Shown in pieces: positions 1 through 64,000 of a stretch of DNA of 64,000 nucleotides. Each line of letters starts with the position of its first letter. Positions within the stretch are counted from its first letter, which is position 1. A program made the position numbers and the translations under genes. The notes under the pieces were generated by a model. That model made no database searches. It was given only the letters and a program-made list of their open reading frames with translations, and was not told the origin of the DNA. Origin of the DNA: Dongshaea marina (GTDB lineage Bacteria; Pseudomonadota; Gammaproteobacteria; Enterobacterales; Aeromonadaceae); the NCBI RefSeq assembly GCF_003072645.1, contig NZ_CP028897.1, positions 4,627,501-4,691,500 on the forward strand, in the 5' to 3' direction.

Positions 1-191
1 AATCCAGCGGAAAAGGCCCCTGAAATCCAGGCCGACTCTACATCGCTGAAACCAAGAATTCGTGACAGATACAGGGTGATCACGATAAACACCCCATAAT
101 ATGCGGCACGCTCGAGTAGCTCGACACCATTGGCTACCCAGAAGTTTTTAGGGAACCCTCTGAGTAAGGAAAGTGTTAGCTTTTGCTTCAT
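1..191 (-). CDS. POT/MFS-family peptide transporter, N-terminal part
   Basis: Only the first 63 residues lie in the window; the gene continues past the left edge. The visible part has a short cytoplasmic N-terminus and a first membrane segment carrying ELLERAAYYG. This matches the ExxER...YG signature of helix 1 in proton-dependent oligopeptide transporters (POT/PTR2). Those inner-membrane proteins use the proton gradient to import di- and tripeptides, and the ExxER motif takes part in proton coupling. The ATG at 191 is preceded by GGAGA at good spacing. A broader MFS relative with another substrate cannot be excluded from so short a fragment. Confidence 0.7.
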   Translation of the reverse strand, partial: MKQKLTLSLLRGFPKNFWVANGVELLERAAYYGVFIVITLYLSRILGFSDVESAWISGAFSAG

Positions 192-766
192 ATTATTGAT
201 TCTCCATTGGCACTATCCCGGCAACTCCAGGTAACTCTGTGACCTTCAGTCTCTCCCTTACCGGGAGACACCAAGCTGCCTTGTTGAGCTGTTTAAGCCC
301 ACCAGTGTTAAAAATCGACCGCACATCCTACCCTATTTTCTCTCTGAGACCTCTTGGTTTTTCTTCCAAAAACCGAAATAAAATCACAAAATCTATAAAA
401 AACCCGCCCATGCAGCATAAAACTCGCTCAACACATCACCCACCTGAGGCGGAGCAAACGAAACCGACACAGCAAGAATGGGCCATAAACACTCAACCAC
501 AGAGGATCGCCACTGTTTGTCCCTCTGTGTTGGAAGAGAGTTCACCCGAGAGCCATTGCAAGAGGGATAATCACCAAAGGTGGTCGGAGATAAACAGCAG
601 GGGAACTCATGGGTGAATGCCAAAGTCTGTCTCACCTAAATTTGTCGCACTCTGTCTTGTCGGCTCACTTAGCCAAAGCAAGTGATTGCAAACCTACAAC
701 CACAAGTTATATTCTTGGGACTGCTTTCAACTCACCTTCTCATTCATAAGATCTCAAAATTCAGCC
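192..766. other. Intergenic region between divergent POT transporter and azlC
   Basis: Short open frames on both strands here have no ribosome binding sites or recognisable domains, and I treat them as chance. The region must hold both divergent promoters. It contains nested inverted repeats at 498-617, described separately. Confidence 0.5.
498..617 (+). promoter_or_regulatory. Candidate structured leader upstream of azlC
   Basis: Two stems are visible. CACAGAGG (498-505) pairs with CCTCTGTG (522-529). TTCACCC (541-547) pairs with GGGTGAA (611-617) and encloses a small CACC/GGTG hairpin at 572-582. The arrangement looks like a folded RNA or a repressor-binding region about 150 bp before azlC. 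I do not recognise it as a known riboswitch class. No attenuator terminator is evident before azlC. Confidence 0.25.
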
Positions 767-1477
767 ATGCACCGTTCACCTTTTTGTGCCGGCATGCTCG
801 CTGTGATGCCCTTGATCCCCGGGATGCTACCTTTTGGGATGATCACCGGGATGGCAGCAGTGCATGCGGGAATGCCCCCGATAACCGCTCAGCTCTCTTC
901 ATTGATCCTGATGGCCGGTGCCTCACAGATCGCGGTCTCCTCTCTTATCAGCAGCCACACCCTGCCGCTGATGGTGATTCTCACCATCTGGATCATTAAC
1001 CTCAGGTTTATGATGTATAGTGCGGCCCTTTCGGCCCACCAACTTAAATTGAATGGACCGATGCGCCTGTTGTGTGCCTATCTGCTGACGGATCAGTCTT
1101 ACGCTGTGTCTCATCTTCACTTTGAGCAACACCCTCTATCGGCAAAGGAGAAAACCCTGTTTTTTCTGGGAACCGGCTTTCCGCTCTGGTTGTTCTGGCA
1201 ACTTTCAACCGGGGTTGGGATCTTTTTTGGGCAGGCGGTCCCACAGAGCTGGGGGCTGGATTTAGCGGTTCCCCTGTGTTTTCTCTCATTGCTGATCCCT
1301 GCGTTGAGAAATCGCCCGAGTGTTCTGGCTGCCGTGGTCGGGGGGACTTTATCTGTGCTCCTTCATCAGATGCCCTATAACCTGGGGCTTTTAATCGCGG
1401 CCGTCTGTGGGATCTTTAGTGGCTTTTTCGCCGAGCGTTACCTTGGGCAAGGCTCAGGACAGGAGGTGGTCTCATGA
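767..1477 (+). CDS. azlC: AzlC family branched-chain amino acid export protein
   Basis: Large subunit of an AzlCD-type exporter in the inner membrane. The family (AzlC in Bacillus, YgaZ in E. coli) exports branched-chain amino acids or analogues together with a small AzlD partner. The 236-residue product is almost entirely hydrophobic. It has the family's early PGMLPFGMITG and AGASQIAVSSL segments and the conserved stretch NLRFMMYSAAL. The ATG at 767 is preferred over the longer frame from 686 because family members start just before the first hydrophobic segment. Its stop overlaps azlD by 4 bp (ATGA), so the two are translationally coupled. Confidence 0.88.
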   Translation: MHRSPFCAGMLAVMPLIPGMLPFGMITGMAAVHAGMPPITAQLSSLILMAGASQIAVSSLISSHTLPLMVILTIWIINLRFMMYSAALSAHQLKLNGPMRLLCAYLLTDQSYAVSHLHFEQHPLSAKEKTLFFLGTGFPLWLFWQLSTGVGIFFGQAVPQSWGLDLAVPLCFLSLLIPALRNRPSVLAAVVGGTLSVLLHQMPYNLGLLIAAVCGIFSGFFAERYLGQGSGQEVVS

Positions 1478-1797
1478 GCCAGTCACAGATCTGGATCATC
1501 CTATTGGCGGGCAGTCTTGGCACCTTTGCCTTTCGCTACTCCTTTTTATGGCTGGCCGATCGCTATCAGATGCCGCAAACCCTGCGTAGCCTTCTTAAAT
1601 ATGTGCCCGCCGCCGTGCTGGCAGCCTTGGTCACTCCTGCAGTGATGACTCCCGCCATCAACAGCAGTAACTGGCACGACCCACGCCTCATCGCCGGGAT
1701 AGTGGCTTTGGCGATCGCCTGGCGCACCCGCAATACTCTGCTGACACTGATCGGTGGAATGCTGATGATGTGGCTCTGTTTGTGGCTGGGATTCTAA
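1474..1797 (+). CDS. azlD: AzlD family small subunit of amino acid exporter
   Basis: This 107-residue membrane protein has about four hydrophobic segments. The motif KYVPAAVLAALVTPAV and the C-terminal run of small hydrophobic residues are typical of AzlD/YgaH. It is expected to pair with AzlC for branched-chain amino acid export. The gene starts inside the azlC stop (ATGA overlap) and its own stop overlaps by 4 bp the stop of the convergent diguanylate cyclase gene. No separate terminator is seen between the two converging genes. Confidence 0.87.
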   Translation: MSQSQIWIILLAGSLGTFAFRYSFLWLADRYQMPQTLRSLLKYVPAAVLAALVTPAVMTPAINSSNWHDPRLIAGIVALAIAWRTRNTLLTLIGGMLMMWLCLWLGF

Positions 1798-3899
1798 CTC
1801 TCTTCTTCCTCATCCTTAGTAAACAGCTGCACCCCCTGGCGTCCGCCCTTTTTCACCAGGTACATGGCCGCATCTGCGCATTCGATCAGCTGCTCAACCT
1901 TATCGGCATCCTGGGGATATATCGAGATCCCGATACTGGCACTGAGGCTCAGGGCTTTCTCTTCATAGATGATCGGCCGCTCTATTTCACTGACAAGCTG
2001 CTTGGCGATGAGCTCTGCCTCCGAGGCACTACTCTTACAGATAAAGACCATGAACTCATCGCCTCCGATCCGCCCGGCACAGTCATCACGACGTAGCCTG
2101 GACTTGAGTCGCTGAGCAACCACCTGCAAAACGAAGTCTCCTGCGGCATGCCCCTCGTTGTCATTGATCGCCTTGAAAAAGTCCAGATCGATAAACATCA
2201 GAGCCAGGGGTTGCTCCATCTCTTCGGCCACCTGGAGCTGGCTGGAGAGAAGCTCCATGAAGTAACTGCGGTTGGGAAGCTTAGTCAGTTCATCGGTGCT
2301 CGCCTGAAGCTTAAGCTTTTGGTGGGTTTCCAGTTTTAACAGGGTCATCATGATCTGGGATGCAAAATCGGTCACCGCCAGTACAAAACTCTGCTCATCG
2401 GAATACCAGCGATCCGTTACCCTCTCCTTCTCAACCACGATAAATCCAAGAAGCTCTCCCTTGTGGTGAATCGGTGAGATGATCACCGACCCATACAAGG
2501 TTTCCAATCCAAGGTTGCGGACCATTCCCTGGAGTCTTGGATCCATTAAAGGCTCAAGAATAATCAGCGAACTCTGATGAAAATCGGACATCCGACGCTG
2601 GTAACGCTCCTTGACCAGGCGATAAGGTATAGATAGGCCGCTGCGATGCTCATCCTCAGGGGCAAAGTAGAGATCCTTACAATGCATCAGCTCTTTATCC
2701 TTGGAGCAAAACCAGATACTACTTCTCGCGGCTCCCGAAGCCCTGCACAAAGCCTCATTGAAGCGGCGGGTGGTATTGACTAAAGAGCCTTTTGAAATCC
2801 AGTCTCCGGTGGTTAGACTCACTAGCTCTTCATTTTGAATGCGCTGACGCTGCTCCACTGCATCCTTCTCGCGACGCATGATTTCAAGTCCATCCAGCAT
2901 GTGATTGCAGGAGCGCGCCACATCAGCAATCTCATCATGGCCCTCGACCTTGACCCTCTGTTGAGAATGCTCCTCATCGCCAACCAACTTGAGGTTACGG
3001 GAGAGGCGGAGTAAGCGTGAGGAAACATACCCATGCAGAGTCACCAGAACAACCAGAGCATAGATCAATCCACCAATGCTCAGGTAGAAGAAGAATGAAT
3101 ACACCATCTTACGACCCAGCAGGTAAAACTCTCTTGGCTGATAGATATCAATGACCAGCCCGGGCTGTTTATCATAGGTGCGCAGCAGGGTCATACCATG
3201 AATATACTCCTGCTTGATGAATACCTGGTTCTCTCCCCTGCGTAACCGCGCCAACAGAGGTTCCCGCCCGATAAAATCTTCCGGATTAAAACGCGAGATG
3301 GAGGCGGTCGCAGCTGCAGACTGCTGCAACTCGCTCTTGAACTGGGCATCCACCCGTTTGAGCATCATCAGGGAGCCCATGGCTCGCCCCTTGCCACTAC
3401 TGGGAAGGATCGGCTTTCTTGAAAAAAGATAGATCTCATCATCGAGTCGCCACAGACCTGCCTGTGGATGATAAACCAGCTGCTCACTCATATAGCGCGC
3501 CAGCTCCTGGGACATTTTAAATGACAAAGGTGCAAGAACTCCCTTCTCAAGAGCAACCCCAGTATAGAGCTGTCCATCGAGATCCAGATAGGCGATGATG
3601 TCTATATTCAGGTTAGCCAGAGTCGATGCCGTGAGATTACTGGATTCATAGAGGGGATCGCGATGCTGCATATAGGCATAGCTATCATCCCACTCAGACC
3701 AATCCTGAGTGAAAATATTCATCTCTTTGAGGCGACCGAAATATGCCTGATGCAGACGAACCAGGTTTCGCTCGACGCTGCTTCGCTCCAATTGCTGAAA
3801 CTCATTGAGGATCAGAAATCGGGCCCCCAAATAGACGCCTCCAAGTACCAGGATCAACACCGCAAGGATCACAAAAGTAATACTCTGGCTAATCTTCAT
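1794..3899 (-). CDS. Membrane diguanylate cyclase, CHASE4-HAMP-GAF-GGDEF
   Basis: A 701-residue sensor that makes cyclic di-GMP. Order: N-terminal membrane segment (about 7-29); periplasmic CHASE4 sensor domain with WSEWDDSYAYM near residue 70; second membrane segment (about 268-292); HAMP linker; GAF-like domain (about 360-510); C-terminal GGDEF domain. The active-site loop RIGGDEF is intact. RRDD sits five residues before GGDEF, which fits an RxxD product-inhibition site, so the enzyme should be active and feedback controlled. There is no EAL domain. The gene stands alone and converges on azlD. Cyclic di-GMP could control the Tad pilus locus further along, but that is inference. Confidence 0.92.
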   Translation of the reverse strand: MKISQSITFVILAVLILVLGGVYLGARFLILNEFQQLERSSVERNLVRLHQAYFGRLKEMNIFTQDWSEWDDSYAYMQHRDPLYESSNLTASTLANLNIDIIAYLDLDGQLYTGVALEKGVLAPLSFKMSQELARYMSEQLVYHPQAGLWRLDDEIYLFSRKPILPSSGKGRAMGSLMMLKRVDAQFKSELQQSAAATASISRFNPEDFIGREPLLARLRRGENQVFIKQEYIHGMTLLRTYDKQPGLVIDIYQPREFYLLGRKMVYSFFFYLSIGGLIYALVVLVTLHGYVSSRLLRLSRNLKLVGDEEHSQQRVKVEGHDEIADVARSCNHMLDGLEIMRREKDAVEQRQRIQNEELVSLTTGDWISKGSLVNTTRRFNEALCRASGAARSSIWFCSKDKELMHCKDLYFAPEDEHRSGLSIPYRLVKERYQRRMSDFHQSSLIILEPLMDPRLQGMVRNLGLETLYGSVIISPIHHKGELLGFIVVEKERVTDRWYSDEQSFVLAVTDFASQIMMTLLKLETHQKLKLQASTDELTKLPNRSYFMELLSSQLQVAEEMEQPLALMFIDLDFFKAINDNEGHAAGDFVLQVVAQRLKSRLRRDDCAGRIGGDEFMVFICKSSASEAELIAKQLVSEIERPIIYEEKALSLSASIGISIYPQDADKVEQLIECADAAMYLVKKGGRQGVQLFTKDEEEES

Positions 3900-4009
3900 C
3901 GTTGCTAAGACTCAATTGTCGATTAATAAAAGTTTAAGCAGCTCTTGGTATTCTGCCCAGCCGATCTAGCCGAATCTCTAAAGATCAAGGAGTTAAAAGA
4001 TCAGTACAA

Positions 4010-4274
4010 GGCTCTGTTGACGTTTCCAATTTTGAACCTATTGCCGCTGAAAATGTTCTATTCGCGGCGCGAGTCATGAGATTTAGTTGCTCTAAATGAG
4101 TGATGAGCAACAATAAACAGAGCTTTCTCAGGCAGAGCCCGAAGTGCAGTGGCTATTTTTCCTCCCTGCCGAGTTATCAGATGCTCATGTAGAGCAACTA
4201 CACCAGACATCTTCAGCTTTGCTGGATGAAAAAATTGCCAACTGCAGAACCAAATCTGAAACGTCAACAGAGCC
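4010..4274. repeat. MITE-like repeat, copy 1
   Basis: A 265-bp element bounded by an inverted repeat: it opens GGCTCTGTTGACGTTTC and closes with the reverse complement of the same 17 bases. It is clearly similar along its length to 4591-4845. No transposase fits inside; the short frames are not protein-like. Terminal inverted repeats, small size and a second copy nearby fit a non-autonomous miniature transposable element. I could not see a target-site duplication. The ends loosely resemble IS ends that begin GGC(T)...TGTTG, but the parent family is not identified. Confidence 0.75.
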
Positions 4275-4367
4275 TAAGCCAGCCACGACGAAATGGATGG
4301 TTTCATCTACATTTAGGGAGAGAGGGCGACACATTCAGGTGTGCAGGAATAAAGTGAGGGATTAAAG

Positions 4368-4535
4368 ATGGATAAAATCGCCTATGAAGAAGGGATCCGC
4401 GTCTGTTATGAGGGCGGAGATCGGGATGAGATCTATAAGCTATATCACAACCCGACTGATGAGGAGATCAGAGCATTTCACCACGGCTTTGATGATGAGA
4501 ACGCTGCAGAAGAGGAAGGCAACAGCCTCTATTAA
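4368..4535 (+). CDS. Small acidic hypothetical protein (55 aa)
   Basis: An ATG frame of 55 residues beginning MDKIAYEEGIRVCYEGGD and ending in an acidic tail. GTGAGG lies upstream at an acceptable distance, and a convincing terminator hairpin follows within 25 bp of the stop, which supports a real transcribed gene. It is rich in Asp, Glu and Tyr and has no membrane segment or signal peptide. I do not recognise the family. It sits exactly between the two MITE-like copies, so it may have moved with them or may be an ordinary gene bracketed by two insertions. Confidence 0.6.
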   Translation: MDKIAYEEGIRVCYEGGDRDEIYKLYHNPTDEEIRAFHHGFDDENAAEEEGNSLY

Positions 4536-4554
4536 CTATCACCCTCCCCTAGAA

Positions 4555-4584
4555 AAGAAAGAGCTCTGACTCGGAGCTCTTCTT
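4555..4584 (+). terminator. Rho-independent terminator after the 55-aa gene
   Basis: AGAGCTC (4560-4566) and GAGCTCT (4574-4580) form a stem with a 7-base loop. A-rich sequence precedes it and TCTT follows. It lies directly behind the small gene and just before the second MITE-like copy. Confidence 0.65.
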
Positions 4585-4590
4585 ATCTTA

Positions 4591-4845
4591 GGCTCTGTTG
4601 GCATTTCCAATTTTGAACCTGTTGCCCCTGAAGATATTCTGTTCGCGGCGCGGATCATGAGGTTTAGTTGTTCTAAATGAGTGATGAGCAATAATGAACA
4701 GGGCTTTTCCGAAGGGCAGTGGCAATTTTTTCCTCCCAGTAGCGTTATCAGATGCTCATGTAGAGCGGCTACACCACACATCTTCTGCCTTGCGGGATGA
4801 AAAAATTGCCAACTGCAGAGCCAAATCTGAAACTTCAACAGAGTC
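4591..4845. repeat. MITE-like repeat, copy 2
   Basis: Second, slightly shorter (255 bp) copy of the element at 4010-4274, in the same orientation. The left end GGCTCTGTTGGCATTTC pairs with an imperfect right end (GAAACTTCAACAGAGTC). The copies differ by many scattered substitutions and an internal deletion of about ten bases, so the duplication is not recent. An internal inverted pair (GGCAATTTTTTC / GAAAAAATTGCC) adds a second level of symmetry. Confidence 0.75.
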
Positions 4846-4952
4846 TGATACTTGTGAAAGTAATCGCATACATTACAGGTCATGCCTTGATTCTGCATTA
4901 GTAATTGAACGGTAGATCTACTATGCTTAATAAACAGGTTGAATATATGACC

Positions 4953-5357
4953 CTATTCCACAATACAGTGAGAGAATACAAAGCTGAATCCATCACCCGA
5001 AGTATCTATTAGCCTATTAGTATATTCATCCAGAACATATTTTCTTTCAACTCCCAAGTTTGGGTGTTTTATAGTGACGAACTTACTACCAGGTTGAAAA
5101 TCAACATCAACATTCATTGATTCCTCATATAATCCGCCATCAATTCTCTGATATGTGTATGTGGATATAGGATTTGGTTCAGGTTTAAAATTCAGAATAT
5201 ATTGATGCTGCTCTTTATTCTTAAGATCCACTCGAGCCCATACACTTTTCCATGAGTGCCCACAAGTAAATAGATCACCATATGAATCTGCCAATACACT
5301 TGTTGACACGAAAAATAATGCTAAAACATAGTTTACCAGATATATCTTCAACTTCAT
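4953..5357 (-). CDS. Secreted hypothetical protein (134 aa)
   Basis: The first ~23 residues form a typical Sec signal peptide, cut after VLA before DSYGDLF. The mature part of about 110 residues is polar with two cysteines, one near each end, which could form a disulfide in the periplasm. TAGGAGTAG precedes the ATG at 5357 at good spacing. I do not recognise the family, and no partner gene is obvious: the next gene on the same strand (5560-5910) is also a small exported protein, and about 200 AT-rich bases separate them. Confidence 0.7.
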   Translation of the reverse strand: MKLKIYLVNYVLALFFVSTSVLADSYGDLFTCGHSWKSVWARVDLKNKEQHQYILNFKPEPNPISTYTYQRIDGGLYEESMNVDVDFQPGSKFVTIKHPNLGVERKYVLDEYTNRLIDTSGDGFSFVFSHCIVE

Positions 5358-5559
5358 TTCACTACTCCTAATATCTGAAATTCAATAATCCCCATAATCC
5401 ATTTTCACTCATAAAATAAGAACCCCATAGGATGTGACATATACATATCAAACCCTAAAATCAACTCAGCATTTAAACACCCCCGTTATTTTTACTGTAA
5501 ATTCCATTTAACTTAAAACATTCGAAATAAATTAGTAAAATCTGGACGCCTTCTATAAG

Positions 5560-5910
5560 TCAGTTTCCAAAAATAACTTCATCTGAAGCGATGGTAACAT
5601 TTGAGCTCGAGTGATAGACCTTCATTACCTCCGATCTTATTACTAACTTATCAGTTACTAATCTTGCATTCCCTCTCATTATAATTTGATCATTATGGTA
5701 ACTAAGTATATCAGCTTCCAATCTAATAGGATCACTATCATCCATATTAATAACAACATCCCCTGTATATTTAAGGTTACCATCACCTAAATCTTTCACT
5801 TTATATGCATCAATTGAAAGAACCTTAGCATAAGCCGAGGTGCAATACATAAAAAGCAGGATTACTAGCAACTCTTTTATTTTATTGGCAAACCTCCAAT
5901 AATTATTCAT
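5560..5910 (-). CDS. Small exported protein with OstA/LptA-like repeats
   Basis: A 116-residue product starting MNNYWRFANK. GAGGAGA six bases before the ATG at 5910 decides this start over the longer frame from 5946. A signal peptide ends near TSAYA. The rest alternates short beta-strand patterns such as KYTGDVVINMDD, RLEADILSYHND and IIMRGNARLVT. This resembles the OstA/LptA beta-jellyroll that carries lipopolysaccharide across the periplasm, but it is far shorter than LptA. It is an LptA-like domain by pattern only; function unknown. It lies downstream of the acyl-CoA cluster, on the same strand. Confidence 0.65.
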   Translation of the reverse strand: MNNYWRFANKIKELLVILLFMYCTSAYAKVLSIDAYKVKDLGDGNLKYTGDVVINMDDSDPIRLEADILSYHNDQIIMRGNARLVTDKLVIRSEVMKVYHSSSNVTIASDEVIFGN

Positions 5911-6055
5911 GCGATTCTCCTCAGTTATAAAAACCCGGAAAAGCAAACATATACAAAAATGTCTTGTTATGTGTTGGTATAACCTTCAATCTCGATGCTA
6001 AATCTAAAAAATAAAATCTAATGCGACGAGATAATATCAACCCCTTCCTTAACAC

Positions 6056-8014
6056 TTAATTCATCACATCTAATAACTGTTCACTATTATTAAAGATCGA
6101 TGCAATCTCTTTTATTGCATCAGGATTGTTTAATGTTGAAAGATCTCCCACCCCGTCCAAATTGCAGGTTGCTATATGACGTAATAGTCTACGCATAATC
6201 TTTCCGGATCTTGTTTTTGGTAGTTCCGGCACGATAATAATGTTATCCGGTTTAGCAAACGGTCCAATTATATTGCAAACATAACCTTTCAACTCAGACG
6301 TTATATCGCCCCTATCAGAATCACTCTCCTTTAGAATGACAAATGCATAAATACCTTGCCCCTTTATAGGATCAGGAACACCAATGACTGATGATTCAAC
6401 ACAAGCAGGATGCTGCGTCAATGCATTCTCAATCTCACCACTACCTATTCTATGACCAGATACATTTAGCACATCATCAATGCGCCCGGTAACCCAATAA
6501 TAACCATCTTTATCTCTATATACTCCATCTCCTGTATAGAACAAACCCGGATGAGTTTTACAGTACAGTTCAATGAACCTTCGATGATCGCCATAAATAC
6601 TACGTGCTATCCCGGGCCAGCTTTGGCGAATGACAAGCTCACCGTGAACATCATTCCCCAACAGAGCCTTACCATCTTCATCTAAAATAATCGGCTCAAT
6701 ACCAAAAAAAGGATGATGTACAGATCCAGGTTTGTTTTCGGATACGCCTGGAAGCGGGCTCATCATGATACCTCCACACTCAGTTTGCCACCAGGTATCA
6801 ACAACTGCGCAACGTCCCTCTCCTACAATTTCGTGATACCATTTCCAGGTCTCCTGATCGATTGGCTCCCCTACACTTCCTAATACACGTAGAGATGAGC
6901 GATCATAGCTATTGACCCAGAGATCACCATGCTTGTTCAGATTACGCAATGCCGTAGGAGAGGTATAAAAGATATTTACTTTATGCCGTTCAACCATATC
7001 CCAGTAACGCCCTGGATCGGGATAAGTCGGCAGGCTTTCAAACATTAAGGTGCTTGCTCCATTGGCTAGGGGTCCATAAACTACATAGCTATGTCCAGTG
7101 ATCCAACCAAGATCTGCAACACAGGCATATACATCGCCAGGATGATAGTCAAATATATACTGATGAGTAACCGCAGCATATAATAAATATCCAGCTGTAG
7201 TGTGCATAATCCCTTTTGGGATCCCTGTGCTTCCTGACGTATAGAGAATGAAGAGAGGATCCTCACTATCCATTTCTTCACAAGGACAATAGGGTCTTTC
7301 CGTATCCATTAACTTATCGAGGCTGTAATCTCGACCGGAGAGCATCTTTACCTCAGAAGACGTTCGATGAGCGACTAGAACAGAATGAACCTGGGGACAC
7401 TCAGAGAGTGCCTCATCAACAATTTCTTTTAAGGGAATACGTTTTACACCCCTAACCCCCTCATTTGCTGTAATAAGCAAATTAGCATTAGCACTATTAA
7501 CTCTCTGTGCCAATGCTTTTGAACTAAAACCAGCAAAAATGACTGTGTGTATGGCACCAATACGAGCACAGGCTAACATTGCGATTATAGCCTCAGGAAT
7601 CATAGGCATGTAGATAGCTACACTATCTCCTTTACGGATCCCTTTTCTTTTCAGGGCATTTGCTAAGCGACAAATATCCTGGTGCAGCTCATAATAGCTT
7701 ATTGAGCGCACCTCATCTGGCTCATTCCCCTCCCAAATAATAGCGGTTTGATATCCCCTTTCCTCCAGATGTCTATCAACACAGTTATAGCAAGCATTTA
7801 TCTTTCCATCTAAAAACCAGGAATACAATCCTCGTGATGATTTCTCTGACTTTACTTTCGAAAAAGGATTTATCCACTTAAGCTTAGAGTATGCTAAATT
7901 CTCCCAAAAATCTTCATTATTCTCGATACTGTATCGATACCTCTCTTGGTAGTAGCCCTCAGAGTTAATATATGCTCTATTTCGAACTCTTTCCGGAACT
8001 GGATACCTTTCCAT
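6056..8014 (-). CDS. acs: Acetyl-CoA synthetase (AMP-forming)
   Basis: A 652-residue adenylate-forming enzyme, the same length as E. coli Acs. It activates acetate with ATP and CoA to acetyl-CoA through acetyl-AMP. Visible motifs: phosphate loop YTSGSTGIPKG (258-268), GEP (382-384), DTWWQTE (406-412) with the tryptophan that limits the pocket to short acids, hinge region near 510, and catalytic lysine in RSGKIMRR (Lys605), the residue that is acetylated to switch the enzyme off. The neighbours are acetoacetate decarboxylase, butyrate kinase, phosphate butyryltransferase and thiolase on the same strand, so it probably works in the same acyl-CoA module. A propionate-preferring relative is less likely given the WWQTE motif. 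Confidence 0.9.
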   Translation of the reverse strand: MERYPVPERVRNRAYINSEGYYQERYRYSIENNEDFWENLAYSKLKWINPFSKVKSEKSSRGLYSWFLDGKINACYNCVDRHLEERGYQTAIIWEGNEPDEVRSISYYELHQDICRLANALKRKGIRKGDSVAIYMPMIPEAIIAMLACARIGAIHTVIFAGFSSKALAQRVNSANANLLITANEGVRGVKRIPLKEIVDEALSECPQVHSVLVAHRTSSEVKMLSGRDYSLDKLMDTERPYCPCEEMDSEDPLFILYTSGSTGIPKGIMHTTAGYLLYAAVTHQYIFDYHPGDVYACVADLGWITGHSYVVYGPLANGASTLMFESLPTYPDPGRYWDMVERHKVNIFYTSPTALRNLNKHGDLWVNSYDRSSLRVLGSVGEPIDQETWKWYHEIVGEGRCAVVDTWWQTECGGIMMSPLPGVSENKPGSVHHPFFGIEPIILDEDGKALLGNDVHGELVIRQSWPGIARSIYGDHRRFIELYCKTHPGLFYTGDGVYRDKDGYYWVTGRIDDVLNVSGHRIGSGEIENALTQHPACVESSVIGVPDPIKGQGIYAFVILKESDSDRGDITSELKGYVCNIIGPFAKPDNIIIVPELPKTRSGKIMRRLLRHIATCNLDGVGDLSTLNNPDAIKEIASIFNNSEQLLDVMN

Positions 8015-8083
8015 GGATATCTCCCAATTTTTAAGAACAGTGAAATAAATTAGCTATCGATAATTTAAAGATGAAACTATTTC

Positions 8084-8860
8084 TTATCTTGAGGCTGCAT
8101 AAGATTCTGAAAAACTCAAGTAGTCCAAAGCAACTTCACCATAGGGTAGAGTCAAGTCAGCAATAAAATGTGATGCAGAGATAACTCTTTTTACTGGTAG
8201 CTCATTTACGGGAGCTAATGCATGAGCATGGAACTCTAAAGCAGCGGGACCTGTATAAGCCCACTTTACCCGGATATCGGTCATCTGATAACGAACCAGT
8301 TGACAAATTGCTGGTGTGCCATCCACATGTGGGATCGATTTAACCAAGAAGTTTTGTCCCCCCAGAGCTTCCTGAACAGCGAGTTTATCAAGCTCTTCAA
8401 ACTTAAAGCCCATGGTCCCCGTTGCAATTCGGGTTTTACCATAGTCTAAGGTTCCTAACAGGGTATCGCCATCGATTTCCAGCTTGGGCGATCCCAGCTT
8501 TTTAGGAAATCCCCAGATTTCCCGACCAGCGGCAATCGGTGGATGACAGTCCAAAAACATCGAATGGACATAGGTTCCAGGTTCCCCCTCGAACGTCACA
8601 GGGATCACCTGGCCCGACTCATTAAATTCTCCAAACCCACTGGAGTTTGGCATCCGCATGAATTCATATTTAACCAGTGGCTCTGGCGCTTCCAATCCCG
8701 GCGGTAAGATCCGAGCCAATGCATCAGGATCTGTTTCATAGGTAATCAAAAAATACTCACGATTCACAAATCGATTTGGGGCGACAGTATATGCTGGATT
8801 CCCCTGAATGACAGGCATATCAAAGGCCTTCTTTTTACTCTTTAAATCCATAAAGTCCAT
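8084..8860 (-). CDS. adc: Acetoacetate decarboxylase
   Basis: A 258-residue cytoplasmic enzyme that converts acetoacetate to acetone and CO2 through a Schiff base. The family signature [12 protein letters not shown] is intact; Lys120 corresponds to the Schiff-base lysine and Lys121 to its pKa-lowering neighbour. Length is close to clostridial Adc. It ends 70 bp before acs and follows a small gene and butyrate kinase on the same strand. Two close ATG codons (8860 and 8851) are both possible, with no strong ribosome site. An Adc-superfamily member with another keto-acid substrate remains possible, but the lysine pair and flanking residues favour true Adc. Confidence 0.88.
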
Positions 8861-8996
8861 AATAAATTGATCACCGAATATTATTTATAAAGCCTCGTGA
8901 AATTTACGATGCTCCTGGATTGTTATAATCCTAGTATTTACTAGCTAGATCATAAATTGATATGAATAATTATTTACTACTGGCGAAGTGGTATTT

Positions 8997-9209
8997 TCAC
9001 CCCCATGGATATCCGTTATTCTTGATATCCTTGTGACACTCCATCATAGAGAGAGCCTCCTCTTCACTCATAGCCTTCACTTGATAAGGTGAAATGATAA
9101 AGTCCTGTCGCAATAAACTGACAAGTACAATCCCTGCATCATCATCATCTAAAGACTGGGCTAGAGTCACGCTATCCTTAATCATAAAAACATATCTACT
9201 CTCACTCAT
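8997..9209 (-). CDS. Small hypothetical protein between buk and adc
   Basis: A 70-residue frame with a balanced, protein-like composition, no signal peptide, and an acidic patch DDDDAGIVLV. It lies in the leftward acyl-CoA cluster, 76 bp after butyrate kinase and about 136 bp before adc. GGATGG before the ATG at 9209 is a weak ribosome site. A frame on the other strand (9094-9309) overlaps it but has no start context. Family not recognised; its position suggests co-expression with the pathway genes. Confidence 0.5.
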   Translation of the reverse strand: MSESRYVFMIKDSVTLAQSLDDDDAGIVLVSLLRQDFIISPYQVKAMSEEEALSMMECHKDIKNNGYPWG

Positions 9210-9285
9210 GATCTGCCATCCACTTTCAAAAGATCACAAAAGGAGGCATTCAATAATTCCGATACCTCCCGGTAAAACTGTTAGC

Positions 9286-10356
9286 TTAATAATCCAGAAT
9301 GGGTCTTAATCCACGCAGCGCGTCATAAGTCCCCTGACACAGCGCCTGCATCTCATCCTCTCCCGGATAAATCACAACCTCGGAAGTAATAAATTGTACG
9401 CGACTTGAGATCCAATCCGTGAGGAGCCCGGAGTGGGCGATGCTTCCGGTCAGCAAGATCGCATCTACCTTGCCAGATAGGGCTACGGCACAGGCACCGA
9501 TCTCCTTAGCGACCTGGTAGGCCATTGCTTCAAAGATCTGGTTCGCCTTGGCATCTCCTCCCAACGCCCGACGCTCAACTTCACGCATGTCCTTGGTTCC
9601 GAGATAGCTGTAGACCCCCCCCTCACCAATCAGCTTCTTGTAGATCTCCAGATAGCTGTACTTGCCCGAAAAGCACATGTCGATCAAAGCCAAAGGAGGG
9701 ACTCCACCGGCCCGTTCCGGAGAGAAGGGGCCGTCGCCTCCCAGCGCCGAGTTCACATCAACAATCCGTCCTGCCTTATGAGCACCTATGCTCACCCCGC
9801 TGCCCAGATGAGCAACGATTAGATTCAGCCCAGAGATCGGTTTGTGAAGATCTTTGGCATAGCGAGTCGCTACTGCTTTGTGATTGAGCGCATGAAAGCT
9901 ACGGACCCTCGAGATATCCGCCATTCCTGAGAATTTAGCGATTTCTTCATACTCATCCACCATCACAGGGTCAACCGTATAGGCGATCTTGTCGGCAGCC
10001 ACCTCTTTAGCAAGCTCGTCCGCCAAAACTCCCCCCAGGTTGGACGCATGCTCACCGTTGAGGCCCACAGACGCATCATGCAGATACGCCTCATTGATCC
10101 GATAGACACCGCTCTCAAGATTGCGCACCATGCCACCACGCCCTACGAACTGGTCGATCTCACTCAGGTCGATCCCTTTCTCTTTGAGGGAGTCGAGGAT
10201 CAGCTGCTTACGATAAGCTTTTTGATCCGCAACCTTTTTAAAAGGCGCCAACTCAGCCATGGAGTGACCAATCGACTTGCAAAACAACTCCCGCTCATTT
10301 TCATAGACGGCGATTTTGGTCGACATCCCACCGGGGTTAATCGCTAATATTTTCAT
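9286..10356 (-). CDS. buk: Butyrate kinase
   Basis: A 356-residue ASKHA-fold acyl kinase, the typical length of Buk. It transfers phosphate from butyryl phosphate to ADP, giving butyrate and ATP. It begins MKILAINPGGMSTKIAVY (phosphate-1 motif). It also has GRGGMVRNLESGVYRIN, AHLGSGVSIGAH (phosphate-2) and LTGSIAHS (adenosine motif), which separate it from the longer acetate kinase. It follows ptb by only 9 bp, so the two form the usual ptb-buk pair. Ptb-Buk pairs are known to be lax about acyl chain and can act on acetoacetyl and hydroxybutyryl groups, which matters here because adc and thiolase flank them. Confidence 0.92.
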   Translation of the reverse strand: MKILAINPGGMSTKIAVYENERELFCKSIGHSMAELAPFKKVADQKAYRKQLILDSLKEKGIDLSEIDQFVGRGGMVRNLESGVYRINEAYLHDASVGLNGEHASNLGGVLADELAKEVAADKIAYTVDPVMVDEYEEIAKFSGMADISRVRSFHALNHKAVATRYAKDLHKPISGLNLIVAHLGSGVSIGAHKAGRIVDVNSALGGDGPFSPERAGGVPPLALIDMCFSGKYSYLEIYKKLIGEGGVYSYLGTKDMREVERRALGGDAKANQIFEAMAYQVAKEIGACAVALSGKVDAILLTGSIAHSGLLTDWISSRVQFITSEVVIYPGEDEMQALCQGTYDALRGLRPILDY

Positions 10357-10365
10357 AACTTCCCC

Positions 10366-11265
10366 TTAATGACACTGAGCGACGACACAAGCCATAGAGT
10401 AGAACTTAGTTTCAATAGAGTCAGAACGTGATGGGAAGTCAATGGGTGCCATGGTGCCCATAATAAAGCTCGCCCCCCTGGCACCACCTAAGAAGGTACA
10501 GGACTTATAGAAAGCATTCGCGGCATTGATATCGGGTAGCAGAATAAGATCAGCGTCCCCACCCACCGGGGTATCCATTCCCTTATGCGCAACGGACTCT
10601 TTGCTAAAGGTCAGATCAACAGAAAGGGGTCCATCCACGACACAGCCCTGAATGCTACCGCGGCGGTTCATCTGGGTCAGGATCGCCGCATCAATGGTGG
10701 ATGGTATGGCTGTCTTTACTCCTTCGGTCGCCGCCATCACGGAAACCTTGGGGTTGTCGATGCCAACGCTGTGGAAGACTTTGACACAGTTTTGGATCAT
10801 CAGCGCCTTGTCGTTCACATCCGGCGCGATGTTGATCCCGGAGTCGGTAAAGGCAAAAACCTTGTGATAAGTAGGCATCTCGAGAAATGCTGCATGGGAA
10901 ACTAGGCGAGCATTTTTCAATCCCTTATCCTTGTGCAGGATAGGGCGTAAGTAATCTGGTGTACTCAGCAGGCCACGTGTCAGAACATCGGCCTCACCTT
11001 CGCGCACCAGCTCAACCGCTTTTTGACAGGCCTTGAATGGCACCTTGACATCAATCAACCGGAAGCTGCGAATATCAAAGTCAATCTCCTGGCTGAATTT
11101 CTCAATCTTCTGCTCATCACCGACTAAGATCGGTGTTGCGATTCCCTCTTCAACAATCCTTTTCAGGGCCTGAAGCGTGGTTCTATCTTCAGCTGCTGCA
11201 ACAGCAATTCTCTTATCAGTCTTGGCTTTAGCAATTTCAACAAATGTTTGGAGTGTTCTTAGCAT
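10366..11265 (-). CDS. ptb: Phosphate butyryltransferase
   Basis: A 299-residue member of the phosphotransacetylase family in its short Ptb form. It swaps CoA for phosphate on butyryl-CoA to feed butyrate kinase. Family segments visible: AAAEDRTTLQAL near the N-terminus, TRGLLSTPDYL, CVVDGPLSVDL, VGGDADLILLPDINAAN and LGGARGASFIMG. It is directly upstream of buk (9 bp) and downstream of thiolase (57 bp), so an operon is likely. Partial activity on acetoacetyl-CoA would be an inference from the known laxity of the enzyme. Confidence 0.92.
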   Translation of the reverse strand: MLRTLQTFVEIAKAKTDKRIAVAAAEDRTTLQALKRIVEEGIATPILVGDEQKIEKFSQEIDFDIRSFRLIDVKVPFKACQKAVELVREGEADVLTRGLLSTPDYLRPILHKDKGLKNARLVSHAAFLEMPTYHKVFAFTDSGINIAPDVNDKALMIQNCVKVFHSVGIDNPKVSVMAATEGVKTAIPSTIDAAILTQMNRRGSIQGCVVDGPLSVDLTFSKESVAHKGMDTPVGGDADLILLPDINAANAFYKSCTFLGGARGASFIMGTMAPIDFPSRSDSIETKFYSMACVVAQCH

Positions 11266-11322
11266 CTGGTACCCTTATTAAATAACATTGGTGGCCTTAA
11301 TATCTAAATGATTAAGCCAAAT

Positions 11323-12572
11323 CTATCTGTTATTTTTTAATAATTTCTCTAAGTAAAATCCCGGAATTGATATTTTTCTACACTCTTCATCTCTTTCTAC
11401 TGTAGCCGCAATCCCCATTCCCCCACCAATACATAGAGTAGCCAAACCAGTTGTTGTATCCCGGCGCATCATTTCATGCACCAGAGTCACGAAAATACGT
11501 GCACCTGATGCACCTATTGGATGGCCGAGTGCAATTGCACCGCCATTGACATTAACTTTCGAAGTGTCCCAACCCATTTCACGATTAACTGCTATCGCCT
11601 GAGCAGCAAATGCCTCATTCGACTCAATAAGGTCAAGCTCACTCGCACTCCACATTGATTTATCCAGTACCTTACGTGAAGCTTGAATCGGTCCTGTCCC
11701 CATCAAGGCAGGTTCCACTCCGGCAGTTGCAAATGCCTTAAGCTTCGCAATAGGCTGAATTCCTAGTTGTTTCGCTTTTTCTGCAGAACAGAGAATTACC
11801 ATCGCAGCTCCGTCGTTAATCCCAGAGGAATTTCCCGCTGTGACAGTCCCATCATTGGCAAATGCTGGGGGCAAACTCGCAAGTCCCACGAGCGAAGTTT
11901 CTGGGCGAGGAAACTCATCCCGTTCAACAATAAGAGGATCTTTACGCTTCTGAGGCACTTCGATCGGCACAATTTCACTTACAAACTTATGACTTTTTAC
12001 TGCCTTAATCACTTTAGACTGAGATTCAAAAGCAAAATCGTCTTGCTCAAAACGACTAATTTTAAATTTCCTGGCAATATTCTCAGCAGTTTGCCCCATA
12101 TGATAATCATGAAAAGCATCCCAAAGACCATCTTTAATCATGCTATCTTCAAGAGACCATGAACCCATTTTAACTCCATTTCGAGAGTTATGGATCAAAT
12201 GGGGAGCCATACTCATATTTTCCTGGCCACCTGCGATGATCAAATCTGAATCGCCACATAAGATAGCCTGATAGGCAAGCTGAATAGATTTTAATCCCGA
12301 ACCACAGACCTTATTAAGGGTAAAGGCTGACACCTTTTCTGGAATACCAGATCCCAGGCTTGTTTGTCTGGCTGGGTTCTGACCACAGCCTGAAGTAAGC
12401 ACCTGACCAATTATCACTTCATCGATATCATCCGGACATATACCATTCCTTGCTAATAAATTATTTATTACATCTGAACCAAGCTTTGTTGCAGGAACAG
12501 TGGATAGCCCCCTCTAAAGGCTCCTACTGCGGTACGACCTGCATCCAATATGACCACCTCTCTTTTTTCCAT
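11323..12572 (-). CDS. Acetyl-CoA acetyltransferase (thiolase), reading frame interrupted
   Basis: Thiolase condensing two acetyl-CoA to acetoacetyl-CoA or the reverse. The ATG at 12572 gives [20 protein letters not shown] and then loses frame. The remaining ~364 residues continue from about 12420 with [11 protein letters not shown] (nucleophile Cys), [30 protein letters not shown] and CIGGGMGIA. Adding one base to the C5 run at 12508-12512 (G5 on the coding strand) restores one ~416-residue protein. Either a sequence error or a real frameshift would explain this; the window holds four more of the same kind. It heads the ptb-buk-adc-acs cluster. A biosynthetic thiolase (AtoB/PhaA type) is the best fit. 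Confidence 0.85.
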
Positions 12573-12645
12573 CTCTCGCCCCGACTAAATTAAGAACAGT
12601 AAAGTTCGAATTTTCTATCTCTATAATTAATTAACATCCAGTCAC

Positions 12646-12843
12646 TTAGAAATTAGAAGTCAAATTTTTCAACTTGCTTAGCTCGATCTCCTCCCCAAAC
12701 GATGGTAACAATGAGTTGTCTGAATTAAATTCATAACGATAATATTTGTCATTATTTTCAGTATCGATTAAAACCGCATACCGCTCTCTGGTGTCAGAGT
12801 AGATAACTCTTGCAAATTGGCCTTTCCTCTTGATGTTTCCCAT
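12646..12843 (-). CDS. Small hypothetical protein upstream of thiolase
   Basis: A 65-residue, charged cytoplasmic product starting MGNIKRKGQFARVIYSD. GGAGAT lies 8 bases before the ATG at 12843, a convincing ribosome site. It ends 73 bp before the thiolase start on the same strand and may be the first gene of the acyl-CoA operon. No domain recognised. Confidence 0.55.
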   Translation of the reverse strand: MGNIKRKGQFARVIYSDTRERYAVLIDTENNDKYYRYEFNSDNSLLPSFGEEIELSKLKNLTSNF

Positions 12844-13334
12844 TGTTTATATCTCCATTTATAAACCATAATGCTATTTCTACCAGCTTATTACAGAGTC
12901 CATAATGATAATATTTTATTAATACATTAGTGGCTATAGTGGCTATGCCCTCCACATCACTATAAAATGCAATTAAGCGAAACTTATTAGTACAACACTA
13001 TGCTGAATACTGAGGCGCTGAGGCGCCATACGAGCACCTAACCAACATACTCAAAGTAGGGTTTATTTTGGAATGGAATAAATTTGAAAAACCATGAATT
13101 ATTATTATTCATGAATTCATATAATCAACAATCACTCCTCAAAGCATGAGGGCTTGAACTGGCTGTTCATCATGTATGTTATGATATGGAATACTAGGGA
13201 TTAAGTGAGAGTACCCCTATTAACGCACAGGGGTGAATAGCAGATCTCTTATCGTACGGACTCAAAAATTTCGTAATGAAATGTACAAAAAATGAGATTA
13301 TTATTCACCAAGGTGAACGCCAGCCCACATGGTA
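12844..13334. other. Intergenic region, likely operon promoter
   Basis: AT-rich stretch without a supportable gene. It contains direct GAGGCGCT/GAGGCGCC repeats near 13014-13026, a CCCCT...AGGGG hairpin near 13215-13236 and a TTCACC/GGTGAA palindrome near 13305-13316 behind the outer-membrane gene. No clear sigma-70 promoter could be fixed by eye. Confidence 0.4.
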
Positions 13335-13937
13335 TTAGAAGTTATATGAAATACCAAGAGCCATCATATCTATAGATGCGACCTGGTTGTAATCATCACT
13401 AGTTCCTGGATTTGGAAATGCTGTTGGTTTGCTTCCAAAAACGTGGCTAAGTTGGGTATTTAACTCCCAATTATTAGTTAGTTCATAACCCACACCCAGA
13501 GTAATCTTGGGAAGAGTTTGCTGTTTACTATAGTTGACCGAAGAATTACCTGACGTAACTTGCTTTACAAATGCGAGGCCAAATTTAGATATTACAATCC
13601 ATCCCGAATCAAATTTATAACGCCCGATACCCATTAAGTCACCATGCTTTCCTTCATAGTTAAGTTGCAGACCATTCAACTCATATTTGTTTTCAGGATA
13701 CATATAGTATCCTGCTTCTATACCATACTGTATACTATCGCCACCCCATAGATAACCTGCATTAATCCCACCAGACAGGCCACCTATTGAATCACTTCCA
13801 GAGTCAGCACTTGGAGTATCCATTCTTCCTATCCCAGCATTAATTCCAATATAAGGAGATGCAACTGCCTGAGAAACAAGTGAAGCTAATGAAAAAATAG
13901 ATGCGATCGAAACAACTGAAGCTCTCTTACAATTCAC
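13335..13937 (-). CDS. Outer-membrane beta-barrel protein (200 aa)
   Basis: The signal peptide ends near QAVA/SPYIG. The mature part alternates polar and aromatic residues in short strands (YIGINAGIG, GGINAGYLW, YGIEAGYY, WELNTQLSHVFG) and ends ALGISYNF; a final Phe is the usual signal for outer-membrane insertion. An eight-stranded barrel of the OmpA/OmpW-like group fits the length. The start is GTG at 13937, preceded by GAGAGG, since no suitable ATG exists. It stands alone next to the divergent response-regulator gene. Substrate or function cannot be told from sequence. Confidence 0.78.
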   Translation of the reverse strand: MNCKRASVVSIASIFSLASLVSQAVASPYIGINAGIGRMDTPSADSGSDSIGGLSGGINAGYLWGGDSIQYGIEAGYYMYPENKYELNGLQLNYEGKHGDLMGIGRYKFDSGWIVISKFGLAFVKQVTSGNSSVNYSKQQTLPKITLGVGYELTNNWELNTQLSHVFGSKPTAFPNPGTSDDYNQVASIDMMALGISYNF

Positions 13938-14141
13938 TATATATACCTCTCATTAATGACCTAGTTGAAAACCTAACAAAAATAGAGTGCATAATATCAA
14001 TAAACATGACCTATAATCTTGAAAATTAAGATAATCACACAAAATCATTGTTCTTCAAAAAAATAATAAAATTTCATTCTGTATAGAAATAAAAATGGCC
14101 CACAATATTGATGTAAGATATTCTATGCAAGGCCATCCAAT

Positions 14142-14813
14142 ATGAGACATAAATCACCAAGCAAAATCATCATCGCAGATGACCATCCATTCATAAGGCT
14201 AGGCATTAAGTCCATAATAAAATCCAAACTATCTCAATCTATGAGCGACTCTCTAATGATTGACGAAGCATCGTCACCAGATGAGTTACTAAGCAAACTG
14301 AGCACTAATGATTATGACCTTGCAATTACGGATTACTATATGCCTTCGATGGAACAGGCCGATGGTCTTTATATGATAAACAAGATCGTCCGGAAATATC
14401 CCCACCTTCCAATCATTGTCATTTCATCTATATCAAATGCCGGATTAATTGATAAAATACTCAACACGGGAGTCGCTGGGTATATATCAAAATCATCGGG
14501 AAATGAAATTATAGAAGCAATAAAATCAGTTATTAATGGATACCCATATATTAATAAAGACATAAGGGAGTTCTTAGAGTCTCAGGTTTGGAGGGTACGT
14601 AGCCGAACCCTTACCAAAAGAGAGAGCGAGGCAATAAGGATGTTTGTCAGTGGAAAATCTATAACAGAGATATCAAAAATAAATCATCGCAGTGTTAAAA
14701 CCATTTTCAATCAAAAGAAAAGTGCCATGGATAAAATTGGAGTCAGAAATGACATTGAATTATTTCAATATGCAATTGAAAACGGCTGGGTCGAAAACAA
14801 CATGAAACCCTAA
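14142..14813 (+). CDS. RcsB-like LuxR-family response regulator
   Basis: A 223-residue two-domain regulator. Receiver domain 1-130: acidic pair Asp13-Asp14 in IIIADDHPF, phospho-acceptor Asp64 in AITDYYMP, and Lys117 in YISKSSG. DNA-binding domain about 155-212 with TLTKRESEAIRMFVSG and the recognition helix region RSVKTIFNQKKSAM. The HTH closely resembles RcsB, which can act with or without phosphorylation and pair with other regulators. No histidine kinase gene is in the window. The convergent winged-helix gene 22 bp away and the nearby Cys-rich secreted gene were duplicated together with it, so these are its likely functional neighbours. Confidence 0.88.
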   Translation: MRHKSPSKIIIADDHPFIRLGIKSIIKSKLSQSMSDSLMIDEASSPDELLSKLSTNDYDLAITDYYMPSMEQADGLYMINKIVRKYPHLPIIVISSISNAGLIDKILNTGVAGYISKSSGNEIIEAIKSVINGYPYINKDIREFLESQVWRVRSRTLTKRESEAIRMFVSGKSITEISKINHRSVKTIFNQKKSAMDKIGVRNDIELFQYAIENGWVENNMKP

Positions 14814-14835
14814 ATATATTGATAGTTATATACAC

Positions 14836-15087
14836 CTATAGCTCTGCCGTATGACTATTCATAATCGAGTTTAGCTTTTCCCAGTTTTTTGCATAATTAG
14901 TATACTTATATGACACATAACCAGAGCCCGTTTCATCTTTAGATATCACATCTATATGGTTAATACTCGAAAGGCAATTTCTCACTGTGCTTCCTGGTAT
15001 GAGTGCAATCATAGATATTTCTTTAGATGTCAGCCATCTTTTTTCTTTTTTTAAAATATTAATTAGCTGCTCTTTAATAGATGACAT
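14836..15087 (-). CDS. Small winged-helix DNA-binding protein (83 aa)
   Basis: Starts MSSIKEQLINILKKEKRWLT after GGGAG six bases upstream. The pattern SSIKEQLINIL...WLTSKEISMIALIPGSTVRNCL is a classic short winged helix-turn-helix with the recognition helix at STVRNCLSSI. No other domain. It converges on the RcsB-like gene. A decayed copy of both genes lies at 16130-16425, so the pair is a unit. It may regulate the Cys-rich secreted protein genes or the Tad operon; this is inference from position. Confidence 0.7.
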   Translation of the reverse strand: MSSIKEQLINILKKEKRWLTSKEISMIALIPGSTVRNCLSSINHIDVISKDETGSGYVSYKYTNYAKNWEKLNSIMNSHTAEL

Positions 15088-15444
15088 TTCTTACTCCCAA
15101 CTTTATGTAGTGAATAATATTATTATAAGTACCTTGATATAGATGAAGCCCTAAAAATCAATAGAGCCTCTATCTTGTTAATATGTTATCTAACCACAGT
15201 CAGAATAGCTGTTCACTTTGACATCTTCTGATTTGTAAACAACATGACTATTGGAATGCAACTTTGTACTGTAATCATAATCAGATACTATCTGAAACAC
15301 ATGAAAATATAATTGCCTCATGAAATAATATCAGATTAACCTCTTTCATATAATCAGATATTGTTGTGATAGCAATCAATATAAAACATTAGATGAGAAC
15401 AATAATCCCATTTGTTTGAACTAGAAATCTATTAAGTCATACTC
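15088..15444. other. Intergenic region, no gene seen
   Basis: AT-rich stretch between the winged-helix gene and the first Cys-rich gene. All frames are broken by stops; no strong hairpin or repeat is visible. Confidence 0.4.
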
Positions 15445-16002
15445 TTAGTTATCTGGATTCACAATGACTTGTGTATCAGGCCCTCTGGACAGCAATGCAT
15501 TTGCATTTCCATGCCCTCCAATATGGCCGCTCGATGATGCATGAGCTGTAATATCAGGAAATTTAGAACGTTCACCATATCGAGTTTCATAATCTCGCTC
15601 AGAGTCATCTAAACCGGATTCAATGCTAGACCTTGATGCTTGAGTATAGGTAGCAGTCACATCAAATTCACATGAACAACAGGCATGGTCACCTCTTACA
15701 GTCTGAGTAGGGCAGCTAACGGTAAAGCCATCTGGAGATCCCCCACCACAGGTAACTTTTCCGGAACTCTCCACAAAAATAGTCAGGTGTAGTGTTCCTG
15801 ACACGCTGCCACTGAAGCCTGAATTATATCCAGCTTCAGCTGGTACATCATAATAGTAAGGAAATCCTGATGCGGATAATCCTTCCTCACATTTTTGTCC
15901 AAAACTTGGGGGACCATGATGCTCACAACTACACTCTGCATATACAAAAAATGGGCTTATTGACAATAACAAAGCAACAAGAGATTTTATCAAATAATTC
16001 AT
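15445..16002 (-). CDS. Secreted cysteine-rich protein, paralogue 1
   Basis: A 185-residue exported protein beginning MNYLIKSLVALL. AAGGAAAC before the ATG at 16002 decides the start over a longer frame. The signal peptide ends VYA/ECSCEH. The mature part has CSC at its N-terminus and CCSCEFDV mid-protein, plus further paired cysteines, suggesting a disulfide-stabilised fold. It also has the shared block ESGLDDSERDYETRYGE. It is clearly homologous along its length to 16678-17259. Family not recognised. Its location beside the Tad operon on the same strand makes a pilus-linked surface or secreted role plausible, not shown. Confidence 0.72.
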   Translation of the reverse strand: MNYLIKSLVALLLSISPFFVYAECSCEHHGPPSFGQKCEEGLSASGFPYYYDVPAEAGYNSGFSGSVSGTLHLTIFVESSGKVTCGGGSPDGFTVSCPTQTVRGDHACCSCEFDVTATYTQASRSSIESGLDDSERDYETRYGERSKFPDITAHASSSGHIGGHGNANALLSRGPDTQVIVNPDN

Positions 16003-16129
16003 TTTTGTTTCCTTATGTTTATTCAGACACAATAATTCCGCCTTCAAAAAACAATAACTATATAGCGCATTTTAAATCCAAAAAATAAATATACTTTTTA
16101 GCTGCGGAACGATTACTAATTATATTCTC

Positions 16130-16250
16130 CATAGATATCAACACAAATCATCGCGGGGTCAAAATAATCTCAATCAAGAGAAAGATCTCACGGATGAGAT
16201 TGGTTACAAAAAGCTATTTAATAATTTAGATATACAATTAGAATATTTAT
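16130..16250 (+). pseudogene. Remnant of an RcsB-like response regulator (HTH part)
   Basis: The DNA from AGATATCAACACAAATCATC onward aligns with the HTH-coding end of the intact regulator at 14660-14790, but carries stops and indels in every frame. Only the C-terminal part survives. It precedes a remnant of the winged-helix gene in the same arrangement as the intact pair. Confidence 0.75.
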
Positions 16251-16425
16251 AGAAACATAACCAGAATCCGTTTCACTCTTAGAGATTACATCAATATTAT
16301 TGCCATTCGAAAGGCAGTTTCAGATCATGCCTCCAGGTACTTTAGAGATGGCTGATATCTATTCTCACGGCAGCCACCAGTTCTCTTTTTAAAAAACACC
16401 AACTGATAGTTATTTAATTGAGAAC
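16250..16425 (-). pseudogene. Remnant of the small winged-helix gene
   Basis: Aligns with 14905-15075. Shared landmarks on the + strand are CATAACCAGA, CCGTTTCA, TCGAAAGGCA, GCAGCCA/TCAGCCA and the CTTTTT run. The frame is broken by stops and small deletions. With the regulator remnant just before it, this is the decayed second copy of the pair. Confidence 0.75.
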
Positions 16426-16677
16426 ATACCTTATCCCCAATGCAACAGTGGAAATTAAGCCTGTTGAAATACAATATTTACTTCAATCATTTTAACAATA
16501 AATAACTGAAGCTGATGAGACTCCATGTTCACACAGATCCTCGGTCTCTGGTCACCAAGTAGGTATCTGTCAAACAGCTCAATCACAATAAGTTGCACTA
16601 TACTATTTAATTGGGTTACCTATTATCCTAGCAACCAGTAAATGATATTAAGATCAGCATGCTTCCAATATCATACC

Positions 16678-17259
16678 TCACTTTAGTGGATCAACAATTG
16701 ATTCTTTTGAGGGTCCTTTAGAAAGAATTACATGAGCATTGCCAGGCCGACCTCCGTCTCCAATATGCCCAGCCGAGAATGCACTCGCTGAAAAATCAGG
16801 AAACTTTCCATTCTCTCCATAACGTGTTTCATAATCTCTATCAGAATCATCTAAACCTGACTCTAAACTAGCTCGAGATGCCTGCCTATACGTAACTGTC
16901 ACATCATAATCACAAGTACAACAACTATGTCCTTTTTCTGAGGACACTGTTATAGAATTTGGATTGCAATATGCTGTAAATCCAGGAGTTCCTCCATTTG
17001 CAGTACTACAAGAGATACTTCCTGAGTCTTCTACAAACATCCTTAAATGTAACTGACCACTCACAGAGTCACTAAAACCTTCGTTATACCCTGCTGAATC
17101 AGGGATAGTGTAATATTCCGGAAAACCTGATGCTGATAAATTTTCCTCACAAGGCAGCAGAATCCCTGGTGGATTATATTCACAGCTACATCCAGCATAA
17201 GCAATTAATGATACTGTTGACATAAAAGAAACGACACAAACCCTTGCTAATAAACTCAT
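16678..17259 (-). CDS. Secreted cysteine-rich protein, paralogue 2
   Basis: A 193-residue paralogue of 15445-16002. The signal peptide ends IAYA/GCSCEY. It keeps CSC at the mature N-terminus, the ENLSASGFPEYY block, CCTCDYDVTVTY and ESGLDDSDRDYETRYGE, and a Gly-rich segment near residue 165. Its start lies 65 bp after the tadA stop on the same strand, so it could be read through from the Tad operon. The two paralogues diverge mostly in the central Gly/Ser/Cys loop. Function unknown; secreted or pilus-associated is an inference. Confidence 0.72.
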   Translation of the reverse strand: MSLLARVCVVSFMSTVSLIAYAGCSCEYNPPGILLPCEENLSASGFPEYYTIPDSAGYNEGFSDSVSGQLHLRMFVEDSGSISCSTANGGTPGFTAYCNPNSITVSSEKGHSCCTCDYDVTVTYRQASRASLESGLDDSDRDYETRYGENGKFPDFSASAFSAGHIGDGGRPGNAHVILSKGPSKESIVDPLK

Positions 17260-17323
17260 AATATTACCTTATAGATATTAATAAATCAGAATCGAATCAC
17301 CCCAAAAACAAAAGAGGCATGAG

Positions 17324-18574
17324 CTATAATTCTATATTCAGCCCAAAAAAATCAGCTTTCTTTTTAACTGCAGAGCGATTATGCACAGGGCTTTTAATAT
17401 AGATCTCATTGAGATCTCTGCCACTTAGATCCATTGTCTGATCAAGTGAATAATACTCCTCCATAACAATTACATCACCCTCCAATCCAACAACTTCAGA
17501 TATACTTGTTACTCGACGGCTTCCATCATTAAGTCGTTTAACCTGAACAATAATATCCACTGCACTTGAAATGTTCTGCTTGATAGCCTTCAAAGGAAGC
17601 GAAGCATTAGCCATCATGACCATATTTTCGATTCTTGATATAGCATCCCTTGGAGTATTTGCGTGTAGCGTTGTCATTGAACCATCATGCCCGGTATTCA
17701 TCGCCTGTAGCATCTCAAGTGCTTCTGCCCCCCGGCACTCCCCAATGACAATACGATCGGGACGCATTCGTAGTGCGTTGATGAGTAACTTATTCTGATC
17801 AATTGCGCCAGTGCCCTCTATATTATCTTTTCTGGTCTCCAGTCTGAGAGTATGCTTTTTTGATAGTCGTAGCTCAGCGGCATCCTCAATAGTGATAATT
17901 CGCTCATCATCAGAGATGTATTCAGACAGAGCGTTCAGCAAAGTTGTTTTCCCTGAACCAGTCCCTCCCGATATGATTATGTTCAACCGGCAGTAGGTTG
18001 CAACCATGAGTAACTTTGCCATCTCTGAGGTCATAGCACCAAAATCTACAAGATCATTAAGTGAAATTGACTTATCAGAGAATTTTCTTATTGAAATACT
18101 AGTACCATCAAGAGCAAGAGGAGGCAGAACCATATTAACTCGGCTACCATCATGTAATCTTGCATCGCACAGAGGAGATGATTCATCAATACGCCTTCCG
18201 ACACTTGATGCGATTCTTTTTGCTATCGTCTGTAGTTGTATTTCATCAATAAATTTTAATTCAGATTCCTCAAGCTTTCCAAACTTTTCGTAATATATTT
18301 GATTTGGACCATTTATCATAATGTCTGAGACCTGAGGATCATCCATTAGACTTTGCATTGGACCAAGTCCAACTAACTCATCAACCATATCTTGAACAAA
18401 TAATTCCTTTTCAGAGAAAGATACTGGTAGCTGTTCCCTGGATATAATTACATCAATCGCAGTGGATATTTGCTCTCGAAGCTCCTGTGGGGTCAACCTA
18501 GATATCATATCAGCCTCAATAGCGGCAAATATTCCGGCCCTTACTTTCAGAAAGTACTCTTGCAGTAAATTCAT
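17324..18574 (-). CDS. tadA: Tad/Flp pilus assembly ATPase TadA (CpaF)
   Basis: A 416-residue secretion ATPase that powers Flp pilus assembly at the inner membrane. N-terminal domain about 1-110. The nucleotide domain has Walker A GGTGSGKT (203-210), the Asp-box region [11 protein letters not shown], Walker B area [10 protein letters not shown] (273-282) and the His box [11 protein letters not shown]. All family motifs are intact. It is the last tad gene here, after tadG and a small gene, whereas it usually sits between tadZ and tadB. The C-terminal ~60 residues after the ATPase core look lineage-specific. Confidence 0.93.
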
Positions 18575-18586
18575 TAACTTTTTCCC

Positions 18587-18784
18587 TTACACAGAATTAG
18601 GATTAATTCTTTTTCTTATGAAATTCCATCTTTCTTTATAACGTGCCGCCTTGAATGTAGCTAGAGCCTCATACTGCCAGCTATTAACATGATCTATAAA
18701 TCCCTCCAAATCATTACTCCACTTTAGGCTGGATGCCTCATGGATTTCATCTTGCCTTGCTTGTCTACTTATACTTTGGATCAT
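18587..18784 (-). CDS. Small hypothetical protein between tadG and tadA
   Basis: A cytoplasmic-looking 65-residue product starting MIQSISRQARQDEIHE, with aromatic and basic residues near its C-terminus. It overlaps the end of tadG by 20 bp if the ATG at 18784 is used; a longer frame from 18856 exists but has no ribosome site. It stops 12 bp before tadA. The tight packing suggests translational coupling. No known Tad component matches; it may be a local accessory protein. Confidence 0.5.
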   Translation of the reverse strand: MIQSISRQARQDEIHEASSLKWSNDLEGFIDHVNSWQYEALATFKAARYKERWNFIRKRINPNSV

Positions 18785-19970
18785 ATAAATGGCCAACCTC
18801 TTCATAAAAAAGTAGTAAAATCTTGTTATATATATCTTCATAGTCTGTCGCAACAAAATAGCTATCCTGACTTACACAGTTTAAAGAAGGGATGTTGTTA
18901 TCTTTATATGTAATGACAGCAATTCGATTAGGTTTAGTATCTAAAAAATCATGATTTTGATTAGGGTATTGTGAGTTCAGAAATCCTATTATTTCATCAC
19001 ACCGGCCTCCATAACTTCCAGAAGATGGATTATCTTCTTCATCCGTTAAAAGAATGATCAACCTCCTTTTTCCTGTTTTTTCTGTCGGTTGATCGCTTAT
19101 CATTTGTGTCGCTCTATATAATCCTTCTATTGCATAGGTTTTTCCTATAGGCTTCCAACTCGCTATCTTTGATTTGAATTCATACGGATCATCCGTGAAG
19201 TCAATTTGACTTCCGATAAACAATTCTGGCTCTCCTTTAGCACTACTCTCTAAATCAGGTGGTCCAGTTGTAGTGTACGTCTGGTTATTGTCACCAGATG
19301 AAACCTCATTATATGCAACTGCCGCAAAACGATTCTTGGGAAAGAGTTGATCAATCTTACCATTTAACTCATCTATCTTGATGACGATCTTATTCATTAC
19401 CTTAATCACACCCTGATACTTTTTATCTCTATCCCACTCATGAAACATGCTTCCTGAAAAATCAGCAACAAAAATTACATCAACATTATCGGATACTGAC
19501 TTTCTTGCGACGCCAAACCCACTAACCTCTTGTTGCTTGTCAAACCCAGAATCAAACCAGGATTCAAACTTTGAATTTACCGATATTCTATACTCCAGGA
19601 ACTTCAATCCGTTGCGATCGTATTTACCAACAGCTTCGCAATCAGTTCCATACACAGATCCACTGCGACAAAGAAGACTTTCGATATTTATATCACTATC
19701 TGATACCTCATAATCTGGAATAAAAACATCCAGGTAGCGCTTCACCATTTCTTTCTTTTCAGATTTTTGCTCAGTTAGTGTGGCTCCAGGAAATGATGAT
19801 ATTGCTATTCCGGCAGACTCTATGGCATCATTAACTCTTGAGTATGACTCTATATATCTGGCCCCCTCAACAGATAGAATCACCATAGATGAAAGTGTAA
19901 ATAATATTAGGATTAAAGTTATTGTTGCCACGCCAGATTGATAGGACATTCTCATGGTAATTCCTGTCAT
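18765..19970 (-). CDS. tadG: TadG-like pilus assembly protein with vWA domain
   Basis: A 401-residue protein with a single N-terminal membrane segment after a pseudopilin-like start (MSYQSGVATITLILI) and a large extracytoplasmic part. A von Willebrand A domain begins at about residue 163. Its metal site DFSGSM (170-175) is intact, with LLTDEEDNP further on supplying another MIDAS element. TadG-type proteins are minor components or anchors of the Tad machine. The start overlaps the tadD stop by 4 bp (ATGA). Confidence 0.85.
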   Translation of the reverse strand: MTGITMRMSYQSGVATITLILILFTLSSMVILSVEGARYIESYSRVNDAIESAGIAISSFPGATLTEQKSEKKEMVKRYLDVFIPDYEVSDSDINIESLLCRSGSVYGTDCEAVGKYDRNGLKFLEYRISVNSKFESWFDSGFDKQQEVSGFGVARKSVSDNVDVIFVADFSGSMFHEWDRDKKYQGVIKVMNKIVIKIDELNGKIDQLFPKNRFAAVAYNEVSSGDNNQTYTTTGPPDLESSAKGEPELFIGSQIDFTDDPYEFKSKIASWKPIGKTYAIEGLYRATQMISDQPTEKTGKRRLIILLTDEEDNPSSGSYGGRCDEIIGFLNSQYPNQNHDFLDTKPNRIAVITYKDNNIPSLNCVSQDSYFVATDYEDIYNKILLLFYEEVGHLYDPKYK

Positions 19971-20671
19971 GCCAATTTATTATAGATGACTCTCGCTTCA
20001 TCGCGGGACACCTCATACTTTTCAGTTAGTATTTGCATGACATAATCTTTATCTCTTAATTTAGATAACACAAGAATCATATTGGAGGTGACTTTTTTAT
20101 CTTGAGGATTTCTTAAATAGATTGGCATCAACATCCCTAGAGACTCCTTATACTTCCCTTCCATGTAAAGAGACACCGCAATATTATTTTTTATTTTTGT
20201 ATTATCGAACAATAGCGCCCTAGCTTGATTAAACTGAACAATTGAATCTTCATACTTTTTCAGTGAAGATAAAACTATCCCTTTTTGGTTATAATATTTA
20301 GCAACATCAGACTTAGATTTAATTGCTGAGTTGATCAGCCTGAGAGACAGCTTGAATTTACCTAGCTTATAAAAGTTATCCGATTGCATAAAAAGATATT
20401 CTGGATTATTGCTATTTCTTTTTAGTAGATTTTCAATATGATATGAGGATGCTTCATAATCATTTAGTTTATAATAATACGTGGCTAACTTAAATCGATT
20501 TTCTTCTGAGTCTGACTTTTTAACCTTATCAGAGTATAACTTCACTAATCCAGAGTAATTATTTGCCTTTTCCATTATTGATTCTTTTTTCGCTGACTGA
20601 TCGATTGTCTTATTCGTGCTGCATCCAACAAGCCATAGAATTGAAATAAATATTATAGTGAACTTAATCAT
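19967..20671 (-). CDS. tadD: TadD-like TPR lipoprotein
   Basis: Lipoprotein signal peptide with lipobox WLVGC (Cys17), followed by at least four tetratricopeptide-like helical pairs between about residues 40 and 180 (for example KYYNQKGIVLSSLKKYEDSI). In Tad systems TadD is a pilotin-like lipoprotein needed for secretin assembly. It overlaps tadC by 4 bp upstream and tadG by 4 bp downstream, so the genes are coupled. Confidence 0.85.
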   Translation of the reverse strand: MIKFTIIFISILWLVGCSTNKTIDQSAKKESIMEKANNYSGLVKLYSDKVKKSDSEENRFKLATYYYKLNDYEASSYHIENLLKRNSNNPEYLFMQSDNFYKLGKFKLSLRLINSAIKSKSDVAKYYNQKGIVLSSLKKYEDSIVQFNQARALLFDNTKIKNNIAVSLYMEGKYKESLGMLMPIYLRNPQDKKVTSNMILVLSKLRDKDYVMQILTEKYEVSRDEARVIYNKLA

Positions 20672-21549
20672 GAAACCCCCATCATACGTAATATGCCTGG
20701 TGCTGTAATTAAAAAGACAATTGGAAGTAATATAAAAACAATCAAAGGTATCGACATTTTTGAAGACAGTTTTCCAATTTTTTCCTCCAGAGCTAAAGTC
20801 TTTACTTCACGAATATCTGATGAAAGATTGATTAACACAGAGTATATTGACGTTCCAAACTTAATACTTTGATTCAAAGTGTAAGAAAATGTTTTCACTT
20901 CAGATATGTTTATGTTCTCCTGTAGCTCATTGAGGGAAGCACGCATTCCTATAATGTTGCTTCGTTCCATAATTTTATCGATTATCTTTGATAGTAATGG
21001 GAATTGAAATTTAATCTCTTTTGAGATATATACCAATGATGATTCAATACTCATTCCGGTTTGAGAACATATCGCCATCAGATCAACAACATATGGAACA
21101 CCTTCTCTCACCCTATGTATCACTTCTTTTTTTTTCGATCTTACCCAGCTAGCACAAACAAAACCTAATAGGATATAACAGATTGAAATGGCCGCAATCT
21201 TCATCTGAAATGATTCAAGTAGCTTAAAGTTTGAGCCTCCTACAAGTATATAAATTAAAATCGATATTGTGGCTGTATACTTAATTAACTTTGATTTTCT
21301 TTCAAGGTCATCAAAATAATCAAACTGCACATAATCTGATTTCTGTTTCTCATTAAATAATTCATCTTTGCTATTTTTAGATAAAAGACTAATAAATGTA
21401 AACTTATCCTTCAATTCTATATCATTGGACATATATCTCATCATAGCTAACTGTCTATTCTTCCTTATCAGGAATCCTCTTATCAGGTAGATTATGAGCA
21501 ATGAAGAGAAAAGTGAGATAAACAACCAGCGTATTAATTCATGATTCAT
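20668..21549 (-). CDS. tadC: Tad pilus platform protein TadC
   Basis: A 293-residue inner-membrane protein of the T2SF (GspF-like) fold: one membrane segment at the N-terminus, two around residues 90-130 and one at the C-terminus (LIVFILLPIVFLITAPGIL). The cytoplasmic part has the family pattern REGVPYVVDLMAICSQTGMS. TadB and TadC form the platform on which TadA works. It starts one base after the tadB stop. Confidence 0.9.
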   Translation of the reverse strand: MNHELIRWLFISLFSSLLIIYLIRGFLIRKNRQLAMMRYMSNDIELKDKFTFISLLSKNSKDELFNEKQKSDYVQFDYFDDLERKSKLIKYTATISILIYILVGGSNFKLLESFQMKIAAISICYILLGFVCASWVRSKKKEVIHRVREGVPYVVDLMAICSQTGMSIESSLVYISKEIKFQFPLLSKIIDKIMERSNIIGMRASLNELQENINISEVKTFSYTLNQSIKFGTSIYSVLINLSSDIREVKTLALEEKIGKLSSKMSIPLIVFILLPIVFLITAPGILRMMGVS

Positions 21550-22461
21550 TTACTTTACCCCAGAAAGTAGCATTCTTATAATCCCCATCCCTATCAACTC
21601 ACTTATAACAACATATCCTAGCAAATACCTCCCTATTGTTGAGGTAAATATGTAGTCAAAATTATCGGGGCTAAGAAACCTCATTATAATGAGAAATATG
21701 AATGGCAGACTTGCAACTATTTTAGCTGATGAACGCGCCTCGGCCGTTAAAGCCATCTTTTTTTTATCCGCAGCATAATTTGCAAAAATTATCCGATCAA
21801 TCTTTTTTATCACCTCATTGAGCTGACCACCTTGTTCTATATTCACTTTTAAAGTCGATATAAAGAACTTGTATTCGGCTATATCTATCTTTTGTGAAGC
21901 CTTATCTAAAACTTCAACAGGTGGCTCGCCAATAATCAACCGGTCAGCAACCCACTTTAGTTCAATACCAACAACGCCCTTTATCGTTTCAGCTACGTAT
22001 CTGAGGGAGTTAGTCAAACTCTCACCTGAAGATATAGAGCTAGCAAGCAAATTAATTGCGTCTGGGAACTCTGAAATGAACTTTTTCTTATAGCGTCCTT
22101 TTAATACTTTCATACCCATTATTGTGGAGACTATTATTGAAACACCCACGGATAAGATAATATTATTTACTAGATACTTGCTGATACCTAAACCGATTAC
22201 AATTACAATAGCATAAAATAGTAATATCTTAACCCTGAATTTATCTCCTAACTCATGAATTGCACTTTCAATCTCGGCTTTTGCTTTAATTAGCAAACCA
22301 CTTTTGCCAAAGGATATTAGACTTGTTCCTCCAGACGCTTCATCACTAGCTACCCCACTAGTGGCAGGTAAAAATCCTAATTTTGCCTTTTTTCTACTCC
22401 GAGTTTTATATTCAACAAAGATAAATATAACAATAAACAATCCCATTAGGTAATATATCAT
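21550..22461 (-). CDS. tadB: Tad pilus platform protein TadB
   Basis: A 303-residue T2SF-domain protein with an N-terminal membrane segment, a hydrophobic pair around residues 85-115, the conserved FPDAINLLASSISSGESL stretch and a C-terminal membrane segment. It partners TadC. Here tadB follows tadZ directly because tadA has been moved to the operon end. The gap to tadZ is 32 bp. Confidence 0.9.
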   Translation of the reverse strand: MIYYLMGLFIVIFIFVEYKTRSRKKAKLGFLPATSGVASDEASGGTSLISFGKSGLLIKAKAEIESAIHELGDKFRVKILLFYAIVIVIGLGISKYLVNNIILSVGVSIIVSTIMGMKVLKGRYKKKFISEFPDAINLLASSISSGESLTNSLRYVAETIKGVVGIELKWVADRLIIGEPPVEVLDKASQKIDIAEYKFFISTLKVNIEQGGQLNEVIKKIDRIIFANYAADKKKMALTAEARSSAKIVASLPFIFLIIMRFLSPDNFDYIFTSTIGRYLLGYVVISELIGMGIIRMLLSGVK

Positions 22462-22493
22462 AGGAATCCGTCTTAGATAGAAATCAGAAGAGT

Positions 22494-23731
22494 TTATTTA
22501 GCAAAAAGTGATTTCACTATATCACTTAATCCACCTCTAAAATATTTTCTCGCAGCCTCAGATTGACTGCTTCCAATAACACTATTCGTCATATCGAAAA
22601 TAGCATCACCAACTTTTGAACCAGATTTATAAGGAAGCTGTTTATCAATAAGAACATCATCTATTTTCTCCTCATATGGAATAACAAGATCAACAGAGAT
22701 AGATAGTGTTTTTTCTATATAATTCTTTAGTGCTAGCAGGTTTGATTTCTGTTTTTGAACTATCACGATCAATGTTCTTACATCATTATTATTGGAGTTT
22801 ACTAGCACAGAGAGCTCACGGAGAGATGAAAAACTACTATCTGAAACATAGAGGATCACATCGCTATTATTACTAATCCATTCACTATTTAGGTTTAGCG
22901 TATTTGCTCCGGAAATATCTGAAACAACAAAGCTAGTATCGTTAGATAGACAATCTGTTACCCTATCATTCACTGGAAATAGGTATGCTAGCTTTTCAAG
23001 AGGGAACCTCAAATTTACGAATTTTAATTTACTTGTTATTTCCTGAATAAATGGCTTAATAAAATTTGAATCTATTTTGTCAAGAGAAATATCTCTTAAG
23101 CTATCAATTGATTTAATATCTTTATTACCGAACAATATATCATGGCAGCCCTTTCCATTGTGATAATTGATGTATAACACTTCCCTATTTTTGACTTCAG
23201 ATAAACAAAGAGCTAGTTGTGAAGATACGAGACTACAGCCAACCCCCCCTTTGGCACCTATAACATTAATTCGCTTTGCTGTTCTCTTTACGCCATCTCT
23301 CTTTGGGTTACCATTTATTATTTCTATAATTCGGGATATATTTTTCGGGAAGAATATATAATTAATTCCTTTAGATTCAAGATCTAATAAAAAAGAGATC
23401 TCATTAATGCTACCAATGACGATAATGTTTGTATCACTACTATATGACTGACTTATTGAATTTAGAAAGCTCTCAGATCTTTCTCTTCCCTCTAACTCAA
23501 ATATCACATTTTGCACGTCGTGACTTTTCATAATTTCACTTTCATAGGTATCTTTATTTAATTCGATCCCTACTAGATCACCAAGCCCTTCTAATATAAA
23601 AACTCTTTGACCTGGTCAAATACATCTTCAGACTTATAATAAAAATATACTTTCTCACTCTTAACAACAGTTTCGTTGCTTTTCATTTTTGATGTTGATG
23701 TTATATTTTCTAATATTTTAGTTAAGCTCAT
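22494..23731 (-). CDS. tadZ: TadZ/CpaE-like pilus localisation ATPase, reading frame interrupted
   Basis: A ParA/MinD-like protein that places the Tad machine at its cellular site. The ATG at 23731 has GGTGG five bases upstream and codes 46 residues before a stop. The main frame, in line from about 23600, continues EGLGDLVGIELNKD into a receiver-like domain, then the ATPase domain with deviant Walker A VIGAKGGVGCSL. Adding one base to the five-base A run at 23598-23602 (T run on the coding strand) joins both parts into ~412 residues. Without the fix, only a 345-residue form from ATG 23531 would be made, without the N-terminus. Confidence 0.82.
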
Positions 23732-23744
23732 TTATCCACCACCA

Positions 23745-24227
23745 CTATTGGGTTTTAATCGAATTTTCATAGTTATTAATAGATTTATAGCGAAGATACT
23801 CTTGAGTGCAGCCGGAGTTATTTTGTGACAGATTGAGTATTGATATAGATCTGCAGTCTGGATCTAGCACTCTGTAGCTAAATATTTCAATTGCCATATC
23901 ATAGCCATCTCCAAATTTTGGGTTTATCCTATTTATATTTATGTCTGATTTATCCTTACCTAAAGATATTAGCCAACTCTGAACCTTATTTGATATCTCT
24001 AAGCAGATATTTGTAGAGCATATGAAATTTATTCTTTTATGGATAAATAGTTCATCATCCTTTTTTAGTTCCTCTTTAATGTCTTCAATAACAACACTAG
24101 ATCTCTTGTTCGAAGAATTAATTTTTACCTCCTTCTTATTTAGCCTTATTGGGATCTCATAGTTTATTTTTGATATTGCATTAAAGGACATGAAAACTGT
24201 AATACAGATAACTAGATACTTGATCAT
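23745..24227 (-). CDS. RcpB/CpaD-position pilus assembly protein
   Basis: A 160-residue exported protein with a signal peptide ending near NAIS/KINYE and four cysteines in the mature part. It lies between the secretin gene (4-bp overlap) and tadZ, where Tad loci carry rcpB or cpaD. Sequence similarity to either is not obvious by eye, so the name rests on position. A periplasmic or outer-membrane accessory of the secretin is likely. Confidence 0.6.
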   Translation of the reverse strand: MIKYLVICITVFMSFNAISKINYEIPIRLNKKEVKINSSNKRSSVVIEDIKEELKKDDELFIHKRINFICSTNICLEISNKVQSWLISLGKDKSDININRINPKFGDGYDMAIEIFSYRVLDPDCRSISILNLSQNNSGCTQEYLRYKSINNYENSIKTQ

Positions 24228-25576
24228 CTTGAATATCCCCCATCATTTAGTATTTTGCTGATTTTTATATTTTCTTTTGTATCTCGCTGTAAGTTAATCC
24301 CCAAAAATCGTGACAGATCAGATGTCTTATTCATAAAAGGAACTTTGATATCATACGGAGATATAGACTTAACTAGTGTGACAGTTGCAATGATGACCAA
24401 TTCAGTTTTCACTCTCTCACTCTTAGTGTGCCTGAACATTGCACCTATAATAGGTACATCCCCAATAAATGGTATTTTCTCCAGGGACTCTCTGTCTTCA
24501 GAGTTTAGCAATCCTCCTAAAACAAAGCTGTCACCATCTGCTAATTGAAGTGTTGTTTTAGTCTTTCTCGATTTGAATGATGGAATCCCCTCGTATGAAT
24601 GCTCTGCATCAATTGCACTTACACCTGTCGATAGAGATAGTTTAATATTTTTATGATTTATAACCTTTGCCGCAATATCAAGTTTCACACCAAATTCTTT
24701 ATACTGCACATTAAAAGAATCTTGTGACTTCTGAACGATTGGCATCTCACCCCCAACAAGTATTGTTGCATTTTCCCCTGATAAAACTGATACATTAGGT
24801 TCAGCAAGAACTTGACCAACATTATCGTGATTGACGGCCGTAATCAAACCACGAATGTCATCTAATGATATACCTTTTCCTATGTTGAATTGTCCATTTC
24901 CACCTTCTGGAAAACCTTCTGATGACAGAAGATTAGACCATTTAACTCCCAGTTCGTTAACGATGGAAGATGAAACCTCAACTACATTGACTTTAACATT
25001 TACCTGTTGTGGAAAGCTTATTTTTAACTGGTTTGAAATCCCCTGGTATTCAAACTCATCTAATACTTTCTTTGAAACCTTATAACCAAATTTATCATCA
25101 CCACTCTCACTGCCAGAATTATCATATTTCAACGGTATTTTATTTTTATTTAATAGTGTACCCACAATATTATAAATATCATCTTTTTCTTCTTTATTAG
25201 AAACAGTTCCGTATAATATGACCTGATCCCCTCGGTTTATGATACTGATATCAAGATCTGGATATTTATCCAGCACAGCTCGCTTTACCTTACCAAGACT
25301 CTTTTCAATAAAAACGGTTGATTTATATATAGTATTTCCTTTTTTATCATTGACTATGATACTCGTCTCACCTAGACTCTTGCCGTAAATGACCACCTGG
25401 CTTTTATCCAGAACCTTGTAATCTGCAACTTTTGGGTTAGAGACAAATATTGTGCTTACATCTTTTTGTAATCTTACGACTCTTGAATCGTTGAGCCCTA
25501 TGACAATCACTCCAGCCAAAGCTGATTTTGAAATAATATATATAGTCAGCGCTATGTAAAATGTTTTTTTTAACAT
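24224..25576 (-). CDS. rcpA: Tad pilus outer-membrane secretin RcpA (CpaC)
   Basis: A 450-residue secretin forming the outer-membrane channel of the pilus. The signal peptide ends near KSALA. The N-terminal pilus-assembly domain has VVRLQKDVSTIFVSNPKVADY, then a BON-like segment around 105-150. The secretin core (about 190-410) carries LAEPNVSVLSGENATILVGG and the late LADGDSFVLGGLLNSEDRES. It is within the usual length range and complete. Its stop overlaps the next gene by 4 bp. Confidence 0.92.
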   Translation of the reverse strand: MLKKTFYIALTIYIISKSALAGVIVIGLNDSRVVRLQKDVSTIFVSNPKVADYKVLDKSQVVIYGKSLGETSIIVNDKKGNTIYKSTVFIEKSLGKVKRAVLDKYPDLDISIINRGDQVILYGTVSNKEEKDDIYNIVGTLLNKNKIPLKYDNSGSESGDDKFGYKVSKKVLDEFEYQGISNQLKISFPQQVNVKVNVVEVSSSIVNELGVKWSNLLSSEGFPEGGNGQFNIGKGISLDDIRGLITAVNHDNVGQVLAEPNVSVLSGENATILVGGEMPIVQKSQDSFNVQYKEFGVKLDIAAKVINHKNIKLSLSTGVSAIDAEHSYEGIPSFKSRKTKTTLQLADGDSFVLGGLLNSEDRESLEKIPFIGDVPIIGAMFRHTKSERVKTELVIIATVTLVKSISPYDIKVPFMNKTSDLSRFLGINLQRDTKENIKISKILNDGGYSR

Positions 25577-25579
25577 GAA

Positions 25580-26326
25580 TTACCCTCTTAGTTCCTTAAT
25601 TACAAATTCATCAGGAGATATATCATATATGTTTGCGCTATTACTAGCTGAGGATCCCTTGGTTGATTTATATATTTGGATCACACTTGCTGCCGATTCA
25701 GCAAAAATCAATTTTTTTAGCTCTGCTTGATTAACAGCCAGTTTTATTTTACTTATTTTGTCTTTATCTATACCTATATCTAGTATTTTTTTATTTGAAA
25801 TGAGCTTTATTGCTTTATTATTAAGGCTCTGAGAGCTTCGGGATCTCACGACATTGGATGAAGGTAACATGATAAACACATCAATAATATCATCTATACG
25901 GATATCACTCTTGCCTATCGATTGCTTTTTTAAGGATAATTCATACAGCGTCGAGCTGTTATTTATCATTAAATCTAAGTAACCAGGCTGATTAGGATAT
26001 AATATATCATTATTGTTTACAGGCTGATCCTTTTGGATATTTTGAGCCGCCCTAGCCTTATCTTTTAAAATGAACTCCCCTTGGATAGATATATTAAGTT
26101 TATGGACTTCATCTTTAGTAAGCTTACGCTTAATAAGATCTCTCTTTGTAACCAGCTGCCCTTCTATGATATTATTTCTTGCGAAAGAAACATTGTACAT
26201 TAGCGCTCTTTTTTTAGGCTCTTTATGAGCTGTGTTTTCATTTTTATTTCCAAAGATATTAGAGGATATAAAAATCAAAAAAAACACTACTGCAAATGCT
26301 AACAAGAAAATCCTGCTTCTATTCAA
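25580..26326 (-). CDS. rcpC: Tad pilus assembly protein RcpC (CpaB)
   Basis: A 248-residue protein with an N-terminal membrane anchor (FLLAFAVVFFLIFISS) and a SAF-like domain (ARNNIIEGQLVTKRDLIKRK, about residues 50-115) typical of CpaB/RcpC. The family acts in the periplasm beside the secretin. It starts 18 bp after tadV and ends 3 bp before rcpA. Confidence 0.85.
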   Translation of the reverse strand: MNRSRIFLLAFAVVFFLIFISSNIFGNKNENTAHKEPKKRALMYNVSFARNNIIEGQLVTKRDLIKRKLTKDEVHKLNISIQGEFILKDKARAAQNIQKDQPVNNNDILYPNQPGYLDLMINNSSTLYELSLKKQSIGKSDIRIDDIIDVFIMLPSSNVVRSRSSQSLNNKAIKLISNKKILDIGIDKDKISKIKLAVNQAELKKLIFAESAASVIQIYKSTKGSSASNSANIYDISPDEFVIKELRG

Positions 26327-26344
26327 GAACCACCTCCAACTATA

Positions 26345-26746
26345 TTAATTTACTAAGATATACGATACTAGTATTGGTATGCTAAATGGTGTCGTTCTGT
26401 ATATCGATTTATCTCTTTTTATGATATATCTTTCCATCAAATATATGATGACTGTCGAGACCCCACCTATGGTTAAAGTAGATACAATTAGCTGACTAAT
26501 TACATCAGGTTTGAGCCATGGGATCATGCTCATCAGTATTTTAATATCAGCTCCGCCAATAATATTAAGCTTCATAAGTATTAGACCAAGAAAAATAATA
26601 ATAGGTAACATCATTAAGCTTGATGCATATATGTATCCACTACGATTAAACTCCGTTATGAAAAGTATCAGCACAAACTTATTCTTTATTTTTCTATACA
26701 CACAGTCATTTACTACAATATATATGGTTATTATGGAAAATAGCAT
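26345..26746 (-). CDS. tadV: Prepilin peptidase TadV (CpaA)
   Basis: A 133-residue polytopic membrane aspartyl protease that cleaves Flp, TadE and TadF. The two catalytic aspartates are visible: Asp14 in VVNDCVYRKIKN and Asp67 in GGADIK, the GxxD-type motif. It lacks the N-terminal methylase domain of PilD, as expected for TadV. In this locus it follows tadF rather than flp. Confidence 0.87.
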   Translation of the reverse strand: MLFSIITIYIVVNDCVYRKIKNKFVLILFITEFNRSGYIYASSLMMLPIIIFLGLILMKLNIIGGADIKILMSMIPWLKPDVISQLIVSTLTIGGVSTVIIYLMERYIIKRDKSIYRTTPFSIPILVSYILVN

Positions 26747-26754
26747 TGGAGGTA

Positions 26755-27285
26755 TTATCGTGAAAGACTTATCGCATCGGAGTGAACTATGGCATCACCA
26801 ATCTCAGTATTTCCCATGAAAGGTTCGTTTTTATAGCATAATGTCACCTGATACAGTAACCTCCTTTGCGCATTATGTGTTATTGGTGAAAAATCCTGAC
26901 CGGCCTCTTTAGGTTTACATTCGTAACCTGCTGAACCCCGTTGCCACTTCTGATGTCGATTAGGGAAACCATATTGCTGAAAAATAACTTTAAGGTTACT
27001 TTCTGAGAAATTGTTTATTGTGCGTCCTAATGATTGTTTTATGAATAAATAGAGCAAATCAATTTCGTTATTATCGACATTCTCACCGGTGCCGGTGAAA
27101 AGCTGAGTTCGCTCCTTAAATAAGCTCACAACAGAGAATGAAACTCTATTTATTTTTCCTCTAGTTGATAAGGCTATTACTGAGTCTTTCACAAATAGTA
27201 GCATTAGCCCCATAAAGAATGCGACCATTGCAAACTCTATTGAAAATACTCCTTTTTGTTTAGTTATGGAATTTATTCCTTTCAT
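26755..27285 (-). CDS. tadF: Pseudopilin TadF
   Basis: A 176-residue minor pseudopilin. The N-terminus MKGINSITKQKGVFSIEFAM carries the Tad cleavage pattern G/xxxxEF, followed by one hydrophobic stretch (MVAFFMGLMLLFV) and a periplasmic domain. The ATG at 27285 is preferred; the frame open to 27303 starts with TTG. It overlaps tadE by 26 bp. Confidence 0.82.
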   Translation of the reverse strand: MKGINSITKQKGVFSIEFAMVAFFMGLMLLFVKDSVIALSTRGKINRVSFSVVSLFKERTQLFTGTGENVDNNEIDLLYLFIKQSLGRTINNFSESNLKVIFQQYGFPNRHQKWQRGSAGYECKPKEAGQDFSPITHNAQRRLLYQVTLCYKNEPFMGNTEIGDAIVHSDAISLSR

Positions 27286-27730
27286 ACTCCTGGACCTCAA
27301 CAATTTCTCGCTTAAAGTTTATCTTGGGAAATATCGATGTAAATATCGGAATATATTGATAGTCTATTTTATATAATGCAATTGGAGATTTCGTATTGAA
27401 GTTTTGAGAACCATTCGCTAACTCGGTTATGCTTCCATAATACTCAACGTGTGTTTTTATACTATTAATGTCCATAAAATATTTCCAAATAGCATTTCTC
27501 TTATTTTGTCTTTTATATTCATTAAAGCTTTCAAGGTAATCATCCCCAAGAGAGTCGCTTGCTTGTGCCCATTGATTTTTTGAGGCTCTAATTGATTCTG
27601 AAAGAGCGAGATCTAAGACAGCTGATTTCAAGCCAATCAGGGAAATCTCAAATAATATAAAAATGAATATACAAAATACAAAAAATCCGATAGAAAACTC
27701 AATTGTCACGACGCCCTTCTGATTTTTCAT
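27260..27730 (-). CDS. tadE: Pseudopilin TadE
   Basis: A 156-residue minor pseudopilin. MKNQKGVVTIEFSIGFFVF shows the G/xxxxEF processing site at Gly6, then a single membrane helix and an extracytoplasmic domain. With TadF it is thought to prime or cap the pilus. It starts 16 bp after the OmpA-like gene, an unusual early position in the operon. Confidence 0.83.
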   Translation of the reverse strand: MKNQKGVVTIEFSIGFFVFCIFIFILFEISLIGLKSAVLDLALSESIRASKNQWAQASDSLGDDYLESFNEYKRQNKRNAIWKYFMDINSIKTHVEYYGSITELANGSQNFNTKSPIALYKIDYQYIPIFTSIFPKINFKREIVEVQEYERNKFHN

Positions 27731-27745
27731 ATCCTCCCCCGAAGC

Positions 27746-28300
27746 TTATGCGTTCAATTTATATATTTCTACACGCCGTCCCTTTTTACCCGGTTCACTT
27801 TCACCATAGGCCCTTATCACTATATTTGATGGCTTAAACCCTTGGGTTATCAAGTGCTTTTTAACCTCTTCTGCTCTTCTTTCACTCAATTTTTTATTAA
27901 AATATTTATCTCCGGACTGGTCTGCATAGCCATCAATAATAATGTTTTCATTCTCCATATTAACCCCAATTAAAATCTCGCTCATTAATCTCTTAAGTTC
28001 ATCCGTTAGTTCAAATTGAGAGTTATTATAGTATAGTGTTGCCATTAGCTTATTTGTTGGCAATTGAATACACTGCTGCCTAGCACTTGTTAGCACCTTA
28101 TCACTTGAATACAGCTTATCCTTCATATATGTGTATGACTTTTTACCATCAAGATGAAAGCCAACATTCAAATATTGGTATGAGTTATTTACTTTTAAAT
28201 AATTGTCATTCTTTATTATACATTTCTCATTATTGGATTTAGCTTGTGTTGGTATTGATATTATTAGCATGGTGGCTATTGTAATTATCTTTATTTTCAT
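27746..28300 (-). CDS. OmpA-like peptidoglycan-binding protein in Tad operon
   Basis: A 184-residue exported protein with a signal peptide ending TQA/KSNN. The C-terminal half (about 90-182) is an OmpA C-terminal domain: IIIDGYADQSGDKYFNKKLS, RRAEEVKKHLITQG, IVIRAYGESEP and GRRVEIY, including the Asp and Arg that bind diaminopimelate. It can tether an envelope machine to peptidoglycan. Some Tad loci carry an OmpA-type protein; here it sits between an unknown secreted protein and tadE. Confidence 0.83.
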   Translation of the reverse strand: MKIKIITIATMLIISIPTQAKSNNEKCIIKNDNYLKVNNSYQYLNVGFHLDGKKSYTYMKDKLYSSDKVLTSARQQCIQLPTNKLMATLYYNNSQFELTDELKRLMSEILIGVNMENENIIIDGYADQSGDKYFNKKLSERRAEEVKKHLITQGFKPSNIVIRAYGESEPGKKGRRVEIYKLNA

Positions 28301-28303
28301 ATA

Positions 28304-28696
28304 TCACCTGGTCAATAGTTTAATAACATTGCTATTTACAGAATTTATATCAATTGCTTGCCGATTGATGACTTTACTATTTTCCACTTCAAAATATTCA
28401 GGAATCACCCTTGGTCTCATCCATAAACTAAAATCAAAATCATCATTAGAAAGGTATATGAACTCACCTTTGAATTCTTTCTTTTTGTTTGCTAAGTCAA
28501 CAACAACCAAGGTTTTATTAGCCAGTCTTATTTTTTCTTCAAATAAGAGAAGATTAATACTCTCAACCAACTCTTGCTGTTTTTTGTTATCACTGTTAAC
28601 AAACAGATAGCCTGTAACTTCTTTCGTGCCACCTGATTTTGCAAACAGCAGTGAAGTAAATATCAGGACCCCTATTATTTTAGATTTATATTTCAT
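28304..28696 (-). CDS. Exported hypothetical protein in Tad operon
   Basis: A 130-residue product starting MKYKSKIIGVLIFTSLLF with a likely signal peptide; a nine-residue longer start at 28723 is possible. The mature part is small and mixed alpha/beta by pattern, ending SNVIKLLTR. It lies between flp and the OmpA-like gene with only 3 bp to the latter, so it is co-transcribed. Family not recognised; a Tad envelope accessory by position. Confidence 0.6.
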   Translation of the reverse strand: MKYKSKIIGVLIFTSLLFAKSGGTKEVTGYLFVNSDNKKQQELVESINLLLFEEKIRLANKTLVVVDLANKKKEFKGEFIYLSNDDFDFSLWMRPRVIPEYFEVENSKVINRQAIDINSVNSNVIKLLTR

Positions 28697-28801
28697 ACCA
28701 TGGTCGTTAATATCGATATTCATTTATTGGCTCATGCAGCGACCTCTGTTATGCCTATGAGCCAGCTCTATATATTTTGTTCTATATCCCTCTCTGCATT
28801 G

Positions 28802-29062
28802 CTATCCGGTACCACCACCGCCATTTTCACTACCACTACCGGCATCCGCTGCCTTATCAATATTAGCTGATATCGTGTCAACAGCATGATTTAAGGCTTT
28901 ATTCAAAACACCACCTTCTCCCATCACAGCCGCAACGATGGCTGAAATAGCAACACCAACAATGGCATATTCAACCGCGGTGACTCCGCGCTCATCATTA
29001 AAAAATTCATTTGATAATATTTTAACCTTAGTATAGCCAAGTCTGCACAGGTCATTGAACAT
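28802..29062 (-). CDS. flp: Flp major pilin
   Basis: An 86-residue type IVb prepilin. The leader of 26 residues ends at Gly26, followed by VTAVEYAIVGVAIS: the G/xxxxEY cleavage site with Glu5 and Tyr6 of the mature pilin. The hydrophobic helix and a short Gly/Ser-rich tail follow. The leader is long for a Flp pilin. GGAGAATC precedes the ATG. First gene of the leftward Tad operon. Confidence 0.93.
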   Translation of the reverse strand: MFNDLCRLGYTKVKILSNEFFNDERGVTAVEYAIVGVAISAIVAAVMGEGGVLNKALNHAVDTISANIDKAADAGSGSENGGGGTG

Positions 29063-29946
29063 AATTAAGATTCTCCAAAGTCATGATTCCTATAAGTGAT
29101 AGCTACCGCACCCCTTTAGATCAAGCTAAGTTGGCTAGCATCTCTTGATGTAGCATCCTTACGTTTATAGATCGTCGTCCTGACGTGATATTAGATAGTT
29201 CTCTTACTTTCATTTCATCTATACTCGAAATCACCCCCATACGATAATTCGCGGGATAAATTAATGAAAGCTGAACGGATATTACTCCGTCATTGAGATT
29301 TTCCTCAATTACTAATTATGAATAAATTTGAAACTTATAATGGAATAGTGAAACACGAATAAAACTCTTATTTATCAGTGGGTTATCATGGACTGTGCAG
29401 TGCCGTGTGAATATAATATTTCTTATTACTAAGGTGGGTAATCCGAAAATTTCATACTTTACCTGTACTTAGATTATTCATGAGGCTTATCATCAGCTTT
29501 TCAATTCGGAGGTTGTGATAGAAAGCGAGCTTTTAATCTCTATTGAAAATTACCAGGGAGTAAACAGCCTGATATTTAATTTTCTCTTGGTTCATTAATA
29601 CTTATCATATGTACTATCTTAAAAGATAGTCCTGCATCAGTTGAGATTACTAGTTAAGAAGTTAGGAAGTTAAGAAGTTAAGAAGTTAAGAAGTTAAGAA
29701 GTTAAGAAGTTAAGAAGTTAAGAAGTTAAGAAGTTAAGAAGTTAAGAAGTTAAGAAGTTAAGAAGTTAAGAAGTTAAGAAGTTAAGAAGTTAAGAAGTTA
29801 AGAAGTTAAGAAGTTAAGAAGTTAAGAAGTTAAGAGTCGCGCTATCCTTTAAGGAAAATCAAATCAACTGCGGGCTTGCAGAAACCGCATTTTATCTGCA
29901 AGCGACCATTGCTCCTTATTACTTATGATGCTCAACCGAAATAATG
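29063..29946. promoter_or_regulatory. Upstream region of the Tad operon
   Basis: Nearly 900 bp without a gene between flp and the next gene, both on the minus strand. It must hold the flp promoter. I could not identify a sigma-54 or strong sigma-70 promoter by eye. It contains the long 8-bp tandem repeat at 29653-29835. Confidence 0.4.
29653..29835. repeat. 8-bp tandem repeat, about 22 copies
   Basis: The unit GTTAAGAA repeats without interruption for about 183 bp. One unit (the second) is GTTAGGAA and the last is truncated. The unit length is not a multiple of three and no gene runs through it. Such a uniform array slips easily in replication. It lies about 590 bp before flp. Confidence 0.95.
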
Positions 29947-30564
29947 TTAGCTTAATTTATGAGTATTTCCATATTGTAAATATTCTTTTATCTCTTTAGT
30001 CAAGTCATCCATATCTACATACTCAGAGTTAATGGGATGCAATGGCAATCCGCTCATGGCGTCAACTACTTCGATGTTTTTAAGCTGCTTATTTGGATTT
30101 CTTAGTATATCATCCTCTGATAAGTAGTTTTTTTGCCTAATTTTCACCCTTTTTAATCCTGGGTATGCCCTAAACTGTACCAGGATTGGCCTACCAACTA
30201 CCTTTTTACCCATGTGTCCAACATCTATCCCAAAATCAGGATAGTGCTTATTGTATTGAATAATCACGTTATGTGTACCTCTATCCAATTCACTATCTCT
30301 AATACCAGCAGTTAAAATACTACCGTCGGCAATAATGATTTTATATGGAGACTCCACATATATAGGTGCTTGTATTTCTTTCGTCAGCTCCAATGCCTTT
30401 CCATTAATATTGATTTTTTCAAGCCCTCCATAAAAGTAGATCCCTGTAATTAGCAATCCAGTAAGTAAGCAAAAATTGATTAGTGATATTTTGACAAGCT
30501 TTAATCTTTTCTCGTTTTTCGTGAATGAATTTTTATCTTGATCCGATTCATGATTATCTGACAT
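29947..30564 (-). CDS. Single-pass membrane protein of unknown function
   Basis: A 205-residue product: polar charged cytoplasmic N-terminus (about 1-25), one membrane helix (about 26-46, LVKISLINFCLLTGLLITGI), then a periplasmic domain of ~155 residues rich in charged beta-type segments. This is the layout of membrane-anchored envelope or regulatory proteins. It lies on the minus strand upstream of the Tad operon, separated from it by the repeat region. Family not recognised. Confidence 0.6.
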   Translation of the reverse strand: MSDNHESDQDKNSFTKNEKRLKLVKISLINFCLLTGLLITGIYFYGGLEKININGKALELTKEIQAPIYVESPYKIIIADGSILTAGIRDSELDRGTHNVIIQYNKHYPDFGIDVGHMGKKVVGRPILVQFRAYPGLKRVKIRQKNYLSEDDILRNPNKQLKNIEVVDAMSGLPLHPINSEYVDMDDLTKEIKEYLQYGNTHKLS

Positions 30565-30723
30565 GCCCTATTCTCCATCCTTAGATTGATTACTATTACC
30601 ATTATCTATTTACAGCATGTTTGCTCAATGGGAATTATCTTACTTTTATTTGGGAGTATTCTCATTCACCATTTCATTTAAAAATCCGACACTTTACCCC
30701 CTCTTTGATTATGGTGTTACCTG

Positions 30724-31455
30724 ATGAAAGCTAAAGCTATTACAATGATTTTGATTACCGGGTTATCAGTTCCCAGTTATGCAAATATGACCAAACTGTC
30801 GAATAATGTAAGTCCACCTGAATTCCTAAACATTAAGAATACAAAAGAGAAGAAGGATACTTTTTTTAACTATTTTTATAATATCTCGAAACATGAGAAC
30901 ATGAAAATTCTTTCAGAGAGGGAAACATTACTCAATTACCCTAAAATGCTTAATTCAATTTCAAGGATATGCCATAAGTACAGTAAGTTTAAATGTAATC
31001 CTGAGCAACTTAATCGTAAGACGATCGACTCCTTACTATCCAGGGTCGATATTATCCCCTATTCACTTATTCTTGCGCAAGCAGCAAATGAATCAGCCTG
31101 GGGCTCATCACGATTTGCAAGGAAGGCTAATAACTACTTTGGTCAATGGTGTTTTAGTAAAGGCTGTGGCATTGTTCCCCTCAATAGGTCTATAGGGATG
31201 CATCATGAGGTTAAAAAGTTTAATTCGCCCCAGGAGTCTGTAGCGGCCTATATTTTTAACCTGAATACAAATTCAGCCTATTCTAAGCTTAGAGAGATCA
31301 GAAATCAGTCACACTTAACAGGCAAACCCATAACGGGAACCTCTCTGGCAAATGGACTTCAAAAATATTCAACTAGAGGGAATGATTATATTAGAGAAAT
31401 AAAACAGATGATCAAATACAACCATCTAGCTGAACGTTTTGATTCCATTGGATAA
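30724..31455 (+). CDS. Bax-like glucosaminidase (GH73-type)
   Basis: A 243-residue exported peptidoglycan hydrolase with a signal peptide ending PSYA/NM. The core resembles Bax/FlgJ-type N-acetylglucosaminidases: PYSLILAQAANESAWGSSRFA holds the catalytic Glu123, followed by NNYFGQWCF and KFNSPQESVAAYIFNLN. Such enzymes cut glycan strands and often open the wall for large envelope machines. Beside a Tad locus it may make room for the pilus channel, but housekeeping Bax is also possible. The gene stands alone on the + strand. Confidence 0.82.
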   Translation: MKAKAITMILITGLSVPSYANMTKLSNNVSPPEFLNIKNTKEKKDTFFNYFYNISKHENMKILSERETLLNYPKMLNSISRICHKYSKFKCNPEQLNRKTIDSLLSRVDIIPYSLILAQAANESAWGSSRFARKANNYFGQWCFSKGCGIVPLNRSIGMHHEVKKFNSPQESVAAYIFNLNTNSAYSKLREIRNQSHLTGKPITGTSLANGLQKYSTRGNDYIREIKQMIKYNHLAERFDSIG

Positions 31456-31547
31456 TCACTTTATGGCATAAATTTGGAGTGGTTGAATACCATAAATATT
31501 AATAAATCAACAAGTTAAGTTATCTGAATTGATTGTTGTGTTGCTTC

Positions 31548-31580
31548 TGCTGTTGATGACTGGCTAAATCATCAACAGCA
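31548..31580. terminator. Perfect 11-bp hairpin after the glucosaminidase gene
   Basis: TGCTGTTGATG (31548-31558) and CATCAACAGCA (31570-31580) pair fully around an 11-base loop. No T-run follows on either strand, so it may be a weak terminator or another structural element. The rest of the ~300-bp gap (31456-31755) shows no gene. Confidence 0.45.
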
Positions 31581-31755
31581 CACTGTGAAAGCAGGTCTAT
31601 TCCACTCGGCTCTCAACCGCATACTCTAAGGGTTTCTTAGTGCCTGAATCGATACTATGACCTCTTCTTTGCCATGAAAGTCACTACTATTTAATCTGCT
31701 TCACATATTCTTTCAGAAGTAGAACAAAATCATAATAAACTATAATGACATTTGC

Positions 31756-32286
31756 TCAGAAAACTGCATTCTCTTCTGCTGAGGACTCTTTCGAACCATA
31801 TTGGTCATAACGTCTATCTTCTTTTTTATATAGTACATAAAGATCTCCATATGCAGAAATAAACTTGACATCCTGATCTGAGTAGATCATTTCAAATTTT
31901 TCATTTCTATATTCATTGGATATAGAGACAATACGCCGATATCTCTCTGATTCATCTAAGTTTGAAATTTTTGGAAGATCATAGGGCTCTACGCATGACT
32001 TAAATTTATAGTCATAACCATTATGGCCATAGATCTCTCCCTTCACATGAAATATTGCCGTATCATTGATTCCATTTTCATCCAGGAAAATACTGCCACT
32101 ATACTCTCCATCCTGATTGAATCGAATATCTCGACTAATTTTAGTAACAGAACCTTTTGTATCGGTTTGGATAAGATTAGACTTATATCTACCACTTGCA
32201 AATGAAGACCTATCCCCATAGTAGAAGGTGGAAGTAAATATTATTGCGAATAGAGCCAGAACAAAATAATGCATAGCTAATAACAT
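31756..32286 (-). CDS. ToxS-like membrane partner of the ToxR-like regulator
   Basis: A 176-residue protein with a single N-terminal membrane helix (YFVLALFAIIFTSTFYYG) and a periplasmic domain of ~150 residues. It overlaps the end of the ToxR-like gene by 10 bp and is on the same strand. The arrangement mirrors toxR-toxS, where the small membrane partner stabilises the regulator's periplasmic domain. Direct similarity to ToxS is not evident, so the role rests on architecture and position. Confidence 0.6.
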   Translation of the reverse strand: MLLAMHYFVLALFAIIFTSTFYYGDRSSFASGRYKSNLIQTDTKGSVTKISRDIRFNQDGEYSGSIFLDENGINDTAIFHVKGEIYGHNGYDYKFKSCVEPYDLPKISNLDESERYRRIVSISNEYRNEKFEMIYSDQDVKFISAYGDLYVLYKKEDRRYDQYGSKESSAEENAVF

Positions 32287-33062
32287 CCGGATTCATTGAG
32301 ATAACTGATGACTTCTTTTTGATCGACATTCAGACCAATAAAGCTTCGTCCGGTTTTTTTCTCTCTAAAATAGATACCGAACTTTTCTATCTTATCATCT
32401 GCATCATAGGCCACTATACTATCGCAAGTTAACTTATTCACTAGTTCCTTAATGAAACTAGTACTTTTATCTCCACTATTGATTAACAGCGTTATCTTAG
32501 AGCTATTATCATTACTCTTTGTAACGATATTGTAATTACGATTGTTTTCAACTTTATTTTTCTCATCAAAAATATTGATAAGATTAAATATTATCCCCAT
32601 CAGAAATATGCTACTGGCAAAGTATGAAATGTAGCGCGCTTTAGCTGTATTCAACTTAGAAGCTAAAAAGCCATTTTTTTTAGAGTCACCCTGCTGCTCA
32701 GCATTTACCAAAATCTTTTCTGCAACTGCAGAGCTTTCTTTATTGGATGTTTCGGACGTTGATTGAGTGATTATTTTATATCCAACTCTTGGCACAGTCA
32801 TTATGACAGGCTCTTCATGATATAAATCGATGACACTTCTAAGATTCGCGATTGACTTAGCCAATGATGAGTCCGTTACGACAGAGCCTCGCCACGCGTA
32901 CTCCTTAATCCTATCTTTTGTGAGATCCGTATTTGCGTTACGAATCAAAAACTCGAGTACTTTTGTTTCACGTGAGCCCAGTGTATGCTTAGCTCCACTA
33001 GCCTCCAAAAGACACCTGTCTGGATAGAAGCTTAGAGCTGGAGATATTTTATATACTTTCAT
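32277..33062 (-). CDS. ToxR-like membrane-bound winged-helix regulator
   Basis: A 261-residue one-component regulator. N-terminal OmpR/PhoB-type winged helix (about 10-98) with LGSRETKVLEFLIRNAN, the recognition area SSLAKSIANLRSVI and the wing PRVGYKI. A Ser/Glu-rich linker, one membrane helix (about 146-164) and a periplasmic domain with two cysteines (213 and 260) that could form a disulfide, as in ToxR. It senses the periplasm or membrane and binds DNA directly. Targets are unknown; the nearby Tad operon is a candidate. Confidence 0.82.
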   Translation of the reverse strand: MKVYKISPALSFYPDRCLLEASGAKHTLGSRETKVLEFLIRNANTDLTKDRIKEYAWRGSVVTDSSLAKSIANLRSVIDLYHEEPVIMTVPRVGYKIITQSTSETSNKESSAVAEKILVNAEQQGDSKKNGFLASKLNTAKARYISYFASSIFLMGIIFNLINIFDEKNKVENNRNYNIVTKSNDNSSKITLLINSGDKSTSFIKELVNKLTCDSIVAYDADDKIEKFGIYFREKKTGRSFIGLNVDQKEVISYLNESGCY

Positions 33063-33960
33063 AAAGATCAGTTGTTCCTTGATTCGTAGCTCTTAGCCAA
33101 CCAAAAGTAAGCACAATTGAATCTATACCTGTCTGATATTGATGAAAAATCATAATTCGTTAACTTGGTAAATCTTGTTCAATTTATGAGCGGCGCGGTA
33201 TTATCACGATCTATTGAGCAATTGTCTACCTCTTGTTCGATACATATTGTTTTTTTTTACATAAAGTTACACTCAATCACAACCAACCAACACTACTCTT
33301 AGTCTTTGCAACCCTACACATAATGCTGAATTACACCTAGCTACCGAACATATAACGCATTGTTATAAAAATATTGAATTATATTTTATGCGCCAGTTTT
33401 TGTCTAAAGCCCTTTTGTTTGATTATTTATGCTCTGAGATTGCAGAGAGATGCCTACAAGTTAAATGGGATATTTCTGATTATTGGCCTGTCAGGCTCTT
33501 GCAGAATTTACGAACATTCCTCTATAGCAAGTGGCTAACCTTACCTGAGTAAACCACTTTACACCGGCTTGCGCAGCATCTATTAACCCGAAATGGCCTC
33601 ATACAATCAGATAATTACAAAGACTTTGCGTATACGTCTCATGATTTGGCTTTGCTCCTACCTTATTGAGCCTATTACCAACTACATAGGATCACTGGGC
33701 TCATAAAAGATAGCCGCTCGTACACATATCAGCATATCTTCTATTCGCCGATTGCAGGCTCGTTCGATGAGTCATAAAAGCGACCTTTAGTCGCCGCAGT
33801 CTGGCTATGACGGTAAACGGAAAGCTTGAGTAGTATTGCGGGCACTTTTTCTAAGACACGCTTTCTCAATGGTTCATTGAACTGACAATGAAATTGAGAC
33901 ATAAATTGATGAGCGTTTTTTTGGTACACGGAAAGATTGGGCTGCGAATTAGTAGGACCT
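33063..33960. other. Long intergenic region, possible decayed sequence
   Basis: About 900 bp with no gene I can support. An 81-residue frame on the minus strand (33741-33986) has no recognised domain and no ribosome site. A GCGAC/GTCGC hairpin sits near 33779-33794. The composition changes from AT-rich to mixed around 33.4 kb, which may mark the end of the AT-rich block and degraded mobile DNA, but I cannot identify an insertion sequence. Confidence 0.35.
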
Positions 33961-33985
33961 ATGAACCCGCTAAAAGGCGGGCTCA
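33961..33985 (-). terminator. Terminator hairpin after the NSS small subunit gene
   Basis: On the minus strand GAGCCCGC, a CTTTTA loop and GCGGGTTC form a GC stem just behind the stop of the 33-aa gene. The T-tract after it is poor, so termination may be incomplete. Confidence 0.5.
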
Positions 33986-33998
33986 CAGGTAATCATCT

Positions 33999-34100
33999 TT
34001 ATGTTTGCTTTGCCCTCACCGCCAGATAGAGGCAACAAGCTGCACCTCCCCAGGTGATAGCAAACCCCAGGGCTAACATGAAAATCGAGATGCTGCTCAT
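33999..34100 (-). CDS. NSS transporter small subunit (MetS-like, 33 aa)
   Basis: A tiny single-helix membrane protein starting MSSISIFMLALGFAITWGG and ending with a short basic tail. It matches the small subunit found beside bacterial methionine/alanine-type NSS transporters (MetS of the MetPS pair), with the typical WGG in the helix. The ATG overlaps the stop of the large subunit gene (ATGA at 34097-34100). Too short for ordinary gene callers. Confidence 0.8.
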   Translation of the reverse strand: MSSISIFMLALGFAITWGGAACCLYLAVRAKQT

Positions 34101-35599
34101 GCGGTTGCCTCCTTCTGAGCTATTGAGTTGGTCCGGGTATTAATCGCGATCGATGCCACCAGCATCACTATGACCATGCCCCAGCCAATCCACAGGATAT
34201 CTTGATTGCTGTAGCCACCGTAGTTGACCCGCAATTCATCGATAAAGTTACTCAGGAACAGAGCTCCCAGGATCAGCAGGGTGAAGTAGCGGATACAAAG
34301 CTCCCACCAATAGCCCAATTTAAAGTCAGAGATCTGGTTGGTGTGATCTCGCAATGTTGCAATCCTCAATCCCCATCCCAGCAGTACCAACTCGATCAGG
34401 GCGCCACCCAACAGAGCGATGTTATTGATAAAGTGATCTACCAGATCCAGCAGCAGAATACCGCCCTGGGTCACAAACAGCATGCTCAGAACAAATCCTA
34501 CCCCGCAATAAGCGATCACACTGCGACGGCGCGACCATCCAAATTTTTCCTTGATCGCCGATACCACAGCCTCGGTCAGCGAGATATGCGAGCTTATCCC
34601 AGCAAATACCAGAGTCAGGAACAGCAGCGGTCCCATGATATAGGGAGCAGGCATCTGGTTGATCACACTTGGTAGAGTTACAAATGCCAGACCAACCCCG
34701 GATGTAACGACATCACTCAAAGCCTTGCCTTCATGATGGGCCATGAACCCCAGGGCGCCGAAGATCATCACCCCCGCCAGCAGCGAAAATCCACAGTTGG
34801 CAAATACTGTGATGAATGCACTGTTATTAATATCACTCTTCTTCGGCAGGTAACTGGAATAGGTCAGCATTATGGTCAGGCCTATACTCAAAGAGAAAAA
34901 GATCTGTCCATAGGCTCCCGCCCACACCTTGGGATCGCTCAGCTTGGAAAAATCCGGGGTAAACAGCCAGTCAATGCCACTCAAGGCTCCGGGTAGAGTA
35001 AGCACGCGGATCACCAGCGCCAGTACGATCAGAAACAGCAAGGGCATCAATATTTTATTTATTCGCTCAAGCCCCTTCTTTACCCCGGTCAAAACCGTTG
35101 CAAAAGTGATAGCCCAGGCGATCGCGACCGGGATCACCACCTGCCACTGGATGCTTCCAAGATTCGAGGGGGAACTTGTGGCACCAACCCCCAGATACTT
35201 GCTAAAGAAGAAGGCATTGGTGTCAGTCCCCCAGGATTGGGTGAACGAAAAATTAAGATAGGAAAGGGACCAGCCGATCACTGCGATGTAATAGATCCCG
35301 ATGACAGCGGCAACCAGGGTCTGAAACCAGCCCAGCCACTCAAAGTTTCGGTTGATCATTGAGTAGATTTTAGGAGCGCTGCGCCGGTATTTATGACCGA
35401 CGGTAAACTCCAGAATCATAAAAGGGATACCCGCGGTGAGCATAGCTATCAGGTAGGGAACAAGAAAGGCCCCACCACCATTTTCATATGCCTGATAAGG
35501 AAAGCGCCAGATATTTCCCAATCCGATCGCCGATCCGATTGCTGCCAGAACAAATCCGGTCCGGGAGCCCCACTGCTCTCGACTCATAGTGAACCTCAT
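34097..35599 (-). CDS. Sodium-dependent NSS-family amino acid transporter, large subunit
   Basis: A 500-residue transporter of the neurotransmitter:sodium symporter family with about 12 membrane helices. The N-terminal signature WGSRTGFVLAAIGSAIGLGN and IWRFPYQAYENGGGAFL includes the residues that bind Na+ and substrate in helix 1. SIGLTIMLTYSSYLP in helix 6 is also typical. It imports an amino acid with sodium; with its MetS-like partner, methionine or alanine is the best guess. MSREQWGSRTG at residue 5 is the more usual start, but the ATG or alternative start at 35599 was kept. Confidence 0.9.
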   Translation of the reverse strand: MRFTMSREQWGSRTGFVLAAIGSAIGLGNIWRFPYQAYENGGGAFLVPYLIAMLTAGIPFMILEFTVGHKYRRSAPKIYSMINRNFEWLGWFQTLVAAVIGIYYIAVIGWSLSYLNFSFTQSWGTDTNAFFFSKYLGVGATSSPSNLGSIQWQVVIPVAIAWAITFATVLTGVKKGLERINKILMPLLFLIVLALVIRVLTLPGALSGIDWLFTPDFSKLSDPKVWAGAYGQIFFSLSIGLTIMLTYSSYLPKKSDINNSAFITVFANCGFSLLAGVMIFGALGFMAHHEGKALSDVVTSGVGLAFVTLPSVINQMPAPYIMGPLLFLTLVFAGISSHISLTEAVVSAIKEKFGWSRRRSVIAYCGVGFVLSMLFVTQGGILLLDLVDHFINNIALLGGALIELVLLGWGLRIATLRDHTNQISDFKLGYWWELCIRYFTLLILGALFLSNFIDELRVNYGGYSNQDILWIGWGMVIVMLVASIAINTRTNSIAQKEATA

Positions 35600-35887
35600 T
35601 AACTTCGCTAAACTCGAATTTTGTTCAGACTAATGAATTTACTAACGAGATCAATGGGGGTTAATTTCAAATTAAACATGACACATAGAATATAATTCCA
35701 CCACAGTCAGTCAACTGCCGCAGAGAAGGCCCCTTACTCAGCCCTATGAGAATTAAAGCTCCTCTCGGATCAAGCTATCAGAAATTAAATTTTTTTTCAT
35801 TTTTGATGTTTTTTTAAGGAAGTTACTCATCAGAAACCCAAAAATCATACACTGAATCAAGCAAATCGTGATTGCACAGAGAGCTGA

Positions 35888-36049
35888 TCACGACAAAAAT
35901 GGCTCAAATATGCGATCAACCAGCCGCCTGCTTTCTTCCTCGATGCGCTCTTCTACTTCCTCAATCAGGAAAGAAGCATCGAGCTCTGTTCCAGATGCAG
36001 CCATAGATATAAATAGTAGTAATCCTGTGATCCCCATTATCTGTTTCAT
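35888..36049 (-). CDS. Small secreted acidic protein (53 aa)
   Basis: An ATG frame starting MKQIMGITGLLLFISMAASG, an evident signal peptide, followed by ~33 residues rich in Glu and Arg (DASFLIEEVEERIEEESRR) that would form one amphipathic helix. The mature peptide is likely periplasmic. AGAG just before the ATG is a weak ribosome site. The opposite-strand frame at 35868-36065 is its shadow. Family not recognised. Confidence 0.5.
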   Translation of the reverse strand: MKQIMGITGLLLFISMAASGTELDASFLIEEVEERIEEESRRLVDRIFEPFLS

Positions 36050-36176
36050 CTCTGCCACCAAGTAATGTTAATCAATTGTTGCACCTCGATTATCCATTAA
36101 CTTTGGCTATTATTCATACAGATAATTCTCAATTTCTCATCCCCCACCAGATAACTTGAATGAAACAAAGAGCTTT

Positions 36177-36231
36177 TAGTTGAGCCGACATACTATGGCA
36201 TGTCTAAAAGACTAGATATTTCACTCAACTA
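36177..36231 (-). terminator. Nested hairpin behind the chitobiase gene
   Basis: TAGTTGAG (36177-36184) pairs with CTCAACTA (36224-36231). Inside, GACAT (36187-36191) pairs with ATGTC (36200-36204). It sits just past the chitobiase stop (minus strand) and probably ends that transcript; a strong T-run is lacking. Confidence 0.4.
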
Positions 36232-36249
36232 TGCCCCGTAACCATGTAT

Positions 36250-38937
36250 CTATTTCGTCTCTATCTCACTCTCCCGGCTTGCCCGGATCACCTTGCCCTG
36301 GCGCAGAATCACACTGCGTAGACGTATCGGCGCTTTTTCATTTTCAACCCCTGCAGGAGGATAATCTATCCAACCTTTCCCTGCATCATATTGGATGGCA
36401 AGGCCGGGATAAGGGCTGTTGGCGAAGAGCTTGCCACGCGTCAATTTGCCCCCCGGCGGGGGTAGTCGGAACATCACATCGGCCGCCGCCATTCTGGGCA
36501 TCCAATTCAGGGCGACGCTATTGGCAAACGCTTGCCAATCCTTAAGACGCTGCGCGGGATTTGGCCAGGAGCTCTCCCAGGAAGGGCGATGCCAGGCGCG
36601 CTCGGCCAGGGCTATGGCCCTTGGGAACAACATATAATCAAGCTGGGCCGGGGTGCGAATGGTTTCACTCCAGGCTCCGGCCAACACTCCCAGCAGATAT
36701 TGCGGGGAGGCACTCAGGTTATTCCACTTTGAGACCCGACCTTCACCATTAATCCCGACTCGCCCCAACTCACCGTTTGGCATACTCTCCCTGACCCCTT
36801 TGAGCTGACTGGGAGTGAAGGCAAAGACTTCCCGGCTGTCTGTATATCGGCTCGCCCAGTAAAAGCCTCGCTCCCGGGGATCGGGGGCATAGGGATGATC
36901 AAAATAGAGCTGGCTCGGCAATGACAGAACCACTTTATAACCAGCATCGGAGAGCTTCCTGGGTGAAGTGACCGGAGGCCAGGCCGTTGCATCCCAGGCA
37001 TTGACATATACCTTAGACTTAAGCTTATCGCGCGGTATATAGTGACTCTCATCCTGCTTCATTCCATCGTTCCAACTCCCCATCACGACTCCATACTCAG
37101 CAAGGCTACGACTGATAAAGGCAACAAAATTCTCCGTCAACAGCTCCCGGTATCGCTCTGGATTCTCAGGACTCAAGTCAGGATATAGATTGTGACAGGC
37201 GGGGGAGCCTGTCCAGGCCCCATCGGCCACCTCATCATTGCCCATATGCCAATAGTGCAATGGTACTCCCGCCTTGCGGTAGGTCGCCTGAACACTGTTG
37301 ATCAGGGTCTTGATAAAGCTGCGGGTCGATGCCAGGCACACATTGAGGGCATTATCATCATAGCCCTGAACCGAGAGATAGCGGGAGCTGTCCCCGGGAT
37401 CGGACAGCAGGAACTCCCTGGCTTTTTGCGGCTGCTTGAGCGCCATATAGTGCTGATAGCGCGCCTTCATCGCAATGATCGCCGCTCTGGCATGGCCCGG
37501 CATATCAAACTCAGGGATCACCTGAATATGGCGCGCCCAGGCATAATGCAGCAGTTCAATAAATTGAGCCTGGGTATAAAAGCCGGTGCCACTATCCTTT
37601 GAGTCGAAAGCGGGATCTGAGCCAAGCTGCGGTAACAGGCAACGCTGCTCTGCCAGGTCATGGCAACGGCGCCCCCCGACCTGAGTCAATTCAGGGAGCT
37701 CAGGGATTGCCAGGCGCCATCCCTCGTCATCGGACAGATGAAGATGCAAACGGTTAAGCTTGAGAGCCGCCATCATATCTATCACTTTCTTTACTTCCAC
37801 CGGCGGCTGAAAGTTACGTGCAACATCCAGCAATAGCCCGCGAAATGCCATTCTCGGGGCATCCCGGACCTTGAGCTGAGGGAGAGACACCTCCCCTTTC
37901 GGACTGAGATAACTGGTACCTGGCACCAGCGCCATCAAAGATTCGATCCCATTAAACACCCCGTGAGATGATGCTCCGCTGATCGCCACCTGATAGAGGC
38001 TGGTACGCAGGGTATAGGCCTCATGTTGCACCAATGAACCCTCCTTCGGGCTTAACCTGACAGGGCCAACCATGAGATCAATGGAGCGCGGAACATTGCG
38101 CCGATAATATCCGGGTACTCTCCTAAGCTTTACTCCCAGCAAGGGTTCAAGTTGCTCAGCAAGGTAGTTAGCCTCATTCTCGAGCCCTTTCTGGTAACGG
38201 ATCACCCAGCTCTTATCCAGAGTGACGGGCTGAGCCAGGTTGGTTAGTTTTACCGAGAGAGGAGTTGGTATGATGTGACTGGAAACCTCGGCAGAGGGTA
38301 GTTGATGCAGACTATCGTTTTGTTGATACAACTCCAAAGCCGTGAAGGGGTGATACCTGTCCTGTGGGGTACGCTTATACTGCTGGGGCTCAGTGATAGG
38401 GTCGACATAGCGCAGGGGATCATCCTCTAAACCGCTCAGGGGGACCTGGGTATTCGCGATAACCCGAGGTTGCATTTGAGGCGCCGATACATAGGCTCTT
38501 GGCATGAAGTCGCTATAGGAGATCTGCCAAAAGCTGCTGGTCAGAGGCAGTTTGACCGTCTCCCCTGGTTTCAACTCAAACCCGGAGGATGGGGTCAACC
38601 GATTGAGTGTTCCCTTCAGGTGTTTAACCCTGAATAGGGAACTGTCAACGGAGAGAATCGGCTGAACACTTTGCAGATACAGCCGCCAGTCTCCTTCCCG
38701 GATCACCTGATTCCCTCGATTCTCTAGCCACAGATCCAGTCTGTGGCTCTTTCCCGGGTCTGAGAAGTTATTCACCAGCTCATAGTGCAGCTTAAGATGC
38801 TCTCCTATGTAATCAAGCTGCTGCTGAGTGGTAAGCTGTGAGGGCTGTGATAAAGATGAAGAGGGGGGTCGGCAAGCCGTTAGTAACAAAGTCCCTGCTA
38901 TCACGAATATGACGAGCCACGTCCTTGCGTTCATCAT
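36250..38937 (-). CDS. Beta-N-acetylhexosaminidase / chitobiase lipoprotein (GH20)
   Basis: An 895-residue exported glycosidase that releases GlcNAc from chitobiose and short chitooligosaccharides. It starts MMNARTWLVIFVIAG with lipobox LLTAC (Cys22), so it is membrane-anchored. Order: N-terminal carbohydrate-binding domain (about 40-200), GH20b domain (about 220-355), catalytic barrel (from about 360), C-terminal domain. The catalytic Asp-Glu pair is in WHMGNDEVADG (Asp568-Glu569); RGLLLDVARNFQP and HLHLSDDEGW line the active site. ATG 38937 was chosen over an upstream TTG. Length matches Vibrio chitobiases, pointing to chitin use in the sea. Confidence 0.92.
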   Translation of the reverse strand: MMNARTWLVIFVIAGTLLLTACRPPSSSLSQPSQLTTQQQLDYIGEHLKLHYELVNNFSDPGKSHRLDLWLENRGNQVIREGDWRLYLQSVQPILSVDSSLFRVKHLKGTLNRLTPSSGFELKPGETVKLPLTSSFWQISYSDFMPRAYVSAPQMQPRVIANTQVPLSGLEDDPLRYVDPITEPQQYKRTPQDRYHPFTALELYQQNDSLHQLPSAEVSSHIIPTPLSVKLTNLAQPVTLDKSWVIRYQKGLENEANYLAEQLEPLLGVKLRRVPGYYRRNVPRSIDLMVGPVRLSPKEGSLVQHEAYTLRTSLYQVAISGASSHGVFNGIESLMALVPGTSYLSPKGEVSLPQLKVRDAPRMAFRGLLLDVARNFQPPVEVKKVIDMMAALKLNRLHLHLSDDEGWRLAIPELPELTQVGGRRCHDLAEQRCLLPQLGSDPAFDSKDSGTGFYTQAQFIELLHYAWARHIQVIPEFDMPGHARAAIIAMKARYQHYMALKQPQKAREFLLSDPGDSSRYLSVQGYDDNALNVCLASTRSFIKTLINSVQATYRKAGVPLHYWHMGNDEVADGAWTGSPACHNLYPDLSPENPERYRELLTENFVAFISRSLAEYGVVMGSWNDGMKQDESHYIPRDKLKSKVYVNAWDATAWPPVTSPRKLSDAGYKVVLSLPSQLYFDHPYAPDPRERGFYWASRYTDSREVFAFTPSQLKGVRESMPNGELGRVGINGEGRVSKWNNLSASPQYLLGVLAGAWSETIRTPAQLDYMLFPRAIALAERAWHRPSWESSWPNPAQRLKDWQAFANSVALNWMPRMAAADVMFRLPPPGGKLTRGKLFANSPYPGLAIQYDAGKGWIDYPPAGVENEKAPIRLRSVILRQGKVIRASRESEIETK

Positions 38938-39716
38938 CAAGCTCCCTCTCAATATTCACCGATGAAACATTAACTTACCTCAAATAGCCCAGACAAATAC
39001 ACCCTACCCCTTAGTTATGCCTGTGAGATCACACCGAGCACCCATTGAGAGGGCGGTTAAATCTTGGAACGCGCCCCCAGTTTCACAGGTTTCACAGGTT
39101 TCACAGGTTTCACAGGTTTCACAGGTTTCACAGGTTTCACAGGTAAATATCTCTAATACCTCCTGCTCGGATTCAAAAACTGTTCTAACTAGTTTTCACA
39201 CGAGGGATATCAGCCAAAATCCCCTCTCGCTAAGGGTAATGTTCTGGATCTTGTATGCAACAAGCAATATTGAGCTTACAGGATATTCTCGATGATCAAA
39301 TTTGACTTGATTTCAAATCAGAACATGAGTTGATTAAATAGACGAGATCATACGCCGCTTTGGAAAGAGAATAACTCATTCCATCACTTACGGATAAAAA
39401 TGAAAGTCTCACATCATGTCCTAAAAAACAATTAGGGAATTATCCCATATCCATATCACCTTAAATATATATCATTTCATAAACTATGATTTCATTTTTA
39501 TGGGGGGCACTTATAATAAATAAAGCAACCAAAATATTTAGCATGATGATCGATACATTAATAGATGGTGAAATTGGCCATATAGAAACTGATAGCACAG
39601 ATGGCAGCCAAATCAACTTAACAAGCCCTGAAAAACTTCTTTCTGTGATATTTCAATACTAATTACTGACTCGTAACTCATTACTAGGAACAGTATTTTA
39701 TCTTTAAGAGGTAAAA
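38938..39716. other. Intergenic region with tandem repeat and a possible 39-aa frame
   Basis: Holds the chitobiase promoter region, the 9-bp repeat at 39081-39143 and, at 39543-39662 on the + strand, a 39-residue ATG frame (MMIDTLIDGEIGHIETD at its start) without a ribosome site. The latter may be a gene fragment. Confidence 0.4.
39081..39143. repeat. 9-bp tandem repeat, seven copies
   Basis: Seven perfect copies of TTTCACAGG. The array lies about 145 bp before the chitobiase start, in the likely promoter region. On the + strand it is read as Val-Ser-Gln repeats in a frame I consider chance. A uniform array such as this can change copy number by slippage. Confidence 0.95.
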
Positions 39717-40166
39717 ATGAAAAATCTTTTATTTTTAATCTGCTTAGCCCCGTTAATTGCCAATGCGAAATTGACATGGAATGTTAATCAACACAATAGA
39801 GCATTGACAAATTATGAGGTTAAAGGTGAGTTGATAAATGACGGATTTGAGCATAATCCGATTAGTCAATTTAACGTGGATGGCTTTGATGTCCCTTCTG
39901 GTAGTTCATTAAGTTTTTGGTTTGAACTTCCAGAAATGGAAGCAAATAGGTTTATGTATAGCATTAATAAAGTAAGTGGCCCATATGAGTGGATAGTCAA
40001 TTTAGATAAACTGGGTAAAACTTGTGGAGTTAGTATTAGTAATGGTGGAGCTATAATAGCGCAATCAAGAATAGAGTGTGGCGGAGCTACCTTTCTAAGC
40101 AATGATATAGTTTTTAACGAAAACGGAGTTGTAGAGATACTCTGGACACATGGAGAAAAACATTGA
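39717..40166 (+). CDS. Secreted hypothetical protein (149 aa)
   Basis: Signal peptide MKNLLFLICLAPLIANA, cut before KLTWN. AGAGG lies 7 bases before the ATG. The mature part of ~132 residues has two cysteines (CGVS... and ...ECGGATF) and beta-rich patterns such as SSLSFWFELPEM. No family recognised. It is AT-rich compared with the chitobiase on one side and dsbD on the other, so possibly a recent arrival. No neighbour suggests a partner. Confidence 0.65.
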   Translation: MKNLLFLICLAPLIANAKLTWNVNQHNRALTNYEVKGELINDGFEHNPISQFNVDGFDVPSGSSLSFWFELPEMEANRFMYSINKVSGPYEWIVNLDKLGKTCGVSISNGGAIIAQSRIECGGATFLSNDIVFNENGVVEILWTHGEKH

Positions 40167-40803
40167 TACGACTCAACGCGAGCGAGGGGTAACTTTTGAA
40201 TGACCGAGGACCCGTTCAAGATCCTAAACTCTCCTCGCCTTTGCCAGTAAAAGGTAGGATTACTAACCTTTTACTGGCAACCTCAACAGTCATAACATCC
40301 TTCTACGTTTTATCTGGATTAACCCTCAGCTAGATAGCCTCTCAACCGACCTCTCAGAAAGGCTCGCCTCTTTGCGCGCTATTACCAGGCACTTGGCAAT
40401 AATCTTGCGTTCCGCCGAGACCAAAGGACTAATCTACTTCCCTACCCTTGCTGTGGAGCCGGCAGTGCTTCAAAGCCCTCTGTCCAGTTTTCTGTAAAAA
40501 GCGGATGAACCACAGAGAAACTTTGTCTGGATCGACAAATTGTTGCCTAAATACAGGGCAACTCCTTCTTTGCTGGGGGTTCTGAACAAATATCACCCAT
40601 ATGGGCTATTTAGAAAACACGGCATCAACTTATTGCTTGAGAGGCTAGCTCCTTTCATTCCCGAACGCTGCTGAGTAAATTATTGGCAAGGGTTTTGAGA
40701 TCCCTATGCGTGAACTCGCTGCAAGTTGCTAGTACATCTCCACAGATGTAGCAGTATTAGAATCAGCTATTAGCAGCACAGATAAACCTTCGGATAGCCT
40801 CTT
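40167..40803. other. Intergenic region, no gene seen
   Basis: About 640 bp between convergent genes. It contains the long hairpin at 40241-40280 and otherwise only short broken frames. Possibly decayed DNA, but I find no recognisable parent. Confidence 0.4.
40241..40280. terminator. Perfect 15-bp hairpin between convergent genes
   Basis: TTGCCAGTAAAAGGT (40241-40255) and its exact complement (40266-40280) surround a 10-base loop. No T-run follows. It may end transcription from both sides or be a solitary mobile palindromic repeat. Confidence 0.5.
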
Positions 40804-42722
40804 TCAGGTGATACAACTTGCGACAGAAGATTTCCCCGAGTTGTGGCAACTGAGCAAGCTCCGAAGTCTTTTCACCAGTTCGGGAGCAGAGATCTCACCA
40901 TTGATGGCGGAGTGAGGGTACTCCTGACCATCTGGCGTCAGAAAAATAAACGCAGGGGGACCAAACAGACGATATTTCTGCATCAGGGCTTTTTGCTCCG
41001 GGCTATTTTGGGTCACATCGGCCCTTAGCAGGGTAAAGTGCTTCAGAAGCTCGCTGACCTGTGGATCCGGAAGGACATGGCGATCGATCTCAACACAACT
41101 GGTGCACCAGCTGGCATAGAAATCGACCAGTACAGGCTTCCCTGAGTCTTTCGCAAGCTCCACCTGCTGCTCAAGGTCTTTCTGAGAGTAGATATTGGTA
41201 AAAGATGGGGTTGATTTGAATCCCTCATCACGGATTGAACTATTCTGCATCTGCAGCAGGCCCTTGAGGGGGGAGAGCAGATCATGACTACCCATCGCAG
41301 CTCCGATCAATAATAGGATCCCGGCGCACAGGCCGACGATACACACCCCTTTTTGTAAGCGCTGAACCAGGGTCTTTGCCCGCTCCAATGCTCCGCCACA
41401 CACAGCCAGCACAATCAGAAATATGGCCCACAGCCACAGAGAGTTATTTAAAAGACGCGATAGCAGTGCCACGGCGATCGCCAACAGCAAGACCGCAAAT
41501 AGGTTTTTTATCTGCTCCATCCAGGGGCCGGATTTTGGCAGCAGCTTAGGGCCGAAAGAGCCCACCAGCAGCAGGGGGATCCCCATGCCGATCCCAAGAG
41601 ATAGTAGCGCAATAAAGCCCGTCAGCATCTTTCCCGTTGAAGAGATATACAACAGGGCCGCAGCCAGAGGCGCCGAGATACAGGGGGAAACAACAAGTGT
41701 CGATAGTACTCCCATCAGGGCTGCAGTGCCGTAACGTCCTCCCTTGAGGCGGTGGCTGGTACGCTGAATCCGATTTTCCAACACATGAGGAAGCGTCATC
41801 CGAAACACCCCGAACATCGCCAGCGACAGCAGCACAAACAAAATGGCACTCCCCAGCAAAACCGCGGGACTCTGCATCAGAGCCGGGAGGTTAAAACTGG
41901 CCCCGAAGCGCGCCATCAGCATTCCGGCTATCGCATAGGTCATGGCCATTCCGGTGACGTAGCACAGGGAGAGGAAGAAGCCTCTCAGGTGATGGTGACC
42001 ATAGCGGCTATCCCCCAGCACTATGGCTGATACAATGGGGATCATCGGCAGCACACAGGGGGTAAAGGTGAGTAATAACCCGGCCCCGACAAACACCAGC
42101 ACCATCAGCCATAAGTTGTTACCACTGAGGGTCTTTTGCAGGGCTTTGCCAGCTGAATCAAAAAAAGAGTCACTGCGGGGGGAACAGTGTTGTCAGAGAG
42201 CTTTTTTGAGGTATTGGAAGGTTGAGTCGCAGCAATCAGCGGATGAGCACTGTGGGTGGGCTTCCCGCTAAACTCGGGAACCTTTAACTGGACTTGTTGC
42301 GGAGGGTAGCATAACCCCTGATCTGAACAGCCGCGATAATGGATCCGGATCGGCTGGCCGCTGGCCCCATCCGCCAGTCGGTAGGTGACGCCGTGGGGAT
42401 AGATGAGTACAGAACCAAAGTTGGGATCCTGTTTTAACTCAGGGTCCGGTGAGCCGCCTCCGCTGAGAACCGATTGCCCATCTTGGGTGAATGCGCTGAT
42501 ATCCTGCTGGTAGAGGTAGTAGCTCGGCGCCGCCCGAAAGCTTAACCCATAGCCCTCCCCCTGCTTAATCAGCTGGACTCCAAAGGCCTGCTCCGGGGAC
42601 AGAAAGCTACGGGGCTGCAGTGAGCTAAGTAGTGAGTCCGCCGCGGATGGTGCGGCACCCCAGCTGCTCAAGGGAGCGAGCAGGGCGCTCAGGCTTATGA
42701 TCAAATAAATCAGAAACTTCAT
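40804..42722 (-). CDS. dsbD: Thiol:disulfide interchange protein DsbD, reading frame interrupted
   Basis: DsbD carries electrons from cytoplasmic thioredoxin through the inner membrane to periplasmic DsbC and cytochrome-c maturation proteins. N-terminal part (from ATG 42722): signal peptide, then the periplasmic alpha domain ending near HYRGCSDQGLCYPPQ (its cysteine pair). Membrane part with FTPCVLPMIPI and SPCISAPLAAAL. C-terminal thioredoxin-like domain with WCTSC. The frame breaks at the G6 run 42177-42182; one more base gives VPPRSDSFFDSAG and joins both parts. Read as separate frames, the gene appears as a 205-residue alpha-domain protein and a 433-residue membrane protein. The break is more likely an error than a real split. 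Confidence 0.88.
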
Positions 42723-43047
42723 CGCATACAAGCCATAGTGAGGGGGACCTGCCGTTGGAAAAAACGCAATGTAACACTTATCTCTTGTGCTGAGTATAGC
42801 GTTTTAGTCCATATTCTCCCTCTCAGCTATGCCACTCTTTCCAAAGGACACTCCCCCTGAGCCTATCGTCTCTATGGGAGCTGGTATCAGGACTCTATTG
42901 ACTAAGCCAAATTCTGTCACGGCTCGCCGCAGGAGCCATTCCGTTTCTGCTGAGCAGATAACCCGCCGTGAATAATTTATTTTATGAAGAAATTCACGTA
43001 GCATCCCTCCCGATAATTGAATTGTTACTATTTCGGAGTGATGTCGG
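42723..43047. other. Intergenic region between dsbD and yihI
   Basis: Divergent promoter region. A 48-codon frame on the + strand (42829-42975) and a longer opposite frame that runs on into yihI both look conserved in style, but neither has a clear ribosome site or known domain. GGAGTGATG lies before yihI. Confidence 0.35.
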
Positions 43048-43575
43048 ATGACACGCAAGAAAAAAGGCCGCAAACCAGGCTCAGCACCCGCTCGTCGCGA
43101 TTCGGGCAACAAAGCGATGGATCTGCGTGACAGCAAACGCAAGAAGGCTCCAAAAGGACTTGCTCCAGGCTCCCGGGCTAACCCGGAGAAAAATACCGAA
43201 AAACCGCTGAAAAAGGGCCCCAAGGACACCCGGTTAGGGTCTAAGAAGCCAATCCAGCTTAAGGTGGAGTCGAAAAAATCCCCGGCCAAACCTCAAGCCA
43301 AAGAAAAACCTGCAAAGGTGACCACGGCCGTAGAGATGACAGAGCAGGATCTTGAAAAACAGCTGCTGGCACTGGAAAACGATGAGCGCCTGAGTGAGCT
43401 CCTAGACAAGTTGGATCGGGAAGAAGTCATCAGCGCAGAGGATCAGCAATGGCTCGAGACCCAGTTGGAGAAACATCAGAAGCTCCTCAAGCAGCTTGGG
43501 ATGGATGATGAGCTCGAGCTTGATGATAGCAGCGATGATGCGCTGTGGGAGCGTTTTAACCAGGACGATAAATAA
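43048..43575 (+). CDS. yihI: Der GTPase-activating protein YihI
   Basis: A 175-residue protein: a very basic N-terminal half (MTRKKKGRKPGSAPARRDSG onward, Lys/Arg/Pro rich) and an acidic C-terminal helical half ending DDALWERFNQDDK. In E. coli YihI stimulates the ribosome-assembly GTPase Der and so tunes 50S assembly. Its place directly before hemN matches gammaproteobacterial order. GGAGTGATGTCGG leads into the ATG. Confidence 0.9.
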   Translation: MTRKKKGRKPGSAPARRDSGNKAMDLRDSKRKKAPKGLAPGSRANPEKNTEKPLKKGPKDTRLGSKKPIQLKVESKKSPAKPQAKEKPAKVTTAVEMTEQDLEKQLLALENDERLSELLDKLDREEVISAEDQQWLETQLEKHQKLLKQLGMDDELELDDSSDDALWERFNQDDK

Positions 43576-43599
43576 ATCAGGATAATGAAGGGGCGAGGT

Positions 43600-44973
43600 A
43601 TGGCATATCAGACAATCGAATGGGACCAGGAGCTCATCGAAAAGTACAACTATAGTGGTCCACGCTATACCTCCTATCCAACCGCACTGGAGTTCAGTGA
43701 GCAATACAGCCGTGACGAATTCCTAACGGCCAGTCGCCGCTATCCCGAGCGCCCGCTCTCCTTGTATGTGCATATCCCGTTCTGCCATACCCTGTGTTAC
43801 TACTGCGGCTGCAATAAGCTCATCACCCGCCACCAGGACAAGGCCGATCAGTACCTGGATATGCTGGAAGTCGAAATCCGCAACCGAGCCCCATTGTTTG
43901 AGAATCGCAACGTGACTCAACTGCACTGGGGAGGCGGCACGCCAACCTTTCTGACCCCTGCCCAGATCATCCGCCTGATGGAGCTGCTACGCAGTCACTT
44001 TAATTTTGCTGAGGATGGAGAGTTCTCCATAGAGATCGATCCCCGCAAAATAGAACTGTCGCTTCTTGATACCCTCAGGGATGTTGGATTTAACCGGATC
44101 AGCATCGGGGTTCAGGATTTCAACAAAGAGGTACAGCGCGCCGTTAACCGGGAGCAGGACAACAGCTTCATCGAAGCCCTTCAGCGCAGGGCCCGTGAAC
44201 TTGGATTTCGCTCCACCAACCTGGATCTCATCTACGGCCTGCCCCATCAAACCCCGCAAAGCTTCCTTGAAACCCTGCAGCAGGTGATCAGGAGTCAGCC
44301 GGGAAGGCTCTCAGTCTTTAACTATGCGCATCTTCCCGAGCGCTTCGCGGCTCAGCGTAAAATCGATGAGCAAGCGATGCCAACGGCGCCACAAAAACTG
44401 AAGATGCTTGAGCAGAGCATCGGGTTTCTGACCGAGAGCGGCTACCAGTTTATCGGTATGGATCATTTCTCCCTCCCCGATGATGAATTGGCTCAGGCTC
44501 AGCGAGCAGGAGTTCTGCACCGCAACTTCCAGGGCTACACCACCCATGGGGATTGCGATCTGCTGGGGCTTGGGGTGTCCTCCATCAGCATGATCGGCGA
44601 TAGTTACGCCCAGAACCAAAAAGAGCTGAAGCAGTATTACAGCCAGCTCAACTCCGCGGGTGATGCTCTGCATAAGGGGTATAGCCTGGATGAGGATGAC
44701 TGCATCCGCCGGGATCTGATCAAGGCGTTGATCTGTACTTTTGAGCTGGACTGCCAAGCGCTGGAGCAGAGCTACCGGATCGAGTTTGCACGGTATTTCT
44801 CGGATGATCTTAAGCTGCTACAACCCTTTATCGACGATGGACTGGTCCGGTTTGACCATTGCTTTCTCAGGGTCAGCCCCAAGGGCCGATTACTGATCCG
44901 CAACATCTGTATGTGTTTTGATACCCACCTGAGACGTAAAGCACGTTTTCAGCAATTTTCACGAGTGATCTGA
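43600..44973 (+). CDS. hemN: Oxygen-independent coproporphyrinogen III oxidase HemN
   Basis: A 457-residue radical SAM enzyme that makes protoporphyrinogen IX without oxygen in heme synthesis. The 4Fe-4S cluster cysteines Cys62, Cys66 and Cys69 are in HIPFCHTLCYYCGCNK, at the same positions as in E. coli. YNYSGPRYTSYPTALEF at the N-terminus is typical. The ATG at 43600 (MAYQTIEW) aligns with the family start; an upstream ATG at 43585 is less likely. It follows yihI by 24 bp and is probably co-transcribed. It shows the host can grow without oxygen. Confidence 0.95.
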   Translation: MAYQTIEWDQELIEKYNYSGPRYTSYPTALEFSEQYSRDEFLTASRRYPERPLSLYVHIPFCHTLCYYCGCNKLITRHQDKADQYLDMLEVEIRNRAPLFENRNVTQLHWGGGTPTFLTPAQIIRLMELLRSHFNFAEDGEFSIEIDPRKIELSLLDTLRDVGFNRISIGVQDFNKEVQRAVNREQDNSFIEALQRRARELGFRSTNLDLIYGLPHQTPQSFLETLQQVIRSQPGRLSVFNYAHLPERFAAQRKIDEQAMPTAPQKLKMLEQSIGFLTESGYQFIGMDHFSLPDDELAQAQRAGVLHRNFQGYTTHGDCDLLGLGVSSISMIGDSYAQNQKELKQYYSQLNSAGDALHKGYSLDEDDCIRRDLIKALICTFELDCQALEQSYRIEFARYFSDDLKLLQPFIDDGLVRFDHCFLRVSPKGRLLIRNICMCFDTHLRRKARFQQFSRVI

Positions 44974-45102
44974 AGTTCACTCGGCATTAGTGATCCGTTT
45001 CACAGATACGCCAACGTATCCGTGGTTTATTATCGGATTTCAGGACATTGCAGTACGATATTCTGTCCACAACGCTTTATACCATCTATTTTGGAGGCAA
45101 TT

Positions 45103-46293
45103 GTGTCTGAGTTTTATCAACATCTGGCCCGGCAACTGCAACAGGTTAAAGAGGAAGGACTCTTCAAAAGCGAACGAGTGATCACCTCACCTCAACAGTC
45201 ATCCATTGAGGTTAACTCTGAACAGCAGGTACTGAATTTTTGTGCCAACAACTATCTGGGTCTGGCAAACCACCCGGAGCTGATTAAGGCGGCCAAAGAG
45301 GGGCTGGATACCCATGGCTTCGGAATGGCTTCGGTCCGCTTTATCTGTGGCACTCAGGATAACCATAAGCTGCTGGAACAAAAGCTCAGCAGCTTTTTGG
45401 GCACTGAAGACACAATTCTCTATACCTCCTGCTTCGATGCCAACGGCGGCCTCTTTGAAACCCTGCTCGACCCGGAAGATGCGGTGATCTCTGATGCACT
45501 GAACCACGCTTCGATCATCGACGGAGTTCGTCTGTGTAAGGCCAAGCGCTACCGTTATGCCAACAATGACCTGGCCGATCTTGAAACTCAACTCAAACAA
45601 GCCGATGCCGATGGTTCACGCTTTAAACTGATCGCCACCGATGGCGTCTTCTCCATGGATGGGGTCATTGCCAACCTCAAGGGGATCTGTGACCTCGCAG
45701 ACAAGTACGATGCCATGGTGATGGTCGATGACTCCCATGCCGTTGGCTTCGTCGGAGATAATGGTCGTGGTACCCATGAGTATTGCGACGTCATTAACCG
45801 TGTCGACATCATCACCGGTACCCTGGGCAAGGCGATGGGTGGAGCCTCCGGTGGCTACACCTCCGGTCGTAAAGAGGTGATCGACTGGCTGCGTCAGCGC
45901 TCTCGTCCCTACCTTTTCTCCAACTCTGTGGCTCCTGCGATCGTTAGTGCCTCGATTCGCGTCATCGAGATGCTCGAAGAAGGAGCCGAACTGCGTGAAA
46001 CCGTCAAGCAGAATAGTCAGTACTTCCGTGAGAAGATGTTGGCGGCAGGCTTCACCCTGGCAGGTGCCGACCATGCGATCATTCCTGTGATGCTGGGGGA
46101 TGCCAAGCTGGCATCCGAGATGGCGGATCGCCTGTTGGCCGAAGGCATCTATGTCATCGGCTTCTCCTTCCCCGTCGTACCTAAGGGACAGGCTAGGATC
46201 CGGACCCAGATGTCAGCGGCCCATACCCGCGAGCAACTGGACAAGGCAATTGACGCCTTCACCCGCATCGGCAAAGAGCTGGGTGTTATCTAA
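45103..46293 (+). CDS. kbl: Glycine C-acetyltransferase (2-amino-3-ketobutyrate CoA ligase)
   Basis: A 396-residue PLP enzyme that cleaves 2-amino-3-oxobutyrate with CoA to glycine and acetyl-CoA, the second step of threonine breakdown. Motifs: [37 protein letters not shown] and the PLP lysine in [11 protein letters not shown]. The start is GTG at 45103, set by GGAGG five bases upstream and by alignment to the family; upstream in-frame codons would add 27 unlikely residues. tdh follows 45 bp later, but a terminator lies between. Confidence 0.94.
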
Positions 46294-46298
46294 CTCAC

Positions 46299-46322
46299 AA
46301 GGCGCCTTCGGGCGCCTTTTTT
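46299..46322 (+). terminator. Rho-independent terminator between kbl and tdh
   Basis: AAGGCGCC, TTCG loop, GGCGCCTT followed by six T: a strong terminator. It lies 16 bp before the tdh start, in the middle of what is usually a two-gene operon. Confidence 0.85.
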
Positions 46323-46338
46323 GTCAGGAAGATAGAAG

Positions 46339-47367
46339 ATGAAAGCATTATCAAAACTCGAGTCCGCTAAAGGGATCTGGATGACAGATGTCCCCGAACC
46401 AGAGTTGGGCCACAACGATCTACTGATTAAAATAAACAAGACCGCCATCTGTGGTACCGATGTTCATATCTACAACTGGGATGAGTGGTCTCAACGCACC
46501 ATTCCGGTTCCCATGGTGGTTGGCCATGAGTACGCCGGGGAAGTCGTCGCCATCGGCCAGGAAGTCAGGGGCTTCAAAATTGGAGACAGAGTCTCGGGAG
46601 AAGGCCATATAACCTGTGGCCACTGCCGTAACTGTCGCGCTGGCCGAACCCACCTGTGTCGCAATACCATAGGCGTCGGGGTTAATCGCCCCGGCTGTTT
46701 CGCTGAATACCTGGTGATCCCCGCCTTCAACGCCTTCAAGCTGCCCGATGAGATCTCAGATGATCTGGCCGCTATTTTTGATCCCTTCGGCAATGCCGTG
46801 CACACCGCGCTCTCTTTTGATCTGGTCGGAGAAGATGTGCTGATCACGGGTGCCGGTCCCATAGGTATCATGGCCGCAGCCGTTGCCAAGCATGTCGGGG
46901 CTCGCCATGTGGTGATCACCGACATGAATGAGTATCGGCTGGATCTGGCGCGCAAGATGGGAGTCACCCGGGCGGTCAACGTCACCAAGGAAGATCTCAA
47001 GGGTGTGATGAAAGAGCTCGGGATGACAGAAGGCTTTGATGTGGGCCTGGAGATGTCCGGCGCCCCGGCTGCATTTCGCAGCATGCTCGATACCATGACC
47101 CATGGCGGCAAGATAGCCATGCTGGGTATCCCTCCCTCGGATATGCATATCGACTGGGACAAGGTGATCTTCAAGGGCCTGTTCATCAAGGGAATCTATG
47201 GCCGTGAGATGTTCGAAACCTGGTATAAGATGGCAGCCCTGATCCAGTCAGGACTGGATATCTCCCCCATCATCACCCACCACTATGATATAGACGACTT
47301 CCAGAAGGGCTTTGATGCTATGTGCTCGGGCCAGTCCGGAAAAGTGGTTCTCGACTGGACGAAATAA
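46339..47367 (+). CDS. tdh: L-threonine 3-dehydrogenase
   Basis: A 342-residue zinc-dependent dehydrogenase that oxidises threonine to 2-amino-3-oxobutyrate with NAD+. Catalytic zinc ligands Cys38 (AICGTDVH) and His63-Glu64 (GHEYAG). Structural zinc cysteines in [18 protein letters not shown] fold [11 protein letters not shown]. It works with kbl just upstream. AGGAAGA precedes the ATG. Because a strong terminator precedes it, tdh depends on read-through or on its own promoter within kbl. Confidence 0.95.
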
Positions 47368-47640
47368 TGAGCTACTCTCCCCCGGTCAATCCAGGGGAGT
47401 TTCTCTGATAAGCCTTCAAGCGGCTTTTGGTATATCCTACCGGATGGCTGATTTGCAGCTACGCTGCATGATTGCCGGGGTGCCGGCAGCACATCACTTT
47501 TGTGCCGCCAAAAGTAATCAAAAGCTCCCTTCGCGTGATGAGTCCCTCCATCAAGCTACGGTGCTCGACATCCCTGTCTCGAAAACAAAAACTGCAAGTT
47601 ACTTGCCCGCATCAGTGCTCACTCATGAGGGTTCAACTCC
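47368..47640. other. Intergenic mosaic sequence after tdh
   Basis: No gene. A palindrome-rich stretch follows tdh (CAAGCGGCTTTTGG, GCAGCTACGCTGC, TGCCGGGGTGCCGGCA). It reads as modular intergenic repeat DNA of the kind scattered in gammaproteobacterial genomes, but I could not name a family. Confidence 0.4.
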
Positions 47641-48030
47641 CCCCTTTGATTCGCACCGATAAATAGACTAAGTATTTGGGGTCGAACGACAGGATGTCGT
47701 GAGATGGCAGCCGGGATAGGGGTGAAAGTAACAAAACGAGAGGCAGGATGCCGAACTGGGAAGGCATATTATGGATGGTATGCATCCCGTTTGTCTGATA
47801 CCCCAAATAAGAAGCTATTTTGAGGGTAAACGCGAATCGAGGGGCACCCCCGGGGTTGTTAGGGGGACTGGTGAACATCCCCACCATACAGGGATGTATC
47901 AATGCCGTGGAAGGCAGGATGCCTGAAAACGGCCTGACCCGAAGTCCGCGGCCGGACGATTGTGCCGATGGTACAAAACAACCGCATGCAGGGCGAAAAA
48001 ACTAAGTATTCGCCCCTCATTTTCTCCTTT
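47641..48030 (+). ncRNA. Candidate CsrA-binding (CsrB-like) RNA or GGA-hairpin repeat
   Basis: Several mini-hairpins expose GGA in the loop: ACGACA-GGA-TGTCGT (47686-47700), GGCA-GGA-TGCC (47742-47752), ATACA-GGGA-TGTAT (47886-47899), AGGCA-GGA-TGCCT (47912-47924), and a larger one at 47764-47783. These match the CsrA consensus ACARGGAUGU. TTGATT, 17 bp, TAAGTA (47647-47675) resembles a promoter. GGGCGAA...TTCGCCC (47991-48015) followed by T-rich sequence resembles a terminator. TATTTGGGGT/ACCCCAAATA pair across 47673-47812. The implied RNA of about 350 nt is CsrB-sized. CsrB-like RNA is the inference; a dispersed intergenic repeat is the main alternative. Confidence 0.45.
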
Positions 48031-48372
48031 CGGGACAACCCCATGAAAAAATTTCAGATTAATAGTTGACAGCTCAGTCGATTTTACATACAAATACTAA
48101 TACTGAATTTATGAATAATTAGTTACTTAGCTTCTGGCTAGCTTTATAAGGATATCGCTCCAGTGATCCAGAAAAACCAACATAAACATATCCTCTTCCG
48201 ACGACGCTTCCACTGATCCTCTCAGGAGCAGCGCTTGCTCCGCCCCATTAACACTAGTTCCACAATCGATACGAGACAGATTTTTGAGAAGGGCTTTATT
48301 GCCCCGGGCCGCAAGAGTATGCCTCCGGCAGCCAGACAAGGCCTCACAAAGATACTGTCCTCCATCGATACA

Positions 48373-48390
48373 ACTGAATACATATTCAAA
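48373..48390. promoter_or_regulatory. ARG box (ArgR operator) upstream of argG
   Basis: TGAATACATATTCA at 48375-48388 is a perfect palindrome apart from its centre and matches the ArgR consensus TGAAT-N4-ATTCA. It lies about 56 bp before argG. ArgR with arginine would repress argG and argH. A weaker half-site TACTGAATTTATGAAT lies near 48101-48116. Confidence 0.75.
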
Positions 48391-48445
48391 TTAACTTGTC
48401 TTGTATCCATGATACCCGACACTTACTGCTCCAGGGAGAGATGGA

Positions 48446-49719
48446 ATGAAAAAGGTCAATAAGGTTGTGCTCGCTTACTCAGGTGGATTAGATACCTCAG
48501 CAGTTGTCCCCTGGCTCAAGGAGAGCTATCAGTGCGAGGTCATCGCTTTTGTCGCCGACATCGGCCAGGGAGCCGATGAGCTTGAGGGTATCGAGGAAAA
48601 AGCTTACGCTTCCGGGGCCGCGGCCTGCTACGTTGTCGACCTCAAAGATGAGCTTATCAGCGATTATATCTACCCGACCCTGAAAACCGGCGCCATCTAT
48701 GAGGGCAAATACCTGCTCGGAACCGCCATGGCCCGTCCGATCATCGCCAAGGCCCAGGTCGAGTTAGCAAAGCAGCTGGGAGCCGATGCCCTGTGCCACG
48801 GCTGCACCGGCAAGGGCAACGATCAGGTGCGCTTTGAAAGCTGTTATGCAGCCCTTGCCCCCGAGCTCACCGTCATCGCCCCCTGGCGTGAGTGGGAGCT
48901 CAAGAGCCGTGAAGATCTACTCTCTTATCTTGCCAAGCGTAATATTCCAACTTCGGCTTCGGTCACCAAGATCTACTCCCGGGATGCCAACGCCTGGCAC
49001 ATCTCAACCGAAGGCGGTGTTTTAGAAGATCCCTGGAACGCCCCCACCCCCGAGTGCTGGGTCTGGACCAATTCGCCTGAGCAGGCACCGGAAAAACCCG
49101 AGCAGCTGAGTCTCACCATAGAATCCGGAGAGATAGTTGCCGTCAATGATATTGAGATGACGCCGGCCCAGGCCCTTGGTTATCTCAATATCAAGGGCAG
49201 CGAGCATGGCATAGGACGTGTCGATATCGTGGAAAACCGCATCGTTGGGATCAAGTCCCGCGGCTGCTACGAGACCCCGGGGGAACCATAATGATGGAGT
49301 CTCTAAGGGCCATTGAGCAGCTGGTTCTGGATAAAGACTCCTACGACTTTCGTCAGCAGCTTGGGCAAAAGTTCGCCAACCTTCTGTACGAGGGACGCTG
49401 GTTTACCCCCCTGTGCCAGTCGGTGCTGGTCGCCGCCGAAAGCCTCGCTGATCTGCTTTCGGGCAAGGTGATCGTCAGCCTATACAAGGGCAATGTCAGT
49501 GTCTTGCAAAAGCAGTCGCAGAACTCTCTTTACAGTGAGGAGTTTGCCACCTTTGGTGAAGATGGTGTCTATGACCAGAGCCATGCCGAGGGCTTTATCC
49601 GCCTCTATTCCCTGAGTGAGCGGATCCGCAGTCTCAATAGCCAGCAGCAATCCAATGTAGAGAATATCAGTGAGTTAAAGCCTAACAACAAACCACCCTT
49701 GATGAAGGAGGTCGTATGA
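48446..49719 (+). CDS. argG: Argininosuccinate synthase, reading frame interrupted
   Basis: Joins citrulline and aspartate with ATP, the penultimate step of arginine synthesis. The ATG at 48446 follows GGGAGAG. Motifs: ATP-binding [25 protein letters not shown]. The first frame ends after [11 protein letters not shown] at 49291. The rest ([20 protein letters not shown] on) continues in another frame to 49719. One extra G in the G5 run at 49279-49283 restores the standard [10 protein letters not shown], giving ~424 residues. Read uncorrected, two frames of 281 and 142 residues would be called. argH overlaps the end by 4 bp, so the operon looks intact and the break is probably a sequence error. 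Confidence 0.9.
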
Positions 49720-51101
49720 GCCTTTGGGGCGGACGCTTTGCCGGGGGACAACACGATGCATTTAAGGCATTTAACGACTCCCTGAATATCGATTTTCAAC
49801 TCGCCGAACAGGATATCCTGGGATCCATCGCCTGGGCCGGGGCCTTGCAGCAGGCCGGGGTATTGAGCCAGGAGGAGACCCAGATGCTGCAGCAGGCACT
49901 CAGGGATCTGCTGCAACTCGTGATGGCTGAGCCTGAGCTCATCCTGCAATCGGATGCCGAAGATATCCATGGCTGGGTTGAGCAGCAGTTGATTGCCAGA
50001 CTCGGTCACCTGGGGAAGAAACTTCACACCGGACGCTCGCGTAACGATCAGGTGGCAACCGATCTGAGATTGTGGTGCCGCCAGCAAGGCGAGGCACTCC
50101 AACAGTCCCTGCTTGAGTGCCGTCAGCAGCTCCTGCAGCTGGCGAAGGAGCACCAGCAAACGGTGTTCCCCGGCTATACCCATTTGCAGCTTGCCCAGCC
50201 CATCACCTTTGGTCACTGGTGCCTGGCTTACCAGGAGATGTTGGAGCGTGATCAACAGCGCCTGGCTGATGCCTGCGAGCGCCTCAACTACTCCCCTCTG
50301 GGAAGTGGCGCCCTTGCGGGGACCGGCTACCCCATCGATAGGGAACAGCTGGCACAAAACCTCGGGTTTCACGGGGCGATGCGCAACAGCCTGGATGGAG
50401 TAGCCTCCCGGGATCACCTGCTGGAGCTGCTGTCTGATGCCAGCATTTCAATGCTGCACCTGTCACGCCTCGCCGAAGATCTGATCTTCTTCAACTCTGC
50501 CGAGGCAGGATTCATCGCGCTCAGTGATGCCGTGACCACAGGCTCCTCCCTGATGCCACAAAAGAAAAATCCGGATCTGCTGGAGCTTGTCCGTGGCAAG
50601 TGTGGCCGGGTCTATGGCTCAATGAGCTCTTTGATGATGACCATCAAGGCGCAACCTCTGGCCTATAACAAGGATCTTCAGGAGGATAAAGAGGGACTGT
50701 TTGACGCCCTACACACCTGGCAAAGCTGCCTGAAGATGACCAGTCTTTGCCTCAGGGAGCTTAAGGTCAACGGGGATAAGGCCTATGCCGCCGCCTTAAG
50801 TGGCTATGCGAATGCCACCGAGATGGCTGATTACTTGGTCGACAAGGGAGTTACATTTCGTGAAGCCCACCACCTGACGGGAGTGATCGTCCAAAGTGCA
50901 CTGGAGCAACAAATTCCTCTGGAGCAGCTCTCACTCGATGTGCTTCAGGCATACTCATCCCTGTTTGAAGAGGATATATACCAGGCTTTAACACCCGAGG
51001 CAGCCCTGGCAAAACGCTGTGCGTTGGGCGGTGTTGCACCACAGCAGGTGGCCCATGCCATTGAGCAGGTCGAGTTGCGGCTCGCAAACGCTCTCTCCTG
51101 A
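49716..51101 (+). CDS. argH: Argininosuccinate lyase
   Basis: A 461-residue fumarase-superfamily lyase that splits argininosuccinate into arginine and fumarate. [11 protein letters not shown] at the start, [17 protein letters not shown], and the signature [12 protein letters not shown] are all intact. It starts inside the argG stop (ATGA). The bidirectional terminator at 51181-51218 ends the operon. No N-acetylglutamate synthase fusion is attached, unlike some Vibrio ArgH proteins. Confidence 0.95.
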
Positions 51102-51180
51102 GGAGCTTTCGAGCTCTCTCCACCCATAGGGGCAGCCGCAGTTAAAACTCGCCTCTGGAGCCCCTGGGGCAAGCCCCAAT

Positions 51181-51218
51181 AAAAAAAACAGCCACCTCAT
51201 GAGAGGTGGCTGTTTTTG
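51181..51218. terminator. Bidirectional terminator between argH and tsaC
   Basis: AACAGCCACCTC, ATGA loop, GAGGTGGCTGTT: a 12-bp perfect stem with an A-run on the left and a T-run on the right, so it can stop transcripts from both converging operons. Confidence 0.9.
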
Positions 51219-51242
51219 TCTTTCAGGCCAGCTTAGGGTAAA

Positions 51243-51800
51243 TCAGCGAAGCTGCTTACCGGTTCTGGCATCAAAGATCCGGGATGAGCCAACACTGGAG
51301 AGGATCTTTCCAGGCAGAATATAGCCCAGCATCTCGCTGAGCTCCTGCTCCACCTCTTCAGTGGTTCTGGCAGACGGATGTCCGGAGAGGTTTGCACTGG
51401 TTGAAACAAGGGGCTTACCAAAGGCCTGACACAGAGCTTGCACCTGTGAGTGAGCCGTCACCCGAACGGCAATCGAGTCAAACTGCCCGGTGAGCCAGTC
51501 GGGGGTCGAAGGCTGCGCCGGGATCACCCAGGTCACGTGACCGGGCCAGCTTTGCTCAATGCGCTTGAGCATTTCGGGGGTAAGCTTAGAGAAATCTGCG
51601 TAGGGTTTGAGCTGCTCCAGGCTCGAGGCGATCAGGATCAGCCCCTTACTCTGGGGACGTTGCTTGATCTCCAGCACTCGCTGCACCGCAGCCTGGTTAT
51701 CGGGATCACAGCCCAGTCCAAACACTCCCTCGGTGGCATAGGCAATCACACCACCTTCGCAAAGAACCTCTGTCGCTTTTTCAATCAGTGCTGTACTCAT
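51243..51800 (-). CDS. tsaC: Threonylcarbamoyl-AMP synthase TsaC (YrdC)
   Basis: A 185-residue YrdC-domain enzyme that makes threonylcarbamoyl-AMP from threonine, bicarbonate and ATP for the t6A base of ANN-decoding tRNAs. GGVIAYATEGVFGLGCDP and KQRPQSKGLILIASS carry the ATP and bicarbonate pocket; STSANLSGHPS is also conserved. Its ATG shares a base with the purE stop (TAATG), so the two are coupled. aroE, the usual next gene, is absent; convergent argH follows instead. Confidence 0.93.
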   Translation of the reverse strand: MSTALIEKATEVLCEGGVIAYATEGVFGLGCDPDNQAAVQRVLEIKQRPQSKGLILIASSLEQLKPYADFSKLTPEMLKRIEQSWPGHVTWVIPAQPSTPDWLTGQFDSIAVRVTAHSQVQALCQAFGKPLVSTSANLSGHPSARTTEEVEQELSEMLGYILPGKILSSVGSSRIFDARTGKQLR

Positions 51801-52309
51801 TACGCCTCTGCTAATTTTTCCTGAAGCGCCACATCCTTGGCCATCACCAACTCAGCACTCTGACGACGCTCCTCAGCGACCCGGGCACGAAGCTCAGGAT
51901 CAGCGATCGACAGCATCTGTGCTGCTAAATAACCTGCATTCTTAGCACCCGCGCTACCGATGGCAACGGTTGCTACCGGAACGCCACCAGGCATCTGTAC
52001 GGTAGACAAGAGTGCATCCATTCCCTTGAGTGGGCCACCATCGATCGGCACGCCGATCACCGGACGAGTGGTGATCCCAGCAACAGCACCCGCTAGGTGT
52101 GCGGCCAGACCCGCGGCACAGATAAACAGCTGGCAGCCACGCTCTTCGGCGGTGCGCACATATTCGTGAGTCGCTGCCGGGGTACGGTGTGCAGAAGTTA
52201 CCTTAACCTCATAGGAGATGGAGAAATTCTTGAGAATTTCGACCGTTGACTGCATGACGGGGAAATCAGAGTCAGAGCCCATTAAAATTGCAACAAAAGG
52301 AGTATTCAT
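51800..52309 (-). CDS. purE: N5-carboxyaminoimidazole ribonucleotide mutase PurE
   Basis: A 169-residue class I PurE in purine synthesis; it moves the carboxyl group of N5-CAIR to give CAIR. The N-terminus [20 protein letters not shown] has the phosphate-binding GSDSD; SAHRTP and [13 protein letters not shown] complete the site. The ATG at 52309 was chosen over a TTG seven codons upstream. purK, the usual partner that makes N5-CAIR, is not beside it here. It lies inside the yrdD-tsaC neighbourhood. Confidence 0.94.
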
Positions 52310-52379
52310 ATTGGGGGGTATCCTTGTCAATCAACATGGAGCGCCGATTATACAAAGAGTCGCCGATGAAATGTAGTCG

Positions 52380-52939
52380 TTAATTGTAGGGTTTTTTAAA
52401 ACCGCAGCCTTTTTGTGGGCAGATCAGGCGGATACCGTCCGCATATTTTTTTTCAACCAGGATAGACCAGCCGCATTTGGGACAGTTCTCGGCGACCGGG
52501 GATTGGCAACGGAATACTTACAGGCGGGATATCGGCTACAGGCATAAAACAGCTTGCCATGACGACTATGGCGCTTTAACAGGTGCCCTTCGCCACAAAC
52601 AGGGCAATCGACCTCTGAGTCATCGAGCTCCTCGTGGGGCTCTGTATGGTGACATTGGGGATAGTTGCTACAACCAATGAATATTCCATAGCGCCCCTTC
52701 TTGAGGGCCAGGGCGTGACCACACTCCGGGCATTGGGTCCCTTCGAGGACACGCTCTATTGAATCATTGGAGCCCGCCACCGGTCTTGAATAATCACACT
52801 CAGGGTAAGCGCTACAGCCAAGAAACAGGCCTTTTTGCCCCTGGCGCAGCTTGAGAGGTGCGCCACAGTCGGGACAGTGCTCTGCATCATCCAGAGCATG
52901 CTGGCTGGCTGAAAATAGTTTGTCATCGATCTTGGCCAT
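52380..52939 (-). CDS. yrdD: Topoisomerase-type zinc-finger protein YrdD, reading frame interrupted
   Basis: A zinc-ribbon protein made of repeats like the C-terminal domain of DNA topoisomerase I. CPDCGAPLKLRQG...CSAYPECDYS, CPECGHALALKKG...CSNYPQC and CPVCGEGHLLKRH...CSRYPACKYS are each followed by the next unit. The frame open to 52424 ends in a garbled tail; one more base in the G4 run 52498-52501 gives NCPKCGWSILVEKKYADG, ending KKPYN at 52380. That restores a fourth finger and the usual ending. The fix makes sense of the family, so an error in the sequence is likely. Confidence 0.83.
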
Positions 52940-52969
52940 TCCCTCATCCCGAAACTCTAACTCATAGGG

Positions 52970-53443
52970 TTAGTGTATCTGGATCTGTGCCGGATCAAAA
53001 ATGATCTGCTCCATCTGCTGATAGGCGGACTCGCTTCCTGGCACATTGAACAAGACCATAAGTATGACCCATTTGAGATCTTCCAGATCGATCGCTGCTG
53101 AGTCGAGCTCCATCACCCGCTCAATGACAATTTCGCGAGTCTGTGCTGTCAGGATCTGGATCTGCTCCAGGAACAGGATAAACCCACGGCACTCCTCGTT
53201 GAGCTTTTGCTGCTCACTGCGTAGATAGATGCGAAATGAACCGGGAGTCGAGCTTGCAAGATAAGGGTGGTTCTTCTCATCCTGCAGTACCGACAAGCGC
53301 TCAATCCAGTTCAGGGCCTTTTGGATCGCATCACGCTGGAACCCTGCCCGGGATAGCTCCTCGGTGAGTTCTTTCTGGTCCACCATGGTTTCTACATCAT
53401 TGTGGACATATGTCTCAAACAGATACATTAAAATATCAAACAC
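52970..53443 (-). CDS. smg: Smg family protein (DUF494)
   Basis: A 157-residue protein starting [16 protein letters not shown], the standard Smg opening. Helical, cytoplasmic; exact role unknown. The dprA-smg-yrdD order is conserved in gammaproteobacteria. It begins 2 bp after the dprA stop. Confidence 0.9.
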
Positions 53444-53445
53444 GG

Positions 53446-54570
53446 TCAGCGTCTCCTGATCCTAACGTAGCCACCAGCCACAGCTTCTACCCATCCCTCC
53501 AGTTCCAACTCTGTCAGCCGGGCGATAATCTCACCCACTGATTGCAGGCTTCGTTCTGCAATCTCATCAAGACTGGTGACTTCATAATCGACCAGCTCAA
53601 GGAGAGAGTCAGTTGGCAGCGAGTCCTGTTTGCCACTGCTCGTCTGCTCAAAGGAGCGGTAATGTAACACAGCAAAGGCTTCTAATGCTCCGATTTCTTC
53701 CACAATATCGGCCACATTGCGAACTAACTTAGCGTTATTTTGGATCAGTTGATTACTACCGTCTGCCTGAGGGTTGAGCAGGGAGCCGGGAATCGCGAAC
53801 AGTTCACGCCCCTGCTCCAGGGTATAACGGGCCGTGATGAGGGATCCACTTTTCAAAGACGCCTCCACTACCAGGGTCCCCAGGCTCAGTCCGCTGATGA
53901 TGCGGTTGCGCCTCGGAAAATGCTCCGGTCGAACCCCAACCGAGGGCCAGTGCTCACTCACCAGTGCGCCTCCCCGTTCACCTATTTCCCGGGCCAGCAT
54001 CCGGTTGCGCTTAGGGTAGAGCTGATTCAGTCCACTCCCTAACACCGCGATACCAGGATATCCAGCCCCCACCACAGCCCGATGGGCGCAGCTATCGATT
54101 CCCAGAGCCAGACCACTGGTCACCAGGTAACCCAGCTCGCTGAGCCCCAGGGCAAAATGCCCGGCCATTTTTTCCCCATAGGGGGTAGGCCGGCGGGTGC
54201 CGACGATAGCCAGCTGTGGCTGCTGAAGAATTTTGGGGTCTCCTCTGACAAACAGCACAGGTGGTGCGCCGTGGGACTCTCTGAGTAGCTCGGGGTAACC
54301 TGGAGTGTCCGGTGTCAATATACTGTGTGCATCGCTTGCATCTAACCAGCGCCTGGCCTCATCGAGCATGCCTTGCATCCCGGGGGATTGCATCCAGCGC
54401 CGCTGCTCCGAATTCAGACCCAGCTTATCCCAAAGATGGGAGTCAAGAGAGGTTATCTCTGATGAGTTAAGACTGTTCCTCAGGGCACAAGCCCGAACAG
54501 GACCAACCCCGGGTGCAGTGGCCAGCATCAGCCAGAACTGCACCCGGGGCTCGAATAGCGCAGGTTTCAT
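53446..54570 (-). CDS. dprA: DNA processing protein DprA (Smf)
   Basis: A 374-residue recombination mediator that loads RecA on incoming single-stranded DNA in natural transformation. N-terminal SAM-like domain; Rossmann core with [52 protein letters not shown]-terminal winged helix (about 305-374). The ATG at 54570 overlaps the end of the LysM gene by 4 bp, with AGGTG before it. Full length. Confidence 0.94.
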
Positions 54571-55664
54571 TGCACCTCAATCGAGTGGACCAGGTACTCC
54601 TTGCGGATAGGATCAATACTATCGAGAACCAGAGCAATACTCATCTTGTCGTAGACGCGAAACACCATCACCCGTCCAACCTGCTCCGAGGGAAGGGTTT
54701 CGGTATCGGTCGCAAACAGGTTACTAAAGCTTCCGGCCAGCGAGCTGTAATTGGCTTCAGGCTTACTTCTTCCGGTGACCGCGACCTCGATTCCGGGGCG
54801 CTCAATCATATACACATCGCCGGGCTTGAGCTTGTCTCTCATCCCCTTGTTGAGCACCAGCACTCCAAGCTTACCAACCTGGGTTTGCTGGTTGGCAATG
54901 TCCACCACATAGGCCCCCTTGACAGGATCTCCGGCCATCGGGGTAAAGTAAGCGCTCTGAGAATCCTGCTCCGGAAGCAACATCAACTTATCACCCTGCA
55001 TCACAGCCCTGTGCTGCTTACGGATGATCCCTGAGGTCAGCTGATTATCATGGACCTTACCAGCCTGATAAATACCGACAAATATCGCCTGCTGCCCCAG
55101 AGACTCTCCGGTCTCGACATCCTCGTAGACCTTACCTGGCCGATAGATACCATACAGAGCGTCTTCCTGGAGGACACCTCGAACAAACACCTCCTCACCG
55201 GTCTGCATCCCCAGGTGGGTTTCATTGTTGCCCAGAACAAAAGGCAAGCTGTTGATATCATCACCATTAAAGATATGATCCAACCGCAGGAAGGGACCTA
55301 TCTCCGACAGAGGCAGGGTTGGAATCGGCTGCACCTTCTCCTCTACCCGGACCTTTGGAGAGAGTCGAACCACCCGCTTTTTGACCAGCCGAGGTTCACC
55401 ATTAATCCAGATGAGACTCAAAACATCCCCTGGATAGATCAAATGAGGATTACTCACCTGACGGTTAACCTGCCATAGCCTGGGCCATAGCCAGGGTGTT
55501 TTGAGAAACTTTTTAGAGATATCCCACAGGGTATCACCCTTCTTTACTGTATAGGTTTTCGGGTGATCCTGCTTGAGCTGCATCGCCTCTTTGGCGAACA
55601 CCCCACCACAGGCCAGGGCAAGAGCCAAAGTTAACACTATCCAGAGTCGTCCCACCATAACCAT
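54567..55664 (-). CDS. LysM-domain envelope protein
   Basis: A 365-residue exported protein. The signal peptide ends GVFA/KEAMQ. A single LysM domain follows (about 37-85: TYTVKKGDTLWDISKKFLK, with NPHLIYPGDVLSL), which binds peptidoglycan glycan strands. The ~280-residue remainder is a conserved domain of unknown role found in this gene next to dprA in gammaproteobacteria. GGACAGGG precedes the ATG at 55664; an ATG two codons later is also possible. It is divergent from def across about 105 bp. Confidence 0.88.
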   Translation of the reverse strand: MVMVGRLWIVLTLALALACGGVFAKEAMQLKQDHPKTYTVKKGDTLWDISKKFLKTPWLWPRLWQVNRQVSNPHLIYPGDVLSLIWINGEPRLVKKRVVRLSPKVRVEEKVQPIPTLPLSEIGPFLRLDHIFNGDDINSLPFVLGNNETHLGMQTGEEVFVRGVLQEDALYGIYRPGKVYEDVETGESLGQQAIFVGIYQAGKVHDNQLTSGIIRKQHRAVMQGDKLMLLPEQDSQSAYFTPMAGDPVKGAYVVDIANQQTQVGKLGVLVLNKGMRDKLKPGDVYMIERPGIEVAVTGRSKPEANYSSLAGSFSNLFATDTETLPSEQVGRVMVFRVYDKMSIALVLDSIDPIRKEYLVHSIEVQ

Positions 55665-55770
55665 CCCTGTCCTGAGAGCATCTGCTCTCTGTTGCTGTTT
55701 TTTAGCGTCACAAATGTCTAGAATACTGCCAGACTAATAACCAACTTTGTGCCAATCTGAGGGTTTTCGT

Positions 55771-56274
55771 ATGGCCAAACTAGACGTACTTCGATTTCCG
55801 GATGAGCGACTAAGACTCATCCCTAAACCAGTCGAGGACTTTTCTCCCCAACTACAAAAAATTGTAGATGATATGTTCGAAACTATGTATGCCGAGGAGG
55901 GAATCGGTCTGGCGTCTACTCAGGTCAACATCGACCAGCGCATCGTCGTCATCGATCTTTCCGGCGATCACAGTGAGCCTCTGGTCCTTATCAACCCTGA
56001 GATCACGGTCAGCTCCGGCAGTACCGGAATTGAGGAGGGCTGCCTTTCTGTACCCTCAATTCAGGCACTGGTACCCCGTGCAGAAAAAATCACGGTCAAG
56101 GCCTTTGATACCAAGGGCGAGGCGTTTGAACTGGAAGCGGATGAGCTGCTGGCGATCTGTATTCAGCATGAGCTGGATCATCTGAACGGTAAACTATTTA
56201 TCGATTACCTGTCGCCTCTCAAGCGCCAGCGAATTCGTAAGAAGCTTGAGAAACTCCAGAAGCAAGACCAGTAA
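55771..56274 (+). CDS. def: Peptide deformylase
   Basis: A 167-residue metallohydrolase that removes formyl from new proteins. Metal ligands Cys91 (EEGCLSVPS), His133 and His137 with Glu134 (QHELDHLNG); GIGLASTQV is motif 1. Start at ATG 55771 ([11 protein letters not shown]), with GAGGG upstream; an earlier alternative start is rejected. First gene of def-fmt-rsmB-trkA. Confidence 0.96.
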
Positions 56275-56293
56275 TTACCACCCAGAGGTTGTT

Positions 56294-57262
56294 TTGAGTC
56301 AGTCATTAAAAATTATTTTTGCCGGAACGCCGGATTTTGCAGCGCGCCATCTTGAGAAGCTGCTGGACAGTGAACATCAGGTTATCGCCGTCTACACCCA
56401 ACCGGATCGCCCTGCGGGGCGGGGTAAAAAATTGCAAGCTAGCCCGGTCAAGCAGCTTGCCGAGCAGCATCAGCTGCCGGTCTACCAGCCCAGAACCCTT
56501 CGCGATAGCGAGGCGCAGCAGGAGTTGGCCGCTCTGGATGCCGATCTCATGGTGGTGGTCGCCTATGGCCTGATCTTGCCGCAACTGGTGCTGGATACCC
56601 CACGCCTGGGCTGCATCAATGTGCATGGCTCTTTGCTTCCTAAGTGGCGGGGGGCTGCGCCGATTCAGCGCTCGGTGTGGGCCGGCGATAAGGAGACCGG
56701 CGTAACCATAATGCAGATGGATGCCGGCCTGGATACCGGGGCCATGCTGCTGAAAAAGAGCTGCCCGATTGACTCTGATGAAACCTCCGAGTCCCTCTAT
56801 CTTAAGCTAATGGACATTGGTCCGGATGCCCTGCTGGAATCCCTTGAGGGGATCGCGGCCGGCACCCTCGCAGCCGAGGCTCAAGATGACTCCCTTGCAA
56901 CCTACGCAGAAAAACTAACCAAGGCCGAGGCACAGCTCGACTGGACCCAGGGTGCAGCAGCCCTGGAGCGCCAGGTGCGCGCCTTTAACCCCTGGCCGGT
57001 CAGTTATTTTACGATCCAGGATAAAAACATCCGGGTCTGGGAGAGTGAGGTGATCGGTGATCCCAACACCCTTGAGCCGGGAGTAGTGCTGAGTGCGAGC
57101 GCCGAGGGTATTGATATCGCCACCTCCGAGGGAGCAATTCGACTCCTCAAGCTACAGATCCCCGGAAAAAAAGCGATGTCCGCCCGGGATATTCTAAACT
57201 CGCGGCGCGACTGGTTTACCCCGGGCAAGCCTGTCGGCGTTGCCGATGAGGAGCAAGCATGA
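56294..57262 (+). CDS. fmt: Methionyl-tRNA formyltransferase
   Basis: A 322-residue enzyme that formylates initiator Met-tRNA. The start is TTG at 56294 (then [16 protein letters not shown]), with AGAGG upstream, matching the E. coli N-terminus; the frame open to 56246 would overlap def. [20 protein letters not shown] holds the catalytic Asn-His; [11 protein letters not shown] is conserved. It overlaps rsmB by 4 bp (ATGA). Confidence 0.95.
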
Positions 57263-58557
57263 AAACCCGCGCCGAAGCTGCCCGAGTGATCCATAGCGTG
57301 ATCCATCAGGGCCAGTCCCTGTCAAACGCGCTTCCCAGGGCTCAGGCCAAGGTCGGTGCCCGCAATCGCGCCCTGCTGCAGGAGCTGTGCTTCGGCACCC
57401 TGCGCTGGTATGGCCGTCTGGATGCGATCGCTGCACAACTTCTGAAAAAGCCTCTTAAGGGCAAGCAGCGGATCCTGCATTCGCTGATCTTGGTGGGACT
57501 CTACCAGCTCCTCTATACCCGGGTACCGGATCATGCAGCGGTTACAGAGACAGTCAATGCCAGTAAGCTGGTTAACTTCGCAACCTTGCGTGGGCTGGTC
57601 AACGGAGTACTGCGTAACTTTATGCGCAACCGGGATGAGCTGTGCGAAAGCACCGATCAAAACCCGAACGCGCGCTTGAGCCACCCCCAGTGGTTGAGTA
57701 ACAGGATCAGGCAAGCCTATCCGGAGCAGTGGCAAGACATACTCGAGGCCAACAACCAGAAACCACCGATGTGGATTCGGGTCAATACCGCCAAAGTCAG
57801 TCGCAGCGACTGGCTGGAGCAGCTCACGGAGCAACAGCTTGAGGGTGAATCCTCTGAACTTGCCAGCAGTGCGGTTCAGCTTGCCCAGGCCACCGATGTA
57901 GAAAAGTTGCCGGGATTCAGCGAGGGTCGCTGCTCGGTACAGGATGCAGCGGCGCAGATGGCGGCCCTATTGCTTGAAGCGGCACCCGGTGAGCTGATTC
58001 TTGATGCCTGTGCAGCCCCCGGCGGCAAAACCATCCATATCCTGGAGTCGCAACCACAACTCAAGCAGATGGTAGCCGTGGATAGTGAGGCGGACCGCCT
58101 GGAACGGCTCCAGGAAAACCTCGGGCGCAGTTGCTACCAGGCCAAGGTACTGCAAGGGGATGCTTCCAAACCACAACAGTGGTGGCAGGGCGAGGCTTTT
58201 GACCGCATCCTGCTGGATGCGCCCTGCTCGGCAACCGGGGTGATCCGTCGTCATCCGGATATTCGCTGGTTGCGTCGTGATACGGATATTGATGAGCTGG
58301 TGAAACTCCAAGCCTCGATTCTGGATGCGATGTGGCAGCAACTCAAGCCAGGCGGCACCCTGCTGTATGCGACCTGCTCCATCCTGCCCCAGGAAAACAG
58401 CCTGCAGATCGAACTGTTCCTGGAGCGCACCGATGATGCCAGACTCTGCCCGCTGCCCCAACAGTCTGACCCTAAGGCGATCGGCTGGCAAATCCTGCCA
58501 GGAGAGCAGGGAATGGATGGATTTTATTACGCAAAACTGCAAAAGATGGAAGCCTAG
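57259..58557 (+). CDS. rsmB: 16S rRNA m5C967 methyltransferase RsmB
   Basis: A 432-residue methyltransferase. N-terminal NusB-like RNA-binding domain (about 5-140), then the SAM domain with [13 protein letters not shown] and the catalytic cysteines in [15 protein letters not shown] and [10 protein letters not shown]. It methylates C967 of 16S rRNA. Translationally coupled to fmt; trkA follows 3 bp after. Confidence 0.95.
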
Positions 58558-58560
58558 ACC

Positions 58561-59937
58561 ATGAAGATCACCATTCTCGGAGCCGGACAGGTCGGGGGCA
58601 CCCTCGCAGAACACCTGGTGAACGCCAACAACGATATCACCCTGGTGGATACAGATATGGATCGCCTGCGGGAGCTTCTTAACCGTTATGATCTGAGAGT
58701 GGTGTGTGGCCATGCGGCAAACCCGGAAGTCCTGAGGGATGCAGGGGCCCGGGATGCGGATATGCTGGTTGCGGTCACCAATAGTGACGATACCAACATG
58801 GTGGCCTGCCAGATTGCCCAGACCCTGTTCCACACCCCGAAGAAGATCTCACGCATTCGCTCCGAGTCTATTCTCAAGGAGCAGGAGCAGCTGTTTCGCT
58901 CCGATGCGATTCCCATCGATCATGTCATAGCTCCTGAGCAGCTGGTGACGGACCATATCCGGCGCCTGATTGAATACCCGGGCGCCCTGCAGATCGCTCA
59001 TTTTGCCGAAGGAAAAGCCAGCCTGGTGGCGGTTCGGGCTTACTACGGGGGGAGTCTTATTGGCCGACCGATTGCCGCCCTGCGCGAACACCTGCCGAAC
59101 ATAGATACCCGGATCGTCGCCCTGTTCCGCCAGGGGCGTCCCATCTCGCCCCGGGGCACCACGGTGGTTGAGGCGGACGATGAGATCTACTTTGTCTGCT
59201 CCACCAGCCATATCCGTGCCGTGATCTCCGAGTTTCAACGGCTGGAGCGGGGCTACCGGCAGATCATGATCGTCGGGGGCGGCCATATAGGGGCCAACCT
59301 GGCCCATCTGCTGGAATCGCGCTACACGGTCAAGCTGATAGAGCAGGATCCCGACCGTAGCGAACTGCTCTCGGAGCAGCTGCAGAGCAGCACCATACTG
59401 TGTGGCGACGCGGCCGATCAGAGCCTGCTATCGGAGGAGCATATCGAGCAGGTGGATATGTTTATTGCGGTCACCAATCAGGATGAAGCCAACATCATGT
59501 CCTCGATGCTGGCGAAGAAAAACGGGGTACGCCGGGCGATCGCACTGATTCAGAACCAGGCCTACCTGCAGCTGGTCCAGGATGATGTCATCGATATCAC
59601 CATCTCTCCACAGCAGGCAACCATCTCTGAGCTGCTCTCCCACGTGCGCCGGGCAGATATCGACGCTGTGTTTTCACTGCGAAACGGCACCGCCGAAGCC
59701 TTCGAGGCCGTTGCCCACGGTGATAGCAACACCTCCAAGGTGGTAGGCAGGGCGATCGGTAAAATCAAGCTTCCCCATGGGGCAACCATAGGTGCGGTGA
59801 TCCGCCACAAGAAGGTGCTGATCGCCCATGATGACATCATCATTGAGCCGGAAGACAGACTATTGCTGTTTCTAATAGACTCAGGCTGCATCGCTGAGGT
59901 TGAGCAGCTGTTCCAGCCCAGTGCCCTGTATATCTAA
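58561..59937 (+). CDS. trkA: Trk potassium uptake regulatory protein TrkA
   Basis: A 458-residue cytoplasmic NAD-binding subunit of the Trk K+ system with two RCK units. First Rossmann motif [15 protein letters not shown] (about 5-19); second [16 protein letters not shown] (about 236-251); each followed by a TrkA-C domain. It controls gating of TrkH/TrkG. Last gene of the def operon. No convincing terminator follows in the 200-bp gap to pssA. Confidence 0.95.
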
Positions 59938-60141
59938 CCCCTTACTCAAGAGCATGCCGGAAGAAAGTGTGCTCTAACGCCCACAAAATAGCGGCTATCG
60001 TGCACAAAACCGCCAGACACTCCGTTTAATTTGGCAGCTCAGGCTGCATGCTGGTAGAATTTTGCCTCTTGGCAACAGGCTTTGTCGAACGGCTGATGAG
60101 GACGCCAACATCAATTCTAAGATTACTAAACGGACAAGACT

Positions 60142-61491
60142 ATGAATCTATCTGGACATTCTCGCAGGCTGCTCAACAGCTATCCGCAACTGGCAGTTGA
60201 CGCACAGAGCTACCAGGTTCTCTACTCGACCAAGGCATTCAAAGAGCGCATCCTGGAGCTGATTGCAGCAGCGACCCAGCGGATCTATATCGTCGCCCTT
60301 TATCTGGAAGATGATGATGCCGGACGCGAGATTCTGCGCGCCCTGTTTGAAGCGAAACAGCAGCGCCCCAACCTGGATGTTCGGGTCTTTGTCGATTTTC
60401 ACCGGGCCCAGCGCGGCCTGATCGGCCAAAAAGAGTGTGCCGGTAATCGCCAGATGTACCAGCAGATGGCCGCCGAGTATCAGCACCCTATCGATATCTG
60501 TGGGGTACCGGTTAAGAGTCGTGAGCTATTTGGCGTTCTGCATCTCAAGGGGTTTGTGTTTGATAATACGGTGCTTTACTCGGGTGCCAGCCTCAACGAT
60601 GTTTACCTGCATCAGAGCAGCAAATACCGCTTCGATCGCTATCACCAGATAGGAAGCCAGCCACTGGCCGACTGTATGGCCAATTTTGTGCTGCGCCACT
60701 TTTCTGAAAACCCGGCGGTGCGCTCGCTGAACGATACCCAGATCCCAACCGCCAAGCAGCTCAAAAAAGAGATCAAAGAGTTTCGCCAGCAGATGCGTCG
60801 GGCCCACTACCAGTTCCAGGCCGAAGCAGTCACCCAGGGCGAATTCGGCATCACCCCGCTGGCGGGGATGGGTAAACGAGGCAATCACCTCAACAAGCTG
60901 ATCCGTCACCTGATTCGCTCTGCGCGCCAGGAGATCTTCATCTGCACCCCTTACTTCAACCTGCCCCGCCCGCTGGCAAAAGAGATCTGTAAGAAGATGC
61001 GCCAGGGGATCAAGGTCACCCTGGTGGTCGGTGATAAGACGGCGAATGATTTCTATATTCAGCCGGGTGAGAAGTTCACCACCATAGGCGGTCTGCCCTA
61101 CTTCTATGAAACCTATCTGCGGCGCTTTGCCCAGGCCAATGAGCACTTCATCCAGCAGGGGCTGCTCAACATCATGCTTTGGAAGCATGACGAAAACAGC
61201 TATCACCTCAAGGGGATGTTTGTCGATCAGGATCTGGCCCTCATCACCGGGAATAACCTCAATCCCCGTGCCTGGGGCATGGATCTGGAGAACGGCATCC
61301 TGATCCAGGACCCTCAGAAGCTACTGGCCGATGAATTTGCCAAAGAGAAAGAGGCCATCTTGCAACACTGCAGCCGCATTGACAGCTTCGATCAGCTGGA
61401 GCAGATCAGTGATTATCCGGATGAGGTCCAGCGTCTTTTGAAAAAGATCATCAAGATGCAGGCACACCATATCATCAAGCGGATCGTCTGA
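60142..61491 (+). CDS. pssA: CDP-diacylglycerol-serine O-phosphatidyltransferase
   Basis: A 449-residue phospholipase-D-superfamily enzyme of the E. coli PssA type (451 aa), making phosphatidylserine for phosphatidylethanolamine. Two HKD-type motifs: HLKGFVFDNTVLYSGASLND and YHLKGMFVDQDLALITGNN, each with His, Lys and Asp. No membrane segment, as in E. coli, where the enzyme is cytoplasmic and peripheral. It stands between trkA and recG with its own terminator. Confidence 0.95.
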   Translation: MNLSGHSRRLLNSYPQLAVDAQSYQVLYSTKAFKERILELIAAATQRIYIVALYLEDDDAGREILRALFEAKQQRPNLDVRVFVDFHRAQRGLIGQKECAGNRQMYQQMAAEYQHPIDICGVPVKSRELFGVLHLKGFVFDNTVLYSGASLNDVYLHQSSKYRFDRYHQIGSQPLADCMANFVLRHFSENPAVRSLNDTQIPTAKQLKKEIKEFRQQMRRAHYQFQAEAVTQGEFGITPLAGMGKRGNHLNKLIRHLIRSARQEIFICTPYFNLPRPLAKEICKKMRQGIKVTLVVGDKTANDFYIQPGEKFTTIGGLPYFYETYLRRFAQANEHFIQQGLLNIMLWKHDENSYHLKGMFVDQDLALITGNNLNPRAWGMDLENGILIQDPQKLLADEFAKEKEAILQHCSRIDSFDQLEQISDYPDEVQRLLKKIIKMQAHHIIKRIV

Positions 61492-61514
61492 ACCTCCCTG
61501 TGCCAAGGCACTTC

Positions 61515-61539
61515 CCGGGAGCCATGCTTGGGCTCCCGG
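61515..61539 (+). terminator. Terminator-like hairpin after pssA
   Basis: CCGGGAGCC (61515-61523) and GGCTCCCGG (61531-61539) form a 9-bp GC-rich stem with a 7-base loop. The following TGACTCTTTG is a weak T-tract. Confidence 0.6.
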
Positions 61540-61568
61540 TGACTCTTTGATAGGATGGGTGGCAATTG

Positions 61569-63665
61569 ATGCTACCTGTCACAACTATGCGCCTAGATCA
61601 GCTCCCGGTACAGCACCTCAAGGGTGTCGGAGAAAAGATGGCAGCCCGCCTGCAAAAGCTTGGGCTGTTCACGGTACAGGATCTCCTGTTCCACCTGCCC
61701 CTTCGCTATGAAGACCGCACCCGCCAGTGTCCTATTAGCCAGTTACAACCCGGGATGCATATAGGTACCACGGGGACCATAGTGCGCACCGAGCTGATCC
61801 CGGCCCGTAAGCGAATGCTGCTCACCACCATCACAGATGACAGCGGTCAGCGGCTTGGACTGCGCTTTTTCAATTTTTCGGCAGCCCAAAAAAATACTCT
61901 GCAACCGGGTGAGCGGATCCACTGCTACGGAGAAGTGAAACCCGGCCGCCACCAGCTGGAGATGATCCACCCCGAGTACCGCTTACTCAAAGAGGAGCAG
62001 CAGGCTCAACTTGAACAGGCACTCACCCCCGTTTATCCAACCACAGAGGGGATCCGCCAGCTCACCCTGCGCAACCTGTGTCGCTCGGCGCTTGAGCTAT
62101 TATCCCGTCACCCACTCACCGAGTTCCTGCCGGATAACCTGCGCCCCCACAACCTGCCGCTGACCCAGGCGCTGCAGCTGCTGCATCACCCACCGGCAGA
62201 CACCTCCCTGGAGCAGCTCGAAAGCGGGCATCATCCGGCCCAGCAGCGACTGGTAAGTGAAGAGCTGCTGGCTCACCACCTCTCTTTGCTACAGATGCGT
62301 GCCAAACAGCATCGCCATCAGGCCCCAGTGCTGAGTGAGCAGAACGGCCTGACGAAGAAGCTTCTCAACAACCTGCCGTTCTCACCCACCGCCGCCCAGC
62401 AGCGGGTGGTCCGGGAGGTGATTACCGATATTTCCAAGCCCCACCCCATGATGCGCCTGGTTCAGGGAGATGTCGGCTCGGGGAAGACCCTGGTTGCCGC
62501 CCTGAGTGCATTGCAGGCTCTTGAGCACCAGTACCAGGTGGCACTGATGGCCCCCACCGAGATCCTTGCTGAGCAACATGCCCACACCTTCAGCCAGTGG
62601 CTGGAGCCTCTGGGGATCCGGGTCGGCTGGCTGGGGGGTAAGCTCAAAGGCAAGGCCCGGCAAACCCTGCTCGATGAACTGGCGGCCGGTGAGATCCGGA
62701 TGCTGGTCGGAACCCACGCCATCTTTCAGGAACAGGTGCAGTTCCATAAACTGGCCCTGGTGATCATCGATGAACAACATCGTTTCGGGGTTCATCAAAG
62801 GCTGGCCCTTCGCGAAAAAGGCGCTCACTCGGGACTGTGGCCCCATCAGCTGATCATGACCGCAACCCCAATTCCCCGCACCCTGGCGATGACCGCCTAT
62901 GCGGATCTCGACTGCTCTGTCATCGATGAGTTGCCCCCAGGCAGGACCCCGGTCACCACTGTGGCGATCCCAGATACCCGTCGCCAGCAGGTCATTGAGC
63001 GGGTCCGAAATGTCTGCCTTGAGGAGAAGCGCCAGGCCTATTGGGTCTGCACCCTGATTGATGAGTCGGAGGTTCTGGAGTGCCAGGCTGCCGAAAACAC
63101 CGCAGCAGAACTCAGTGCCCAGCTTAGTGAACTGAAGGTTGGCCTGGTGCATGGCCGGATGAGTGGCCAGGAAAAGCAGGCGGTCATGGCTCAGTTCAAG
63201 GATGGGGAACTGGATCTGTTGGTCGCCACCACAGTGATCGAAGTAGGAGTGGATGTACCTAACTCCAGCTTGATGATCATCGAAAATCCGGAACGGCTGG
63301 GACTGGCTCAGCTTCACCAGCTTAGGGGCCGGGTCGGCCGAGGCGCCGTCGCCAGCCACTGTGTGCTTCTCTACCACACACCACTCTCGGCCACGGCCAA
63401 GCGTCGCCTGGGAGTGCTGCGCGACAGCAATGATGGCTTCTATATTGCCCAACAGGATCTGGAGATCCGCGGGCCAGGTGAGCTGCTGGGAAGCCGGCAA
63501 ACCGGGGTGGTAGATTTCAAGATTGCCGATCTGGTTCGTGATCAGGGGCTGATCCCAGAGGTGCAGCGACTCGCCCACCACCTGATGCAGTCCGCTCCCC
63601 AGAGTGCCTCCGGCCTCATCAGCCGCTGGCTACCGATCGAGAGTCAGCAGTTTTCTCAGGCCTGA
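61569..63665 (+). CDS. recG: ATP-dependent DNA helicase RecG
   Basis: A 698-residue helicase that remodels stalled replication forks and recombination intermediates. N-terminal wedge (OB-type) domain about 10-200 with HLKGVGEKMAARLQKLGLFT; helicase domain with Walker A GDVGSGKT, DEQHRFGVHQR (motif II), TATPIPRTLAM (motif III) and GRVGRG (motif VI). ATG 61569 is used, with GGTGG before it; ATG 61587 is an alternative, and the in-frame TTG at 61566 is not. Confidence 0.95.
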   Translation: MLPVTTMRLDQLPVQHLKGVGEKMAARLQKLGLFTVQDLLFHLPLRYEDRTRQCPISQLQPGMHIGTTGTIVRTELIPARKRMLLTTITDDSGQRLGLRFFNFSAAQKNTLQPGERIHCYGEVKPGRHQLEMIHPEYRLLKEEQQAQLEQALTPVYPTTEGIRQLTLRNLCRSALELLSRHPLTEFLPDNLRPHNLPLTQALQLLHHPPADTSLEQLESGHHPAQQRLVSEELLAHHLSLLQMRAKQHRHQAPVLSEQNGLTKKLLNNLPFSPTAAQQRVVREVITDISKPHPMMRLVQGDVGSGKTLVAALSALQALEHQYQVALMAPTEILAEQHAHTFSQWLEPLGIRVGWLGGKLKGKARQTLLDELAAGEIRMLVGTHAIFQEQVQFHKLALVIIDEQHRFGVHQRLALREKGAHSGLWPHQLIMTATPIPRTLAMTAYADLDCSVIDELPPGRTPVTTVAIPDTRRQQVIERVRNVCLEEKRQAYWVCTLIDESEVLECQAAENTAAELSAQLSELKVGLVHGRMSGQEKQAVMAQFKDGELDLLVATTVIEVGVDVPNSSLMIIENPERLGLAQLHQLRGRVGRGAVASHCVLLYHTPLSATAKRRLGVLRDSNDGFYIAQQDLEIRGPGELLGSRQTGVVDFKIADLVRDQGLIPEVQRLAHHLMQSAPQSASGLISRWLPIESQQFSQA

Positions 63666-63746
63666 TCCTGAATCACAGAGGAACTGGAGCAGATGCCCAC
63701 AGTTCTGACACAATGTAATAAGAAACAGATGCAAGGCAGTGGATCT

Positions 63747-64000
63747 ATGGAGTTACCAAGCGCAAGTAAGCTCACCCGTTACCAGCAGCAGCTACGCCAA
63801 CACACGTTGCCGTATCTTCACTTCTTCTGGCAGCGGCTCAAAGAGGACCGGATCACCCTGACCGCCGGGCACCTTGCCTATGTCACGGTGCTGTCCCTGG
63901 TCCCTATGTTTATGGTGCTGTTTTCGGTGATGTCCGCCTTCCCGGTGTTTCGCCGGCTCACCTCGAATATCGAATCCTTTATCTTTAGTAACTTTGTCCC
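63747..64000 (+). CDS. YihY family inner-membrane protein, N-terminal part
   Basis: The first ~84 residues are in the window; the gene runs past the right edge. [27 protein letters not shown] is the family's first conserved block, followed by a long membrane helix ([14 protein letters not shown]). YihY/BrkB/UPF0761 proteins have six membrane segments and uncertain function; old ribonuclease BN naming is not supported. ATG 63747 is chosen; one six codons upstream (63729) is also possible. Confidence 0.85.

Follow-up and report, generated by a model that had tools for sequence, protein, structure and literature searches.

The stretch between tdh and argG in Dongshaea marina is, in our judgement, probably one copy of a dispersed mosaic repeat with a TwoAYGGAY-type RNA core, whose units, where transcribed, would bind CsrA as decoys or as 3'-end sites. 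It lies in a stretch of 64,000 nucleotides that was analyzed as a whole (hereafter, the window), and consists of a 5' module, a fork-shaped RNA unit, and a 3' module (Table 1). The 5' module also occurs elsewhere in the genome without the rest of the repeat, as similar partial BLAST matches indicate.

The element between tdh and argG and its spread in the genome

Both neighboring genes run in the same direction, on the plus strand. The downstream neighbor, argG, occupies 48446-49719 as 2 open reading frames (ORFs) in different frames (profile positions 2-278 and 282-398 of 401), which is an apparent frameshift or sequencing error. Between the 2 genes, the first-pass annotation had reported at least 4 short perfect stems with GGA or GGGA in the loop, and this was borne out: 4 such hairpins were counted in 47641-48030, compared to a mean of 0.14 and a maximum of 2 in 2000 dinucleotide shuffles, none of which reached 4. 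Elsewhere in the window, on either strand, there is no cluster with more than 2 of these hairpins per 390 nt. The reported match to the CsrA-binding consensus was likewise found to be exact, with ATACAGGGATGT at 47886-47897 being the only exact match in the window to RTACARGGATGT (expected 0.03), which is the CsrA SELEX consensus. The preferred CsrA site is an ANGGA loop, while other GGA loops are weaker. Strict ANGGA is present in 2 of the 5 GGA hairpins of 47686-47924, which span 240 nt, and the remaining 3 are triloops with C rather than A two bases before GGA. Compared to shuffles, folding of the whole 390 nt is more stable on either strand (z -3.66 and -3.69), and since these values are similar, the fold test alone does not give a strand. 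Furthermore, a 15-base direct repeat, AATAGACTAAGTATT, was observed at 47662-47676, with a second copy (87%) at 47996-48010, near both ends of the element.

Table 1. Coordinates of the element between tdh and argG, its hairpins, and the flanking genes, counted from the first base of the window.
Feature	Position	Strand	Basis
tdh, L-threonine 3-dehydrogenase, upstream neighbor	46339..47367	+	NCBIfam TIGR00692, 597 bits
5' module of mosaic repeat	47441..47591		91% identity, query 2-152, to G000:C1:3734487-3734636
GGGA-loop hairpin GACAGGGATGTC in 5' module, opposite strand	47567..47578	-	reads GACATCCCTGTC on +
Fork-shaped RNA unit, long-form copy	47643..47844	+	model R1, 107.3 bits, E 5.1e-22; fold z -5.39
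Hairpin 1, ACGACAGGATGTCGT, perfect, GGA in loop	47686..47700	+	hairpin scan, R1 alignment
Hairpin 2 per R1 model, stem CGGGAT...ATCCCG, loop interrupted by insert	47712..47789	+	R1 alignment
Perfect GGA hairpin GGCAGGATGCC, within insert	47742..47752	+	hairpin scan
GGA hairpin GCATATTATGGATGGTATGC, within insert, loop TGGA, two G-U pairs	47764..47783	+	sequence; paired in two folds
3' module of repeat, overlaps fork end	47817..47980	+	90% identity, query 378-541, to G000:C1:4602031-4602194
Perfect GGGA hairpin ATACAGGGATGTAT, exact CsrA SELEX consensus match	47886..47899	+	hairpin scan, motif search
Perfect GGA hairpin AGGCAGGATGCCT, in 3' module	47912..47924	+	hairpin scan
argG, argininosuccinate synthase, first part, downstream neighbor	48446..49291	+	NCBIfam NF001770, profile 2-278 of 401

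The framing of the element by a promoter and a terminator, as proposed by the first-pass annotation, was not recovered by sigma-70 and terminator scans covering 47300-48400. In this range, the sense strand holds no sigma-70 consensus site, the only site being located on the minus strand (1 versus 1.2 expected). Three terminator-like sites were called (versus 1.2 expected), of which the one on the plus strand, at 47773-47787, lies inside the element; a GGGCGAA/TTCGCCC hairpin at 47991-48015, followed by a broken T run, was not called as a terminator. A search for a GacA box near the element was negative, a scan without power, as 3 CsrB-family control loci lacked a convincing box as well. Behind tdh, at approximately 47377-47399, there is a stem-loop with a short broken U run, with 17 of 200 shuffles of this region folding at least as well, and read-through from tdh may therefore be partial.

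A BLAST search of the 621 bases at 47440-48060 against the same 5.1 Mb genome yielded 134 matches at E<=10 and 96 at E<=1e-5 (itself included), many of which are pieces of one site, corresponding to approximately 40 clusters. The covariance model R1 identified at least 131 matches at E<=10 and at least 124 at E<=1.2e-6 in the genome, counts that are probably lower bounds, since 150 of 1560 first-look candidates were scored and further copies were found in a search of 36 stretches. In the window, 47643-47844 is the only R1 match. The first-pass annotation had suggested counting genomic copies and had named many untranscribed copies as evidence against a CsrA-binding RNA; the many copies found here correspond to the copy-number half of that statement. 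In view of the BLAST and R1 copy counts, a single-copy sRNA gene was rejected as an explanation.

The 36 stretches were fetched around the BLAST clusters (201736 bases), and positions matched in at least 3 other stretches, with small gaps closed, were defined as repeat DNA (36037 bases, including some insertion-sequence DNA). It harbors 91 perfect GGA-loop hairpins (stem >=5, loop 3-4, either strand), compared to 3.5 in ten shuffles. With stems of at least 4, this number rises to 162 GGA hairpins with 68 different sequences, 61 of the form stem-A(N)GGAT-stem, and strict ANGGA is found in 98 of the 162. Irrespective of the loop, 408 hairpins with a stem of at least 5 were counted versus 71 in shuffles, and the GGA hairpins are thus one palindrome class among several. 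A second class, seen in the repeat DNA of stretches L045-L080, has the three-base loops GCA, GAA, and GTA, which read TGC, TTC, and TAC on the other strand and are carried by a restricted set of stems.

Protein coding was considered and set aside as well: the repeat DNA of the 36 stretches contains 19 ORFs of at least 120 aa, 4 of which are one 296-aa transposase, while the other 15 have 120-174 aa and none was seen to recur whole. The transposase frame belongs to an insertion sequence in or beside repeats at 4 sites (L053, L055, L069, and L080); its L055 copy, the one compared with Pfam, is a DDE transposase (PF13612). DNA-level relatives were found in none of 60 other genomes, 36 of them from the same family (BLAST, E<=1e-5, at most 9 candidates scored per genome). 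In seven genomes of one genus (g4) of this family, tdh is 89-91% identical to that of A. bivalvium, pointing to Aeromonas as this genus and to Aeromonadaceae as the probable family. A plasmid or phage origin was rejected, with no blastn match at E<=1e-5 in plasmid and phage collections, from which this organism's own records are possibly absent.

With respect to genomic placement, simple ORF calls (>=90 aa) within the 36 stretches gave both neighbors for 29 sites with R1 matches, comprising 13 convergent, 16 same-direction, and 0 divergent gaps; if a quarter of all gaps were divergent, we estimate the chance of this result at approximately 2e-4. Every scored unit site is a gap with at least one gene end, which makes read-through a likely source of the RNA. 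The upstream gene reads into the unit in 36 of 52 copies and away from it in the other 16. Neighboring fork units in opposite directions were observed at L048:2780-3074 and G276:C16:51163-51555.

Fork structure, covariation, and loop conservation

The unit is an RNA fork of approximately 142 nt, in which a three-way junction on top of a long outer stem carries 2 hairpins, the second being long and containing an internal mismatch. This fold is common to several types of 141-142-nt copies whose internal sequences are hardly alike, and single-sequence folds of 4 representative copies gave z-scores from -5.2 to -8.3. In an alignment of 12 copies, standard pairs fill 95.1% of the pair cells, and both sides have changed in 23 of 51 pairs, with none of 500 shuffles being as high. 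No shuffle came close on 4 of 5 measures, and the fifth, the number of pair types, showed no difference (44 versus 43.7 in shuffles). When pairing partners were slid by 1-3 columns as a control, pairing fell to 37.5-43.4%. Since these 12 copies had been selected with a pattern in which the outer stem is fixed, and 7 of them are near-identical, the count was repeated on 19 copies de-replicated to below 80% identity. In this set, the alignment of which is fitted to the model and therefore favors the structure, 90.6% are paired and 38 of 45 pairs have changed on both sides, which again was reached by 0 of 500 shuffles. Furthermore, it contains 62 G-U pairs compared to 8 A-C mismatches, identifying the strand that carries GGA as the strand that is kept.

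The copy between tdh and argG is a long form, in which approximately 60 nt are inserted at the loop of hairpin 2, bringing 2 other GGA hairpins with them. In single-sequence folding, hairpin 1 and the outer stems are formed, but the hairpin-2 arm pairs differently, in that ATCCC pairs elsewhere, unlike in the R1 model. In short sister copies, hairpin 2 reads CGGGAT-AGGGAT-GTCCCG or similar.

Loop conservation was determined for the 52 copies that matched R1 with at least 46.7 bits, which are the top 52 of 71 rows (the other 19 rows, all at or below 22.7 bits, were dropped). GGA was found in loop 1 of 50 and in loop 2 of 48 of these copies, on 17 and 18 different stems, respectively; here, the copies with inserts (10 in loop 2 and 1 in loop 1) are counted via the GGAs inside the insert. 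Insert-free copies have GGA in loop 1 in 49 of 51 and in loop 2 in 38 of 42 cases. It should be noted that R1 includes the loops, so that its matches lean slightly toward GGA, although all 52 scored at least 46.7 bits. One copy of the 52 (L050:2521-2662, minus strand) carries GAA instead of GGA in both loops on intact stems.

Within the de-replicated set of 19, no variation was seen at the A, G, and G of either loop, and the final A is retained in 18/19 (loop 1) and 17/18 (loop 2). A(N)GGA occurs in 18 of the 19 copies for each loop on differing stems, with a base between A and GG that varies or is absent, and the 40 other unpaired columns average an identity of 0.70. Strict ANGGA is found in loop 1 of 12/19 and loop 2 of 18/19 copies, and exact AYGGAY in 7/19 and 5/19, respectively. 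Judged by its sequence, this two-loop signature is the CsrA loop signature. The retention of the loops together with compensated changes in the stems argues for a role as RNA. Therefore, when the first-pass annotation considered a dispersed repeat that imitates CsrA sites, it was right about the dispersed repeat and the CsrA-like sites, while "imitates" is too weak a word for loops that are kept as the stems covary.

Kinship with TwoAYGGAY

The paper that first listed TwoAYGGAY rates it as "probably" an RNA, with a cis-regulatory role being improbable (PMC2864571), and binding of CsrA is proposed in an RNA-motif paper (PMC4333381). The Rfam model of this family, RF01731 (gathering cut-off 43 bits), does not match the tdh-argG copy even at E<=10, and we therefore refer to this copy as a variant of a TwoAYGGAY-type RNA and not as a filed member. 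Two sister copies (L073, own genome) exceed the cut-off with 48.7 and 43.5 bits. Searched alone in the D. marina genome, RF01731 gave 59 matches at E<=10, 1 of which is over the cut-off (with one more over it in a separate run), while among 14 well-known control genomes, 1 was matched at E<=10 and none over the cut-off.

Within the order, R1 matched 18 of 394 genomes at E<=1e-4, and in a separate search 6 of 61 genomes at E<=0.001, the own genome being included in both counts. All 21 outside loci (L111-L131), several of which are close relatives of each other, show 2 GGA loops on one strand in single-sequence folding; the R1 match lies on this GGA strand in 10 of them and on the opposite one in 11, for which the GGA of the model was of no help. 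The latter is the case for L111 (G012), with 2 GGA loops on the strand opposite to the R1 match. When 14 of the 21 outside loci and 4 stretches of the own genome were searched with Rfam, 19 of the 20 matches at gathering score were TwoAYGGAY, which coincided with the place of the R1 match in 9 of the 14 outside loci; L112, L113, L114, and L127 had no Rfam match at gathering score.

Among 14 chosen genomes, RF01731 was detected at E<=0.001 in 11, namely, 10 of the 11 R1-positive and 1 of the 3 R1-negative ones, with 10 to 37 matches in 4 genomes of one genus and 0 in 3 genomes. In a sample of the class, it was found in 14 of 369 genomes at E<=1e-5, 7 of which had 6 or 7 matches with 7 candidates scored; these counts are low, as the own genome scored none under the same settings. 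Thus, multiple copies seem common where TwoAYGGAY occurs, and the literature searched, which was mostly open-access, yielded no description of multi-copy TwoAYGGAY.

Alternative explanations and relation to known systems

The genome encodes one complete csrA, and 3 CsrB-family RNAs over the Rfam cut-off are located elsewhere in it. At G000:C1:3545587-3546113, CsrB-like matches of 77.2 and 38.6 bits lie in tandem, in addition to CsrB-family RNAs at 3016348 and 3364561. At G000:C1:2694452-2694689, a fork unit on the plus strand adjoins a minus-strand stretch that matches CsrB weakly and in part, with 21.7 bits. On the element itself, the CsrB model (RF00018) has no match at gathering score or at E<=10. 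That tdh and argG flank a dedicated sRNA gene of the CsrB type, the main proposal of the first-pass annotation, is therefore highly improbable: while 5 GGA hairpins within 240 nt and a size near that of CsrB would fit, the element is one of more than 100 unit copies and lacks a consensus promoter on the sense strand.

A palindromic repeat acting at the DNA level is a more serious, if unlikely, alternative. The hairpins of such a REP- or MITE-like element would serve the copying or moving of DNA, with GGA being incidental, and the high copy number, the modules that occur apart or paired in opposite directions, the other fixed-loop palindromes in the same DNA, and the absence of copies from divergent gaps all fit this explanation. 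However, A(N)GGA is retained on stems of varying sequence, the prevalence of G-U pairs over A-C mismatches gives a strand, and bacteria of other families have the same fork in the form of TwoAYGGAY. Moreover, the one transposase in the repeat DNA looks like a separate insertion sequence, although the mosaic may have a carrier. The RNA could also present its loops to a partner other than CsrA, given that the function of TwoAYGGAY is unproven in the literature consulted, that a three-way junction presenting paired loops might engage different partners, and that a third of the loop-1 hairpins lack strict ANGGA, but the presence of csrA and a signature in both hairpins that equals the CsrA signature render this quite improbable.

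CsrA is the favored partner, and several observations count against the RNA being a trap for it. Three CsrB-family RNAs already serve the genome, RF01731 misses the tdh-argG copy, the hairpin 2 of this copy does not fold as modeled, and 3 of its 5 GGA hairpins are weaker triloops. In addition, the gene upstream of 16 of the 52 copies points away from the unit, L050 has GAA loops, pair types are no higher than in shuffles, and many palindromes are devoid of GGA.

We infer transcription, CsrA binding, and any titrating effect as follows. The three-way junction at the end of the outer stem presents the 2 A(N)GGA-loop hairpins, which may form a pair of sites for one CsrA dimer; in the long form between tdh and argG, the insert adds 2 GGA hairpins and the 3' module another 2, resulting in 5 in all. 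The RNA would likely arise by read-through from neighbors such as tdh, and transcribed units, binding CsrA dimers across 2 loops, may serve as numerous small decoys or provide sites for CsrA at 3' ends. More tentatively, and doubtful as it stands, a TwoAYGGAY-type CsrA trap may have spread behind genes as a mobile-like mosaic repeat, so that read-through from many genes would jointly set the level of free CsrA; well over a hundred units, with on the order of 250 GGA hairpins, would then be involved. If true, CsrB would be replaced or supplemented by a distributed, dosage-like sponge. The genome raises the question whether repeats scattered over 3' ends can titrate a global regulator, or whether they label the ends of mRNAs for CsrA. 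More than 100 covarying units in one genome are strong evidence on what TwoAYGGAY keeps, namely, paired A(N)GGA loops, an anatomy that would tie TwoAYGGAY to CsrA, and suggest that apparent intergenic repeat DNA may hold functional RNA.

Compared to known systems, the element shares with CsrB, CsrC, RsmX, RsmY, and RsmZ several GGA hairpins per RNA and CsrA as the presumed target, but it has no Rfam match to them, occurs in many copies, and is without an identified promoter. RsmU sets a precedent for an mRNA 3' end that yields an RNA bound by CsrA/RsmA; according to PMC7694677, it is limited to Xanthomonas, is cut from the 3' end of an mRNA, and has 4 predicted GGA motifs, but its RsmA binding and overexpression effect persist when all 4 GGAs are replaced. 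Like REP and MITE sequences, the element is dispersed, intergenic, palindromic, and mosaic, but it differs from these in its loop conservation, stem covariation, strand, and kinship to an RNA family. With TwoAYGGAY, the short R1 copies have in common the three-way junction with 2 GGA-loop hairpins, and multiple copies are likewise found in several other genomes. The tdh-argG copy differs in the insert within hairpin 2, with hairpin 1 keeping its GGA, and the D. marina genome differs in carrying more copies than the others looked at, placed within a mosaic repeat.
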